Below are positions 1-54,539 of a DNA stretch of 54,539 nt, piece after piece. Made by a program: the position numbers and the translations under genes. This DNA is from Methanobacteriota archaeon (GTDB lineage: Archaea > Thermoplasmatota > Poseidoniia > Poseidoniales > Thalassarchaeaceae). The notes beneath the pieces are model-generated. The model worked only from the letters and a program-made list of their open reading frames with translations, was not told where the DNA came from and made no database searches. The DNA lies in the NCBI GenBank assembly GCA_014239955.1, contig JAAZXW010000001.1, forward strand, positions 1-54,539. Reading direction: 5' to 3'. Positions within the stretch are counted from its first letter, which is position 1. Each line of letters begins with the position of its first letter.

Positions 1-1149
1 CACCTGAAGACGATCGTGCCCATATCTGGGACCACAGCGCTCCACCCGTTGCTGTACAAGAACGGCAGTGCCGAGGCTAGGAGCCAGGTGATGCACATGA
101 ATTACTTCTCGAGCACGGTGGACTACAACGAGGACGACCTTGACAACGTCTGCCCGGACATCGCAGAGGGCCTGTTCGCTGGCCCCGTGACATACATCGG
201 GGGCGAGATGGACCCCTACATGCAGAACTATTACGACGACAGGAGTCACATCGACAAGGCATTCGAGAACTGGAACGGTTCAGTCTACTGGATCCAGGGG
301 ATGCAGGACTGGAACGTGGACCCCCACCAGGTCTTCGGGGGCCCTACTGGGGTCAACTGGTACCAGCACTACGTCGACGCGGGCTTCGACGTCCGCGGGA
401 TGATCGGGCAGTGGGGTCACCACTACCCCGACCAGGTGTCGAGCCACGACGGTGTCAGCAGCGGAAACGGCCTGGAGGCCCGAGACAACATGACTCGGTG
501 GGACTGGGCGCAGGACCTCTTCGAGTGGTTCGAGTACTACCTCAAGGACAAGGGGCCAAAGCCCGACCTCACGGCGCAGATCCAGCGCTCGGACGGCGAG
601 TGGAGGATCGAGGAGACTTGGCCGCCGACAGATGTTCAGTGGCTCGACGTCCCCATGGGCGAATGCACCAACATGGGCAACAACTGGGTCGGTGGGGCCC
701 CCGTGATTGGGGGCATATCCGAGGTCGTGGTCGAGTGCCCGCCATTCGACGAGGACATCCACATCGCAGGGCTGGTCAGACTCCACCTGCTGGCGTCCGC
801 AGTCTTCGACGGCGGTCAGGTGTTCGTCGAGATGCAGGACTCAGCCACCGGCACCAGGATCGGACACGCCACCATGGACATCCGCTACCATGAGGGCGGC
901 AACGAGCCCACGGGAGTCATACCCGGAGAGACCGTGACCATGATGATGGAATTCCAGGGAATAGACCACCTGCTCCTCTCCGGTTCGGGGATCAAGCTAG
1001 TGATGACCACTTCTGGCAAGGACTACCTCGCTCCTGCCTGTGGGGCTATGTGCCCCGTCCACGTTCACATCATCGACGACAGCGTGCTGTCGCTCCCCCT
1101 GATTGACAGGGACGGGTCCAACGTGCTGATTACCCATCAACGGGAGTAG
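1..1149 (+). CDS. CocE/NonD-family (X-Pro dipeptidyl-peptidase-like, S15) hydrolase, 5' truncated
   Basis: The reading frame is open from base 1, so the gene begins outside the window; a GTG at 16 is internal. What remains is the end of an alpha/beta-hydrolase followed by a beta-sandwich. The stretch QDWNVDPHQVF fits the strand and loop carrying the catalytic Asp, and GQWGHHYPD fits the catalytic His region of the X-Pro dipeptidyl-peptidase/cocaine-esterase family. After a helical linker (WDWAQDLFEWFEYYLK) comes the C-terminal jelly-roll domain typical of these enzymes (WPPTDVQWLDVP to the end). The nucleophile Ser and any signal peptide lie upstream. In marine archaea such enzymes are usually secreted peptidases or esterases; substrate and location are inferred. 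The stop is 31 bases before the likely start of the next gene. Confidence 0.8.
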   Translation, partial: HLKTIVPISGTTALHPLLYKNGSAEARSQVMHMNYFSSTVDYNEDDLDNVCPDIAEGLFAGPVTYIGGEMDPYMQNYYDDRSHIDKAFENWNGSVYWIQGMQDWNVDPHQVFGGPTGVNWYQHYVDAGFDVRGMIGQWGHHYPDQVSSHDGVSSGNGLEARDNMTRWDWAQDLFEWFEYYLKDKGPKPDLTAQIQRSDGEWRIEETWPPTDVQWLDVPMGECTNMGNNWVGGAPVIGGISEVVVECPPFDEDIHIAGLVRLHLLASAVFDGGQVFVEMQDSATGTRIGHATMDIRYHEGGNEPTGVIPGETVTMMMEFQGIDHLLLSGSGIKLVMTTSGKDYLAPACGAMCPVHVHIIDDSVLSLPLIDRDGSNVLITHQRE

Positions 1150-1180
1150 ATTGATTGCATGGGCCAAGGTGAACAGTGAC

Positions 1181-1960
1181 ATGTCCGAGGCAATCTTACC
1201 CTCAGTCCCCCCGGTCAGCCCCTTCGAGGCCTACACGATCATCATCGTCCTGCCGTTCCTGATGCGACTCATCTTCGTCGCCCCCCCGCTGCTCGACCTA
1301 TCTCACAAGCTGATGCCGAAGGAGGACAGGGCCAAGCACGCGAGGTGGGTGCTCGACCGCATCAAGAGACTGAACGCTGAGAGGTTCTGGCTCATCGTGC
1401 TCAACGAGATGCTGGCCATACTACTCCCGGGCGCGATAGCCCTGGCAGCGCGCGTATACATGGGGCCCATAGGGTGGGAGAGCTGGGAGATCCCGTTCCT
1501 CGGGCTGACCCTCCTCGTCATGGCCGGACTGGTTTGGGTGGGGTTCGACTTCACCAGAGTGGCCAGGACGAGAAGCGACGTGCGCAGGTTGGCCACGGTC
1601 GACATAGACAACGCGAAGCAGGCGGTCGACACCGCCGTGACAGGCCGAGACTTCCTGAAGTCCCTGCGCAGCTTCTCCATACCCCGACCATGGAAGGGGG
1701 AGCCGGAACCCGAAGAGGAGCAGGGCGGCTACTCGGTGTTCGGAGCGGTCTCCTCGGTCTTGGATCTGGGAGCCGACGTGCTAGACATGGCACTGGACCA
1801 GGTCAGAGTCCCAGCGGGTGATGCGGTCGACAAGATAGACTCCGAGATACAGTCCAGGATCCAGGAGAGGGTCCAGGCCTCGAAGCGGTCGATGATGGTG
1901 GGAACGCTGTTCGCAGTCTTCCCGCTAGTAGTTCTGCTGGGCCTGCCTAAGCTTCTGTAG
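1181..1960 (+). CDS. Multi-pass membrane protein of unknown function
   Basis: Not recognised. The frame opens at a TTG at 1151, but the first ATG (1181) gives MSEAILPSV and a more natural N-terminus (259 residues). Hydrophobic segments lie near residues 15-35 (AYTIIIVLPFLMRLIFVA), 75-95 (WLIVLNEMLAILLPGAIALA), 110-130 (IPFLGLTLLVMAGLVWVGF) and at the very C-terminus (MMVGTLFAVFPLVVLLGLPKLL). Between the third and fourth is a long hydrophilic stretch with a proline/glutamate-rich linker (GEPEPEEEQGG) and amphipathic helices. It overlaps the 3' end of the convergent MFS gene by 14 bases. No catalytic motif is visible. It is real by length, codon pattern and fit between neighbours. Confidence 0.65.
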   Translation: MSEAILPSVPPVSPFEAYTIIIVLPFLMRLIFVAPPLLDLSHKLMPKEDRAKHARWVLDRIKRLNAERFWLIVLNEMLAILLPGAIALAARVYMGPIGWESWEIPFLGLTLLVMAGLVWVGFDFTRVARTRSDVRRLATVDIDNAKQAVDTAVTGRDFLKSLRSFSIPRPWKGEPEPEEEQGGYSVFGAVSSVLDLGADVLDMALDQVRVPAGDAVDKIDSEIQSRIQERVQASKRSMMVGTLFAVFPLVVLLGLPKLL

Positions 1961-3203
1961 TGGCCATGTACGACCTCTCCCCAGGGGAGGCCAGCAGCAG
2001 CCAGAGCATCCCGACCGAGATCTGGATGCCCGCAGTGATCAGTAGCATCTCCCTCAGCGTCACCACCTCGTGCTCCATGGCCAGACCCGCGAAGATCGTG
2101 GACACCCCCATGGTCAGAGTGATGACCAGGCTGTCCGTCCCTGCGACGCGACCCATCCATTCGTTATCGGAGCGCCTCTGCAGGAGGGTGGTCGAGAAGA
2201 CCCAGGAGACTCCGGAGCATCCGTGGCTGAAGAAGATGCAGACGAGCGTCAGCATCCCCCACTCGAAGGTAGAGACGCCGATGTAGAGGAGTCCCGATCC
2301 GACGAGCGCGAAGCCGATCAGGTACGGCATGACACGAGGCACGGCCATCAACGGGCGTGCGACCATCGGACCGAAGCCCGAGCCGAATCCACGGCACAGG
2401 TAGACGATCCCTATCCCGGCAGCCACCTCCCCGAAGCCAGCCTCCATGCCAATCAGGATCAGCAGGAACACCTGGGCTCCCCCACCAGTGGCCCATCCGC
2501 CCTTCGCCAGGAGGAGCCTCCTGATGTGCGGACGGGCGAGGATGTAGCGCCATCCGGCGAGAATCTCCCCGAACATCTCGATAGGGCTGGACGACCTCTT
2601 CTCCGACCGATCCGGCCCGCCCTGAGGAAGGGTCGAGATAATCAGGGCCGCGAACAGGAAGGTAACCGAGTCAATCATCAAACCGACCTCGATGCCGTAC
2701 TGGGAGATGACAAGGCCGCCGATACCGGCCCCGAAACCCATCGAGGCCGACCATCCCCCTGAGACGAGTGCGTTAGCGGTGAGCAACTCATCCTTGGTGC
2801 ACACGTTCGGCAGGTATGCGGTCTGGGCTGGGTCGTACACAGCCCTTCCCACGACTAGGGCCATCGCCAGGAGGTAGACGGAGATCAGGCTACCCATCAG
2901 GTCCAGGGCCAGGAAGGTGCAGAGGATGCAGAACGACAGGAGGTTCGAGCCGAGCATCAGGGCCTTGCGCGAGTAGCGGTCGGCGAGCATCCCGGTGATT
3001 GGCTCGAGGGGTGCGAAGGTGAAGCTACGAGCGACGAGCACCCCTGCTATGGCGAGCGGCGAGTTGTCAGTGGCCTCCGCTGCCAGGAGGAACATCGCGA
3101 TTACGGAGAACCAGTCCCCGGTGAACATCACCATGTCGCTGATGAACAGTTTTCGGAAGCTCCTGTTGCGTCGCAGGAACTGGATGTATCCCAGTGAGGT
3201 CAC
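1947..3203 (-). CDS. MFS transporter (EntS/MFS_3-like exporter)
   Basis: A 418-residue major facilitator protein with about twelve hydrophobic segments. The loop after TM2 carries the MFS signature as GMLADRYSRKAL (normally G-x3-D-R-x-G-R-[KR]), and TM1 begins FISDMVMFTGDWFSVIAMF, a form typical of the enterobactin-exporter/MFS_3 branch. A central cytoplasmic loop (PQGGPDRSEKRSS) separates the two six-helix halves. The start is GTG at 3203 with GGAGG close upstream. The gene diverges from the oligoribonuclease gene across 78 bases. Substrate cannot be read from the sequence; export of a small molecule or drug is the family norm. Confidence 0.85.
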   Translation of the reverse strand: MTSLGYIQFLRRNRSFRKLFISDMVMFTGDWFSVIAMFLLAAEATDNSPLAIAGVLVARSFTFAPLEPITGMLADRYSRKALMLGSNLLSFCILCTFLALDLMGSLISVYLLAMALVVGRAVYDPAQTAYLPNVCTKDELLTANALVSGGWSASMGFGAGIGGLVISQYGIEVGLMIDSVTFLFAALIISTLPQGGPDRSEKRSSSPIEMFGEILAGWRYILARPHIRRLLLAKGGWATGGGAQVFLLILIGMEAGFGEVAAGIGIVYLCRGFGSGFGPMVARPLMAVPRVMPYLIGFALVGSGLLYIGVSTFEWGMLTLVCIFFSHGCSGVSWVFSTTLLQRRSDNEWMGRVAGTDSLVITLTMGVSTIFAGLAMEHEVVTLREMLLITAGIQISVGMLWLLLASPGERSYMATTEA

Positions 3204-3281
3204 GGCCTCCGCACGACAACGGTCCTATCACTGTCATCCTCCAGCCAACATGAATAAGTGCGGGTTTCCGATGGCGGGTCC

Positions 3282-3836
3282 GTGAAGGAATCGCGCATCT
3301 GTCTGCTTGACCTTGAGATGTCGGGGCTGGACCCCGACAGTGAGCGGATTATCGAGGTGGCATGTTTTGTCGTCGAGGCCGATCTGACTCCCGTCCCGGG
3401 TGCCGAGATGTGCCTGCCTGTGATGCCCGACGACCCCGGTGTCCTGGACGCCATGGACGAGTGGAACACCAGGACGCACGGGGAATCCGGCCTGGTTCGC
3501 AGGGTGAGGGAGAATGGCGTCTCGATAGGAGAGGCCGAGGATGCCGTCATGGAGCTGCTGAGGGAGCACATGGCGAAGGGTGCGATTATCGCCGGCAACA
3601 GCGTGCATCACGACATGCGCTTCATCAGGCGCGAGATGCCGGTGGTGGCGGACTTCTGCACCTTCCGGATCATCGACGTGAGCTCGCTCAAGGAGCTCCT
3701 CAGGAGGGTCGCGCCGAACGGGCCCAGATTCTACAAGAGGAGCGACCACACTGCCCTGGCAGATGCCAAGGGGAGCCTGGATGAGTTGAGGTTCTACGTG
3801 CGGAACTACATCCGCCTCGACCCGGATCAGCCCTGA
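3282..3836 (+). CDS. orn: Oligoribonuclease (DEDDh 3'-5' exonuclease)
   Basis: Degrades 2-5 nt RNA fragments (nanoRNA) to mononucleotides in the cytoplasm. Motif ExoI is LDLEMSGLDPDSERIIEVA near the N-terminus, almost identical to bacterial Orn. ExoII is GNSVHHDMRFIRREMP and ExoIII is HTALADAKGSLDELRFY, supplying the D, E, D, H and D metal/catalytic residues. I chose GTG 3282, which gives VKESRICLLDLEMSG (184 residues, the usual Orn length); a longer frame starts at GTG 3258. A TATA-like GAATAAG sits about 28 bases upstream of 3282. The gene overlaps the convergent JAMM gene by 10 bases. Orn is a largely proteobacterial/actinobacterial and eukaryotic family, so its presence here suggests acquisition. 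Confidence 0.88.
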   Translation: MKESRICLLDLEMSGLDPDSERIIEVACFVVEADLTPVPGAEMCLPVMPDDPGVLDAMDEWNTRTHGESGLVRRVRENGVSIGEAEDAVMELLREHMAKGAIIAGNSVHHDMRFIRREMPVVADFCTFRIIDVSSLKELLRRVAPNGPRFYKRSDHTALADAKGSLDELRFYVRNYIRLDPDQP

Positions 3837-4516
3837 GCCAGGTCCAGCCCTATCGGCGAGCCATCTTCAGTCGTTATCAGGAGGTTGACCCCCTCCCCAT
3901 TGCGCAGGTAGCCTATCAGCTCGAAGCCATGCACCTTCCTGCCAGCGACCCTGGCCAGGACCGGGAGGCTCCCCCCCTGATCGGGATTCAGGTCCCTCCT
4001 GTGCCCGTCCTCCTGGTCGTACCACTCGAGGCCGAGCGGCGCCGGGCTGAACCTGACTCCGAGGATCATCTCCACCCCCTCTGTCCAGTCCGCTGCCTCG
4101 GCATCGGCCTGGCTCGGGTGGGCGTAGGCGTTGGGGTGGCTGTGCAGGAAGCTGGAGAACCTGGACCCCCTCGCGCCACGCTCCTCGGAGAATACCTCGT
4201 CGGTCCACTCCTCCGGGACGTGGTGGACGCTGTACGAGTCCCCTATGTTGACGATGTGGGGAGTCCCCAGCAGGAAACCGCATCCCGAGAAGGTCGTCTG
4301 GGACGGTCCGAAGACCATCTCAACGTCCTCCGGGTTCGCCCTCTCCGGGTCGGGGTCGAACCCGATTAGCACCTCGTCGGGTATCGACTCCATGCTCCAT
4401 CGGATCACCGTACTCATCGTCTCGATGGGGATCAGCAGGTGCGTGGAGTACCTCTCCCTCTGCTCGTAGGAGTCCCGGTTGTACGACGCGGCGGCCTCCA
4501 GCAGCCAGTCACTCAT
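3827..4516 (-). CDS. JAMM/MPN+ domain metalloprotease-like protein
   Basis: A 229-residue protein with a complete JAMM zinc motif: HSHPNAYAHPSQAD at residues 125-138 fits H-x-H-x7-S-x2-D exactly (H125, H127, S135, D138). The upstream catalytic Glu could be in SIPDEVLIGF (around residue 48), as usual for the first strand of the MPN fold. JAMM proteins cleave isopeptide bonds to ubiquitin-like proteins; archaeal members (desampylase/HvJAMM1) remove SAMP modifiers. This one is about 90 residues longer than minimal archaeal desampylases, with an N-terminal helical extension and a C-terminal acidic part containing EWYDQEDGHRRDLNPDQGG. Target unknown. It lies on the same strand as, and downstream of, taw2, with 30 bases between. 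Confidence 0.75.
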   Translation of the reverse strand: MSDWLLEAAASYNRDSYEQRERYSTHLLIPIETMSTVIRWSMESIPDEVLIGFDPDPERANPEDVEMVFGPSQTTFSGCGFLLGTPHIVNIGDSYSVHHVPEEWTDEVFSEERGARGSRFSSFLHSHPNAYAHPSQADAEAADWTEGVEMILGVRFSPAPLGLEWYDQEDGHRRDLNPDQGGSLPVLARVAGRKVHGFELIGYLRNGEGVNLLITTEDGSPIGLDLAQG

Positions 4517-4546
4517 GATTTGCCGCTTGCGTGGCCGCGTTTGAGC

Positions 4547-5395
4547 CTACGCCACCGATATGTCCAGCACCACGTGGTCCCAGTGGGGGGCGTACGACTT
4601 CACCCTGGTGAGCGCGTGGCCGATGGTCGAGCCGGGCCTGGCGTCGGAGACGGGCGAAAGCACGCCCGCGACCCACGGGGCGTGGTCCTTGGACGGGGCG
4701 AGGCCGTGCACGTGGAGCGTCCCGCCCCCGTGCGCCAGCACCCTGAGGGCGGCCCCGAGGCCCTCCTCGGAGCTCGGCAGGAGGCCGAGGATGACCCGGT
4801 CGGCGGCTCCCTCCAGCGATTCGGCCGTGACCCTGTTGTCCCCCTCGTGGACCACGCAGCGGCCCTCGACCCCGTTCGCCTCCAAACCCCATCTCAGCGC
4901 CCTGGCGGCCTCGGGGTTCCACTCGCAGGCGTGGACCGATGCCCCGCCGTGCACCAGTGCGGGCAGCGTGTAGTACCCTATCCCAGCATAGAGGTCCACG
5001 ATCACCTCGCCCTCTCCAGCGACCTCGCCCATCCTCCGCCTCTCGTTCACGTTTCCAGCGGAGAACATGCAGCGGGTCATCGCGTACCCGTAGTCGACCC
5101 CGCTCTCCCTGCGCACGACCCAGTCGTCCTCGCCCAGGAGCATCTCGACCCCGCTCTCGCGGAACTCCCCGCTCACCTCGCCCATCCGAGCGAGGCGCTC
5201 GACTCCAAGGGCTCGCGCCACGGCCTCCCACAGCGTCTCGTCCTGGTCCCAATCGGGTCCCTCGAAGGACCCCCGCGGCATGATCGCCACGTCGGAGAAG
5301 AGCTCCCAGCGGCTTGGCAGCTTTCCCGGGAGGCTCCCGTCGTACAATTCCGAAACGGCCTCCTCGAGCATCGCGTGTGGGCCGTTCCCCTGCAT
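4547..5395 (-). CDS. taw2: tRNA(Phe) wybutosine-pathway aminocarboxypropyltransferase Taw2/TYW2
   Basis: Transfers the 3-amino-3-carboxypropyl group of S-adenosylmethionine to 4-demethylwyosine at position 37 of tRNA-Phe. The class I SAM fold is clear: RCMFSAGNVNERRRMG (about 108-123), motif I DLYAGIGYYTLP (134-145), ACEWNPEA (156-163) and the family-specific LGLLPSSEEG (203-212). The last motif distinguishes TYW2 from the Trm5 m1G37 methyltransferases, which carry an NLP motif there. The C-terminus SYAPHWDHVVLDI is also a TYW2 hallmark. At 282 residues it lacks most of the N-terminal D1/D2 extension of Trm5. It ends 30 bases before the JAMM gene and starts 4 bases after the uvrC stop, so uvrC, taw2 and the JAMM gene probably form one operon. 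Confidence 0.88.
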   Translation of the reverse strand: MQGNGPHAMLEEAVSELYDGSLPGKLPSRWELFSDVAIMPRGSFEGPDWDQDETLWEAVARALGVERLARMGEVSGEFRESGVEMLLGEDDWVVRRESGVDYGYAMTRCMFSAGNVNERRRMGEVAGEGEVIVDLYAGIGYYTLPALVHGGASVHACEWNPEAARALRWGLEANGVEGRCVVHEGDNRVTAESLEGAADRVILGLLPSSEEGLGAALRVLAHGGGTLHVHGLAPSKDHAPWVAGVLSPVSDARPGSTIGHALTRVKSYAPHWDHVVLDISVA

Positions 5396-5399
5396 CGGA

Positions 5400-7094
5400 T
5401 CACCTCTCCAGATGGGCGCGGATCCTCTCGGCCATCTCCTTGCCTATCCCCGGGACGCCGCGCAGGTCCTTGGCGCTGGCGTGCTCGATGCCCCTCCTCC
5501 CGCCGAAGTGCCGGAGCAGGGACTGGATCTTCTTCGCGCCCAGGCCCTCCACCTCCTCGAGCGGGTCGGCCAGGGCCCCCTTGCCCCGGCGCTTCTTGTG
5601 GAATGTGTTGGAGAACCTGTGCGCCTCGTCGCGGGCGTGGACCAGGGCCCTCCCCCTGCGGTCTAGCAGCATGGGCTCGATGCCCCTCATGTGGAGGGTC
5701 TCCTCCCTCTTCGCGAGTGCCGCTATCGGGAACATCCCCAGCAGCCCCATCTCATCGAGCGTCCGCTCGATCGCGGAAAGGTGGGTCCCCCCGCCGTCCA
5801 GCAGAAGCAGGTCGGGCCACACGTCCTGCCTCTTCGCCCACCGTGCCACCACCTCCGACATCATCCTGAGGTCGTCCTGTGCATCCGACCTGACCCTGTA
5901 GGTCCTGTACTCCTCCTTGGAGGGCCTTCCCCCCCTCATGACGACCGACGCCCCAACCCTCTCCTTGCCGAGGGTCTGGGACATGTCGAAGCAGACTATG
6001 TGGTCAAGGGTATCGAGGCCCAGCAGGGCGGCGCCCTCGTCGGCAGCCGACTTCTCCAGGTCGCCTGCCCGGGAGCTCCTGATGAGGTGTATCTCGGCGT
6101 TCCTGTCCGCCATCGTCCTGAGCTTCGCAAGCTCCCCTCGCACGGGGACCCTGACCTCGACGGACGACGACCTCCTCTTTGACAGCCATTCCGCCATCGA
6201 GTCGCCGAGGGGCGAGGGGACTAGCAGGCTCTTCGGGGGCCGCCTGTTCGCATAGTGCTCGGAAAGGACCAGCGATACCGAGTCCGATACGTCCCCCCGA
6301 TGGATCAGCTGGTACTCGACCTGGCCGCGAATAATGCCCCCCTTCGCATGGAGGATTACCAGGCACCCGCTGTCGCCGCTCGATGAGAAGCCGACTGCAT
6401 CGCAGTCCTGGTAGAACCTGCTGGATACCACGTTCTCCGACTTCGCCCCCTGGACCGAGCCGATCATGTCCCTCACCCTGGCTGCCCTCTCGTAGTCCAG
6501 CCTCTCCGATGCCTCGTCCATCTCGGACTGCAGCCTCTCGATCAGGGCCCCAGCATTCCCGTCCAGGACGCTCTCGACCGCCCTGACCCTCTCGGCGTAC
6601 CCCTCGTCCCCGCCCGTCTCGACGAACCCGAAGGGGGCCTTGTCGGTCTTGTCCCGCATTCCGAAGTGGCGACGCAGGAGCTTCACCACTAGCTTGGCTG
6701 CCCCGGCATCAGGGAAGGGCCCCCATATCCGCGCGTCCTTCGGCGGGTGCCTGGTGTACATGATGCGAGGCTTCTCGTGCGCGGTCATCGCGATGAAAGG
6801 GAACGACTTCCCGTCCTTCAGCATGGAGTTGTACCTCGGTTGGTTGGACCTGATCAGCTCCCTCTCCAGGACGAGTGCCTCGGAGGGGCTCTGCGTGACG
6901 ATGAAGTCTACCTTGTCGGACTCCTTGACGAGCCTCGGTACCATCTCCCTGTCCGGGTTCTTGGAGAAGTACGACCTGACCCTCGACCTGAGGTCAGTCG
7001 CCTTCCCGACGTACAGGACCCTGTCGTCCGATCGCTTGAACAGGTACACCCCCGGCTCCCTCGGGAGCTCCAAGTTGCTGTGGTCTATGCCCAT
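5400..7094 (-). CDS. uvrC: Excinuclease ABC subunit C
   Basis: Dual-incision nuclease of nucleotide excision repair, acting with UvrA and UvrB (neither is in the window). The domains are in the canonical order: N-terminal GIY-YIG nuclease (PGVYLFKRSDDRVLYVGKA, residues 13-32), a UVR/UvrB-binding coiled segment (LQSEMDEASERLDYERAARV), an RNase H-like second nuclease (IVCFDMSQTLGKERVGA, then LLLLDGGGTHLSAIER) and a C-terminal helix-hairpin-helix pair (VEGLGAKKIQSLLRHFGG; LRGVPGIGKEMAERIRAHL). I set the start at ATG 7094 (MGIDHSNLELP, 564 residues); an upstream frame to 7220 overlaps the divergent neighbour and is not conserved in character. UvrABC in archaea is regarded as bacterial in origin. 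Confidence 0.95.
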   Translation of the reverse strand: MGIDHSNLELPREPGVYLFKRSDDRVLYVGKATDLRSRVRSYFSKNPDREMVPRLVKESDKVDFIVTQSPSEALVLERELIRSNQPRYNSMLKDGKSFPFIAMTAHEKPRIMYTRHPPKDARIWGPFPDAGAAKLVVKLLRRHFGMRDKTDKAPFGFVETGGDEGYAERVRAVESVLDGNAGALIERLQSEMDEASERLDYERAARVRDMIGSVQGAKSENVVSSRFYQDCDAVGFSSSGDSGCLVILHAKGGIIRGQVEYQLIHRGDVSDSVSLVLSEHYANRRPPKSLLVPSPLGDSMAEWLSKRRSSSVEVRVPVRGELAKLRTMADRNAEIHLIRSSRAGDLEKSAADEGAALLGLDTLDHIVCFDMSQTLGKERVGASVVMRGGRPSKEEYRTYRVRSDAQDDLRMMSEVVARWAKRQDVWPDLLLLDGGGTHLSAIERTLDEMGLLGMFPIAALAKREETLHMRGIEPMLLDRRGRALVHARDEAHRFSNTFHKKRRGKGALADPLEEVEGLGAKKIQSLLRHFGGRRGIEHASAKDLRGVPGIGKEMAERIRAHLER

Positions 7095-7120
7095 GGACAA
7101 GTGAAGCGACGGCCGCCGGG

Positions 7121-7135
7121 TTTGATTTACACTTT
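7121..7135. promoter_or_regulatory. A/T-rich box in the uvrC / winged-helix NTPase divergent promoter
   Basis: In the 56-base divergent gap, the only A/T-rich stretch is TTTGATTTACACTTT, in a GC-rich setting. It lies about 25 bases before the GTG of the rightward gene and a similar distance before the ATG of uvrC on the other strand, so it could serve as TATA element for one or both. This is inference from spacing only. Confidence 0.4.
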
Positions 7136-7150
7136 GCAAGACGGAGCACC

Positions 7151-9319
7151 GTGCCCAACCAGCGCCAACTCGCCATTCTGGTCTACCTATCCGACTTCGG
7201 GAGGGACCTCGAGGTGTCATGGGACGTGCCCAGGGCGATCTCGCTCGCCGGCCTGGCCGAGCACCTGGGGGTCGTCCGATCGGCCCTCCACCCCCCGCTG
7301 AAGTATCTGGAGTCAGAGGGGCTGGTTTCCTCCAGGACCGCTCACGTGATCGGAGCGCCCCGGCGCAGGAAGGTGTACCACCTGACTGATAGGGGCAGGG
7401 AGAAGGCGAGGGACGGCTCGAGCCAGACTAGGAAGTCCAGGGGGAGGTCCGTGGGCCCAGCGCCATACTCGATCACACTCCATGGCAGGGACGAGGTCGT
7501 CAGCAGCATCTCCTCCGGCCTATCGAAGGGGTCGAGCTACCTGCTCGAGGGGCTACCGGGGATAGGGAAGACCAGCGTTGCCAGTGCAGTCTCCCAGTCC
7601 CTGCTCGATGACGGGTGGCTAGTCAGGTGGGCTACCTGCCAGACCGACTCCGACTCATCATCGATAGCAAGAATGTGGCTAGGTGGCCGCGCACCGTCCT
7701 CGAAGGATGCAATAGTCACTAGAGTCGACTCGAAGAAGACCCTTCTCGTACTCGACGAGGCACAGCAATCCAGCGATAGGCTGGTGGCGGGGGTACGGGA
7801 GTTGCTCGAAGCCTGTTCAGGGACATCAGCCGTGATTCTGGTCGTCACTAGGGCACCCAACCCATTTCCGGAGATCTCTGGCTTCGATTCGATTAGGCTG
7901 GAGGGCCTGGAAACCACCCTGGCCAGGGAGCTCCTCCCAGAGGAGATGCCCGACGACGAGGCCATCGAAGTGTGCGAGGCGATGGATGGCCACCCACTGG
8001 GGATCAAGCTATGGTCGCCCGATGACGAGCTACCGGGCTCGGGTGCCGTTCAGGAGTACATCGAGTCCCAGGTCCTCCGACGACTGAGCCAGTCCGGGGC
8101 ATCGTCATTGGACGAGCTCTCCCTGTCCCCCCTCCCCTTGGGGGTGGACGAGATGCTCGAACCAGACGGCACCGAGGAGTTGGACGAGTCAGCCATTCTT
8201 CGTTGGGCCGGATCTCTCGTCGAACCCCATCACCTGGTTCGAAATGTCAGGAGGGCCTCCCTCGTAGATGGGGGCGCAGAGGAAATGCACTCGAAGCTCG
8301 CTGAGATGTGGTCGAAGAGGGTCGGCCCCAGGGCAAAGAGGATGGAGGCGCATCACAGGCTGGAGTCAGGCACCGAGGTCGAACCGACATGGATCGCGGA
8401 GAGCATCAGTGAGATCGTTAGCGAAGACTCGGCAGCTGCCGCAGTTGTGCTCCAGCAGGCTATCTCGGCAAACCCCGAGGAGGAGCTCTTCGAGTTGGCC
8501 GTGGACATCGCATTAGAGAGGGGGGAGCCGACGATAGCTTCGGAGTACATCGATTCGATGGGCGATGGCCCCAGAAAGGACCTGAGGTCGGCTAGGCTAG
8601 CTAGGGCCGAGGGAGAATGGGATCGTGCTGACGAGCTCGAGGCCTCTGCGATTTCTAGATTGGACCCAGGAGACAGGGTCAGGGCCGAGATCTCCTCATT
8701 GGTCCGGAAGTACGACGACAGGCTCCCGGGTTCCGATAGCGGGGCCATCGCTCAGACTCTGTTGTCCGGGGCGGATTCGGTGAACCTATCCGATCTGGAC
8801 CCAGAGGATAGGGAGCTTGCCTCCCTGGTCCTGGATCTGCTGAGGCACTCGCTCGCCCTGGAATCAGGTAACCTGGGGGAAGCCTCACGAACTCGCGATT
8901 CCATAGAGAGTCGGATGGGTCCCGAGGATCCAAGGCTGCCAGCCCTGGACCTCAGGTCCCGGCTATCCGCTGGTGCGGAGGCGGAGGAGTTCCTCGACGA
9001 GGCACTAGAGGCAGCAAGGTCGCACATCGGTTCGACGACAGACCCCTTCGACAAGCTGCGTTCCATGCACATGGCACTCGAGGCTTGCTCCGAACCCCCG
9101 AAGTGGCTCATAGATGCCCATTCCGACTTCGACCCCGGATCCCTGAGGGACTCACTAGCCCCCCATCGCCGTGCCGAGGCGCACTGGTGGTACTGGAGGG
9201 GCGTGGTCAGCAGGGAAGAGAGGCTCTCCAGCTGGAAGGAGGCCATCGTCCGACTTCGTTCCACGGGTTGCGGCCAGGCATCGAGGGAGTTGACTCGCAG
9301 GCTCAGCAGGGAGCTCTAG
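7151..9319 (+). CDS. Winged-helix / STAND-type P-loop NTPase with helical-repeat C-terminus
   Basis: A 722-residue protein in three parts. Residues 1-85 are a winged helix-turn-helix of MarR/PadR character (LAGLAEHLGVVRSALHPPLKYLES, then VYHLTDRGREKAR). Residues about 108-300 are an AAA/STAND NTPase: Walker A GLPGIGKTS (134-142), Walker B LLVLDEA (198-204), a sensor-like Arg in VVTRAPNP and the GxPL motif GHPLGIKL (280-287) of NACHT/STAND proteins. The remaining 400 or more residues are acidic, Leu/Ala-rich helical pairs resembling TPR-like repeats. Such MalT/AfsR-like proteins are signal-integrating transcription regulators; the inducer is unknown. The start is GTG 7151. The last TAG is shared in opposite orientation with the RAM gene. 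An antiviral role is possible for STAND proteins but nothing here requires it. Confidence 0.72.
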   Translation: MPNQRQLAILVYLSDFGRDLEVSWDVPRAISLAGLAEHLGVVRSALHPPLKYLESEGLVSSRTAHVIGAPRRRKVYHLTDRGREKARDGSSQTRKSRGRSVGPAPYSITLHGRDEVVSSISSGLSKGSSYLLEGLPGIGKTSVASAVSQSLLDDGWLVRWATCQTDSDSSSIARMWLGGRAPSSKDAIVTRVDSKKTLLVLDEAQQSSDRLVAGVRELLEACSGTSAVILVVTRAPNPFPEISGFDSIRLEGLETTLARELLPEEMPDDEAIEVCEAMDGHPLGIKLWSPDDELPGSGAVQEYIESQVLRRLSQSGASSLDELSLSPLPLGVDEMLEPDGTEELDESAILRWAGSLVEPHHLVRNVRRASLVDGGAEEMHSKLAEMWSKRVGPRAKRMEAHHRLESGTEVEPTWIAESISEIVSEDSAAAAVVLQQAISANPEEELFELAVDIALERGEPTIASEYIDSMGDGPRKDLRSARLARAEGEWDRADELEASAISRLDPGDRVRAEISSLVRKYDDRLPGSDSGAIAQTLLSGADSVNLSDLDPEDRELASLVLDLLRHSLALESGNLGEASRTRDSIESRMGPEDPRLPALDLRSRLSAGAEAEEFLDEALEAARSHIGSTTDPFDKLRSMHMALEACSEPPKWLIDAHSDFDPGSLRDSLAPHRRAEAHWWYWRGVVSREERLSSWKEAIVRLRSTGCGQASRELTRRLSREL

Positions 9320-9549
9320 ATCTCGGCGCCGATAAGGGTCCTCGTGTCGACTATCCCTGGGACCGACCTGATGCCCTGGACTATCGCCTCAGTCAGCTCC
9401 GCCTCGTCATCAGCCTCCACCTTGACGAAGCAGTCGAAGTTGCCGAAGACGACCCAGATGCCCTTGACGCAATCTATCTCTGCGACCTTCTTCCTCACGC
9501 TGATCTCCTTTCCGGGCTCGGTAGTGATCAGAACGAATCCCACAGCCAA
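9316..9549 (-). CDS. Stand-alone RAM (Lrp/AsnC C-terminal) domain protein, copy 2
   Basis: A 77-residue protein consisting only of the alpha/beta-ferredoxin-like RAM domain that binds amino acids in Lrp/AsnC regulators, with no DNA-binding helix-turn-helix. Typical features are VLITTEPGKE at the start, the central VVFGNFDCFVKVEADD and the terminal RSVPGIVDTRTLIGAEI. Family members form dimers or octamers and may tune full-length Lrp proteins by mixed assembly or act as amino-acid sensors. It lies 3 bases after the upstream paralogue, so the two are co-transcribed. Its stop codon shares the tetranucleotide CTAG with the convergent NTPase gene. Confidence 0.85.
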   Translation of the reverse strand: MAVGFVLITTEPGKEISVRKKVAEIDCVKGIWVVFGNFDCFVKVEADDEAELTEAIVQGIRSVPGIVDTRTLIGAEI

Positions 9550-9552
9550 ATC

Positions 9553-9789
9553 TCACACCTCCACAGCGATCAGGGTCTCAGTCTTCCTGATCCCTTCCAC
9601 GTGCCTCATGTCCTCGATCAGGGTCTTGGACATCTGCTTCTCGCTCTCGAAGTCAATCCTCGCAACCAGGTCGAGTTCCCCGTATACGATCGAGACCTCC
9701 GACACCACTGGCATGTCCAGAAGCTGGAGGTACACGTCCCTCTCCCTTCCGGGCTCGCATGAAATCAGAATCCACGCCAGTGACGTCAT
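9553..9789 (-). CDS. Stand-alone RAM (Lrp/AsnC C-terminal) domain protein, copy 1
   Basis: A 78-residue RAM domain (LAWILISCEPGRERDVYLQL, then VYGELDLVARIDFESEKQM and HVEGIRKTETLIAVEV), recognisably paralogous to the next gene but quite diverged from it, consistent with hetero-oligomers. No helix-turn-helix is present. A perfect 12-base palindrome, GTTGGGCCCAAC, lies 7 bases upstream of its start codon, and TGACGTCA overlaps the start itself, so this small operon may be controlled by a dimeric repressor. Confidence 0.85.
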   Translation of the reverse strand: MTSLAWILISCEPGRERDVYLQLLDMPVVSEVSIVYGELDLVARIDFESEKQMSKTLIEDMRHVEGIRKTETLIAVEV

Positions 9790-9795
9790 TCGTAC

Positions 9796-9807
9796 GTTGG
9801 GCCCAAC
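9796..9807. promoter_or_regulatory. 12-bp perfect palindrome upstream of the RAM operon
   Basis: GTTGGGCCCAAC is a perfect palindrome lying between the RAM operon start (9789, minus strand) and the giant surface protein start (9894, plus strand). Its position against the start codon suggests an operator. Nothing in the sequence identifies the regulator, and palindromes of this size can occur by chance in GC-rich DNA. Confidence 0.35.
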
Positions 9808-9893
9808 TGGACGCTTATGACTCCTACTGTGGCATATTCAGGAAGGGGTCAAACCACGCAAGTGATTAACGCTGATTGCCAACGGCAGGGCCC

Positions 9894-12800
9894 ATGCGCT
9901 TGGGAATCACGCTGGTGCTGATGCTCCTCATGGCACCCATGCTCTCCGCCGTATCTACCGGATCATCCCGGGTGACAACAGTCTGGAGTGGGACGGTTTC
10001 CCTAGAGGAGGGATATTTGGTGCAGTCCAACCAGGTCCTTGTGATCCAAGCAGGAACCACCATCCTCCTGGGTGATGGGGAGAGGCTGGGTGTGGATGGC
10101 AGGATTACGATGGAGGGCACGGAGTCCTCACCGGTTTCCATCGGTTCCATCTCAGGGGACCATCAGGGGGTAATTTTCAACTCCACCTCGAACAACAAGG
10201 GCTCGACTCTGGACAACCTCACGATCTCAGATGGCGAGTACGGAATCACGATTTACGGAAGCAACCCGGTAATCAGCAACCTCCGAGTAAACAATGCAGA
10301 CAAGGTCGCGATCGATCTCTTCGACAGCGCATCACCAACGCTCAGGGACATCGTAATCGACGGGGGCGGACAGGACGTGCACGGGTCATCCACTACGTGG
10401 AGATACGGGATCGGGATCTCCGCGGGAGCCTCATCCGCACCGATTGTCCAGGGTGCCACGATAGGGGATCTGGTGACTCGCGGAGTTAACCTCTGGTACA
10501 ACTCCGGTGGGCTCTGGAGTGACATCTCCATCACCAACGTGTCAGGGGCGACGTTGGCTGCAGCAGCCGGAATCTGGGTGGAGGACTCAATCCCACTCTT
10601 CACGGACTTAAACGTCTCCAACTCCGACAACGGGATCATCGTCAGGCACATCTCAGAAACGACAACCAGGCCCACTTTCATCAACACGAAAGTCGAGGAC
10701 TGCCAGTACAGGGGGGTTCTCGTAGAGCGCCTTGACCACACGAACTACTCCAACCTGCAAACCAACGTAGTGTTCACCGGACTCGAGATACGGGGAACTG
10801 GGGGCCCCAATGCAAAGACTCCCGGGCTCGGCATCGGTGCAGCCTTCGACGTCAACACATCCGGAGCCAAAGTTACCGATGCCGTAATCGAGGACAACGC
10901 CATTGTGGGATTCAGGGCTTACACGACAGACTCCTCCACATCCCTGGCAAACATCACCATCCGCAACAACGGCCCCGAGTCGCCTTCCAACGCCCACGAA
11001 GGCGCGGGCATACTCTTCCGTAGCACCGGCTGGACCAGCAAGGGGCCAGCTGAGATCTCCGACTTAGTCGTGGAGAACTCCTCTGGGTCAGGAGTCGTGA
11101 TGGCCAAGGGCGGGGCCATCGGAAGCAACTGGACAATCCGGGACAATGCCGCAGATGGCGTCTCCTTCGTGGAATTCCATCCCAAGGTGGAAAACCTGGT
11201 CAGCGAGGAAAACGCCGGGAACGGAGTTTCCGTTATCGATTCCAGCAACGTGGAACTCTCCAATGTTCACACCTCTGGAAACGGGATCGGCTCCTCTGAT
11301 GCAGCCGGGCTATACTTTCAGGAGTCTAACTACGTCATGAGCGGAGGGAAGAACGTCTCATGCCACTCCTGCTCATCAGATGGAGATCAGAGGGGGATAG
11401 TTGTCAGGGACAGCATCGATTTGCAATTGATATCCACTACCGTCGAAGGATCACTATCCGGACCGGCTCTGGACATCAACAACAGTGGGAACCTGTTCCC
11501 AGGAATCGTCATCATCGACGATATCGCAATCCACTCCCCCTCCCCTAACTACTCGGTCAGGCTCGAGGGCGTAGATGCCGAGATTAGCGGCCTTGACCTC
11601 AGTGGGGATGGCGGGGGGATGTACTGGGAGGCGAAGGGATCACTCCCATCTAGAATCTCTAACAGTGTGATATGGGACAGCCCGTCAAACTGTCTGGACC
11701 TAGACTCGCACACCGAGTTGATCGCCGACGGCGTCTCGCTAATCTGCGACGCACTTCCCCGGATCGACCATAGCTCAGTCAATTTCACGGACTCCTCCCT
11801 GGCCAAGCGCTCGGGCTCACCGAGCACATTCTCATTGAACACCAGCTCTCACCTGCGTTGGATATCCTCTGGGAACATCCTCACCCCAGAGAACTCTGAG
11901 GATGATGTCATTATGGATGTCATGTGGATGGTCGATGTCCACACAATCAATCAGAACCTCCTCAACATACCATTGGCCTCGGTAAACATCTCCTTCCAGG
12001 AATTCGAGAGCGAGGTCTTGGCGACTCAGCCCTATCAGGGGATGTTCGAATACGGGCCATTCGTGGGTGAGAGATGGACCCCTCTTCAGGGATGGTCATC
12101 CACCAATACAGCCTACGTGGGATGCGATTACGACGGGGTTCACAATGACTCCGAGCCAATGCAGATGGATGACGACAAGAGGGTCTACTGCAGACTCGAA
12201 CTCAGCAATCAGCCTCCATTCATCCTTTGGGAGTCGCCATTGGAAGAGATGGAGTACTCTAGCGAGAGCGAGATTACTTTCGATGCCAGGGAGAGCTGGG
12301 ATCTGGACTTCGACTCCCTCACTTACAGTTGGACGAGCAGCATCGATGGGGACATAGGATCAGCATGCTATCTCCAATCAAGCAACAACTCATTCTTCAT
12401 TGCGAACCTAAACGAATCGGAGCCATGCCTCTCAGATGGGAGCCACGTCATCACCCTGGAGCTATGTGACTCGGAAGGCCAGTGCGTAAACGAGACCCGT
12501 GAGTTGGAATTGGTGAATCTCCCTCCGGTACTTACTGTGGACACATCACCCTCAATCTCATCAAATGGCACTCTCCCCTTGGGGCAAACAGCGAACGTGA
12601 CCATCGATCTGGATGGGACCTACGATCCTGAGGGAGGGGACCTGTGGTGCTGGGTAACCGCATCGTACGAGTCAGACCCCGACCCCGACCCCGAAAACCC
12701 GAATTGCCCGATGGAGATTGCCAGGTCTTTCACAGGGGCTCCCGAGGACACCTTCACCGTGACAGTGAATGCATGGGACGGTGTCAACAACGTAATTTCA

Positions 12801-14501
12801 TGGACATTCAGAGTAGAGCTATACAACGAGATCCCAGAACCGGTGATGGAGATTTCTAGAAACGGCCAAACCTCAGTAGACTGGGTGGCGTTGACCGGTT
12901 ACGAGACCTTCGACCCTGAGGGGGATGACATCAGGTTCGAGTTTCACAGTGACATCGATGGGCTCCTAGGGGCAGGGGCGTCCCCAGAACTACTCGAGTG
13001 GATAGGTACCCTCAGCAAGGGGACTCACACTGTCACCATGAAAGTCAGTGATACCAGGGGGGAGCACTATACCAATTGGAAAACCCACTCCGAGATTCTG
13101 GAAGTGATCAACTCAGTTCCAAATGCCATAATTTCTAACCCCCTTACTGGGACTTATACGGATTCGTCGGAGTTGATTGCCCTCGACTCTACCGGCTCTG
13201 GAGACTGGGACCTTTCTTGCTCAGAACTTCCAGACAACGGTAGTGGGCTATTGTGCAATCCAGGGTCAGTAACTAGTAGCGACCTGGTCTCTGTTCTATG
13301 GGAGTCAGACCAGATGGTGGATCCCATTGGAAGCAGTTGGGATGTGATGACAAGACTCCCTGCTGGTGAGCACACCATCACCCTAACCCTAGATGATGGG
13401 AGTGGTCCAGAATCGGACCAGATTGAGATAATCGTGTCCGAGTCTGCACCATTGTTGATTCTAGACTCTCCAGTTCCGAATGCGCAAGTCTACTCAAACC
13501 TCCCCATCCTCTTCGACTTCAGAGAGTCAGTCGACATGGATGGTGACGATTTCTCCGTCACGGTCACTTCTGACCTGGACGGAACTATACTAGATTCCAA
13601 GAGCGCTGCCTACTGGTACAATGACTACCTATCTCATGGTGTTCACAACCTGACATTCCTGCTAATCGACGAGAAAGGGATGGAGCGAACTCACTCACAG
13701 AGCATCACCGTCCTAGAGACGGGTCCGGTTGCAGTCATCTCCGGAATGGATGATGGCCAATACTTGCCCCCCGGTCAAGAAGCCGTTCTAAGCGCTGCAG
13801 ACTCCTTTGACTATGATGGTGACATCGTGCTTTACGAATGGCGAGTCGACGGGCAGCTTGTCAGCGATAGCACATCCCTCAACATCTCATTCCAGCCCGG
13901 GCCAGTCAGGGTGGACTTGCTGGTCAAGGACTCCAGGGGTGAAACATCTGTCTCGTCAGTCAATCTAACAGTTGGCTCCAGTGCTCCGGAAGTATTCGAC
14001 CTGATGGTATCCGTGATCAGGGTTGAGGACGGCGTTCCCACAGAGGTAACTACCACGGTCCGAGTTCAGGATGCAGATGGGACTACCGAGATCGTTCGCG
14101 GGGAACTAATTGCTGGTGGAGTATCTGTTTCCATGTACTTCTACGACGATGGAACAAACGGGGACTCGGTGGAGGGCGATGGCATATGGACGTCGAGGTT
14201 TTCCTGGGTGGTCTCCGGGGGTTCTTGGGCGAGGGTCGAAGTCTGGGCCGTAGACGCTGATCTAGTATCTCCCGGTGCGGTTCACACGGTCCCTATCGTT
14301 GATTCGGATAATGGCCTGGAGGCATGGGTCTCATCTCTGGGCATTCCCTTGCTCGTAATCACCGTGGCATCTCTTTCGATGGCGGGAATTGCATACAGGC
14401 GGATGAAGATGGCAGAGATAGCCAAGGACATGCAGGTCATCGAGTCTTGGTCATCGTTCGACCCTAGGGAGATGGACGAGGAGTTCGACTCCGAAGACTA
14501 G
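9894..14501 (+). CDS. Giant surface protein: beta-helix plus Ig/PKD-like repeats, C-terminal membrane anchor
   Basis: About 1,535 residues. The start at ATG 9894 gives an N-terminal signal peptide (MRLGITLVLMLLMAPMLSAVS); a longer TTG frame starts at 9876. Residues about 50-620 are rich in short strand-turn repeats (ITIYGSNPVISNLRVNNADK and similar) typical of a right-handed parallel beta-helix of NosD/pectate-lyase type. From about 770 there are at least five PKD/Ig-like units, recognised by recurring YDPEGGD, FDPEGDD, VDMDGDD and FDYDGD turns, including an acidic DPDPDP tract. Near the end a DDGTNGDSVEGDGIWT unit precedes a transmembrane helix (IPLLVITVASLSMAGIAYRRMK) and a short acidic cytoplasmic tail. 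Asn-x-Ser/Thr sites are numerous. Probably an S-layer-associated adhesin or polysaccharide-binding protein; ligand unknown. Confidence 0.82.
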   Translation: MRLGITLVLMLLMAPMLSAVSTGSSRVTTVWSGTVSLEEGYLVQSNQVLVIQAGTTILLGDGERLGVDGRITMEGTESSPVSIGSISGDHQGVIFNSTSNNKGSTLDNLTISDGEYGITIYGSNPVISNLRVNNADKVAIDLFDSASPTLRDIVIDGGGQDVHGSSTTWRYGIGISAGASSAPIVQGATIGDLVTRGVNLWYNSGGLWSDISITNVSGATLAAAAGIWVEDSIPLFTDLNVSNSDNGIIVRHISETTTRPTFINTKVEDCQYRGVLVERLDHTNYSNLQTNVVFTGLEIRGTGGPNAKTPGLGIGAAFDVNTSGAKVTDAVIEDNAIVGFRAYTTDSSTSLANITIRNNGPESPSNAHEGAGILFRSTGWTSKGPAEISDLVVENSSGSGVVMAKGGAIGSNWTIRDNAADGVSFVEFHPKVENLVSEENAGNGVSVIDSSNVELSNVHTSGNGIGSSDAAGLYFQESNYVMSGGKNVSCHSCSSDGDQRGIVVRDSIDLQLISTTVEGSLSGPALDINNSGNLFPGIVIIDDIAIHSPSPNYSVRLEGVDAEISGLDLSGDGGGMYWEAKGSLPSRISNSVIWDSPSNCLDLDSHTELIADGVSLICDALPRIDHSSVNFTDSSLAKRSGSPSTFSLNTSSHLRWISSGNILTPENSEDDVIMDVMWMVDVHTINQNLLNIPLASVNISFQEFESEVLATQPYQGMFEYGPFVGERWTPLQGWSSTNTAYVGCDYDGVHNDSEPMQMDDDKRVYCRLELSNQPPFILWESPLEEMEYSSESEITFDARESWDLDFDSLTYSWTSSIDGDIGSACYLQSSNNSFFIANLNESEPCLSDGSHVITLELCDSEGQCVNETRELELVNLPPVLTVDTSPSISSNGTLPLGQTANVTIDLDGTYDPEGGDLWCWVTASYESDPDPDPENPNCPMEIARSFTGAPEDTFTVTVNAWDGVNNVISWTFRVELYNEIPEPVMEISRNGQTSVDWVALTGYETFDPEGDDIRFEFHSDIDGLLGAGASPELLEWIGTLSKGTHTVTMKVSDTRGEHYTNWKTHSEILEVINSVPNAIISNPLTGTYTDSSELIALDSTGSGDWDLSCSELPDNGSGLLCNPGSVTSSDLVSVLWESDQMVDPIGSSWDVMTRLPAGEHTITLTLDDGSGPESDQIEIIVSESAPLLILDSPVPNAQVYSNLPILFDFRESVDMDGDDFSVTVTSDLDGTILDSKSAAYWYNDYLSHGVHNLTFLLIDEKGMERTHSQSITVLETGPVAVISGMDDGQYLPPGQEAVLSAADSFDYDGDIVLYEWRVDGQLVSDSTSLNISFQPGPVRVDLLVKDSRGETSVSSVNLTVGSSAPEVFDLMVSVIRVEDGVPTEVTTTVRVQDADGTTEIVRGELIAGGVSVSMYFYDDGTNGDSVEGDGIWTSRFSWVVSGGSWARVEVWAVDADLVSPGAVHTVPIVDSDNGLEAWVSSLGIPLLVITVASLSMAGIAYRRMKMAEIAKDMQVIESWSSFDPREMDEEFDSED

Positions 14502-15232
14502 TTCTCAGGTCCCCAGGGGGTCCTCTCCCTGTTCAGACCGACCCTCTTAGAGAATAGGAACTTGAAGTTCTTCCACCCATCAGCCCAAGTGTGGATTTCA
14601 GCGGTCCCCACTCTGGGCCTATATGGGACGGAGATCTCCACTGCCTCATCACGACCGAAGCATTTCCTGGCGTTTATCTTCATCTCCTCGGAGAGGGGCA
14701 TCCCATCGTTAGTTGGGCGCATCCTAGGGTTTTCCATAATCTCCTTGCGGAAGACCCACATCCCTGACTGGGAGTCGTGAATGCCATAGAAGAACAGCAT
14801 CTTCGCAGTGAATGAGAGAGCCCAATTGCCGAATCCATGGAGGCCGGACATCGCTCCGTCCTCAGCCCTCTTCAGACGATCGCATGTGATGAACTTGAGG
14901 TTCTCTTCGATTAGCTTCCTAACTAGTCTCGGCACCTCCTCTCCGGGATATGTGCAATCAGCATCCATTGTGACGATTATTTCCCCGGGGGCAATGGCGA
15001 AACCCGTCTTGTAGGCTCTCCCATACCCCTTCCTCGCCTCGAGATACACCTCAGCCCCTTCTTCCTCAGCGAGCTCGCGAGTACGGTCCTCGGAATTTCC
15101 GTCGATTACCAGGAAGTCAAGCTCCCTGCACCAGCCGTCGTTCGGGACCGATCGAATGGTATCCACAATTGCCTCCTCCTCGTTTCTCGTAGGAATTACC
15201 ACGGTCACGTGGACTGGCAGTGGACCTTCCAT
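14498..15232 (-). CDS. Family 2 glycosyltransferase (dolichyl-phosphate sugar synthase-like)
   Basis: GT-A fold enzyme starting VHVTVVIPTRNEEEAI, with IVTMDADCTYPGEE supplying the DxD metal/nucleotide-sugar motif and a helical C-terminal half (DSQSGMWVFRKEIM, then PYRPRVGTAEIHTW). This pattern matches dolichol-phosphate mannose/glucose synthases, which load sugars on a lipid carrier for N-glycosylation. No C-terminal membrane helices are present. I placed the start at ATG 15232 (244 residues): a TATA-like TTCAAAAATAG lies about 25 bases upstream of it, and longer frames run into the divergent GT4 gene. Its stop codon is shared (CTAG) with the giant surface protein, and it diverges from a GT4 gene, consistent with a surface-glycan role. 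Confidence 0.85.
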   Translation of the reverse strand: MEGPLPVHVTVVIPTRNEEEAIVDTIRSVPNDGWCRELDFLVIDGNSEDRTRELAEEEGAEVYLEARKGYGRAYKTGFAIAPGEIIVTMDADCTYPGEEVPRLVRKLIEENLKFITCDRLKRAEDGAMSGLHGFGNWALSFTAKMLFFYGIHDSQSGMWVFRKEIMENPRMRPTNDGMPLSEEMKINARKCFGRDEAVEISVPYRPRVGTAEIHTWADGWKNFKFLFSKRVGLNRERTPWGPEN

Positions 15233-15251
15233 GGAATTCCCCATCATGGGG

Positions 15252-15262
15252 CTATTTTTGAA
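15252..15262 (-). promoter_or_regulatory. TATA-like box for the GT2 glycosyltransferase gene
   Basis: Read on the minus strand the sequence is TTCAAAAATAG, centred about 25 bases upstream of ATG 15232. Archaeal box A elements lie at about -26, so transcription would start at or near the start codon (leaderless mRNA). This decides the choice of start for the gene. Confidence 0.5.
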
Positions 15263-15332
15263 CCATTGTAGAGGCATTTCCACTCCCGTTCTCTTCAATA
15301 ACGCCTCCCTAGACCGGTTTACCGGTGGAGCC

Positions 15333-16562
15333 ATGCACATAGCGATGATATCGGGGGAGTACCCACCTAGATGGGGGGGGATGGGGTCCACTGTATACCA
15401 CCTGTCATCCAAACTGGCGGCCATGGGGCACAGGATTTCGGTCATTACTAGAAAATCAAGAGGAAACTCTCCCATTCTTGAAGGAGTCAGCATCATTGAG
15501 GTTCCATGGATCAAGATACCCCTTGAATTCACGCGCTCCTACGGCAAGTCGGCCCTGAAGGATTTGGTCCGCCTTCATGCAGATGAACCAGTTGACGTCG
15601 TTCACCTCCATTGCCCCATGGTATCTTGGTCTTCCAAACAATTCGAAAGATGTCGGAGAGAAGTAGCGCCCGTGGTATCATCAATGCACGGAACTTGGCT
15701 AGGGGAGAGAGACGGACTGACCCTAGCAGCGAGTTTCGGGGAACCAGCGGTGTGGTCTAACCCCAACGACATAGCAATTCGCTTCATGGCAGGCAGGTAT
15801 GCCCGTTTTGAGAAGTCCGCAATCCGACATTCAGCAGTGGTGGTTCCAAACTCCAGAGCAACAAAGTTGGACCTTGAATCTAGGTACGACGCACCCTCGG
15901 ATTGGGATTGCGAGGTCATCCATTGGGGGGTGGATACGAGCATGTTCGTCCCCATGCATCTGGATAGCGAGGAAGACTCCCACAAGAAGAACGAGATCAG
16001 GAGGAAGTACGGTCTTGGATCCGATACTCTCCTCCTACTTGCTGTAGGTAGACTTGCTGCTCGGAAGGGGCATGGGTTGCTTCTGAGAGCATTTGCCAGG
16101 GCTGCCGAATCCACCGATTCACACATGGTTATTATTGGGCGTGGTTTTCTTTGGAGGAAGCTAAACCGACTGGCTGCCAAGTTGGGGATTAGCCACAGGG
16201 TCACCATCGAGTCCGGGATGGATTTCGAGCAAATCTCCGAGATGTACAGGGCATCTGATCTGGTGATTTACCCTTCATACTACGAGGGACAGGGCCTAAT
16301 CCCACTGGAGGCCATGAGCTCTGGCACACCAGTCGTGACGGTTGACCACGGCCCTCTGCCCGAGATGGTGGACGACAGTGTCGGGGCACTGTTCGAAATC
16401 GGCTCAGTAGACTCTCTCGCCAAAGCCATTACTTCTGAGGCATCTTCTAAGCAATCCTTGCTCAAGAAAGGCGCAGAGGGGAGGAGAAGAGTCCTCGATC
16501 AGTTCACCCTCGATGGCAACGCGGAGGACTTCCTAGCGGTTTATCGACGAGCCATATCCTGA
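15333..16562 (+). CDS. Family 4 glycosyltransferase
   Basis: A 409-residue GT-B fold enzyme. The start ATG 15333 gives MHIAMISGEYPPRWGGMGSTVYHL, the typical GT4 N-terminus with its donor/acceptor glycine loop; a longer frame to 15156 is antisense to the GT2 gene and was dropped. The second Rossmann domain contains LLLAVGRLAARKGHGLLLRA, HMVIIGRG and the retaining-enzyme signature YPSYYEGQGLIPLEAMSSGTPVV with the E-x7-E motif, followed by GALFEIGSVDSLAKAI. Probably adds a hexose to a lipid- or protein-linked glycan at the inner membrane face; donor and acceptor are not readable. Two copies of ACCGGT separated by TT lie just upstream (15313-15326). Confidence 0.88.
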   Translation: MHIAMISGEYPPRWGGMGSTVYHLSSKLAAMGHRISVITRKSRGNSPILEGVSIIEVPWIKIPLEFTRSYGKSALKDLVRLHADEPVDVVHLHCPMVSWSSKQFERCRREVAPVVSSMHGTWLGERDGLTLAASFGEPAVWSNPNDIAIRFMAGRYARFEKSAIRHSAVVVPNSRATKLDLESRYDAPSDWDCEVIHWGVDTSMFVPMHLDSEEDSHKKNEIRRKYGLGSDTLLLLAVGRLAARKGHGLLLRAFARAAESTDSHMVIIGRGFLWRKLNRLAAKLGISHRVTIESGMDFEQISEMYRASDLVIYPSYYEGQGLIPLEAMSSGTPVVTVDHGPLPEMVDDSVGALFEIGSVDSLAKAITSEASSKQSLLKKGAEGRRRVLDQFTLDGNAEDFLAVYRRAIS

Positions 16563-16608
16563 TACGTCCGGGGAAACTCTTGATTGCTAATCCTCCTTCC
16601 GCTGCTCG

Positions 16609-17688
16609 ATGGAGAGTCGAATTGCTTCACCGCGGAGATCGAATAGCGCTACGATAGCTAATTTTTCCATCATCACCCTAGTGGGCTATCTCGTACTGGT
16701 TAATCTGAAACCAATCCTGATGCCCCTCGCAATTGCAATCCTCATCTATTTCCTAATCAGGGCACCTGAACAGTACCTAATCGAGAGGTTCGATGTGGTA
16801 TCAAGAATGCCAATGCTGGCTTATGGGGTAATCCTTGCCTTCGGTGCAGTGGCCTCGTATGCCGTTTCTATACTGCTGTACAGAAATATCGACCAATTCA
16901 AAGATGAGATGAACAAGGAGGGGGGTTTGATTGACAAGTTCGACGAAAAGTGGATAAATCTGGGTGAGACAAACCTCTATGGTTTCGAAGATGTGATTAC
17001 CAGCCAGGAAACCATCGAGAATGTCCTGGACCCTCAGAACATCCAGGATTTCGCCACAAACATACTCGCCGATCTCGCTTCATTCATGACCACAATGATC
17101 ACAGTAGCAATCTTTGTCATATTCCTGATCCTTGAGGAGAAGAGCCTCCCTGGAAGATTCAAGGCTGCCTTCCCAAGCTCATATGGAAGGGTCAGGAACA
17201 TCGTCTCGAACTCATCAGAGGCAATATCGACTTATGTCATTTCGAAGGCCACTTGTAGCGCCGGCCAAGCGATCGTTCTGACCTTCCTTCTCTGGACCAT
17301 GGAAATTCCAGGTTGGTTTTTGTTCGGAGTCCTATGCTTCCTGCTAGACTTCATCCCCATACTCGGGGCACTTCTAGCCACCATACCACCGATGATGATC
17401 GCCCTGATAGTATTGGACCCAATCCAAGCCCTGCTTCTCGGAGTAGCCATGATCGGCAACCAGCAACTCTTCGGCTCCTTCATAGAGCCAAACCTCTCTG
17501 GGCAGAGACTTGGTATTTCGCCGCTGGTCCTCCTCCTAACAGTCATGGTTAGCGCCTCAGTGTGGGGTATTTCCGGGGCAATAATTGGAGTTCCAATAAT
17601 GATAATTGCACGAATAGCACTCGAGGAGGACGAGAGAACCCGTCCGATTGCCCTGATGCTAGCTATGAAAGTCCACGAGGAAGAGTAG
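16609..17688 (+). CDS. AI-2E family (PerM/UPF0118) membrane transporter
   Basis: A 359-residue polytopic membrane protein. An N-terminal pair of helices (IITLVGYLVLVNLKPILMPLA and onwards, then MLAYGVILAFGAVASYAVSILLY) is followed by a long hydrophilic section (residues about 100-155). The conserved C-terminal part contains helices around PGWFLFGVLCFLLDFIPILGALLATIPP and the diagnostic IEPNLSGQRLGISPLVLLLTV. The P-x-G/GALLATIPP and E-P-x-LxGxxxxxxPL motifs define the family, which includes autoinducer-2 exporters and Na+/H+ antiporters, so the substrate is open. The stop TAG directly abuts the stop of the convergent gene with no base between. Confidence 0.85.
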   Translation: MESRIASPRRSNSATIANFSIITLVGYLVLVNLKPILMPLAIAILIYFLIRAPEQYLIERFDVVSRMPMLAYGVILAFGAVASYAVSILLYRNIDQFKDEMNKEGGLIDKFDEKWINLGETNLYGFEDVITSQETIENVLDPQNIQDFATNILADLASFMTTMITVAIFVIFLILEEKSLPGRFKAAFPSSYGRVRNIVSNSSEAISTYVISKATCSAGQAIVLTFLLWTMEIPGWFLFGVLCFLLDFIPILGALLATIPPMMIALIVLDPIQALLLGVAMIGNQQLFGSFIEPNLSGQRLGISPLVLLLTVMVSASVWGISGAIIGVPIMIIARIALEEDERTRPIALMLAMKVHEEE

Positions 17689-18294
17689 TCACCGCAGCGA
17701 GATGATCGCTAGAACCCCATCGCCTCTAACTGAGACCATGCCGCCCATCCCTTCGTTGTGAAGTCCCCTTGTGGATAGGGAAAGTAAGCCTCCTGACATC
17801 TCCCACTTGGCCCCTGATATCCACACCTTGCTAGGCTCAAGGGCGAAAACCGAGAAAACCTCCCCCAGTCCGATTTCCATCAATACTTCCCCCTCTTCGG
17901 GATGTAACCTCGTGGTGACATGGTTCTCGTGATGGACGCGGATGATGGCCCCCGAGGGGGCATCATGCAACGCAGCCCAGTTTCCGAGGACATGGGCGGG
18001 CTCTCCACCATCGGCACCGACAATGTCGATCTCATCGAATCCTCGGTCGATCAGAAGGACGAGCGATTTTGCCAGATCGCTGGTCATTTGCTCGGCCATC
18101 TCCACAGTCCTCCCCTCCCAGGAAAGAACGTCCACAGAGTCCAGGTCGCCGAGAACCTCTTCAACTCCAATGCCGTATTCAGTGGCGCGATCACCACCAC
18201 CATCCACTCCGAATACTGGTACATCGCCGGAGATTACCGAGTCAATTACCGCTGAGGGGGGCATCGAGCCGTTGCACCAGAGTACTGCACGCAT
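17689..18294 (-). CDS. Thiamine pyrophosphokinase-like protein
   Basis: A 201-residue protein with the TPK arrangement: an N-terminal Rossmann-like part ending in VFGVDGGGDRATEYGIGVEEVLGDLDSVD (quoted here in part: DGGGDRATEYG, GDLDSVD) and a C-terminal beta-sandwich (VFSVFALEPSKVWISGAKWEMSGG). TPK transfers pyrophosphate from ATP to thiamine to make ThDP directly. The usual D-x-T-D-L-x-K-A motif is altered to EQMTSDLAKSL, with the first Asp missing, so activity or substrate may differ. Most archaea make ThDP through ThiL instead; a TPK would imply thiamine salvage. It starts 7 bases after the stop of the aminopeptidase-like gene, so the two are likely co-transcribed. Confidence 0.72.
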   Translation of the reverse strand: MRAVLWCNGSMPPSAVIDSVISGDVPVFGVDGGGDRATEYGIGVEEVLGDLDSVDVLSWEGRTVEMAEQMTSDLAKSLVLLIDRGFDEIDIVGADGGEPAHVLGNWAALHDAPSGAIIRVHHENHVTTRLHPEEGEVLMEIGLGEVFSVFALEPSKVWISGAKWEMSGGLLSLSTRGLHNEGMGGMVSVRGDGVLAIISLR

Positions 18295-18301
18295 AGGTCA
18301 C

Positions 18302-19321
18302 CTACCGAACAGAGATCTTCCCTTCGGAAACAATCACGGAATCCTCTAGAGTTATCTCAGGGCCAATGAGCGAACCCCTGAGGTGAATCCCGACTCTGGC
18401 ACCGCCACCGATGTGGGAATTGTCACCGAATCCGAAATACGATGACCCCCTGACAACAAGATCCTCGACTTTGTTCCCTACCAGTTCCGTGGCTTTCGGA
18501 TTCATGCCGAATCCGAACTCAGCAACGGTCCACACCAGATCTCTCCTGGTGACCCTCACTCCAGATTTCGCAACTTCGAAAACCTCGCTGATTTCCTCGG
18601 CCAGCTCCCCGCCGGAGATGCCGGTAACCAGGCCTTCTTCGATTTGGAACTCGAGTGGGCCTTCCAGCAGCCTTCCATCCCACGAACCATCGATTACAAT
18701 GGTGCCATTCATGCTCTTCTCTTTGGGGAGGACGAACACCTTTCCTGCTGGTAGGTTGGCTATCTGCCCAGGCCTGTTGCAAATCCCGTTGTCTTCCAGA
18801 ATCCACCTGTCACCGGTGATGAACTCCACATCTGTCCCTGCTTCTGACTCGACTCTGATCCTCCTCTTCCTCCTGAAGACTGATCCCATCCCGCTGATCT
18901 CCCTTTGCAGGGCGTTGTAGTCAGCAGTCATGCCACCAGACTCGAATGCGACCCTACCAATTCCGGGCATGGAGACTATCCTAGCCCCCTCTCTGGTCGC
19001 CTGCTGCCTTGCCCTGGTGTGGGTGAGCGAATCCTTGGTTGCAATGATGATCACCCTATTCTTCCTCATTATGTCCGATACTGGGAGAGGGGGCTCCTTC
19101 CCAGTTTTCTGGGTCGGTGGCATCATTACCAGGAGTATCCGGTCCGTTACCCTCGCAGCCTCCTCGTACAGCGCCTGACCCACCTCCGCAGTATCCGGAT
19201 CGGTGATTACTAGGACATCTTCCTCCCTCCTGACTTGGAGGCACGTGCGAATCACAGAACGTGCTGTCGACAGCATCGCCTCCGAGTTATCGGAGTTTCC
19301 GATGCCATCCTTGGTGACCAT
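18302..19321 (-). CDS. M29-like (aminopeptidase T/AmpS type) metallopeptidase homologue
   Basis: A 339-residue protein whose C-terminal half carries the pattern of archaeal aminopeptidase-T-like proteins: ICNRPGQIANLPAGKVFVLP, then AEFGFGMNP and FGFGDNSHIGGGARVGIHLRG. In M29 enzymes the residues of EFG-x-GxN, GT-x-H-x-AxG and HxD bind two metals. Here E (AEFGFG), H (NSHIGGG) and H (GIHLRG) are present, but the final Asp after His is replaced by Leu, so catalysis is uncertain. The N-terminal part (RSVIRTCLQVRREEDVLVITD) is the usual accessory domain. Upstream, 36 bases separate it from thrS on the same strand. Confidence 0.65.
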   Translation of the reverse strand: MVTKDGIGNSDNSEAMLSTARSVIRTCLQVRREEDVLVITDPDTAEVGQALYEEAARVTDRILLVMMPPTQKTGKEPPLPVSDIMRKNRVIIIATKDSLTHTRARQQATREGARIVSMPGIGRVAFESGGMTADYNALQREISGMGSVFRRKRRIRVESEAGTDVEFITGDRWILEDNGICNRPGQIANLPAGKVFVLPKEKSMNGTIVIDGSWDGRLLEGPLEFQIEEGLVTGISGGELAEEISEVFEVAKSGVRVTRRDLVWTVAEFGFGMNPKATELVGNKVEDLVVRGSSYFGFGDNSHIGGGARVGIHLRGSLIGPEITLEDSVIVSEGKISVR

Positions 19322-19357
19322 TGCGGATATCCCTAGATGGGGTCCAGTATTGATACT

Positions 19358-21298
19358 TCACTCGTCCAGTGAAAGCTCTCTACTCCGATTGGAAATCTCG
19401 GCAGAGATGTCCGAAACGAACTCTTCCAGTTTCACACCGTTCTTTTGACTCCCACTCCGCCCCCTAATCGAGACGGTACCGCTACTCATCTCCTCGTCCC
19501 CTAGGATTAACATGTAGGCAGGCCGATTCTTCCTGTGCATCCTAATCTTCTTCCCAATCGTATTGTCCGAGTCATCCACGCTCACCCTTACTCCAGCGAG
19601 CTCTAGGGAATCCCTCACTCGGTCTGCGTATTTCCTGTGCTTCTCGGAGATGGTGATTACCTGTGCCTGCAATGGTGAGAGCCAGGTTGGAAGATTGCCC
19701 GCCCACTGTTCGAGGAGGAAAGCCACGAATCTCTCGTGCGTCGAAAGGGGTGCCCGATGGATCACGAAGACCTCGCCATTCTCGTTACCCGTCTCATCCA
19801 TGTACGATAGGCCGAACCTATCCTTGGCTGCGAAGTCCAGCTGAATAGTGGCCAGAGACTCCTCCCTTCCAAGGGCCGTTCTGAATTGAATGTCTATTTT
19901 CGGCCCGTAGAATGCTGCCTCCCCGACTGCTTCGGTGTAATCAACATCCAAGTCATCCATTATGCGTCTGAGATGGTCCTGGGTGGCCTCCCAGTTCTCG
20001 GGTTGATCGATGTACTTGTCCTTGTTCTCTGGATCCCACAGGGATAAGCGGAAGTCATAGTCCTCGAAACCGAATGTTTCGTAGTATTCCTGTGCCATAC
20101 GAACATTGCTCCCAACCTCCCCTGCAACCTGATCCAATGTACAGTAGATATGAGCGTCATTCATCGACAGCATCCTGACTCTGAGAAGCCCTGCTAGGGT
20201 GCCGGATAGCTCGTTCCTGTACACGGTTCCGTACTCAGCAATCCTAATCGGCAACTCCCTGTATGAACGCTTGCTGTTGGAGAAAACCAGATGATGCATC
20301 GGGCAGTTCATCGACTTGAGGTAGTACTCCCCGTCGTCCATCTTCATGGGGGGGTACATCCCATCGGAGTAGTGAGGCAGGTGCCCGCTCATTTCGAACA
20401 ACTCTTTCTTCCCCAAGACAGGGGTGGTCACTCTGACGTAGCCATAGGACTTCTCCGTCTCTACAGCGAACTTCTCTATCTCGGATTTCAGGATCTCGCC
20501 ATTGGGTAGCCATACAGGCAGGCCCTTGCCGATTAGCTCGTCAATCATGTAGAGGCTCATTTCCCTCCCGATCTTCTTGTGATCCCTTCTGGTGGCCTCT
20601 TCGATCTGTCTTTCCCTCTGCTTGAGTCCTTCCTTGGAGGAATAGCACATTCCGTAAATCCTGACTAGTGATTCGCGATTCCTGTCTGCTCTCCAGTAGG
20701 CCTGGCTAGTGCTAGTTAGCTTGAACCACCTCAACTGTGAAGTGAGGGAAACGTGAGGTCCCCTGCACAGATCGACGAACTCTCCCTGTCGATATGCGGA
20801 AGAGCCCACATCATGGCCAATCTTGTCATCCATTATCTCCAACTTGAAGGAATTCGCACCGAACAACTCCCTTAGTGAGTCGTTGTCGTACTCCTCTCGC
20901 TCTATTGCTATGTTCGATTTGACCAGATCCCTCATCCTCTTCTCTATCTCACGGAGTCCATCTTCACCAATAGGGTCCATGTGGAAGTCATAGTAGAATC
21001 CGTGTTCTATCGGAGGGCCAATTGTCGGCTTTGCATCCGGGTAAAGCTGAGTCACAGCTTGAGCGAGTAGGTGGGCGCAGCTGTGCCTCAGGATGTAGAG
21101 CCCCTTCTCGGAGTCACCCAGTATTGGATCGACCTTGCAGTTTTCCTCCAGAGCGTAAGACATATCCCGCTCTTCCCCGTCAACCAATGCGGCTACGGCT
21201 CCGGACTTCCTTCCATGTACATTTTTGATTACCTCCCCTGCGCTAATTCCACTTGCATACTCATGGGGCCCGTCCTCGCCAACTTCGACGGAAATCAT
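19358..21298 (-). CDS. thrS: Threonyl-tRNA synthetase, bacterial form
   Basis: Charges tRNA-Thr. The start ATG 21298 gives MISVEVGEDGPHEYASG, the beginning of a TGS domain; the longer frame to 21370 adds an Arg-rich, unconserved stretch. The order is TGS, the class II-associated editing domain (HSCAHLLAQAV, with the H-x3-H motif, and a later Cys/His pair), the catalytic core (motif 2 around YGTVYRNELSG, zinc ligand Cys in MNCPMHHLVFSNS, motif 3 near ERFVAFLLEQWAGNLP) and the anticodon-binding domain (PLQAQVITISEKHRKYADRV). About 646 residues. Archaeal ThrRS normally carries a D-aminoacyl-deacylase-like N-domain in place of this TGS/editing pair, so this gene has the bacterial architecture and was probably acquired. 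Confidence 0.95.
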   Translation of the reverse strand: MISVEVGEDGPHEYASGISAGEVIKNVHGRKSGAVAALVDGEERDMSYALEENCKVDPILGDSEKGLYILRHSCAHLLAQAVTQLYPDAKPTIGPPIEHGFYYDFHMDPIGEDGLREIEKRMRDLVKSNIAIEREEYDNDSLRELFGANSFKLEIMDDKIGHDVGSSAYRQGEFVDLCRGPHVSLTSQLRWFKLTSTSQAYWRADRNRESLVRIYGMCYSSKEGLKQRERQIEEATRRDHKKIGREMSLYMIDELIGKGLPVWLPNGEILKSEIEKFAVETEKSYGYVRVTTPVLGKKELFEMSGHLPHYSDGMYPPMKMDDGEYYLKSMNCPMHHLVFSNSKRSYRELPIRIAEYGTVYRNELSGTLAGLLRVRMLSMNDAHIYCTLDQVAGEVGSNVRMAQEYYETFGFEDYDFRLSLWDPENKDKYIDQPENWEATQDHLRRIMDDLDVDYTEAVGEAAFYGPKIDIQFRTALGREESLATIQLDFAAKDRFGLSYMDETGNENGEVFVIHRAPLSTHERFVAFLLEQWAGNLPTWLSPLQAQVITISEKHRKYADRVRDSLELAGVRVSVDDSDNTIGKKIRMHRKNRPAYMLILGDEEMSSGTVSIRGRSGSQKNGVKLEEFVSDISAEISNRSRELSLDE

Positions 21299-21368
21299 GC
21301 TCACTGGTGTCCCTCTTCGGCTTCGCCGACGTCCAGCCGATATGAAGGCCTTGGCCGTAAATTGAGAC

Positions 21369-21373
21369 AAAAA
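21369..21373 (-). terminator. Short T-run directly after the carbamate kinase stop
   Basis: On the minus strand the carbamate kinase stop TGA is followed by GGG and then TTTTT. Archaeal intrinsic termination needs only a short T-rich stretch, so this may end the transcript before thrS. The run is short and the call tentative. Confidence 0.3.
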
Positions 21374-21376
21374 CCC

Positions 21377-22285
21377 TCATTCAATGGTGATTTGTGTGCC
21401 CGACGTCCCGTCTACCATTCCAGTTATTTCAGATAGCGAACCGATTACGGCACGCTCACCGGTTCTACGGACGAAGTCACATGCCGCCTCTACCTTTGGC
21501 CCCATTGAGCCCGCATCAAACTCTCGCCCGGACATCTCCTCCGGAGTCGTCCTCCGGATCATTTTCGCTTCGTCGCTCCCCCAGACATCGTACACGCCAT
21601 CTGCATCCGTCGCAAGGATCAGTAGCCTGGCCCCTAGCTGTCTAGCGAGTAGTGCACTTGCCCGGTCTTTGTCTATGACGACCTCGATTCCTTCCAGCGT
21701 CCCCTCTGAGTTGTATGCAGTCGGAATCCCACCACCTCCAGCACAAATCACCACAACCCCCTTCTCGAGAAGCCAGTGGATGGGTCGCAACTCGAAAATT
21801 CTGTGAGGTTCGGGCGAGGGCACCACCCTCCTCCAGCCATCACCGTCTCTGGCTATCGACCAACCTCTCTCTTTCGCTACTTTCTTCGCCTTCTCCTCAC
21901 CGTATAGCAGTCCAATTGGTTTGGTGGGGTTCTGGAATGCAGGATCATCGGGATCAACTTCAACCATAGTCAGGATCGTCGCGAAAGCAGCCTCTGTTGG
22001 CATCATATTGCCCAGTTCCTGTTCGATGTAATAGCCGAGCATCCCCTCTGTCTGGGCCCCAAGGACATCCAATGGGTATTCCTCTACTCCCTTGTACGAA
22101 GCAGACTGCATTGCGAGAAGTCCCACTTGGGGGCCATTTCCATGTGTGATTACAAGTTGGTGCTTCTCTGCAAGAGGTACTAGAGACCTGCAGGCCGATC
22201 TTACGTTTCTCCTCTGATTCTCCGAAGTCGGCTCCTCTCCCCTCTTGAGAAGCGCGTTTCCCCCAAGTGCGACCACGACCCTCAT
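21377..22285 (-). CDS. arcC: Carbamate kinase
   Basis: Amino-acid-kinase-fold enzyme, 302 residues (usual about 310). It reversibly makes ATP from carbamoyl phosphate and ADP. The N-terminus [15 protein letters not shown] and THGNGPQVG are the diagnostic carbamate kinase motifs. [28 protein letters not shown] and [12 protein letters not shown] form the nucleotide-binding half. No arginine deiminase or ornithine carbamoyltransferase gene is nearby, so the enzyme may work anabolically or with ureide/agmatine breakdown. It diverges from the NAD-kinase-like gene across 53 bases. Confidence 0.93.
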
Positions 22286-22298
22286 TGAACAGTGTCCC

Positions 22299-22324
22299 GA
22301 GCGTGAACCGATAAGAACACGCTC
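22299..22324. promoter_or_regulatory. 7-bp inverted repeat flanking a TATA-like box (arcC / NAD-kinase-like divergent promoter)
   Basis: GAGCGTG (22299-22305) and its exact complement CACGCTC (22318-22324) bracket a 12-base spacer, AACCGATAAGAA. The ATAAGAA in the spacer lies about 25-30 bases upstream of ATG 22339, the right place for box A. A protein bound to such a repeat would block TBP, so this is a plausible operator for the rightward gene, and perhaps for arcC on the other side. Confidence 0.45.
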
Positions 22325-22338
22325 CCTCTGGGCGAGTC

Positions 22339-23487
22339 ATGGTGCGCATTGGCCTACTAGCAAATCCCGATGCCGGACTAGGGGGTAGACTAGGCCTCAA
22401 AGGCTCCGATGGCCAGGCTGAGTTGGCTCGTTCGAAGGGGGCTGAGGATAGGTCAGGGCCCCGTCTAGAATCAATGCTAAGGCATTTCTCTAATATTCAC
22501 AGGGGAGAATCAAGTCAGCTAGAGTGGATAACCAGCAGAGGTAGGATGGGAACCGACTGGATTCCCGCGGAACTTCAGACTGGAACTATTTCTGAGGTCC
22601 ATGAGTCGTCTGGCGAAACTTCGGCTACCGACACTGAAGATGCTGTTGAGAGGCTTCTTGAGAATGGAATAGATTTGCTAGTCTACTCCGGAGGAGATGG
22701 GACAACTAGGGACATCGTCGCTTCTCTAGACGATTTACAATCCTCTGAACTACCGATTATTGGCGTCCCCTCTGGGGTGAAGATGCACTCGGGTTGCTTC
22801 GCCAGCTCACCCAAGGCAGCCGCCGAGGTTCTTTCAGCATGGCTTCATGGAGATCTCCTAGTATCTTCCACAGAAGTACTGGATCTAGACGAGGAACTCT
22901 ACAGAAAGGGAAAATGGGTAGTTCGCCTCTATGCTGAGGCCTTCTCCCCAAATTCTCCGAGATGGATGCAAGGATCTAAACAGCTTATTGAGACAGAATC
23001 AGAGGAAGAAATCATCATTGGCATTTCAGACCATATCGAGGATTCCCTAGTAAGTGACGACCGTCTAATCATCTGGGGTTCTGGTGGGACTCTCCGAGCG
23101 ATAGCGGACAACATTGGCTTTGAATTGACGACTCTTGGAATTGATGCTACCATTGGTGGAGAGCAAGTCGGCACAGACCTGGATGAATCGGGAATACTCG
23201 CGCTTCTAGACTCTCATGCGGGATCCACCACGCTCCTCCTCTCGCCAATGGGGGGTCAGGGTTTCCTAATCGGGAGGGGAAATCTGCAACTTTCTCCAGA
23301 CGTGCTTGAATCGATAGGTATCGACAACATCCTCGGAGTGGTGACACCTGCAAAACTCCTAACAGTCAGAGCACTAAGGATTGAGACTGGGGACGATGAT
23401 CTCGACCAAGAATTCGCATTCAAGAGGTACATGAAGGTACTACAGGGATTTCGGACGACAAGGATCCTGCCAGTTTCTGTCGATTAG
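22339..23487 (+). CDS. ATP-NAD kinase-like protein (COG3199 type)
   Basis: A 382-residue protein of the NAD kinase/diacylglycerol kinase fold. It begins [21 protein letters not shown], a hallmark of the COG3199 ATP-NAD kinase group, followed by [15 protein letters not shown] (the GGDGT nucleotide site) and [19 protein letters not shown]. Late motifs [17 protein letters not shown] and [10 protein letters not shown] also fit. The expected reaction is phosphorylation of NAD+ to NADP+, but several members of this group have other or unknown substrates. Length is usual for the group. It overlaps pyrG by 4 bases tail to tail (TTAG). Confidence 0.75.
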
Positions 23488-25145
23488 ATTTCCATCCCTG
23501 AAGCTGCCATCAGTAGGCCAAGGAACGGAGGACTTGGCCGATCAGGCCTCGATTTGAACTCCGGATGGTACTGGGTGCCGACGAAATATGGATGTCCTTC
23601 TAGCTCCATAATCTCGCAACGCTCCCCAGTCTCGTCCTTGCCCACGTACACTAATCCTGAGCTCTCAATATCCTCGATTAGTTCGGGATTAACTTCGTAT
23701 CTGTGCCTGTGCCTCTCATCCACGTGCCCTACCCCTCCGTACAGGCGCTTGATTTTGCAGTCATCCACTAGGAATGGAGTTGGCTTTGTCCCAAGCCTCA
23801 TTGTCCCACCCATGTGGGTCTTGGATATCTCTGGCATGAAGACAATGGCAGCGTGAGGGGCCTCTTCCTCGAATTCGGCGGAATTCGCCCCCTCCATGCC
23901 CAAAACGTTCCTGCAGAACTCGATAGTCGCTACTTGCAAGCCTAGACAAACACCCAAGTAGGGGATATTATTCTCTCTGGCGTACTCTGCAGCCTTTATC
24001 TTGCCCTCTATCCCCCTGATGCCGAATCCCCCAGGTACGAGAATTCCATCTGCTGCCCTAAGGGTTTCCCAAGCCTTGTCATGCGATTCCTGGTCTGTCT
24101 TCCTCGCATTCTCGTCCAGCACAGATGATTCAATCCAATCGATAACCAGCTTTCTGTCCACCTTGAAAGATGCATGTTGGAGGGCCTTGATTACACTGAG
24201 ATAAGAGTCCGAGAGGTCGGTATACTTTCCAGCAACTGCAATGTGCACCTCCTCTGCATCCTCTAGGGAGTCGACGTGATCGGCCAGCTTTTTCCAATCT
24301 TCCAGAATTTTCCTTCTAGCTGGGATTTCGAAACCAAACCTCTCCGAGAGCATCCTAGTTACCCCTTGTCTCTCAAGCATTATCGGGACTTGGTAGATGT
24401 TCGAAATATCGTGTGCTGAGACAACCGCCTCCGGAGGTACGTGACAGAATGCGGAAATCTTCTGACGGGTATCGTCAATCAAGGGACTCTTTGATCTGCA
24501 GACTAGCATATGCGGATTAATGCCAAGACCCCTGAGATCTTTCACGGTATGTTGGGTCGGCTTCGTCTTCTGCTCCCCGACTGGGCCCATTACTGGAATC
24601 AGGCTGACATGAACAAAGCAAACGTTCTCTTGCCCGACTCTGAATTGGAACTGTCGCAGTGCTTCGATGAAAGGCGCACTTTCGATGTCCCCAACAGTCC
24701 CGCCCAACTCAATCACACAGGCATCCGGTTCCTTCCCGTTACCATCACTCGGAGTATGGGCCACCCTCTCTATCCAGTCCTGAATCTCATTTGTGATGTG
24801 GGGGATTACCTGCACAGTCTTGCCGAGGTAGTCTCCCCTCCTCTCCTTCTGAATTACGTTATCATACACCTTTCCTGTGGTGATGTTGTTCTCTCTCGTC
24901 AGACACACGTCAAGGAATCTTTCGTAGTTTCCCAGGTCTAGATCAACCTCTCCACCATCGTCAAGCACGAAGACCTCTCCGTGTTCGAACGGCGACATCG
25001 TTCCCGCGTCTGTATTCAGATATGGGTCAATCTTGACTGCAGTTACTCTCAGTCCAGCGCTTTTTAGAAGAACACCAATGCTACTCGCAGTAACCCCTTT
25101 GCCTAATCCGGAGATCACTCCACCCGTCACAACGACATACTTCAT
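23484..25145 (-). CDS. pyrG: CTP synthase
   Basis: Makes CTP from UTP, ATP and glutamine. The start at ATG 25145 gives [17 protein letters not shown] (553 residues, usual 530-550). The N-terminal amidoligase domain shows the P-loop [25 protein letters not shown] and [22 protein letters not shown]. The C-terminal class I glutamine amidotransferase domain shows GGFGIRG, the nucleophile in YLGVCLGLQ and the HPEF of [12 protein letters not shown]. All catalytic residues look intact. It diverges from the threonine dehydrogenase gene across about 107 bases. Confidence 0.97.
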
Positions 25146-25192
25146 CTCATCAACGGGGTTAGAATCAGTTGTCCATCCCCTATCAACATTGG

Positions 25193-25225
25193 CCAATAAA
25201 ATCCTGTTTGCCGATTCTTTAATTT
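25193..25225. promoter_or_regulatory. TATA-like boxes of the pyrG / threonine dehydrogenase divergent promoter
   Basis: Two A/T-rich elements stand out. TTTAATTT (25218-25225) lies about 30 bases upstream of ATG 25253 on the plus strand. ATTTTATTG, read on the minus strand around 25193-25202, lies about 50 bases upstream of the pyrG ATG. The first implies a leaderless or nearly leaderless mRNA for the dehydrogenase, the second a short leader for pyrG. Confidence 0.45.
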
Positions 25226-25252
25226 CAAGTAGCGTCAGAATTACGGTTACAC

Positions 25253-26209
25253 ATGTCGGGCACCACGGGGGACAAGGTGCTCGTCACAGGGGCACTGGGC
25301 CAGATTGGTACGGATTTGGTTCAGGCACTTCGCGAAAGGCACGGAAACGAGTCGGTAATCGCCACCGACATTAGAGAATCAGATGGGCACTCTTCCGTCG
25401 AAGGGGGCCCATTCATTATTCTGGACGTTCTTGACACTGACGGGATTTCCAGAATATGCCAAAATGAGGGGGTTGGCACAATATACCATCTTGCAGCACT
25501 TCTATCTGCAGTAGGGGAACGTGATCCGGATTTATGTCGCAGGATAAATGTAGGTGGGACAATTTCAGTACTAGAGGCAGCCAAGGTTTGCAACCTCAAG
25601 GTGTACTCACCATCATCAATAGCGGTTTTTGGCCCAGACTCACCAAAGCATGCCACCCAGGGTGCAGTACTCAATCCCACAACGGTTTATGGTGAGACGA
25701 AGGTTACAGGGGAAGCCTTGGCCCGTGAATATCTAGGACGCTTCGGAGTCGACGCTCGAGGCATTCGTTATCCAGGCTTAATATCATACAAGGCTCCTCC
25801 AGGAGGGGGTACAACAGACTATGCGGTGGAAATATTCCATGCCGCACTAAAGGAAGGTCACTACGAGTGCTTCGTACGTCCGGAAACCCGCCTACCAATG
25901 CTCTACATGGATGATGCAATCGATGCCACGCTCACTCTGATGGATTCTCGTGGCGACTCTCTCGGAGAGTCCAGAGCTGGATACAATATCCCATGTCTTT
26001 CTTTCTCAGCAGAGGAGCTGGCGAACGCAATATCAGAAAGAGTCGAGGGATTCACTTGTGATTTCGTCCCCGATGTTAGGCAGGAATATGCTGACTCATG
26101 GCCAGATTCTATCGATGGTTCTGTTGCTGAGAGTGAGTGGTTTTGGTCCCCAGATTTCGATCTTAGTTCATTGGTCGACGAAATGCTGAGGGGAATCTCG
26201 AGTTCCTAG
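25253..26209 (+). CDS. tdh: L-threonine 3-dehydrogenase, short-chain (GalE-like) type
   Basis: Oxidises L-threonine with NAD+ to 2-amino-3-ketobutyrate, the first step of threonine breakdown to glycine and acetyl-CoA. It is an extended SDR of 318 residues: glycine motif [29 protein letters not shown], the catalytic YGETK (Y-x3-K) and the threonine-dehydrogenase-specific [20 protein letters not shown] followed by [17 protein letters not shown]. That last block separates it from GalE. The enzyme type is the SDR form known from Thermoplasma/Flavobacterium, not the zinc alcohol-dehydrogenase form. It shares a CTAG stop with the convergent chaperonin gene. It fits a peptide-fermenting/respiring lifestyle. 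Confidence 0.88.
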
Positions 26210-27798
26210 TCCTCATCTTCCCCTTCCCAATCAGGAGTGCTAGGATCAGTTCGAGCCCAGAGCACATCGTCAATTCTGAGCACACCGATTGCAGCTTCTG
26301 TCGCCCCGGAAAGTGCGTGCTTCACTACGAATTCAGTGTCCAAGATACCCATCTCTGCCATATCACAGTTCTCTCCCCTCTGAAGATCGAAACCTATCCA
26401 TGCACCCGATTTCTTCTGATCGGCCGATAGAGAGAGGATCACTTCCACTGGGTCCCTTCCTGCGTTTTCAGCAAGAATCCTTGGAATCGACTCAAGCGCT
26501 GAAGCATATGCCTCAATGGCAAGCTGCTCTCTGCCCGACTGAGTCTGAGAGAAAGGCCTCAGATGCCTAGCTAGGTGAGACTGTATGGCCCCTCCCCCAG
26601 GTAGGATCCCGGGTCTGCTGTTAAGACGATGAGCAACTCCAATTGCATCGTCGAAAATTCTGATTGCTTCCTCCCTTACCGCAGGTGATGATCCTCTGAC
26701 TACCAGAGTCATCCCAACTCCATCACCTTCGATAATGGTGTGCTTGACATCTGCGATGCTTTCCTCTGACCTCTTTGAATAAGTTCCTAGGTCCCCCATC
26801 CCCAAAGCACTTGCGTTTCTGGCAGGCTTAGCTCCAGAAATTCTAGACAATAGATCCATGTCATCCCTCTCAAACCTCCGGTATGCCACAATCCCCGCCT
26901 CAGTCAGTTGCGTTATCGCTTCGTCAGCTATTCCGTCCCTAACTATGAGCAAATCTATCCCAAGGGATGCGAGGTGCTCAACTTGCTTTTGCATATTCTC
27001 TCGAGACCTTTCGTGGAACTCCTGGAGAACTCCGAGGCTGCTCACCTCGATCGATGCGTTTGCCTCTAGCTTGGGCTGTTCCAACCCCCAGTCAATGATA
27101 GCGACCACACCTCCTTCAGAATTCGCTGGACTGGTTGCATCGACTCTTGATTTTAGTAGCATCAAACCATTGACCAACGAGGAGTCCATGACACTACCTT
27201 CTCTAATCTGTAGGCGCTTCACCACCATTCTTTCCAAGTCATCCCCGCCCTCCGTACCCACTAGTCCGTTTGCAGCCTCAACTGCCAGATTTGCAATCAG
27301 TCCACATATCGAAGAATCTCCCTTGCCCTGCAAGGACGTTTTCACGACTTGCGACCTCTGAACCTCATCAGATTCTCTCGAGACTCTCTCAATCTCGCTG
27401 ATTGATTCCTCCAATGCAATTGAGTAGCCATTTACGATAATGGAGGGATGAACCCCCATTCTCACTAGCTCCAGAGCGTTCTGCAACATCTCCGCAACAA
27501 GAAGGACCGTCGTAGTAGTCCCGTCTCGAGCAGATCTATCTTGAGACGAAGAGGCATCGATTAGTAGCCTCGCTGTGGGATGTTCTACGTTTGCCTTCTC
27601 CAGAACTGTGACTCCATCGTTTGTAACCAAAGCAGTACCGTCCCCGTCCACAAGCATCTTGTCAAGGCCCTTCGGGCCCAGTGTGGAACGAATCGCCCCA
27701 GCAAGAGATGAAGCAGCCTTGACGTTGTTGACTAAAGCAGTCCTTCCGTGAATTCTGTCTGTATCTTCCAGAGCTACATCGTGATCAGATTCGACCAT
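26206..27798 (-). CDS. Group II chaperonin (thermosome subunit)
   Basis: A 530-residue subunit of the archaeal CCT-like double-ring folding machine. Motifs: [17 protein letters not shown] and [17 protein letters not shown] in the equatorial domain, [15 protein letters not shown] in place of the usual [29 protein letters not shown] at the apical-domain base, [15 protein letters not shown] (usually GGGAxE) and [13 protein letters not shown] with the catalytic Asp. The C-terminus is acidic (WEGEDED) and lacks the Gly/Met-rich tail common in thermosomes. The start is ATG 27798; a GTG 15 bases upstream is possible. An A-rich box about 27 bases upstream suggests a leaderless mRNA. It diverges from the Hsp20-like/dnaK pair. 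One copy is present here; hetero-oligomer partners would be elsewhere. Confidence 0.93.
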
Positions 27799-27820
27799 TC
27801 TGTAATTACCCACTCAGGCC

Positions 27821-27831
27821 TCTTTTTTCAA
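27821..27831 (-). promoter_or_regulatory. TATA-like box for the chaperonin gene
   Basis: On the minus strand this reads TTGAAAAAAGA and lies about 25-30 bases upstream of ATG 27798. The 136-base divergent region also holds TTCAAATA around 27878-27886 for the rightward Hsp20-like/dnaK transcript. No clear shared heat-shock operator was found. Confidence 0.4.
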
Positions 27832-27934
27832 TACGCTCATACGTAATTTGACACAATCTCGTCGAGGGGCATCCGTTTCATTCAAATACCACCCATCCAT
27901 CGCACTATACAACTAAAGGTTGACTAGTGATATC

Positions 27935-28537
27935 ATGACTGGAGAAAATTGGGACGATTTCGACGAGGAAGCCATGGATGAGATGGTCAGGATGTTCGAA
28001 CAAATGGGCATGCCCATCGACGTTAAAACCCTGAAATCAATGATCAAACAAGTCAGAAGTCAATTCGAGGAAATGGGAATAGATCCAGAGAAGGTATCCA
28101 TGAGTGAAGTCAAACTAGGACTAAACTCCGATCCAGAGGAACTCATGAAGAACTTCGAATCTATGCTAAGTGGACCTCAGGGTTTAGGTGAGTTTCTGAA
28201 GAAGATGGGTGTAGATATTCATATCAAGCCCTCGGTATCTGAGGTTAGAGTCGATGTAGACGAAGGCCAGCACACATCGAAAGACGACTCGATTCCCGAG
28301 GAAGACGTGTACGTCCAGGATAATCAGATGTTCGTGACCATCGACGTTTCCAAGTACGATGACCTCGGTCCTGACAACCTTGAGTTGAGCCTTACTGGGG
28401 AGGGGGAGGTTCTACAGATGCTTAGGACTAATCAGATTAGGCCGTTCAGAACATTCGTACTCCCAAATGCATCATCAGGTGATCTCCAATGGGAGATAAA
28501 TAACGGTATTCTTGACATCACATTCGAACTGAAGTAG
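27935..28537 (+). CDS. Hsp20/alpha-crystallin-like protein, diverged, upstream of dnaK
   Basis: A 200-residue acidic protein, start ATG 27935 (a TTG 15 bases earlier is possible). Residues 1-95 are helical and Met/Glu-rich ([20 protein letters not shown], later [15 protein letters not shown]). Residues about 115-200 look like an alpha-crystallin domain: [49 protein letters not shown] and the terminal [14 protein letters not shown], which matches the A-x-x-x-NGVL-x-V signature strand of small heat-shock proteins. No C-terminal I-x-I/V tail is seen. It lies 22 bases before dnaK on the same strand, so a shared heat-stress operon is likely. The assignment rests on pattern, not close similarity. 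Confidence 0.6.
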
Positions 28538-28559
28538 TTTGGAAAACAGAATAGGAGAA

Positions 28560-30443
28560 ATGGAAATGGGATCTGCAGTAATCGGAATTGACTTAGGAAC
28601 GACAAACAGTTGCGTAGCGACAATAGAAGGAGGGAAGGCAGTAGTAATCCCCAACTCGGAGGGTTCCAGGACTACACCCAGCGTAGTGGCATTCACCAAG
28701 GAAGGGGAGCGCCTAGTGGGCGTCACCGCCAAGAGACAGGCAGTAACCAACTCTGAGAGGACAATCATCTCTGTAAAGAGAGAAATGGGCACAGATTGGA
28801 CTAAGGATATAGATGATGACACCTATTCTCCCCAGGAGATTTCTGCATTCATTCTCCAGAAGCTGAAGGCCGATGCCGAAGAGTACCTAGGCACAGAGGT
28901 GAAGCAAGCAGTAGTGACTTGTCCTGCCTACTTCTCTGACTCTCAGAGGAAGGCTACGAAGGACGCTGGCAGGATAGCAGGACTAGAGGTTCTAAGAATT
29001 ATCAACGAACCAACCGCAGCTGCACTAGCCTATGGTGTGGACAAGGAGGAGGATCAGACCGTCCTTGTATACGATCTCGGTGGAGGGACCTTCGATGTGT
29101 CCATCCTGGAGATTTACCAAGTCGATGGCCAACCACAGATCGAAGTCAAAGCAACCAGTGGAGACAACAGGCTCGGTGGAGACGACTTCGACGAGGCTGT
29201 AATGGGCTGGATAGTCTCTGAGTTCAAGAAGACGACTGGGATCGATCTCGAGAAGGATCTGCAGGCCATCAGCCGGATCCGTGAAGCTGCAGAGAAGGCT
29301 AAGATCGAGCTTTCCGGAACACCATCAACCCAGATAAATCTACCATTCATTACCATGAGAGACGGTCAGCCAGAGCATCTTGACATGTCACTTTCCCGCT
29401 CGAAGTTTGAGAAGCTAACCTCCTCCTTGGTCGAGAGGACGATGTCACCGACTCGCCAGGCCATGAAGGATGCAAGCATAAAGAAGGGTGACGTGGACAA
29501 GGTCTTGCTTGTCGGAGGCTCAACCAGAGGCCCAGCAGTACAGCAAGCCATCGAGAAGGAGGTCGGAAAGGCTCCGTTCAAGGGAATCAACCCCGATGAG
29601 GCCGTTGCCATGGGCGCCGCACTTCAGGCAGGGATAATTGTCGGTGACGAGGGTGTTACCGATGTTCTCCTACTCGATGTGACACCTCTCACATTGGGGA
29701 TTGAGACACTTGGTGGAGTTACCACCACTATGATCGAGAGAAACACAACCATCCCCTCAAGGAGGTCAGAGACATTCTCCACCGCTGCAGACAATCAGCC
29801 AGCAGTCGAGATCCACGTATTGCAGGGGGAGAGGGAGTTCGCCAAGGACAACATCACTCTCGGGAGATTCCACTTGATGGGGATCCCAGCAGCTCCACGC
29901 GGTATTCCTCAGATTGAGGTGACATTCGATATCGATGCGAACGGGATCGTCGATGTCTCAGCCAAGGATCTTGGAACAGGGACGGAGCAATCGATCAAGA
30001 TAGAGAGCCAGACCTCTCTGTCAGAGGATGAAATCAAGCAGAAGATTGAGGATGCGGAGAAGTTCGCTGACGAGGACAAGAGGAGAAAGGCAAAGGTAGA
30101 GATGAGGAATTCAGCAGACAGTATAGTCTACCAGACAAGGAAGATGATCGATGAAAATGAGGAGAAGCTCTCAGAGGATGATACCAAGCCTGTTATTGAG
30201 AAGCTAGATGAACTCGAGTCTCTGATAGTCAAGGACGAGACTCCAATCCCATTGGATGACATCGATGAGGCTGCAATCCAGGCAAAGATGGCCGAACTGG
30301 AGCAGTCGATGCATGCAATCTCTACCAAGCTCTACGAAGCAGCCGCCGCCGAGATGGCCGAGGATAAGGAAGAGGATGGAGACGATGGGGTCGTCGACGC
30401 CGACTTCGAGGTCGTCGACTCGGATGAAGAGGACCAAGACTGA
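28560..30443 (+). CDS. dnaK: Molecular chaperone DnaK (Hsp70)
   Basis: ATP-dependent chaperone that binds extended hydrophobic peptides. The start ATG 28560 (AGGAG just upstream; second ATG at 28566) gives about 627 residues. The ATPase domain shows [28 protein letters not shown] and [15 protein letters not shown]; the linker is [18 protein letters not shown]; the substrate domain continues through [21 protein letters not shown]; and the C-terminus [17 protein letters not shown] is the bacterial-type EEVD-equivalent tail. DnaK reached archaea from bacteria. The partners DnaJ and GrpE are not in the window. The stop TGA abuts the convergent pepA stop to form the palindrome TGATCA. Confidence 0.98.
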
Positions 30444-31967
30444 TCACTCTTCGGTGATAAGCCTGTGCAGAGTCCTCACATGAACTCCAGAAGTACCGTA
30501 CTGGAAGAGTGGATTCGCCCCCTCAGATCGAGCCTTGGAACCGGGACCCCAAGCCGTCCCTGCAATGTCCAGATGCACCCACGGAATCTTCCCAGCTTCT
30601 TCGTCGAATCCCCTGTGGGGGACGAAGAACTCGAGGAATGAAGCAGCTGTGTTCGAAGATCCAGCACGACCCCCTATCGAACCGTTTCTGATATCGGCAA
30701 AGGCAGAATCAGTCATGTATTTGCGGAACTGCGCATTCAGAGGCATTCTCCAGACAGGCTCCCCACTTCTCATAGAAGCGGCTTTGAGTCGCTTGGCGAT
30801 CCCCTCTTCGTTTGCCCACATGCCAGAGATTTGATTTCCTAGGGCAGTCACCACTGCACCCGTCAGAGTTGCTAGGTCTACGATGTACTCCGGATCCATC
30901 TCACCGGCCTTCCATAGTCCATCGGAAAGCACATTTCTCCCTTCGGCATCTGTGCTGAAGACCTCGATTGTCTTCCCGGAGTATGTTTTGAAAACGTCGC
31001 CCGGTCGATAGGCTCCAGAACCTGGCATGTTCTCAGCGAGACAGGCAATACCGTTCACTCTCCGCTCATAACGAGTCGATTGGAGAGCGTCCATCAGTCC
31101 GAAGACCGTCGCAGCACCGCACATGTCGTACTTCATATCCCACATCCCTCCGGTTGGCTTGATCGAGATTCCTCCTGTATCGAAAGTAATCCCCTTTCCA
31201 ACGATGCAGGGCCTCTGAATCCCTTCATCGGAATCTGGATTCAACGTGAAGAGAACCATACATGGCTTTCTCTCACTGCCCTTGCCTACGTTGATGAGGC
31301 CACCCATCCCCAGTTCCTGTAGCTTGTCCCAGTCGTATACTTCGACCTCTACATCGTCCTTCCCCTTGGACCATTCCACAGCCCTTCTGGCATACTCCAT
31401 GGGGTAGAGGACGTTGGCTGGCTCGTTGCCCAGATCTCGTGCCAGGTGAACCCCTCCAACGATCGAGTGAGTAATGCTAAGGCCTTCCGAGAGTCTCTCT
31501 TGATGCCTACTGCTAGCTTGAAACTGGACTCTCCAAGGGTCCCCGATGTGGTCATCTGGGATCTCCTGGTGCGAGAGGAACTCGTAATCACGGAGCATCA
31601 TCCCCTCTGCGAAGTCTATCATTCGCTTGGAAGGCCAGCCGGAAGTGAATCTGACCGTGACATCAAGCCCCTTCTTCTTGGACATGGATGCAATTAACCT
31701 CGCACCCGTGTTCCTGGACCTCTTGTGGCCTAGTGATTCCTTGGCCCCCATCCCAACCAGGATAATGTTGCAACCAGGCGTCCACAGCGTCATCCTCTTT
31801 CCCTTCTTGCCATCGAAGCCATCGGAGGCCAGTGCGTCCCTGACGAGGCCCCTCTGACTCCTGCTAAGGCCACTGAGGGAGTTGTTTGGCGGCTTGTCGC
31901 TTCCTTCGAAGAGGGGCAGAACTAGCTGCGCCCCCAATTCCGTAAATTCACCATTGCTTATTTCCAT
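30444..31967 (-). CDS. pepA: Leucyl aminopeptidase, M17 family
   Basis: Cytosolic hexameric di-metal exopeptidase releasing N-terminal residues from peptides. The C-terminal catalytic domain has VGKGITFDTGGISIKPTGGMWDMKYDMCGAA (quoted in part: KGITFDTGGISIKP, DMKYDMCGAA), with the metal-binding Lys/Asp residues and catalytic Lys. The signature FSTDAEGRNVLSDG corresponds to NTDAEGRL, with Asp, Glu and Arg intact but Asn to Ser and Leu to Asn changes. The N-terminal alpha/beta domain covers residues 1-180. The start is ATG 31967 (507 residues), with TTTGTAAAC about 28 bases upstream as a TATA candidate. It belongs with the M14 and M29-like enzymes to a peptide-use set. Confidence 0.93.
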   Translation of the reverse strand: MEISNGEFTELGAQLVLPLFEGSDKPPNNSLSGLSRSQRGLVRDALASDGFDGKKGKRMTLWTPGCNIILVGMGAKESLGHKRSRNTGARLIASMSKKKGLDVTVRFTSGWPSKRMIDFAEGMMLRDYEFLSHQEIPDDHIGDPWRVQFQASSRHQERLSEGLSITHSIVGGVHLARDLGNEPANVLYPMEYARRAVEWSKGKDDVEVEVYDWDKLQELGMGGLINVGKGSERKPCMVLFTLNPDSDEGIQRPCIVGKGITFDTGGISIKPTGGMWDMKYDMCGAATVFGLMDALQSTRYERRVNGIACLAENMPGSGAYRPGDVFKTYSGKTIEVFSTDAEGRNVLSDGLWKAGEMDPEYIVDLATLTGAVVTALGNQISGMWANEEGIAKRLKAASMRSGEPVWRMPLNAQFRKYMTDSAFADIRNGSIGGRAGSSNTAASFLEFFVPHRGFDEEAGKIPWVHLDIAGTAWGPGSKARSEGANPLFQYGTSGVHVRTLHRLITEE

Positions 31968-32016
31968 AAATAGACCCAACTGTCCGATTAGTGGTCAGTT
32001 TACAAACAATTCCACT

Positions 32017-32050
32017 GAAAAATCACCATTTCAGAGAAGAATAAGAATTT
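32017..32050 (-). terminator. T-rich termination region after the M14 carboxypeptidase gene
   Basis: Immediately after the TAA of the carboxypeptidase gene the minus strand has two pyrimidine-rich runs, ATTCTTATTCTTCTCT and GATTTTTC. Archaeal RNA polymerase terminates on such oligo-T tracts without a hairpin. Weak but positioned as expected; it also overlaps the pepA promoter region. Confidence 0.35.
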
Positions 32051-32056
32051 TCTAGA

Positions 32057-33469
32057 TTAGTTCTCTTCTCTATTCTTAAATGCAGCCAGAAAAACACAGA
32101 CTATGCTGAGAAATACGGATGGAGAGGACAGTGTCCCCTCGATCCGATTATCGAATTCGACCATAGATTCGTTAACTGGTTCCGAAACCCAAGTCGACGC
32201 ATCGATAACCCTCTTTTGGTAGAATAGGAAGAACTGCCCCTCGGTACTAGAAATGGGCGCGTTTCCGAAATCAAGAGTAACCTTGGTACTATTTGTGGCA
32301 TTCACTCCAAAACCGCATCCAGGGGAGGAGTAGTTGTACACTGTTTCCTCACTTTCGCAAGGTGATTCTCCAGGATCAGAACCACTCGGTAGCCAAGTTT
32401 CCCCTTCCCCCGTTACGTAGGTTAGAGTGGCATTCGCCGTACTAGATCGCCCTAGGTTGGATACGTTGACATGCACTTCCCCATTATCCACCACCAGTGA
32501 ATCGACAACAAGCCGAGCTCTCCAATACCAGACATTCTCTATCAGGTACCTCATCACGTCCAATTCTTCTCCAAGCCTATCTGACAATGCCTCTATGGTT
32601 CCCAACAACCACTGCTCGTCATCGGTCTCGAAGGTAAAGGTTGGAAAACCCATCACGCCGTACCCATAGTCACGACTAGTTCCACAGTTTGGATACAGGC
32701 CTTGATTCGCATTGCGAATCGGGATTTCTGAGATGTTTGAATTGACGTCATCCCTGATGAAATGGAAAAGCTCCCAGTCCGAGGGCTGTTCTGGCCATCT
32801 CCCCCATGGGTACAACATTATCCAAACCCCAGTATGCATCGTGACGTATAGGTCGGCATCAGGGACAACTGTGTTCATGTAGATGGAATTTGCAAGCGTT
32901 TCAGACTCGCTGAAAGGGCCACTTCCCGGCTGAGTAGGATTATTCGGAGGGCAGTTATTCCAGTAATGGTCATAATTCCGATTCAAGTCTACTTGGTTGA
33001 TATTCCAACGCGTGTCCATGTCGTTCCCATCCGCATTGAGCATGATTAGAATGTGAAGTTCCGTAGTAGTAAGTACGTCAATTACTTCTTGATCCCCCGC
33101 TTCCCATCCCTCGATGTAGAACTCAGCAGTCAGGAATGCAAGCTCAGTACCCAGATGCTCATTTCCATGGTGACCCCCATCGATGTACACCACGTCTTTC
33201 TCCGTTCCATCGGGCTTGTTCTCCTCACTCCAGTCTGAAATACGTAGGACCCAGAGGTTCCTACCAAGCTCGGTTTGTCCTGCAACGATCAAATCCACAA
33301 TCTCTGGATAATCATCTGCCCATTCGTTCACATCAAGTGTGAGTGTGGCATATGAGTGGTACCAATGCTCCTGAACAATGTCCGGCTGTCCCACCTGGGC
33401 AGCAACCATTGGCGATGCCGATGCAATGGTTAACGAAGCAAGGACTAAGGTGGCTAGTAAGCGGCGCAT
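32057..33469 (-). CDS. Secreted M14 zinc carboxypeptidase with C-terminal membrane segment
   Basis: A 470-residue exported metallopeptidase. A signal peptide (MRRLLATLVLASLTIASASPMVAAQ) is followed by the M14 domain: YIDGGHHGNEHLGTEL gives the H-x-x-E zinc ligands, VDLNRNYDHYW holds the substrate-binding Arg, LYVTMHTGV the third zinc His and FPTFTFETDDE the catalytic Glu. Residues about 330-430 form a beta-sandwich (VHVNVSNLGRSSTANATLTY), and the C-terminus has a hydrophobic segment (SPSVFLSIVCVFLAAF) then KNREEN, a sortase-like or plain membrane anchor. It is probably cell-surface bound and trims peptides from external protein. Its start codon lies in a very stable predicted hairpin. It follows agmatinase by 28 bases on the same strand. 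Confidence 0.9.
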   Translation of the reverse strand: MRRLLATLVLASLTIASASPMVAAQVGQPDIVQEHWYHSYATLTLDVNEWADDYPEIVDLIVAGQTELGRNLWVLRISDWSEENKPDGTEKDVVYIDGGHHGNEHLGTELAFLTAEFYIEGWEAGDQEVIDVLTTTELHILIMLNADGNDMDTRWNINQVDLNRNYDHYWNNCPPNNPTQPGSGPFSESETLANSIYMNTVVPDADLYVTMHTGVWIMLYPWGRWPEQPSDWELFHFIRDDVNSNISEIPIRNANQGLYPNCGTSRDYGYGVMGFPTFTFETDDEQWLLGTIEALSDRLGEELDVMRYLIENVWYWRARLVVDSLVVDNGEVHVNVSNLGRSSTANATLTYVTGEGETWLPSGSDPGESPCESEETVYNYSSPGCGFGVNATNSTKVTLDFGNAPISSTEGQFFLFYQKRVIDASTWVSEPVNESMVEFDNRIEGTLSSPSVFLSIVCVFLAAFKNREEN

Positions 33470-33494
33470 AGCGCCGCTATAGCGTCATACGCTA
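33461..33494 (-). promoter_or_regulatory. Two adjacent hairpins around the M14 gene start codon
   Basis: On the mRNA strand the order is TAGCGT-ATG-ACGCTA, two bases, then GCGGCGC-TAT-GCGCCGC. The second, with seven GC-only pairs, contains the start codon at its loop/stem edge. The first has an ATG in its loop that begins a three-codon frame, ATG ACG CTA TAG. Both stems are perfect. They could hide the start codon and form a translational control element, or be DNA operators. Confidence 0.5.
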
Positions 33495-33497
33495 CAA

Positions 33498-34433
33498 TCA
33501 TTCTCCCCTTATGTTCGAAGATTTAGCGATGTAGCAAGATACCATCTTTGTAGCGATCAATGCTGCGCTGAACTGGGTCAGGTTACCCTCTGTGCCAGGG
33601 ACAATCTCGTTGACATCGGCACCGATTACTTCGCATTTCTCCGATGAGAAAAGCCTCTCGATAACTTCAACCGAGCCCCAATGGCTCAATCCACCAGGGA
33701 CCGGGGTTCCCGTAGATGGGACTAAGGAACCATCCAAACCATCCACATCGAAGGTCACCCAAACCGGACCTGTTATCTCTCCAAGACTGCTTATCATACT
33801 CTCCCACTCTGAATTGCCATCGGAAACGGCAAGGAGACTCTTTGCAAACCACGTCTGAATCCTCTCTTCGGACTCCATCAGGGCTTCCTCCTCGAGGCTG
33901 AAAGCTCTGACTCCAATCTGGATTACTCTCCCCACCCCTAGATCAAGAGCCCTACGGATCACGGTTCCATGTGAGAACTTCTCCCCGTTCAACTCGTCCC
34001 TCAGGTCTGCATGAGCATCGACCTGTACGATTGTAAGCTCTGAGAGATCAGATAACAGATGATGTTCGGAAAGCGACTCCACGATCGGAAGAAGGATACC
34101 ATGCTCCCCTCCAAGAACTAAGGGGAATTGGTCGCCAACTACCCATGCTCCGACATAATCCCTGATTGAGTCCAACTGTTCCCTTAGGCTAGGGGCATCC
34201 GATGTCCAGGGCTCTGCAGTATGAATCGCCGCTCCGCACGGGAGCTCCCCCGAAAGTATTGGGTAATAGAGCTCGACCTGGGAGCTAGCCTCAATACATG
34301 CCTTTGGACCATATTGGGTCCCCTCTCCATAGCTGGAAGTCATCTCAAGGGGAATTTGTAAAATCACGATGTCCCATGGCCCAGAATCAGATTCCTTGAG
34401 GCCTAGGAAAGTAGTGGAATCGGAATCTTCCAT
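33498..34433 (-). CDS. speB: Agmatinase / ureohydrolase family enzyme
   Basis: A 311-residue ureohydrolase that most likely hydrolyses agmatine to putrescine and urea in polyamine synthesis. The dinuclear Mn-binding motifs are all present: LVLGGEHGI, QVDAHADLRDE and TFDVDGLDGS, with the final ADVNEIVPGTEG in place of the usual E(L/V)xP strand. The N-terminal YGEGTQYGPKACIEAS is typical of archaeal agmatinases. Arginase or guanidinobutyrase activity cannot be excluded from sequence alone. It is followed on the same strand by the carboxypeptidase gene and diverges from the small conserved gene at 34549. Confidence 0.85.
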   Translation of the reverse strand: MEDSDSTTFLGLKESDSGPWDIVILQIPLEMTSSYGEGTQYGPKACIEASSQVELYYPILSGELPCGAAIHTAEPWTSDAPSLREQLDSIRDYVGAWVVGDQFPLVLGGEHGILLPIVESLSEHHLLSDLSELTIVQVDAHADLRDELNGEKFSHGTVIRRALDLGVGRVIQIGVRAFSLEEEALMESEERIQTWFAKSLLAVSDGNSEWESMISSLGEITGPVWVTFDVDGLDGSLVPSTGTPVPGGLSHWGSVEVIERLFSSEKCEVIGADVNEIVPGTEGNLTQFSAALIATKMVSCYIAKSSNIRGE

Positions 34434-34508
34434 GAGTATTCGAGAAGCGCGTCAAGATTAACCGCTTCGGGTGGTCGGGACCAGAGAATCAGAGCAATTA
34501 GCAAGATG

Positions 34509-34519
34509 TTTGATATAAC
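34509..34519 (+). promoter_or_regulatory. TATA box upstream of the small conserved gene
   Basis: TTTGATATAAC is the best-looking archaeal box A in the window and is centred about 35 bases upstream of ATG 34549, so the mRNA would have a leader of under 12 bases. Confidence 0.55.
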
Positions 34520-34548
34520 CTCGGCATCTAACGAAGCCCGGTGGGAAG

Positions 34549-34962
34549 ATGGGACTGACCTTGGCGCAACTGACTCAGGCAATCAAGAGCAAGGTGGACA
34601 CCAGCATGGAGACTCATGTGGCGGAGTCCATCGCGGAGCACGCTTTGGGTTTCTTCGGCTTCTCCAATAGAATCATCGATAATGCCCTCGAACCAACGGA
34701 TAGAAACATGTTCTACCAATTACAGGACTATGACCTGCTTACGACTGAGTCAGAGGAGACCACTCTTTGGGATGGGAGGGAATGGCGAATTCATTATTGG
34801 AAATTCAAACCAAACGCGGAGAACTTCGCGAATCTGGCTATTCAGAACGAGAAGGACAAGGGTGACGATGACCCCTATGCTGACATCTATGACGGGATGC
34901 CCGCTGGTCTCTGGAGAGAGAGGTCAGGGGTCGACGACGACTACGAAGAGCCCCTGTTCTAG
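34549..34962 (+). CDS. Small conserved Thermoplasmatota-type protein (DUF6015-like), unknown function
   Basis: A 137-residue cytoplasmic protein without Cys or signal sequence. The first 80 residues (LTLAQLTQAIKSKVDTSMETHV, then EHALGFFGFSNRIIDNAL and DRNMFYQLQDYDLLTTESEET) look like a winged-helix or similar helical fold, followed by WDGREWRIHYWKFK, a short hairpin, and an acidic tail. The pattern resembles small proteins annotated DUF6015 in Thermoplasmatota, recalled from memory and not checked. A DNA-binding or adaptor role is possible; no function is assigned. A good TATA box lies upstream. Confidence 0.65.
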   Translation: MGLTLAQLTQAIKSKVDTSMETHVAESIAEHALGFFGFSNRIIDNALEPTDRNMFYQLQDYDLLTTESEETTLWDGREWRIHYWKFKPNAENFANLAIQNEKDKGDDDPYADIYDGMPAGLWRERSGVDDDYEEPLF

Positions 34963-34995
34963 TAATTCGAATCAGCATGTCGGGAATTGTTTGAA

Positions 34996-37900
34996 ATGCC
35001 CCGGCGTGTGGAGCCGTTCATGACCAGGGGATTATCGGTATTTGCCGTGATATCCATGCTGGCTATGTGCATACCATCTTCTCTTGCCTTGGCCCAAGAG
35101 AACCAGCCAACAAGTTGCGAAATACTCGCTGATTGGGGGCAGCAGTGGCAATGGTCCGATGAAGGCGACTCGGAAATCTCGTTGATTCACAGATATAGGG
35201 TAGTTTTCGATCCTCCTTACTCCAATGGTTCGTCCCCAACAGACGTCAATACTACCATACATCACTCCAGGGGGGGTTCGGGGATTTCGGTAGCAAATAC
35301 CTCTGTCTTTGTCGCTGGTGGGGAAATAGACATTATCCTAGAAGAAAATCCACAATTCGGAGACTCGATTTCAATATCCGTCCAATCTACCGAATCTTCT
35401 TGCAACCGATCTCTAAATATCACAAATTGGAACCAACCAATATCTGATCACGAGGTCACTAGGGAGACTCATTGGTCCTTATCGGGAATGGAAGGGAACG
35501 AACAAGGAATCACCTTTGACGGACGAGGCTGGCAAAAGAGAACAGGCAGCTTGTTGGAGTCAAACGAGCTTGGAAATGGGACTCTTTTACTTGACATGTC
35601 AAATGAATCAGAAGGTGCATTGATAGATCTCAAACTGGATAGGATTTGGCTCAATGAGTCGTACGATGGGACAGAACTGATGAGACAGGATTTCGAGATG
35701 ATTGGCTCAGGGGGGCTTGCCATCAACACTGATGACGGCGACGAGGGAACGACCATCAATGCCGATGTAAACGACGCTTACGTCCTCAGATCGTACCAAG
35801 ATGGCAAAGTCACCGAGAGGATGATGTTCGAGGGGAACGGGTCGATTTCTATCGACGGGGGGGATAACGAGAGCTCAGGCGGGGTTTACGGGGAGGTCTT
35901 CTTACTGTACTTCGAGACATGGGACGAGGACGGATTCCGCAGATTGCAGGATCTCCAGGTGGAGGCAAACGCCTCAGCGAGAATTTCTGCCGCAGGGGAG
36001 CTCTTCTCATTCGAACTCGACGAACTCATTTTCAGAGAGAAATGGGAAGAGGGTATACGAACGGATCAGTACTCAAGGATATTCGGAAGCGGACAGTTCG
36101 ATTTCATTGCTTCCGAGGAGTCTCCGTACATAGAAGTCAACGGGACGATACCATTGATTCACTTCCAATCAGAGGGCGGAGAAACGGTTTCCGAAACACT
36201 CATTGTCGATGGAACGTATGATGGCGATGCGGAGGGAACCTTTGGTTTAGTGCGCCAGATTATTGAATCAGGAGTCTATGAGAATGCAGTCGGAGCTCCC
36301 TTCGAGGCAGACAAAATCAGAAACGAGTTCTGGTTCAATGTCTCTGCTACTCCTTTTGGGCCGATTGATCAGGAGTGGGGGGCAGAGCACAATCTGACAT
36401 ACGAGTATGTAGTCCCCCAGGTTGACTGGCTAAACCGAACAATTCGCTATACATTCGTAGAAGACAATGGCTCTACGGAGGACGAATTTCCCGAAAACTC
36501 TCCGATAATTCAGAACCCCGAAGCCCCGGAGGCCAGTTCGATTTTCTCCAATCATATCTCCAGGGAGACAGGAGTATGCCCTCAGATTCTATCCATCGGC
36601 GACTCATTCCCCCTGATCGGAAACATGGCCATGATTCTGGAGGTATCTGTATCCGGGAGCAACATCTATTCGATAGATGGACACGACGTCTCGGTAGCTG
36701 AATGGGAAGGATCCTTTGGAGAAATGAGTTCGGCAAATGGCAGCATCATCAACGAAGGCCCACTATCGGGACTTCTGAATGAAATTAGCAGGTTAGTCAG
36801 CATAGATATCGGAGAAAACTCGGAAGTCTCATTCATCGAGAACCAGAGAATGGATAGAATCCTTTCCCCATCGATAGTCACATTTGATGAGAACACGCCC
36901 CCTTCACTATCGGAGGGCACTGGCTCCCCGGTAAGGTTCCGTGAATCCTCCATATCAACCGAGGGAGGTGTGGCGCACCTCGAAGTTTTGGTGAATGATG
37001 TAGACACAGATACCAAGTCGGTTAGCGTAGACCTCTCCTCGCTAGGTCTCGGCATCGTTGACCTTTCCGATTCCGGTCTGCAGGGGGACCTGGTGATTCA
37101 CGATGACGTTTGGACGGTTCGAATTGTCCATAACGGGCTTCAGAACGGAGACCTCCCACTCTCCGTCACAATGGAGGATTACTGGGTATCTATTCAGCAG
37201 GAAACCAGCATCCAGATAGCAAACACACCCCCCAGAGTGCTGTACGCCGACTTCTCGCCGGATAGCACATTCAGGGGAGAGGAGATCCAAGTAAACATAG
37301 GGGCATACGATGGCCATGGGATTAAGTCGGTATCAGTGAACTTGCAGTCAATGGGGGGTACTCTGGTCCCATTGAGTCATACTGGACAGGAGGACTGGAG
37401 TTGGCAGTTTGCAGGCGAGCAACGGACTGATACTATAGAGACGTGGTCCGGTATTTTTGAAGTCCCTCCGAGCATGTCTCCAGGAAGGCAGAACATCCCG
37501 ATTCTTCTCGAAGATAAGGATGGAGCTTCCATCTCGACTACTCTAATTGGGAGTGTCCATTCCAGCATCCCCGCCCATCAGGCTGAGAAGGTCCTGATCG
37601 AGAACCAACCTCCATCGATTTCCAATCTAACTTTCCTAAAGGATGGTGTCGAGGTAACCCAAGTAACATCCCTGGAATCAGGCGGTCAGGTGAATTATTC
37701 GATGGAGGTTGCAATCCAAGATTATGATGGCATATCATCGGCCCAAGCAAAGATAGGCCGATTAGCCCCAATTGGGAAATCTGAATCATGGCTGCTGATG
37801 GTCGATGATGGAAGTGGACCTGACAGAGTTGCTCAAGATGGGATCTTCTCCCTCTCATTCTCTGCCAGATCATCGTTGAGCGAGGGTGAGATGTCCCTAA

Positions 37901-38109
37901 TGATTCGAGCAACTGATGTATTCCTATCCTCCACTCCAGTTTCAGAACAGTCGCATAATATCACTATACTCAAGTCAGAGTCCGGTTCATCAGGCAATTC
38001 ATGGGTTTCGGACAATTCAACGGGGATAATTCTGGTTTCCATGTTTGCTCTGATTTCAATTGGGGTGGGTACATTCATCCACATCGTCAGGAACTCGGAA
38101 CTCGAGTAG
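34996..38109 (+). CDS. Large secreted surface protein with C-terminal membrane anchor
   Basis: About 1,037 residues. Starts at ATG 34996 or ATG 35020 are both possible; the latter gives MTRGLSVFAVISMLAMCIPSSLALA, a clean signal peptide, and a TTTGAAAT box lies about 27 bases before it. The mature part is acidic and Ser/Gly/Asn-rich with many Asn-x-Ser/Thr sites. No enzyme motif is visible. Residues about 640-1,000 contain three Ig-like units that recur as IQIANTPPRVLYADFSPDS, ENQPPSISNLTFLKDG and a DDGSGPDRVAQDGIFS unit like that at the end of the giant protein at 9.9 kb. A final helix (GIILVSMFALISIGVGTFIHI) anchors it. Probably a cell-envelope component; its ligand is unknown. Confidence 0.78.
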   Translation: MPRRVEPFMTRGLSVFAVISMLAMCIPSSLALAQENQPTSCEILADWGQQWQWSDEGDSEISLIHRYRVVFDPPYSNGSSPTDVNTTIHHSRGGSGISVANTSVFVAGGEIDIILEENPQFGDSISISVQSTESSCNRSLNITNWNQPISDHEVTRETHWSLSGMEGNEQGITFDGRGWQKRTGSLLESNELGNGTLLLDMSNESEGALIDLKLDRIWLNESYDGTELMRQDFEMIGSGGLAINTDDGDEGTTINADVNDAYVLRSYQDGKVTERMMFEGNGSISIDGGDNESSGGVYGEVFLLYFETWDEDGFRRLQDLQVEANASARISAAGELFSFELDELIFREKWEEGIRTDQYSRIFGSGQFDFIASEESPYIEVNGTIPLIHFQSEGGETVSETLIVDGTYDGDAEGTFGLVRQIIESGVYENAVGAPFEADKIRNEFWFNVSATPFGPIDQEWGAEHNLTYEYVVPQVDWLNRTIRYTFVEDNGSTEDEFPENSPIIQNPEAPEASSIFSNHISRETGVCPQILSIGDSFPLIGNMAMILEVSVSGSNIYSIDGHDVSVAEWEGSFGEMSSANGSIINEGPLSGLLNEISRLVSIDIGENSEVSFIENQRMDRILSPSIVTFDENTPPSLSEGTGSPVRFRESSISTEGGVAHLEVLVNDVDTDTKSVSVDLSSLGLGIVDLSDSGLQGDLVIHDDVWTVRIVHNGLQNGDLPLSVTMEDYWVSIQQETSIQIANTPPRVLYADFSPDSTFRGEEIQVNIGAYDGHGIKSVSVNLQSMGGTLVPLSHTGQEDWSWQFAGEQRTDTIETWSGIFEVPPSMSPGRQNIPILLEDKDGASISTTLIGSVHSSIPAHQAEKVLIENQPPSISNLTFLKDGVEVTQVTSLESGGQVNYSMEVAIQDYDGISSAQAKIGRLAPIGKSESWLLMVDDGSGPDRVAQDGIFSLSFSARSSLSEGEMSLMIRATDVFLSSTPVSEQSHNITILKSESGSSGNSWVSDNSTGIILVSMFALISIGVGTFIHIVRNSELE

Positions 38110-38112
38110 TAA

Positions 38113-38187
38113 TGGTGCGAGTGCCGGGATTTGAACCCGGGTTCCCACGTTGGCAACGTGGGGTGATAACCGCTACACTACACTCGC
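38113..38187 (-). tRNA. trnG: tRNA-Gly (GCC anticodon), CCA encoded
   Basis: Read on the minus strand, the acceptor stem GCGAGTG pairs with CACTCGC, the discriminator is A and CCA is encoded. The anticodon arm is CCACG-TTGCCAA-CGTGG, giving anticodon GCC, and the T arm is CCGGG-TTCAAAT-CCCGG. No intron. The body is 72 bases plus CCA (38113-38115). A TTAGAAAA box at about -28 lies over the arsC stop codon. It lies between the large surface protein (convergent, 3 bases away) and arsC. Confidence 0.97.
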
Positions 38188-38212
38188 GTAGTCTTTTGCA
38201 AACCAGATTGGC

Positions 38213-38220
38213 TTTTCTAA
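38213..38220 (-). promoter_or_regulatory. Box A candidate for tRNA-Gly
   Basis: The minus strand reads TTAGAAAA, centred about 29 bases upstream of the tRNA 5' end at 38187, the usual place for an archaeal TATA box. It overlaps the stop codon of arsC. Confidence 0.45.
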
Positions 38221-38600
38221 GCGTCGGTATTAGACTCGACGAGCTTAGAGACCAGTATCTGTATCGTGTCTCGTGTTTTTCTGTACACTTCTTTTTCCCC
38301 TCCTAAGGGGTCTTCCAAACCCCAGTCTTCGTCTATTGGCAGGGAAGGACAGCTAACACCGCATCCCATGCTGATTATCATATCATAATCCTCGGAGTGT
38401 ACTGAGTCTACTGATTTCGGATGAAGGTCACTTGTCTCAACCCCAATCTCCTCAAGCACTTCTATAGCATTCTTGGCAATCCCTCCGGACCTCGGTGGAT
38501 GGGTTCCGGCAGAAGCAGCATGATGGCCAAGGTCTCTTGCAATGGCCTCGGCCATTTGGCTCCGACAGGTATTGCCTACGCAAACGAATAAGAGATTCAC
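38217..38600 (-). CDS. arsC: Arsenate reductase / low-molecular-weight phosphatase family (thioredoxin-type ArsC)
   Basis: A 127-residue protein. The N-terminal P-loop VCVGNTCRSQMAEA is the C-x5-R active site of low-molecular-weight protein tyrosine phosphatases and thioredoxin-coupled arsenate reductases. MGCGVSCPSLP supplies the second and third Cys of the arsenate-reductase relay (normally MC-x6-CP), and WGLEDPLGG carries the general acid Asp. The Cys pair favours arsenate reduction over protein phosphatase activity. The start is GTG 38600 with TTAATTAG about 27 bases upstream. No ArsR or efflux gene is nearby. Confidence 0.83.
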   Translation of the reverse strand: MNLLFVCVGNTCRSQMAEAIARDLGHHAASAGTHPPRSGGIAKNAIEVLEEIGVETSDLHPKSVDSVHSEDYDMIISMGCGVSCPSLPIDEDWGLEDPLGGEKEVYRKTRDTIQILVSKLVESNTDA

Positions 38601-38622
38601 GCAACTCTTGTGCTAAAGGGTG

Positions 38623-38655
38623 CCTAATTAACCAATTCACAATATTGTCATTAGG
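38623..38655. promoter_or_regulatory. Nested inverted repeat in the arsC / mrp divergent region
   Basis: CCTAAT (38623-38628) and ATTAGG (38650-38655) form a perfect inverted repeat enclosing the palindrome ACAATATTGT (38639-38648). The left arm overlaps the TATA-like TTAATTAG of arsC. The TATA candidate of the rightward gene, TTTCAATA, is separate at 38676-38683. It may be an operator for arsC. Confidence 0.35.
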
Positions 38656-38705
38656 AAGAATTCACCCAGAATAGGTTTCAATAGTCCCCTATCAAACGGA
38701 GTAAT

Positions 38706-39722
38706 ATGGCTGACTCTCCGGTATCGCACCATCGTGCAGGCGGGGATCCCCCTGAAGCTCCCAATTCGGATGCCTCCAATGAGCAGAGGGCTCAGATGGA
38801 ACAGGCATACCAGCAGATGCAGAGGAAGATGAGGATCAGCAAGATGGACGAGCAGATTAAGCACAAGATCATGGTTCTCTCAGGTAAAGGGGGAGTAGGA
38901 AAATCAACAGTTGCCACTGGATTGGCCCTGTCTCTGGCCCGCCAGGGAAAGAAGGTCGGCCTGATGGATATCGATATCACCGGCCCTAACGTCCCAAAGA
39001 TGTTGGGTCTAGAGGACGCCGATCTAAACGTTGAGGACGGGCAGATTCATCCTGCTGATGGCCCAAACGGTCTGAAGGTCATCTCGATGGCATTCTTACT
39101 TGAGGATCCAGACAAGCCAGTAATTTGGCGCGGACCAATAAAGCTGGGTGCAATTCAGCAATTCATTGGTGACGTCGCATGGGGCGAGTTGGACGCTCTG
39201 ATTATTGATTTTCCACCGGGAACAAGCGACGAGCCTCTTACTGTGAGCCAGAGTCTTCCAGGAATTGATGGAGTCGTAATAGTTACGACCCCTCAAGAGG
39301 TAGCTCTCCTCGACAGTCGCAAATCCATTAATTTCGCCAAAACAATTTCGGTCCCTGTTCTCGGAGTTGTTGAGAACATGAGTGGATACACTCTGAGAGG
39401 GACATCTACACCAAACTCGAATATTTCTGTAATGGGCCCCGGAGGAGTTCCTATTGAATCCGAGTCTGACGAAGAGGGCAAGTGGGAAATTACCCTTGAC
39501 GTCTTCAAGTCTGGTGGTGTAGAAGAATCATCGAAAGAGATGGAGGTCCCGTTCCTAGGTGCGCTCCCCTTCGATCCCGGGATTGTCAGGGGCGGTGACG
39601 ATGGGGTGCACAGAATTATTGCCGATCCAGAAGGAGAAACGGCCAGAGCTTTCGAATCAATCGTGAAAAAGGTCCAAGAGCAACTTGACAAAGGCTCTCA
39701 GCGTACTCTAAGGATAATCTGA
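38706..39722 (+). CDS. Mrp/ApbC (Nbp35-like) P-loop ATPase lacking cysteines
   Basis: A 338-residue SIMIBI-class ATPase of the Mrp/Nbp35 family. The deviant Walker A is [14 protein letters not shown] (about residues 58-71), then [47 protein letters not shown] and [17 protein letters not shown], all typical. Family members carry 4Fe-4S clusters on a C-x-x-C pair after VENMS. Here that region is [18 protein letters not shown] and the whole protein contains no cysteine at all. It may therefore act only as an ATPase or partner of a cluster-binding paralogue. The N-terminus (residues 1-50) is a charged helix rich in Gln/Met. GGAG precedes the ATG. Confidence 0.85.
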
Positions 39723-39775
39723 TGCCCCATCTTTGCGTTGGCTTGATGACATAGACTCATTCCCACAAGGTCGTA

Positions 39776-41869
39776 ATGGTTGCTGAAACAGGCATCTACA
39801 TCACATGGGTGACCGGGGCTATTCTGATTAGCATAGCAATGATTCCAATTTTCAAACCACCCTATGCAAGAATCAGTGCAGACGGCTTCATCGACATGTT
39901 CAGACGATACTGGGCACACATGATCGTCGTCTTTTCGGTCTACCTCTGGAAGGATCTGCTTGATGGTCTCGATAGGGTATTGATGGCGAACACCCAACTA
40001 GACATGACCTTCCTAGTGTATGCAATCGAGGGGGACACAGTCCTTTGGGTCCAAGAAGGACTTAGGAACGACTTTCTGGACGTATTCATGACTCATTTCT
40101 ATGTCATGGGATTCATGACTGCAACATTCGCCTCATTCGTCTATCCGATCTACTTCGATGACAGGCACATGGCCGACAGAGTGTCCCTTTCGATGTTCTG
40201 GGTATACATACTGGCGATACCATTCTACTTGTTCCTAAACGTCAAGGTGACTGGCAACTATGTCGAAGGGATGGAGACAATTGCATACGATCTCACTCCA
40301 GAGATTCATAATTGGTTCAATCGGATTGACCCCTTTACCAATGGAATGCCGAGTCTTCACATCGGCCTACCGTTCGCAATTTGGCTCTCCATGCATAGGT
40401 GGGACGAGGACGGCAGATGGGAGAGGTTCCGGCTCTTCCTGATATTCTTCATCACATTGACTTCGGTTTCAATAGTCTACTTGGGAATTCACTGGTTCGT
40501 CGACATAATTGGGGGGATGTTGGTTGCAATCTTGGCCGTGAATATCACTGCGAGGACGCATGAACCAATTTGGCGGGTCGCAGACGAGCGACTTTTCACC
40601 AGGAGGTTAGCCAGGACTCTTGACGATCCAAGCGGCTCAATGAAGCGAACCCTACGCTCTTTACTCGGTACTATCGACCCTGTAAAGGAACCCGGGAAGA
40701 ATCAGACCGGCGCACTCATCCTCGCACTCATGATTTTGACCGGCTCAGTATTACTTTGGGACGTAACGCACAGGAAAATATCGATCGATGAGGCCGATTC
40801 CCCCACATCTGCTTCCGGTTCCGGAGAGTGGCTGGTCTGGGTCGAAGAGTCGGAAGGAGAGGTGACAATTACTGCAGTAAATGTGACCTCAGAGGCCAAC
40901 CGGACCGTGGGAGGGGGTCCTTGGGCAACCGCACCCAGTGTGGTTTCCTCAGTAGAAAATTTCGTGGTTTTCGATGAACACAGGACCGATTATTTTGAGC
41001 ATAACCAAGAGTCGGGAGTACTGCAGCCTATTTTCATTGTGAACTCAGATGAACCAATTGTCGGCATTGCAATTCCGACCGACTCAAATGGGGGTAACCA
41101 TCTCGCAATACTCTCACCTCAGAATCTGCGACTAATTGACGCGTTGGATCAGTCAATTAGGATTGTTGACTTGGATTCCAACTCTTCGGTGATTGCATCA
41201 TCCGGGTCCCTTGTGGCAATTCCAAAAACCTCCGAAGCAGGGCCACTCGTGAATATTACTTCCATTGAATCAGACCTCACTATTTCTATTCTTCTGGACC
41301 CCAGATCATCAGAACGAATCGAAAATTCAATTCTTAACTCGGGGACTTCACTAGATTTCCTGAATTCTTCGATAGTTGAGCTCGTGATGGAGTCGAATTG
41401 GCTCGTCGCAACAGTCGATGTAGGCCCATTCAACAGAACTATCCTAGTCGATACGCTTTCCATCAACCAGACTCTCATTTCCAATCCACGTTGGGACTCT
41501 TCATCACCTAGTATCGGAGAGGGGAGGGTCGCTTTCCTCCAGGTAACGAGAGATGACATCATCTCAACTGCAAGCTCTTCTGAGAGGAACAACGATGTCT
41601 ACGTTCACGAATTGGAATCCGGTGAGACCAAGCAATACACATTTGACGAAGAAGTGAATCAGGCCCAGCCACAGATATTGCTTGAGAGATTAGCCTGGAT
41701 CGACCTCAATGAAAATGGCGAGAAGGAACTGAAACTATTTTCGTTCACCGATACCATCGAGCCAAGGAACTCCTTGCTCCTCCAGGCTTCTATCTTGGCC
41801 ATGATTCCACTGATATTCTTGTGGACACTACAGTCCTACGGCATCGAGAAGATTACTCAGCGAGTCTGA
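39776..41869 (+). CDS. PAP2-family membrane phosphatase/phosphotransferase fused to a large extracellular domain
   Basis: A 697-residue protein. Residues 1-265 form a polytopic membrane domain with PAP2 motifs in the form used by inositol-phosphorylceramide-synthase (AUR1)-like enzymes: NGMPSLHIG (catalytic His) and YLGIHWFVDIIGG (His and Asp). After a cytoplasmic stretch (residues about 270-310) and another helix (GALILALMILTGSVLLW) there are about 330 residues of short strands with many Asn-x-Ser/Thr sites, WxD-type repeats and Ser/Asp-rich turns, reminiscent of a beta-propeller. A last helix (SLLLQASILAMIPLIFLWTL) follows. It probably acts on phosphatidylinositol-type or archaeal lipid head groups; the propeller call is inference. 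It overlaps nadA by 17 bases. Confidence 0.75.
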   Translation: MVAETGIYITWVTGAILISIAMIPIFKPPYARISADGFIDMFRRYWAHMIVVFSVYLWKDLLDGLDRVLMANTQLDMTFLVYAIEGDTVLWVQEGLRNDFLDVFMTHFYVMGFMTATFASFVYPIYFDDRHMADRVSLSMFWVYILAIPFYLFLNVKVTGNYVEGMETIAYDLTPEIHNWFNRIDPFTNGMPSLHIGLPFAIWLSMHRWDEDGRWERFRLFLIFFITLTSVSIVYLGIHWFVDIIGGMLVAILAVNITARTHEPIWRVADERLFTRRLARTLDDPSGSMKRTLRSLLGTIDPVKEPGKNQTGALILALMILTGSVLLWDVTHRKISIDEADSPTSASGSGEWLVWVEESEGEVTITAVNVTSEANRTVGGGPWATAPSVVSSVENFVVFDEHRTDYFEHNQESGVLQPIFIVNSDEPIVGIAIPTDSNGGNHLAILSPQNLRLIDALDQSIRIVDLDSNSSVIASSGSLVAIPKTSEAGPLVNITSIESDLTISILLDPRSSERIENSILNSGTSLDFLNSSIVELVMESNWLVATVDVGPFNRTILVDTLSINQTLISNPRWDSSSPSIGEGRVAFLQVTRDDIISTASSSERNNDVYVHELESGETKQYTFDEEVNQAQPQILLERLAWIDLNENGEKELKLFSFTDTIEPRNSLLLQASILAMIPLIFLWTLQSYGIEKITQRV

Positions 41870-42938
41870 ACATCTCTTCGAGGCTCTTCGAGGCTCTTCT
41901 GAGTGTTTCCCCGGAGACCTCCACAATCTGCTCCGGATAAGGGTCGATTAGCGCCTGAAGTATGTCCTCTAACTGCGTCTTCTTCATGTGTTTGCACATC
42001 ACACATGCCCCCATCAAATTCAGGTTATCCTCAGTCTCAGCTAGGACTCTATCGGCCGTTCCGCATTCTGTAATCAGCATCATGTCCTTCTTACCTATGC
42101 TGGCTAGACGAATCGCCTCATTGATCAACAACTCGCTGCTTCCAACGAAGTCACTCTCGTCGAGTACCTCCGAATCACATTCCGGGTGGCTTAGAACCAT
42201 AAGATCAATTCCATTCTCGGACATGCTCTTCTTCCAGTTCCTTATTTTTGGTCCCGTGAACTCTGCATGAACCTCGCATTCCCCATCATAGAGAATTACT
42301 TCCTTCTTACCTCTGAGTGAATTCTGCAGATGCTTTCCCATAAATTTGTCAGGTACGAAGATTAGCCTTTCTCCTGGCAATCTCTCACATATTCTAAGGT
42401 AATTGCTACTGGTCACGCATACATCACACTCGGCCTTTACTGCTGCACTAGTGTTGATGTAGCAAACGACAGGAACTCCCGGATTGTCTTCCTTCATCCT
42501 GATCACGTCTTCGGCATCAATGCTGTCACTTAGTGAGCAACCAGCATCCGGGGAAGGATGCAGCACAGTCTTGTTAGGGCTGACGATCTTCGCTGTCTCT
42601 GCCATGAATCGAACACTAGAGAAGAGTATCGTCTGTTGTGGTGCGTCCCTGGCCTCCTTGGAAAGAGCATAACTATCAGCAACAGAGTCGGCTACTCCAT
42701 AGGTGATGTCTGGTGTCTGATATGAATGCGCAATCAGGAACACGTCCCTTTCCTTCTTTAGACGATTGATTTCAAGCGTTAGAGGGGCTAGGGATCTGCA
42801 TACCTCCATGCTCCATCGCATGGGCTGCTTAATTGCATATTGCAGCCTTACTGCTTCCCTGTCTATCTCCAATTCTGAATAACCGAAATTACCCAAGAAT
42901 ACCCTCGGAACCGGGGCTGAGGGCATGTCCAGAACCAT
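41853..42938 (-). CDS. nadA: Quinolinate synthase A
   Basis: Condenses iminoaspartate and dihydroxyacetone phosphate to quinolinate for de novo NAD synthesis. It is an oxygen-sensitive 4Fe-4S enzyme. The three cluster Cys positions are recognisable: PDAGCSLSD, LSHPECDSEV and, near the end, CVMCKHMKKTQLEDI. Further motifs are IAHSYQTPDI, VRFMAETAKI and ITECGTADRVL. The start is set at ATG 42938; a TTG at 42965 is upstream and ATG 42926 is also possible. About 361 residues, with an N-terminal extension of some 50 residues compared with the usual archaeal form. A 10-base unit is repeated near the 3' end. NadB and NadC are not in the window. Confidence 0.95.
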   Translation of the reverse strand: MVLDMPSAPVPRVFLGNFGYSELEIDREAVRLQYAIKQPMRWSMEVCRSLAPLTLEINRLKKERDVFLIAHSYQTPDITYGVADSVADSYALSKEARDAPQQTILFSSVRFMAETAKIVSPNKTVLHPSPDAGCSLSDSIDAEDVIRMKEDNPGVPVVCYINTSAAVKAECDVCVTSSNYLRICERLPGERLIFVPDKFMGKHLQNSLRGKKEVILYDGECEVHAEFTGPKIRNWKKSMSENGIDLMVLSHPECDSEVLDESDFVGSSELLINEAIRLASIGKKDMMLITECGTADRVLAETEDNLNLMGACVMCKHMKKTQLEDILQALIDPYPEQIVEVSGETLRRASKSLEEMFRLAE

Positions 42939-42996
42939 GTCAACCAAACAATCGTCCGAGTGCAACCGCTTTCAAGTCATCTAGCATCGGATTTGC

Positions 42997-43662
42997 ATGG
43001 CGAGTGTGGGGATTCCAATGTGGAAGCCTGAATTTTTTCTCCATGAGGGTGCCGAGGCCACTGTAACTAGCGGCTCTTGGCTAGGAAAGAAAGCAGTACT
43101 GAAATCCCGTAGAGCAAGAGGTTACAGGCACCCGGATCTCGATCGCAGACTAACGAGGCAAAGACTGGCGGCGGAGGTGAGGATCTTATCCCGACTTTCT
43201 TCAACTGGATTCCCTTCTCCGAAACTCTTGTTCCTAGATCAGCGAAAATCATCCATGCTCTTGTCTAGGATCGAAGGAAGGACTCTTCACGACTTGCTCA
43301 AGTCCGATGATGCTTCCGGAGACGAGCTTCTCTCTCTCGGCGGTTTAATTCGAAGACTCCATGAGATTGGAATCTCGCATGGCGACCTGACTACGAACAA
43401 TGTCATGGTAACTACTTCCGGGGCACTTCACCTCATTGACTTTGGGCTGTCTAGAATTTCGCCGGAATTGGAGCACATGGGTCTCGACCTCCAGGTACTG
43501 AGGGAGTGTCTGGGAGCAAGTCATTCGACCATCCCTGACGCTATTGACAAGGTCTGCGAAGGGTACCTAGATGCTGAGGTGCCCAACAATGGTTCTGAGA
43601 CTGCGGAAAATGTAGTGGGCAGATTCAGAAAGATAGCAGGAAGAGTCAGATATCACGGTTAG
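42997..43662 (+). CDS. bud32: KEOPS complex serine/threonine kinase/ATPase Bud32
   Basis: A 221-residue PIWI-like minimal kinase. The Gly-loop is replaced by HEGAEATVTSG, then KAVLKSRRARGYRHPDLDRRLTRQRL (key residues K, R, YRHP, LD), the catalytic loop HGDLTTNNVMV and the metal-binding LIDFGLS. These are the hallmarks of Bud32/PRPK, which powers the t6A37 tRNA modification complex with Kae1. It stands as a single-domain gene and is not fused to Kae1; Kae1 is not in the window. It is followed after 10 bases by rdgB, a neighbour often seen in archaea. A start at ATG 43018 is also possible. Confidence 0.93.
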   Translation: MASVGIPMWKPEFFLHEGAEATVTSGSWLGKKAVLKSRRARGYRHPDLDRRLTRQRLAAEVRILSRLSSTGFPSPKLLFLDQRKSSMLLSRIEGRTLHDLLKSDDASGDELLSLGGLIRRLHEIGISHGDLTTNNVMVTTSGALHLIDFGLSRISPELEHMGLDLQVLRECLGASHSTIPDAIDKVCEGYLDAEVPNNGSETAENVVGRFRKIAGRVRYHG

Positions 43663-43672
43663 GGTTGACAAT

Positions 43673-44266
43673 ATGCGCATTCTATTCGCTACCGGTAACG
43701 AACACAAGATTTCAGAGGCAGCTGCAATACTTGCTCCTCTGGGGCATGAAGTGGAGCCATTGTTGATCCAAGGAAAGCCTCCGGATTTCATCGAGCCCCA
43801 GGCCGAAGGAATAGTGGAAGTGGCACTTTCAAAGATTGAGCAGGCGAGGGAGTTGGTGATGGGGACGAAACTAGAGGATTCGATCATCCTGGTCGAGGAT
43901 TCAGGACTTTTCATAGACGCTCTTGGGGGGTTTCCGGGACCCTATTCCTCATATGTCGAGAGTACTATCGGCCTGTCTGGAATTCTTCAGTTAATGTCAG
44001 CAGAGTCCGAAAGGGGGGCAGAGTTCAGAGCCATTACAGCAATCTCCATTGAAGGAAATACTGTTACAGCAACTGGAATCTGCAGAGGTAAGATCTCCGA
44101 ACAATTTTCAGGAGACATGGGTTTTGGATACGATCCAATTTTCATCCCAGAGGATGGTGATGGAAGAACGTGTGGAGAGATGTCTTCTTTCGATAAATCA
44201 TCCATCTCACATAGGGGTAGGGCTCTGAAGGCGGTCTCAGAACTACTTAATCCCCCGTCAAAGTGA
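43673..44266 (+). CDS. rdgB: XTP/dITP pyrophosphatase (RdgB/HAM1)
   Basis: House-cleaning nucleotidase that removes ITP, dITP and XTP from the pool. The N-terminus ILFATGNEHKISEAAAIL has the TGN..K substrate motif, VEDSGLFIDALGGFPGPYSSY holds the catalytic Asp and the conserved GFPG-x-YS, and FGYDPIFIPED and SHRGRALKA close the active site. 197 residues, normal length. Its stop TGA overlaps the GTG start of the next gene (GTGA), so translation of the two is probably coupled. Confidence 0.95.
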   Translation: MRILFATGNEHKISEAAAILAPLGHEVEPLLIQGKPPDFIEPQAEGIVEVALSKIEQARELVMGTKLEDSIILVEDSGLFIDALGGFPGPYSSYVESTIGLSGILQLMSAESERGAEFRAITAISIEGNTVTATGICRGKISEQFSGDMGFGYDPIFIPEDGDGRTCGEMSSFDKSSISHRGRALKAVSELLNPPSK

Positions 44267-45192
44267 ATAGAAGAACTCCTCCGTGCCGCACTAGAATGGT
44301 TACGGCAACTAGACTCCTTCTGATCATAATGAGCATTGTTTCAATACCCATTTATCTCGTTTTTATTGTCCCGGAGGGACTGATTATGCAGGCCGCAGGG
44401 GCCGTTTTGATTCTGCTAATGGTCTCAACGATTCTTTTCACTGGGAGGGGACCAATCCCTCTATCCAAGAAAAACTCCCCAGTTTTCATCGATCAAGAGT
44501 CGGATTTTGGAGATATAGAACTCCCACCCCCGGTTCACTCTGAGGAGAGCATTTCAGAGGTTCGCGACTCAAAGATTCGAAGGAGTAGGGGCAGGAAGAA
44601 ATTCTCAGATCCTCCTGAACCAGTGATTCCCGATACTCTTCCAATCCAATCTCCTGGTATTTCACTCGATTCCATTCAAATCCCAATCGTACCCGATGAA
44701 GATGTTGAAGGGATGGCCAGAGTCCACATCGCTAAATCTGACCCAGAGCTCCAAGCCGAAGCCGAGGTCGACCAGTACCTCGCCCAGCAGAGAGGGAGGA
44801 GGGAAGTCTTCAGAGAGAGGCTACATCGTGAAAGGCGGCTAGAAATGTCCAAGCGAGTAGCCGATGAAGTCAGAAAGTGGACTCATGTTGAGGAGGGGGA
44901 GGATCTTTCCACGCTCACAAGTATCCCGGGTCATGGTTTAGCGGTCTTTTACGAGCCAGAGGAACCAGACCCATCCATACCTCAGGGAATTTCTTATGTG
45001 AGGATTGACGATGAGAGGGTTCTGAAGGCCAGGGTTTCGTTGGACGTCCCTAGGTCTGTCGAAACCTCTTCTGAAGAAGAAATGATTGAAGCACCAGCAG
45101 TTGATTCGATTCCACCACTCCCTACTTCTGGGATGCCTATGCCACCTCTTCCCTTGCCAGACCTTCCTCCCCCTATTGAGCCCGAAGACTAG
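44263..45192 (+). CDS. Membrane protein with two N-terminal helices and acidic, Pro-rich cytoplasmic tail
   Basis: Not recognised. It starts at GTG 44263, overlapping the rdgB stop by 4 bases (an ATG at 44296 is an alternative that would fall just before the first helix). Two hydrophobic segments follow each other (RLLLIIMSIVSIPIYLVFIV and IMQAAGAVLILLMVSTILF), followed by about 240 hydrophilic residues. These contain a basic patch (KIRRSRGRKKF), a strongly charged helix (residues about 165-200, EVDQYLAQQRGRREVFRERL) likely to be coiled coil, and a Pro-rich C-terminus (PPLPTSGMPMPPLPLPDLPP). The Pro-rich tail may bind other proteins. No function is assigned. Confidence 0.65.
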   Translation: MNRRTPPCRTRMVTATRLLLIIMSIVSIPIYLVFIVPEGLIMQAAGAVLILLMVSTILFTGRGPIPLSKKNSPVFIDQESDFGDIELPPPVHSEESISEVRDSKIRRSRGRKKFSDPPEPVIPDTLPIQSPGISLDSIQIPIVPDEDVEGMARVHIAKSDPELQAEAEVDQYLAQQRGRREVFRERLHRERRLEMSKRVADEVRKWTHVEEGEDLSTLTSIPGHGLAVFYEPEEPDPSIPQGISYVRIDDERVLKARVSLDVPRSVETSSEEEMIEAPAVDSIPPLPTSGMPMPPLPLPDLPPPIEPED

Positions 45193-45233
45193 CTCTGTGA
45201 TACGTTGAAGCGACATGCCTCGCTCGGCATAAC

Positions 45234-46070
45234 ATGACGGACGATGTGTTGACTGTCGAGGACGTCAATGTCGAAGGCTCCAGCCCTGAGGGTGGGGTGA
45301 TTTCGGTTTGGTCACTCAATAGACCCGATAAACTCAATGCGCTAAATGCAGACTCGCACAGGGCAATTAAGGAGGCTGCTGCAAGAGCAAACGCCGACGA
45401 CTCGGTCCGATGTGTGGTCATTCGAGGCTCCCCTCCCATCGAACCAGATGAGGGCAAGAGGCCGAAGCCACCTGCATTCGCAGCGGGGGCGGATATCTCG
45501 GAGTTCGCAGGTAAGGACTCCGATGACGTCCGCCCATTCTTCGAGGATAACGCTTGGGAGGCGGTTTGGGGCATCTCCAAGCCAACTATCGCTATGGTTG
45601 ATGGGTTCGCACTTGGAGGGGGTACTGAGCTAGCCCTCTCCTGTGACATTCGCATTGCATCAGATAGGTCCACATTCGGGCAGCCCGAGATCAATCTTGG
45701 CCTGATTCCAGGTGGTGGCGGTACCCAGAGGCTCTGCAGGCTAATTGGTTATGGCAGAACCATGGAGATTGTCCTCTCGGGAGGGATGGTAAAGGCAGAG
45801 GATGCCCTTAAAATGGGAATTGTCAACAGGATGGTCCCCTCAGAAGATCTAGAATCCGAAACCATGAATCTAGCAGAGGAGATCTCTCGTAAGTCCCCAT
45901 ACACAACAAAGGTCGCAAAGCGCGTAGTCCGAGGCGCGTTGGAACTCCCCTTCTCCGAAGGGATTCTAATGGAACGCTCGGAGTTCGTAGCTTTGTTTGA
46001 CACCGAGGACAAGGAAATTGGTGTTCGATCATTCTTGGAACGGTCTGAAGCAGATTGGGTCGGACGCTAG
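45234..46070 (+). CDS. Enoyl-CoA hydratase / crotonase family enzyme
   Basis: A 278-residue crotonase. Substrate-site motifs: SLNRPDKLNALN, AFAAGADISEFAG (oxyanion hole), GFALGGGTELALSCDIRIAS with the first catalytic Glu and FGQPEINLGLIPGGGGTQRL with the second. Both Glu residues are present, so hydration of trans-2-enoyl-CoA in beta-oxidation is likely. A Pro-rich insertion (residues about 62-75, PPIEPDEGKRPKPP) lies before the oxyanion strand. A short hairpin, ATGCC-TCGCTC-GGCAT, lies immediately before the start. It is on the plus strand, convergent with the kinase-like gene. Confidence 0.92.
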   Translation: MTDDVLTVEDVNVEGSSPEGGVISVWSLNRPDKLNALNADSHRAIKEAAARANADDSVRCVVIRGSPPIEPDEGKRPKPPAFAAGADISEFAGKDSDDVRPFFEDNAWEAVWGISKPTIAMVDGFALGGGTELALSCDIRIASDRSTFGQPEINLGLIPGGGGTQRLCRLIGYGRTMEIVLSGGMVKAEDALKMGIVNRMVPSEDLESETMNLAEEISRKSPYTTKVAKRVVRGALELPFSEGILMERSEFVALFDTEDKEIGVRSFLERSEADWVGR

Positions 46071-46076
46071 ATTCGC

Positions 46077-46661
46077 TCAACTGAGACTATTGGAGATTAT
46101 TCCAACCGCACCGCTTTCCTTTGTAGGGTCGATGAGTAGCCATTCTGACTGCGAACCAGAAACAACCAGATCTTCTTGGATGTCCCTGATTCTATCCAAG
46201 TTGCCCAAGTAATGATCTACTTGTTTCCCATTGTGCTTCTCTCGGTTAGCTATCATCCCCCTGTGCATACTCTCGCTAGTGACGTAGAGCACCACTCCTG
46301 TGGCTATTCCCCCAGCATCGCGCCATTCGTCAATTATCTGCTTGTTTGGGAAATAATGCACTCCCTCGAGAAGCAGGTCACCTCCCTTCTCGAGTGCTCT
46401 TCCGATGACTGCCTGCACTCCTTCGAACACCGCTCCGACGGTCTCCTCCCAGTCCTCAACTGCTGAACCACCAGCCGACTCAAATGAAGATCTGTGTAGT
46501 GATGGCCTTTCCAAAGATGTGAGTTGTGTCCTGAGGACCTCTCTCACCGTATCCGTGGAGGCAACTTTGCTGAACTCGAGGGAAGAAGCAAGTTTTGCAG
46601 ACATGGTCGATTTTCCCACACCGCTAGTTCCCACGATGATTAGGAGTCTTGGGACTACCAT
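46077..46661 (-). CDS. P-loop kinase resembling 2-phosphoglycerate kinase (COG2074 type)
   Basis: A 194-residue P-loop protein: Walker A VGTSGVGKSTMSAKLA, then ASTDTVREVLRTQL (the TD-x-x-RE-x-xR signature), SLHRSSFESAG and LLLEGVHYFPNKQ. These match the catalytic part of 2-phosphoglycerate kinases, which make 2,3-bisphosphoglycerate in methanogens and some other archaea. The usual protein is about 300 residues with an N-terminal ATP-cone domain that is missing here. Substrate is thus uncertain, and a zeta-toxin-like or other small-molecule kinase is possible. It starts 8 bases after the aldehyde dehydrogenase stop on the same strand. Confidence 0.68.
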   Translation of the reverse strand: MVVPRLLIIVGTSGVGKSTMSAKLASSLEFSKVASTDTVREVLRTQLTSLERPSLHRSSFESAGGSAVEDWEETVGAVFEGVQAVIGRALEKGGDLLLEGVHYFPNKQIIDEWRDAGGIATGVVLYVTSESMHRGMIANREKHNGKQVDHYLGNLDRIRDIQEDLVVSGSQSEWLLIDPTKESGAVGIISNSLS

Positions 46662-46669
46662 CGAATCAC

Positions 46670-48088
46670 CTAACGCTGAATTGACTTCGTCTCGAGGAAC
46701 TCTTCCATCCCATGAACTCCCAATTCTCTCCCCAGTCCAGATTTCTTGTAGCCGCCGAAAGGGGCTGAAACATTGAACGCACCGCCGTTGATGCTGACTT
46801 GACCAGTCCTCAACTTTCTAGCGACCTCCATCCCCCTCTCTTCGTCTCCAGACCAAACCCCTCCCGAGAGTCCATATTCTGAGTCGTTGGCTAGTTCGAT
46901 AGCCTCCTCTTCGTTGGAGTATGTGGTTATGCAGAGGACAGGTCCGAAAATCTCCTCTCTGAAGATAGTCATTTCTGAAGTCACATCGGCAAAGACGGTT
47001 GGCTTCACGTAGAAGCCTGAATCCAATCCGTCTGGCATCCCCTCTCCGCCGGCGACTAAAGTGGCACCCTCGTCAATACCTGTTGAGATGTATGTGGAAA
47101 CACTCTCTTGCTGCTTCTTTGAGACTAGCGGCCCGCACTTGCTGGTTCCATCCATTGGATCCCCAACTGTGTAGCGGCCAATCTTGCTTGCGATGATATC
47201 AACTACCTCTTCTCTGGAATCTTCTGGAACCAACAACCTCGTCAGTGCCGAGCACTCTTGCCCGGAGTTGCCGAAGCAGGAGTAGATTGCCGAAGAGGCG
47301 GCGCTTGGGATGTCGGCGTCGTCAAGAATGATGTTCGCACTCTTCCCTCCAAGCTCCAACGTCACCCTCTTCACGCTAGGTGCTGCTAACTCGGACACCC
47401 TGATGCCAGCATTAGTCGAACCAGTGAAGCTAACCATGTCCACTTCGGCATGACTAGCCAGAGTCTCCCCAATTTCCCTGCCATGCCCAGAAATCAGATT
47501 GAAGACTCCCTTCGGAAGGCCAATTTCGTCCAGAATGTCTGCTAGGACAAATGCATTCAGAGGTGCTTCCTTGGAAGGCTTCAGCACCATTGTGCACCCA
47601 GCCGCAATCGCAGGAGCGACCTTTCCAATAATCTGGTGCAGGGGGAAGTTCCACGGAGTGATCATTGCTACTACTCCTATTGCCTCCTTCACTACGATTG
47701 AGTTCCTGACCTCCTCCTCCCAGACATAACCGTCGAGAATCTTGGCATATGACCTTGAGACTACCCTGGGAGTCCCGACCATCGCCATACGGGAGTACTC
47801 AATCGGAGTTCCTACCTCTGAGGTGATTAATTCGGCTATTTCTTCCCCCCTGTCCTTTATCGCCGAGGAAAGCAGATTGAGGTAATTTGATCTCTCCTCC
47901 ACCGTTGATGCGGACCAATTAGTGAAGGCAGCCCTTGCGGCTTCTACAGCAGCGTTTGCATCTGACTCGTTGCCTACTGGGACCGAGCCAATGATTTGTT
48001 CCGTAGCCGGATTGACCACTTCAATGGTGCCTTCGCCATTCGGTTCGATCCAAGATCCATTGATGTAGAGGTGCTGGCGTTCGTGCAT
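46670..48088 (-). CDS. NAD(P)-dependent aldehyde dehydrogenase
   Basis: A 472-residue ALDH superfamily enzyme oxidising an aldehyde to its acid. Motifs in order: MITPWNFPLHQIIGKVAPAI, KPSKEAPLNA, VSFTGSTNAG (cofactor binding), LELGGKSANII with the general-base Glu, GNSGQECSALTRLLV with the nucleophile Cys and EEIFGPVLCI. The N-terminus HLYINGSWI is typical of betaine/succinate-semialdehyde/aldehyde dehydrogenase types. Substrate is unknown; with the flanking crotonases, an aldehyde from amino acid or acyl breakdown is likely. It is divergent from the second crotonase across 69 bases. Confidence 0.93.
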   Translation of the reverse strand: MHERQHLYINGSWIEPNGEGTIEVVNPATEQIIGSVPVGNESDANAAVEAARAAFTNWSASTVEERSNYLNLLSSAIKDRGEEIAELITSEVGTPIEYSRMAMVGTPRVVSRSYAKILDGYVWEEEVRNSIVVKEAIGVVAMITPWNFPLHQIIGKVAPAIAAGCTMVLKPSKEAPLNAFVLADILDEIGLPKGVFNLISGHGREIGETLASHAEVDMVSFTGSTNAGIRVSELAAPSVKRVTLELGGKSANIILDDADIPSAASSAIYSCFGNSGQECSALTRLLVPEDSREEVVDIIASKIGRYTVGDPMDGTSKCGPLVSKKQQESVSTYISTGIDEGATLVAGGEGMPDGLDSGFYVKPTVFADVTSEMTIFREEIFGPVLCITTYSNEEEAIELANDSEYGLSGGVWSGDEERGMEVARKLRTGQVSINGGAFNVSAPFGGYKKSGLGRELGVHGMEEFLETKSIQR

Positions 48089-48157
48089 GTCTTACCCAAA
48101 CTGCGTCATCTTATGATATTCATGCAAATTCAATAGAGTGTGCCCTGCCCGAGTGCC

Positions 48158-48955
48158 ATGCCAGTTTCTACCGACATGCTGGAGGGAGGGGTTGGGTTGG
48201 TAACACTGTCTCCCGATGCTTCCTCAGACACATTTGCTCCGGCCAACTTTGAGTCCCTCCTTTCATCATTAGATGAACTCATGATCGACCTATCATGCAG
48301 ATCAGTGGTGATTACCGGTTCAGGGCGTTTTTTCTCTGCGGGGGGTAACATTGACGATTTCTCCAATGGAATCGAGACCGGAGAGATTGGAGACAGAGTC
48401 CAAGAGATGACTGACAAACTGCATCCTCTGCTATTGAGAATGAGAACCTCGGAGACAGTCTTCGTTTGCGCAATAAACGGATCGGTTGCTGGTGGTGGAT
48501 TCGGCTTAGCTTTGGCCTCCGACTACCGGATCTGTATACCCCGGGCAAAGCTAGCCTCCGCGTTCTTCCGTCTCGGACTTTCTCCTGATGGGGGGATGAC
48601 TTGGTTGCTTCCGCGTTTGGTCGGCAATCAGGTGGCAAAGAGATTCCTCTTCAACTCGGAGGTTTGGTCCGGTGAAAAGGCACTGGAGGTGGGTGCCGTG
48701 GATGAAATAGTGGACGAAAGCCTCCTCGTCGATAGGGCCTTGGAAGTCGCCAGAGAATGGGGGAAGTGGTCAGTAAACAGCAGAAGGGGTACGAAGCAGT
48801 TGCTTGATGCATCCACTTCGACATTCTTCGAAACACAGCTCCAGTTCGAGCAGTCCCTCATGGTCGCCTCTTCCAAGACCGCCGACTTCGCAGAAGGCGT
48901 CAGATCCTTCAAGGAAAAGAGGGAACCTTCGTTTGGAGCCAAAGAGGAGGAGTAG
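48158..48955 (+). CDS. Crotonase superfamily enzyme (enoyl-CoA isomerase-like)
   Basis: A 265-residue crotonase from ATG 48158; a GTG at 48140 is possible. The oxyanion site is RFFSAGGNIDDFS, and the second block is GSVAGGGFGLALASDYRIC followed by GLSPDGGMTWLLPRLVG. The Glu of hydratases is replaced in both positions (Gly and Asp), and the Asp in GLSPDGG matches PaaG-type isomerases and delta3,delta2-enoyl-CoA isomerases. It is therefore unlikely to be a standard hydratase. It complements the hydratase-like gene at 45234. The stop is followed after one base by sixA. Confidence 0.85.
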   Translation: MPVSTDMLEGGVGLVTLSPDASSDTFAPANFESLLSSLDELMIDLSCRSVVITGSGRFFSAGGNIDDFSNGIETGEIGDRVQEMTDKLHPLLLRMRTSETVFVCAINGSVAGGGFGLALASDYRICIPRAKLASAFFRLGLSPDGGMTWLLPRLVGNQVAKRFLFNSEVWSGEKALEVGAVDEIVDESLLVDRALEVAREWGKWSVNSRRGTKQLLDASTSTFFETQLQFEQSLMVASSKTADFAEGVRSFKEKREPSFGAKEEE

Positions 48956-48956
48956 A

Positions 48957-49418
48957 TTGCCCCGAAGGCTCATTGTAATGCGTCATGCCAAGAGTAGCTG
49001 GAAAGAGTCCGGTCTCGATGACCATGATCGCCCATTGAACAAGAGGGGATCCAGAGATGCTCCAAGAATGGCCGATTCCATCCATGAAAGGGCATGGTCT
49101 CCCGATTTGATACTTGTCAGCAGTTCGAAAAGGACGCTTCAGACCCTTTCGGGGATGTCTCACAGGTTTGGCCGAGTACCATCCCAGATCAGACCCGGAA
49201 TCTACCATGCCACCGTAAATGACCTCTTGCTAGAGCTAGAGGATATGGTTCAAGAAGGAACGACAATGATACTAGGGCACAACCCTGGATCGGAGATTCT
49301 GGTCAACAATCTTTCTGGAGAGTGGCATTCGATGCCAACTGCGACTGCAGTTCTATTAGCCGAATCGAGAGGTAATTGGGTAGTCAAGGAAGTCATTCGG
49401 CCCAAGGAGATTCAGTAG
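48957..49418 (+). CDS. sixA: Phosphohistidine phosphatase SixA-like
   Basis: A 153-residue histidine phosphatase (phosphoglycerate-mutase fold). I chose TTG 48957, one base after the previous stop, because LPRRLIVMRHAKSSWKE is the classic SixA N-terminus (RHAKS); the first ATG (48978) would cut the first strand. A GAGGAGGAG tract gives a strong ribosome site. DDHDRPLNKRG, LILVSSSKRTLQT, the conserved ELEDMVQEGTTMILGHNPG with the second His and the central acid follow. It removes phosphate from His of phosphotransfer proteins in bacteria; the archaeal target is unknown. The stop TAG abuts the PI-PLC-like gene stop. Confidence 0.88.
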   Translation: MPRRLIVMRHAKSSWKESGLDDHDRPLNKRGSRDAPRMADSIHERAWSPDLILVSSSKRTLQTLSGMSHRFGRVPSQIRPGIYHATVNDLLLELEDMVQEGTTMILGHNPGSEILVNNLSGEWHSMPTATAVLLAESRGNWVVKEVIRPKEIQ

Positions 49419-50699
49419 TCAGGGGTGCGCTGGGACCTCTTCCGACCAGTGTGACATCTTGTTGAGGGTGATTGTTACGTTAGTCACCTCACCTTCTTCC
49501 CAGTAATCAACAGCAATGAAGGTCGGCCTATTGTCCATCTCTCCCCAACACTCCAGGGTTCTGTTGAGCAGGGTCTCATATTCGTTCACCTCATTTGCCA
49601 ATACAGGGTCAGGGAGCCCATATATGCTAGCCAGCCAGTTATTCAGGTGCCAAACTGGTTGCGAGCCATCTCCTCGATGCACTGTGCAAGACATCTCCTC
49701 CTCACTGCCTTCGGCATAGTTGGTAGTCCAACCGAACATCCCAAAGTCGTGCAGCCAGGGGTAGTCATCGTTCTGCGATTGTTCCCAGAAGACGACCAGG
49801 TCCTTTCCATCAAGCACCATGTCCCCCAAGCTTGGCCATTCCTCACCTAGGGTATGGGTGTAAATCCGATTAGCCATTCCAGTCTCGTTGAATAGGAACT
49901 GCAGGTGAGATGCTGGGACGTAGTTTTCAATTAGGAGGGTGACAACATCTCCACTGGAGTTGTTCATCAGGGAATTCAGGAGATCCAGCCATTGGAACGC
50001 ATTTACCTCGCCGAAATTACAGGGATGGAAGAACTGGCCAGTACTGTGGCAGAACCTCACGTCCTCAGCAGATGTATTGTCGTAGTTCCTGTGATGCGAG
50101 TCTACCATGAATGCTCTGATGCCGTCATCCCACTGTCGCTGAAGTCCAGTGTAGTGATTCACCCCAACAAGAATCTGGTCCTCCAACGTCGAGTACGCGT
50201 TGTGGGTCTCTGCAAAGGTGAAGTCATCATAGGTCCTGAGACAGAATACAGAGATTCCATGGCATGTCATGAAATCCTCGGAATCCATCGGGTCGAAACC
50301 CCTTTCCAACTCCCATTCGTTTGGAAGGCCATCCCCGTCGGCATCATCGTCCCACTCGTCGCATATCATGTCTCCATCCAGATCCTCGGGGATAGAATAA
50401 CTGTCAAGCGAATCGGTGCCACATTCCACCTCGGCATCATCGGTCCAGGAATCCCCATCGTCGTCTTCATCCAATATGTCGCAAACTGAATCCCCATCGG
50501 TGTCTGTTGGGATGTCATCGCCATTATTGGGGTCGGAAGTGCAGTTCAACTCCACGGAATTTTCCCATCCGTCTCCATCGACGTCATTATCCTCGGAATC
50601 TCTAATCCCATCTCCATCCATGTCGGGAGGAGATTTCTCCATGCAACCCGAAGTAATGAGTAGAGCGCACAATAATAGCGAACCAAGTTTTTCATGCAT
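49419..50699 (-). CDS. Secreted lipoprotein with Ca-binding TSP3-like repeats and PI-PLC-like domain
   Basis: A 426-residue protein, start ATG 50699. The signal peptide ends with a lipobox-like LITSGC, so the Cys is probably lipid-anchored. Residues about 25-145 are thrombospondin-type-3 repeats (DMDGDGIRDSEDND, DVDGDGWEN, DTDGDSVCD, DLDGDMICDE, DADGDGLPNEWE) that bind calcium. The following domain matches the PI-PLC X/phosphodiesterase TIM barrel: FAETHNAYS (first His), DGIRAFMVDSHH (with the conserved D-x-R), GDVVTLLIENYV and FIAVDYWE. Catalysis would cleave a glycerophospho(inositol) head group at the cell surface. No second His of the PI-PLC pair was assigned. It follows ppk2 on the same strand, 35 bases after the ppk2 stop. 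Confidence 0.78.
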   Translation of the reverse strand: MHEKLGSLLLCALLITSGCMEKSPPDMDGDGIRDSEDNDVDGDGWENSVELNCTSDPNNGDDIPTDTDGDSVCDILDEDDDGDSWTDDAEVECGTDSLDSYSIPEDLDGDMICDEWDDDADGDGLPNEWELERGFDPMDSEDFMTCHGISVFCLRTYDDFTFAETHNAYSTLEDQILVGVNHYTGLQRQWDDGIRAFMVDSHHRNYDNTSAEDVRFCHSTGQFFHPCNFGEVNAFQWLDLLNSLMNNSSGDVVTLLIENYVPASHLQFLFNETGMANRIYTHTLGEEWPSLGDMVLDGKDLVVFWEQSQNDDYPWLHDFGMFGWTTNYAEGSEEEMSCTVHRGDGSQPVWHLNNWLASIYGLPDPVLANEVNEYETLLNRTLECWGEMDNRPTFIAVDYWEEGEVTNVTITLNKMSHWSEEVPAHP

Positions 50700-50734
50700 C
50701 GTCCCAGCTCTGCGTTTCGATACACCTAGAGATT

Positions 50735-51553
50735 TCAATCCATTACCGTCTCGTGATGGTTCGGAACGAAGGTCTGCTCCGTCATCGGTGGCCTGACATA
50801 CCCTCTAGCATTCTTCCGATTTGGGAGCTCAATTGGCTCAGGAGTAAGGTCCTCGTATTCAATCATTGAGAGAAAGTGACTGATGCAATTCAAGTGCGCA
50901 TGCCTCTTGATATCGGAGTTTACCACGAACCATGGAGACTGCTTGGTGTCCGTATGAGCGAACATCACGTCCTTCGCCTCGGAGTAGTCTTCCCAACGGG
51001 TAAGCGACTCTAGGTCCATTGGACTTAGCTTCCACCTCTTGTGCGGTTCGGCTAGTCTTGCCTTGAAGCGATTCAATTGCTCGTCATCGGAGACCGAGAA
51101 CCAGTACTTGATCAGTATCGTCCCTGATCTCATCAGCATCCTCTCGAACATAGGGCAGGATCTCATGAACTCGTCATATTCGTCCTCATCACAGAACCCC
51201 ATCACCCTCTCGACCCCTGACCTGTTGTACCAACTCCTGTCGAACATCACTATCTCTCCGGCCGCGGGAAGATGGTTGACGTACCTTTGGAAGTACCACT
51301 CGGTCTTCTGTCTCTCTGTCGGTGCAGGAAGAGCGGCGACTCTCACAACCCTTGGATTGAGGTACTGCGAGATCCTCTTGATCACGCCTCCCTTGCCAGC
51401 AGCATCCCTGCCTTCGAAGACAACAACGACCTTCAGCCCCTTTGCCTTCACCCACTCCTGCAGCTTGATCAACTCAAGCTGGAGTCTGAACAACTCCGCA
51501 CTGTACTTCTTCTTGCCAATCCTCTCGATTTTCTCGCTCCCCTTGTCGCCCAT
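50735..51553 (-). CDS. ppk2: Polyphosphate kinase 2
   Basis: A 272-residue PPK2 class I-type enzyme that transfers phosphate from polyphosphate to nucleoside diphosphate (or the reverse). Walker A is VVVFEGRDAAGKGGVIKR (residues about 42-60) and Walker B IVMFDRSWYNRSGVER; the lid contains RFKARLAEPHKRWKLSP. The C-terminal VNSDIKRHAHLNCISHFL is also typical. Usual length. The start is ATG 51553. It is a bacterial-type family, found in some archaea. The next gene on the same strand is the lipoprotein; the TPI gene is 68 bases upstream. Confidence 0.94.
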   Translation of the reverse strand: MGDKGSEKIERIGKKKYSAELFRLQLELIKLQEWVKAKGLKVVVVFEGRDAAGKGGVIKRISQYLNPRVVRVAALPAPTERQKTEWYFQRYVNHLPAAGEIVMFDRSWYNRSGVERVMGFCDEDEYDEFMRSCPMFERMLMRSGTILIKYWFSVSDDEQLNRFKARLAEPHKRWKLSPMDLESLTRWEDYSEAKDVMFAHTDTKQSPWFVVNSDIKRHAHLNCISHFLSMIEYEDLTPEPIELPNRKNARGYVRPPMTEQTFVPNHHETVMD

Positions 51554-51621
51554 TGCAATCAGCCTTCCATGACCGTCTGTGACAAAAGCCCTCTGGTCAT
51601 AATTTTCCAGAAATCACACGC

Positions 51622-52284
51622 CTATAGCAGGCTGACAAGATCCTTCAATGACGCGACCGGGTCGTCTGATTTTGTCACTCCACTAGCCAGAAGAACCCCC
51701 GAAGCCCCAAGGTCATTCGCCTTGGCAACGTCAGCACCGGTCTTCACGCCAGCCCCACAAAGAATTCCAACAGACCCTGAAACATCCTTCACTGCTTGAG
51801 CAGTCCCACTGACAATCTCTGGATCAGCACTAGTCACGGAGACATCTCCACCAATCAATTCAGGCGGTTCCACGGCGACGAATCCTGGTTCCAAAGCCGC
51901 GAGAGCCCTCGCCTCCTCTACATCAGCAGCACATGCGCACACCTCGAAATCTTCCGGAACCTGTTCAAGCAGCATTGCCACATGCTCGAGACTGACCTTG
52001 TGTTCTGCATGATTGATGAGTGTGCCCGAGGCCCCCCTCTCAATTGCGGTTGAGGGATGTAACCATCCGGTGTTGGAGCCAAATCCAACGGGATCTAGGT
52101 GTTGGCACCAGACCTCCAGATTTGGAGCTGCAGCCACGACAGCGGACAAGTCAAACGCAGAGACGGCTGCAATCATCCTGGCATCTGTTTCTATGCTTTC
52201 CATAGCCCGAGCAAGATCCTCAGCCGAAGCACCGTGGGCAGTCTGGTATGTCTTGAAGTTCACAACTACAAGATGGTCGCTCAC
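51622..52284 (-). CDS. tpiA: Triosephosphate isomerase, archaeal short form
   Basis: Interconverts dihydroxyacetone phosphate and glyceraldehyde 3-phosphate. 220 residues, the length of archaeal TPI (about 30 shorter than bacterial). The N-terminus VVVNFKTYQTAHG has the catalytic Lys (NFK), VWCQHLDPVGFG the catalytic His and FVAVEPPELIGG the catalytic Glu. ILCGAGVKTGADVAKANDLGASGVLLASGVTKS is the phosphate-binding C-terminal part (quoted in pieces: GAGVKTG, GVLLASGVTKS). The start is GTG 52284. It diverges from priS across 72 bases. Confidence 0.95.
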   Translation of the reverse strand: MSDHLVVVNFKTYQTAHGASAEDLARAMESIETDARMIAAVSAFDLSAVVAAAPNLEVWCQHLDPVGFGSNTGWLHPSTAIERGASGTLINHAEHKVSLEHVAMLLEQVPEDFEVCACAADVEEARALAALEPGFVAVEPPELIGGDVSVTSADPEIVSGTAQAVKDVSGSVGILCGAGVKTGADVAKANDLGASGVLLASGVTKSDDPVASLKDLVSLL

Positions 52285-52337
52285 AGTACCCCGAGTCGTC
52301 CGGCCTCTTTGACCGTGTTGGGATTAGTCCAATACCT

Positions 52338-52349
52338 AGAACTAGTTCT
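52338..52349. promoter_or_regulatory. 12-bp palindrome immediately upstream of priS
   Basis: AGAACTAGTTCT is a perfect palindrome ending 7 bases before ATG 52357. If transcription starts here, a bound dimer would cover the start site. It may equally be chance, or coding if the gene starts upstream at a TTG. Confidence 0.35.
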
Positions 52350-52356
52350 GGGGCCT

Positions 52357-53670
52357 ATGGCAGAGGCTCCAGATTGGACAGAGAGTAGCCTCTCTGAGCA
52401 CTACTCAGATGGGTCTAGAATCGATCTTTCGTGGTTAGGCAAGCCAACCAGGCACCAATTCAGATGGCGGACGATAAAGGGACCTTGGGTCACATCTAGG
52501 AGGAGGATTTCGTCCGGTCAGTCGCTTGTCAAGGGCTTCAAGGGATCAATGCCGAGAGACGTCTTCGTTTCGACCTCATCATGGCTCGACCCCGTCAACC
52601 TGCCTCGACTCAAGGATGGCAAAAAACCACCACCGATTCTCCTGGATCACATGGTCGTATTCGACATAGACATGCGACCTTTCTGCATCAGAAGGCTAGA
52701 GGATGCAAGAGTAGCAGCCATGAGGCTGAGAGAATGGATTTCTGAGGCTACTGATCTCGATCTTCAGCATATCTCATTCTCTGGAGGTAAGGGATTCCAC
52801 CTAATCGCCCGAGACCCCGACAGGTCCGCCTTCTCGGAACCAGATACTATCAGGAGGGAGGAGATGGTAAGGGAGCAGAGGAGGACGCTACTGGATCAGG
52901 CACTCGAGGCTGGCCATCCGGTCGATCCGGTCGTGACTCCGGACACCCGCAGAATAATCAGGCTACCCGGAACACTACACGGCTCCACCGGATTTGCTTG
53001 CACCATTTTGGAAAACGGCCTGATAGAGAACCCAGTGAAGGACTGGATAGGTGAAATCCCCAGGCATCATTCGGCCGTAAGCATCCCCAAGAGGCCACCG
53101 ATAAAACTCCCCAGTTTCAGGTTTAGGATGCGTCCAAGGGTCTTTCTCGAGACGAGGAAGGGAGATAGGGAAGAGCACCTCAGCCTGGAGGTCAGCAGCC
53201 ATGTCAAGGGGACCAGAGACAGGTCAGCTGTGATTGCCTGGCTCCCGGAGAGATGGGGCGAGCCCAGAGAGGCGGTCGATAGGGCGCAGGAGTTGTTCGA
53301 CTCGATGGATCTGGGGCCTGTCGCCTACATGTTCGATGGCAGCGAGGTCCTAGCCATAGTCCCACGAGCCATCCCCAGGGACTTCCTGCTGAGTAGGTTG
53401 GGGAAGGCAGGATTGAGGAAGTTCGAACACGAGACTAGGAGGTTCGACCATTCCTGGGTCAGAATCTCCGGCAGGATGCAGAACGGGGATTGGCAGAGCG
53501 AACTCGAGCCAATCACGGTTCTCGGGTACGAGGCCAGCAAACGCTGCTCCCACCCTTGGTCAGCCCCACACCTAGAGCTCTGCAAGCGAGTAGGGCTGCC
53601 AATCGGGCCAATGGAAGGGGAAGTATCGGGGGCCAAAGAACCCTCCATCAGAGCAGCAATCCGGCGCTGA
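52357..53670 (+). CDS. priS: DNA primase small subunit-like protein (PriS/AEP)
   Basis: A 437-residue archaeo-eukaryotic primase. The catalytic DxD lies in HMVVFDIDMRPF, the second motif is ISFSGGKGFHLIARD (S-G-x-x-G-x-H) and the third VDPVVTPDTRRIIRLPGTLHGSTG, the R-x-x-R-x-P-x-[ST]-LH-G-x-TG of PriS. VFVSTSSWLDPVNL before the DxD corresponds to the first conserved strand. It makes RNA/DNA primers with the large subunit PriL, which is not here. ATG 52357 was chosen because longer frames run antisense through tpiA; a TTG at 52309 or 52318 is possible. The C-terminal 150 residues are longer than the minimal PriS and unassigned. Confidence 0.85.
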   Translation: MAEAPDWTESSLSEHYSDGSRIDLSWLGKPTRHQFRWRTIKGPWVTSRRRISSGQSLVKGFKGSMPRDVFVSTSSWLDPVNLPRLKDGKKPPPILLDHMVVFDIDMRPFCIRRLEDARVAAMRLREWISEATDLDLQHISFSGGKGFHLIARDPDRSAFSEPDTIRREEMVREQRRTLLDQALEAGHPVDPVVTPDTRRIIRLPGTLHGSTGFACTILENGLIENPVKDWIGEIPRHHSAVSIPKRPPIKLPSFRFRMRPRVFLETRKGDREEHLSLEVSSHVKGTRDRSAVIAWLPERWGEPREAVDRAQELFDSMDLGPVAYMFDGSEVLAIVPRAIPRDFLLSRLGKAGLRKFEHETRRFDHSWVRISGRMQNGDWQSELEPITVLGYEASKRCSHPWSAPHLELCKRVGLPIGPMEGEVSGAKEPSIRAAIRR

Positions 53671-53677
53671 GTTTATG
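53671..53677 (+). promoter_or_regulatory. TATA-like box preceding the structured leader
   Basis: GTTTATG directly follows the priS stop and lies about 26 bases upstream of 53701. A transcript would therefore begin at or close to the TGTCCC that opens the predicted RNA structure. Confidence 0.4.
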
Positions 53678-53700
53678 TCCTCCCTGCCATACTAACGACA

Positions 53701-53793
53701 TGTCCCAGTGAAGGAGCCCGCAAGGGCGATGACTGTTTGGCTACGCCAGCATTGAAGGTACTTCACCGGCCTCGGCGCCGGGACAGCGCCGAG
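53701..53793 (+). ncRNA. Predicted structured RNA leader with pseudoknot
   Basis: Five complementary segments are visible in 93 bases. GTGAAG (53708-53713) pairs with CTTCAC (53761-53766). Within that lie a GCCC-GCAA-GGGC tetraloop hairpin (53716-53727) and TGGC-TAC-GCCA (53738-53748). Then CTCGGCGC (53771-53778) pairs with GCGCCGAG (53786-53793), enclosing the loop CGGGACA. The 5' end TGTCCC (53701-53706) is the exact complement of GGGACA in that loop, so either a pseudoknot or a switch between two folds is possible. No known RNA family was recognised. It sits 22 bases upstream of ATG 53815. Confidence 0.5.
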
Positions 53794-53814
53794 TCCAATC
53801 CACTAGTGGTGAAC

Positions 53815-54504
53815 ATGTCAGAATTCGAGGCGGCTTTGTACTGCTGCGGAGCCATACTATGGGGGCTCAGTGGCGAGGGAGGTCCGGAAGTGCAGGCTCT
53901 CACAGTAATTGCTCTACTGATTTTCTTCTGGTTCATGGTCTCCGGTTCCGGCGATGCCACGGGATCTGCTTCCTACTCCGGGACTCGTAGTATCCGTAGT
54001 AGTGAAACCATGAAGGCATCGAAAATTTACGGAATTTCGCCTAGTCGAATCGATGGATATAACAATTTGATCGGCTACATGGGGTTCCAGGGCTCCACGG
54101 ATGAACCCCCCATCACGTCAATCGAGGAAGGGATATCTAGCTTCGAGAGGATAAAGCAGTCTGATCGAGGAATAGTCTCGGATGCGAAGAATTTCTTCTC
54201 CAGCCCCTATGTTATCGCTACTCTGGGTCTTGGGGGGGAGAATGCCGATTCAGAAGAGGCGACCAGTTCTCCGAGAGACATTTCGGACTATTCGAAGAAG
54301 ATTGGCGATGACTGGTGGGAGGAGGGTTACGAAGAAGGAACAGAAAAATCAACCCTGAAAACAGACCCTTCTGGGGATTCATGTGGAGACCCACAGTGCT
54401 CTAATCCAGTATCCGCCTTCGACTTCCGGTGCTTCACTTGCCGCAGGAGGTTCTGCAGCGAGCATGCTGGAGCAAACATCGAGTGCAGCGAGTGCTCGAA
54501 GTGA
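53815..54504 (+). CDS. Membrane protein with C-terminal zinc-ribbon/AN1-like Cys-rich domain
   Basis: A 229-residue protein from ATG 53815 (the frame is open upstream to TTG 53737, but that part overlaps the predicted RNA structure and is Arg-rich and not membrane-compatible). An N-terminal hydrophobic region (residues about 5-45: ALYCCGAILWGLSG and ALTVIALLIFFWFMVSG) is followed by a Ser/Asp-rich cytoplasmic part and a C-terminal Cys cluster: CGDPQCSNPV, DFRCFTCRRRFCSEHAG, IECSEC. The spacing C-x4-C, C-x2-C-x4-C-x2-H, C-x2-C is like a small zinc-binding AN1/ZZ-type finger. The function is unknown; the zinc domain suggests protein or nucleic-acid binding at the membrane. Confidence 0.65.
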   Translation: MSEFEAALYCCGAILWGLSGEGGPEVQALTVIALLIFFWFMVSGSGDATGSASYSGTRSIRSSETMKASKIYGISPSRIDGYNNLIGYMGFQGSTDEPPITSIEEGISSFERIKQSDRGIVSDAKNFFSSPYVIATLGLGGENADSEEATSSPRDISDYSKKIGDDWWEEGYEEGTEKSTLKTDPSGDSCGDPQCSNPVSAFDFRCFTCRRRFCSEHAGANIECSECSK

Positions 54505-54539
54505 TCAGAGGAAAACGCTCTTCTTGTGGGTCGAGGATC

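Follow-up and report, generated by a model that had tools for sequence, protein, structure and literature searches.

A pseudoknotted kink-turn RNA, probably a 5' leader, beside a second PriS-like primase gene in Poseidoniales archaea

Between a second PriS-like primase gene and the gene for a small protein, many archaea of the order Poseidoniales carry a short stretch that is almost certainly a real structured RNA, judging by the compensatory changes among its relatives. In most species it can be read with good confidence as the leader of the gene that follows. Poseidoniales, or Marine Group II, rank among the commonest archaea in surface ocean water; to our knowledge, few of their regulatory RNAs have been described. 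The stretch represents an RNA class that has not been catalogued. It joins a pseudoknot supported by covariation to a kink-turn, a pairing of motifs familiar above all from bacterial riboswitches, and its locus draws attention to a so far unstudied cassette that includes a second primase. It was noticed in the window, the whole 54,539-nucleotide stretch of DNA that was analysed, where a first-pass annotation had proposed a pseudoknotted RNA leader of no known family (Table 1).

Table 1. Features of the RNA locus in the window
Feature	Position	Strand	Remark
Second PriS-like AEP gene	52357..53670	+	upstream member of the cassette
TATA-like TTTAT	53672..53676	+	straight after the primase stop codon
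Structured RNA	53699..53796	+	span matched by the covariance models
Pseudoknot 5' strand TGTCCC	53701..53706	+	partner 53780-53785; compensatory changes
Kink-turn	53712..53734	+	AG 53712-53713 with CT 53733-53734
Kink-turn G:A part		+	GA 53714-53715 facing GA 53731-53732; GAT bulge 53728-53730
Kink-turn capped stem	53716-53727	+	GCCC 53716-53719 / GGGC 53724-53727, GCAA loop
Hairpin P3	53738..53748	+	TGGC/GCCA, UAC loop; differs among species
Hairpin P4	53768..53796	+	11 pairs, of which one is mismatched here; the 3' pseudoknot strand lies in the loop CGGGACA
Pseudoknot 3' strand GGGACA	53780..53785	+	within the P4 loop; compensatory changes
Shine-Dalgarno-like GGTGA	53808..53812	+	inside the 18-nt spacer from RNA to start codon
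Downstream gene, 229 aa	53815..54504	+	ATG at 53815; N-terminal hydrophobic segment, shared core, C-terminal AN1-like zinc finger

Covariation of the fold

The structure is not shown by the sequence of the window alone. Folding against shuffled sequence, which the first-pass annotation had suggested as a check, gave an energy no better than chance (RNAfold, z = -0.89), and the window holds 38 copies of TGTCCC where 41 are expected. It is the comparison with relatives that decides for a structure. Searching at the DNA level turned up the stretch in nine genomes, and their alignment holds the identical blocks GTCCC, GAAGGAGCCC…GGGCRATGAC, TACYTCA and GGCGCCGGGACAGCGCC, with variable stretches between them. 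In a structure-based alignment of 45 representatives, whose variable loops were padded with N, the proposed fold comprises 31 pairs, 25 of them with changes on both sides; paired cells amount to 93.2%, compared with 73.7% when shuffled and 33-46% when slid, and the covariation score is 0.476 against 0.139.

The pseudoknot, the hairpins and the 11-bp stem covary across two families. In P4, 98% of cells are paired and 8 of the 11 pairs show both-side changes. P3, which is also visible in plain alignments, has such changes in all six of its pairs, while its 100% pairing is built in and biased upward, because its rows were placed by looking for a hairpin; the rows of the pseudoknot, of the kink-turn hairpin P2 and of P4 were placed mostly by conserved sequence, a few of the pseudoknot rows by hand. 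Among 120 usable sequences, the complementary run between a 5' strand and its own P4 loop averages 7.18 nt, compared with 5.61 nt (sd 0.09) for swapped partners, a swap that does not keep relatedness. Mapped on a tree of the neighbouring primase, the core of the pseudoknot (four pairs) underwent nine changes, of which seven were compensatory, one led to G-U and one was a break. Pairing is thereby kept in the forms GTCCC/GGGAC, GTTCC/GGAAC, GTCTC/GAGAC and GCCTC/GAGGC; longer examples are TGTTCCC/GGGAACA, TGTTTCC/GGAAACA, CGTCTCC/GGAGACG and TGCCTC/GAGGCG.

Much of the architecture first proposed from the letters is borne out by these comparisons. The complementarity between TGTCCC and GGGACA is present and maintained through compensatory changes, whose absence the first-pass annotation had named as an argument against an RNA and which are abundant. 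The 8-bp hairpin at 53771-53793 is there too, extending to 53768-53796 in relatives, as are the GCAA hairpin and the small hairpin behind it. A second long-range stem, GTGAAG/CTTCAC, did not hold up, as it pairs in 37% of cells and is not conserved. The competing stem CCGGC/GCCGG exists in the letters as an alternative; it shows no covariation beyond shuffles (236/500), and no conserved two-state switch is visible.

The kink-turn and L7Ae

The conserved core GGAGCC…GGCRAUGAC has the anatomy of a kink-turn, its parts following one another as NC-helix, GA, capped C-helix, 3-nt bulge ending in U, GA and NC-helix. Sequence and covariation together identify the C-helix, the 3-nt bulge, the tandem G:A/A:G pairs and the NC-helix of the motif. 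The NC-helix is AG/CT in the window and AAUG/CAUU or CCG/CGG in other species, with the NC pair 14/36 in four Watson-Crick forms (AU 22, CG 9, UA 7, GC 6), while G16, A17, T32, G33, A34 and C35 are invariant (numbering of the 45-sequence alignment). Kink-turns are the usual binding site of L7Ae in archaea, where this protein is universal, and L7Ae-family genes are present in the genome of the window. The 3b:3n pair is mostly C:G, thus Watson-Crick, and -1b:-1n is C:G. According to published rules the former hinders kink-turn folding by ions only and the latter favours it (PMC6298567), so that the two give opposite predictions for protein-free folding; every kink-turn analysed by those authors folds on L7Ae (PMC6298567). 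In other archaea, l7ae mRNA is repressed by L7Ae through a kink-turn in its leader (PMC5539422; PMC6298567).

Distribution and neighbouring genes

Of 319 Poseidoniales genomes, about 40 were matched by a first covariance model. Diverged copies missed by the first search lie downstream of the same primase in a second family, and a second model gave matches in 122 of the 319 genomes, 121 of which were accepted. The RNA is thus found in 14 of 22 genera, the doubtful G212 counted in, with one locus per genome except in G041, where two contigs carry seemingly the same locus. Weak matches (L130, L131, G212) were dropped for want of neighbouring genes or for a low score. The RNA is absent from 21 other members of the class. 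In a sample of the phylum the sole weak match outside the order (G351:C21:23794-23884, E=4.5e-4), from a genome that offers many candidates, was judged to be probably chance. A genome-wide pattern scan returned 37 stretches, among which only those of Thalassarchaeaceae/Poseidoniales score well with the model, and the bacterial ones look like chance. Viral contigs searched by pattern and by primase gave no match, nor did phage records searched by primase; plasmids gave one weak 27% match.

The RNA is part of a cassette of patchy distribution, made up of the second PriS-like primase, the RNA, a small membrane protein that often has a zinc finger and, in most cases, a neighbouring helicase. The primase of the window, a divergent archaeo-eukaryotic primase (AEP), matches Pfam DNA_primase_S (E=2.8e-6), with the NCBIfam PriS models below cut-off, and the AEP motifs VVFDIDM, SGGKGFH and RLPGTLH are kept in 52 of 57 relatives. 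Its reading as the essential replicative PriS was dropped because the canonical PriS gene of this genome was found on another contig (G000:C4:54930); of 13 other genomes checked, 12 have a PriS-family gene above cut-off. The second primase is present in about half of the Poseidoniales genomes with good coverage and is gained and lost together with the RNA. In the 89 genomes with a completeness of 85% or more, among them that of the window, RNA and second primase are both present in 40 and both absent from 45; three of the four exceptions lie at the end of a contig, and in the fourth the primase is broken.

In genus g1 the block stands between triosephosphate isomerase and a gene reading like a sugar nucleotidyltransferase; it consists there of the AEP gene, the RNA, the gene for the small protein and, in convergent orientation, a ResIII-type helicase of 929 aa. 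At the same place, G022 and G004 lack the whole block and G017 has the helicase only. Presence and absence of the block between these two housekeeping genes of one genus can be followed at loci L282-L288 (G017, G022, G004, G012, G019, G014). Of the members of the cassette the helicase has the widest distribution, and in g12 it often lies on another contig. Defence-system models cover neither the AEP nor the small protein, and the helicase matches some of them weakly. In the genome of the window, contig C20 carries the ResIII helicase (G000:C20:94267-97158) and also a piece that is 100% identical to the final 34 codons of the zinc-finger gene, so that the window's contig end (54539) and C20 probably abut. 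Elsewhere in the window there is an ordinary tRNA-Gly (GCC) gene (38113-38187, minus strand).

The downstream proteins mostly combine an N-terminal hydrophobic segment with a C-terminal AN1-like finger. The zinc-finger membrane protein named by the first-pass annotation is recognisable in the window, where the zf-AN1 match (E=0.0021) is below cut-off, and the description does not extend to all relatives: genera g12, g20 and g22, with another layout, include short proteins that share the core YNRVI…SPTFRQLMGW alone. Many post-RNA genes of these three genera are without the C-terminal zinc finger, and some have an N-terminal Cys cluster (L186, L191, L236, L238, L239, L254, L256).

A probable leader in most species

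Of 119 relatives, 117 have a TATA-like box 22-30 nt before the RNA, compared with 10.6% of control stretches, which agrees with the RNA 5' end near 53700 originally placed from this box. The transcript very probably begins immediately ahead of the TGTCCC strand. Close behind P4 a gene starts in 110 of 121 genomes, in one of which the contig end is too near for certainty. The spacer from RNA to start codon is mostly 14-21 nt in the 109 measurable genomes, and 95 of these 109 spacers hold a Shine-Dalgarno (SD) match of at least 4 nt, where shuffling predicts 29. Box, short spacer and SD enrichment together lead us to read the RNA as a 5' leader, as had been proposed. The near-constant short spacing and the enriched SD further imply that the gene is very probably translated from the RNA-containing transcript.

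We lean, by a modest degree, towards the view that the RNA regulates the downstream gene with the help of L7Ae. L7Ae would bind the kink-turn and bend P2, the 5' end of the RNA would thereby reach the P4 loop, and the closed pseudoknot beside the ribosome-binding site would set how often the downstream protein is made. In the window about 75 nt separate the kink-turn from the SD. The idea that the junction ahead of P4 masks the SD is not supported, the pairing between them being 3.89 compared with 4.10 for swapped spacers, and the switching step is thus without sequence support. With less certainty, the RNA might also have a use of its own, because it persists in one clade in which the gene has gained a separate promoter-like box.

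The separated clade and rival explanations

This clade comprises 11 genomes of genus g11, in which the gene starts 83-153 nt downstream of the RNA (starts called automatically as the first long frame). A promoter-like GAAAGAYTATGTGC occurs 42-48 nt after P4 in all 11 and in none of the 110 other genomes, and is read as a putative promoter; its loci are L179, L181, L183, L184, L199-L202, L210, L217 and L227, some with a short inverted repeat before it. Behind P4, a run of 4 or more T occurs in 10 of the 11 separated genomes compared with 17 of the 110 leader genomes. The four g11 members in the primase tree form one clade. Their RNAs are intact, with compensated exchanges in a pseudoknot pair of G092 (GTCCC/GGGAC) and a P4 pair of G142, which indicates, on this reading, that the fold was kept after the gene had become at least partly uncoupled. 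With the gene so far off behind a promoter-like box, control in cis can hardly be the sole role in these 11 genomes, and there are hints of a further, independent one. Nature here provides a test case for whether leader RNAs can acquire a role of their own once the gene gains a promoter-like box.

The same observations feed a tentative alternative, in which the RNA is a stand-alone small RNA and part of an RNP with primase, small protein and helicase, the short spacer reflecting compact packing. Its co-occurrence with the second primase, the T runs, GAAAGAYTATGTGC and continued compensation in g11, and the frequency of kink-turns in L7Ae RNPs all fit; near-constant spacing and SD enrichment in 109 genomes speak against it. 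We also regard as doubtful an AEP-based RNA-protein system in which AEP, kink-turn/pseudoknot RNA, small and often membrane-bound protein and SF2 helicase act together with the RNA as a working part. Such a block, gained and lost together and built on an accessory primase-polymerase, might act in defence or repair of the genome, and the leader of one of its protein genes would contain the RNA.

A riboswitch sensing a metabolite or ion is unlikely. SAM-I and lysine riboswitches have a kink-turn plus pseudoknot layout (PMC3124441) and the leader position would suit one, yet the invariant bases outside helices are nearly all those of the kink-turn, a folding and protein-binding motif that leaves no obvious ligand pocket, no enzyme or transporter domain is recognised in the downstream gene, and no alternative fold covaries. 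Attenuation, whereby P4 and following U residues would end the transcript unless the fold were altered, is very unlikely: T runs after P4 do occur, as counted above, but most leader genomes, including the window's, have none. That the stretch encodes the N-terminus of the downstream protein, or other coding sequence, has next to no chance and was refuted by the alignments, even with a TTG-started frame running from 53737 into the gene, since the lengths of close relatives do not differ by multiples of three, the changes follow base pairs rather than codons, the stretch is not conserved as coding, and an SD and ATG stand at 53808-53817.

Comparison with known RNAs

The claim that no known family is involved agrees with Rfam 15, which gave no match over threshold for the window (chance-level matches up to E 10) and none for 15 diverged relatives; a literature search found no description of this RNA. 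Guide RNAs do not fit either: the ACA sits in the P4 loop, paired in the pseudoknot, unlike the 3'-end ACA box of an H/ACA RNA; there is one kink-turn and no second box pair, unlike box C/D; and no Rfam guide-RNA family matches the window above threshold. SAM-I and lysine riboswitches share a kink-turn able to bring distant strands together for a pseudoknot, whereas here there is no Rfam match, visible ligand pocket or metabolic gene. Their topology also differs from that of this RNA.

Pyrococcus sRkB and sRkC (PMC3124441) are likewise kink-turn RNAs overlapping a gene leader, and L7Ae binds them in vitro; at 216 and 211 nt, with two kink-turns and an association with repeats, they are set apart by description. 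Tan1 (PMC5069720), an abundant non-coding RNA of Thalassoarchaea, is structured and comes from the same archaeal group, yet, compared by description only, it is more than twice as long (229 nt). The l7ae leaders (Daume 2017; Huang 2019) share the GAU-type bulge, the tandem G:A kink-turn and the position in an archaeal 5' leader. In them the kink-turn adjoins the SD of l7ae itself, whereas the present RNA precedes a zinc-finger membrane protein gene with its kink-turn about 75 nt from the SD, is thus no l7ae autoregulatory leader, has C:G at -1b:-1n unlike the six l7ae leaders, and adds a pseudoknot and two extra hairpins.
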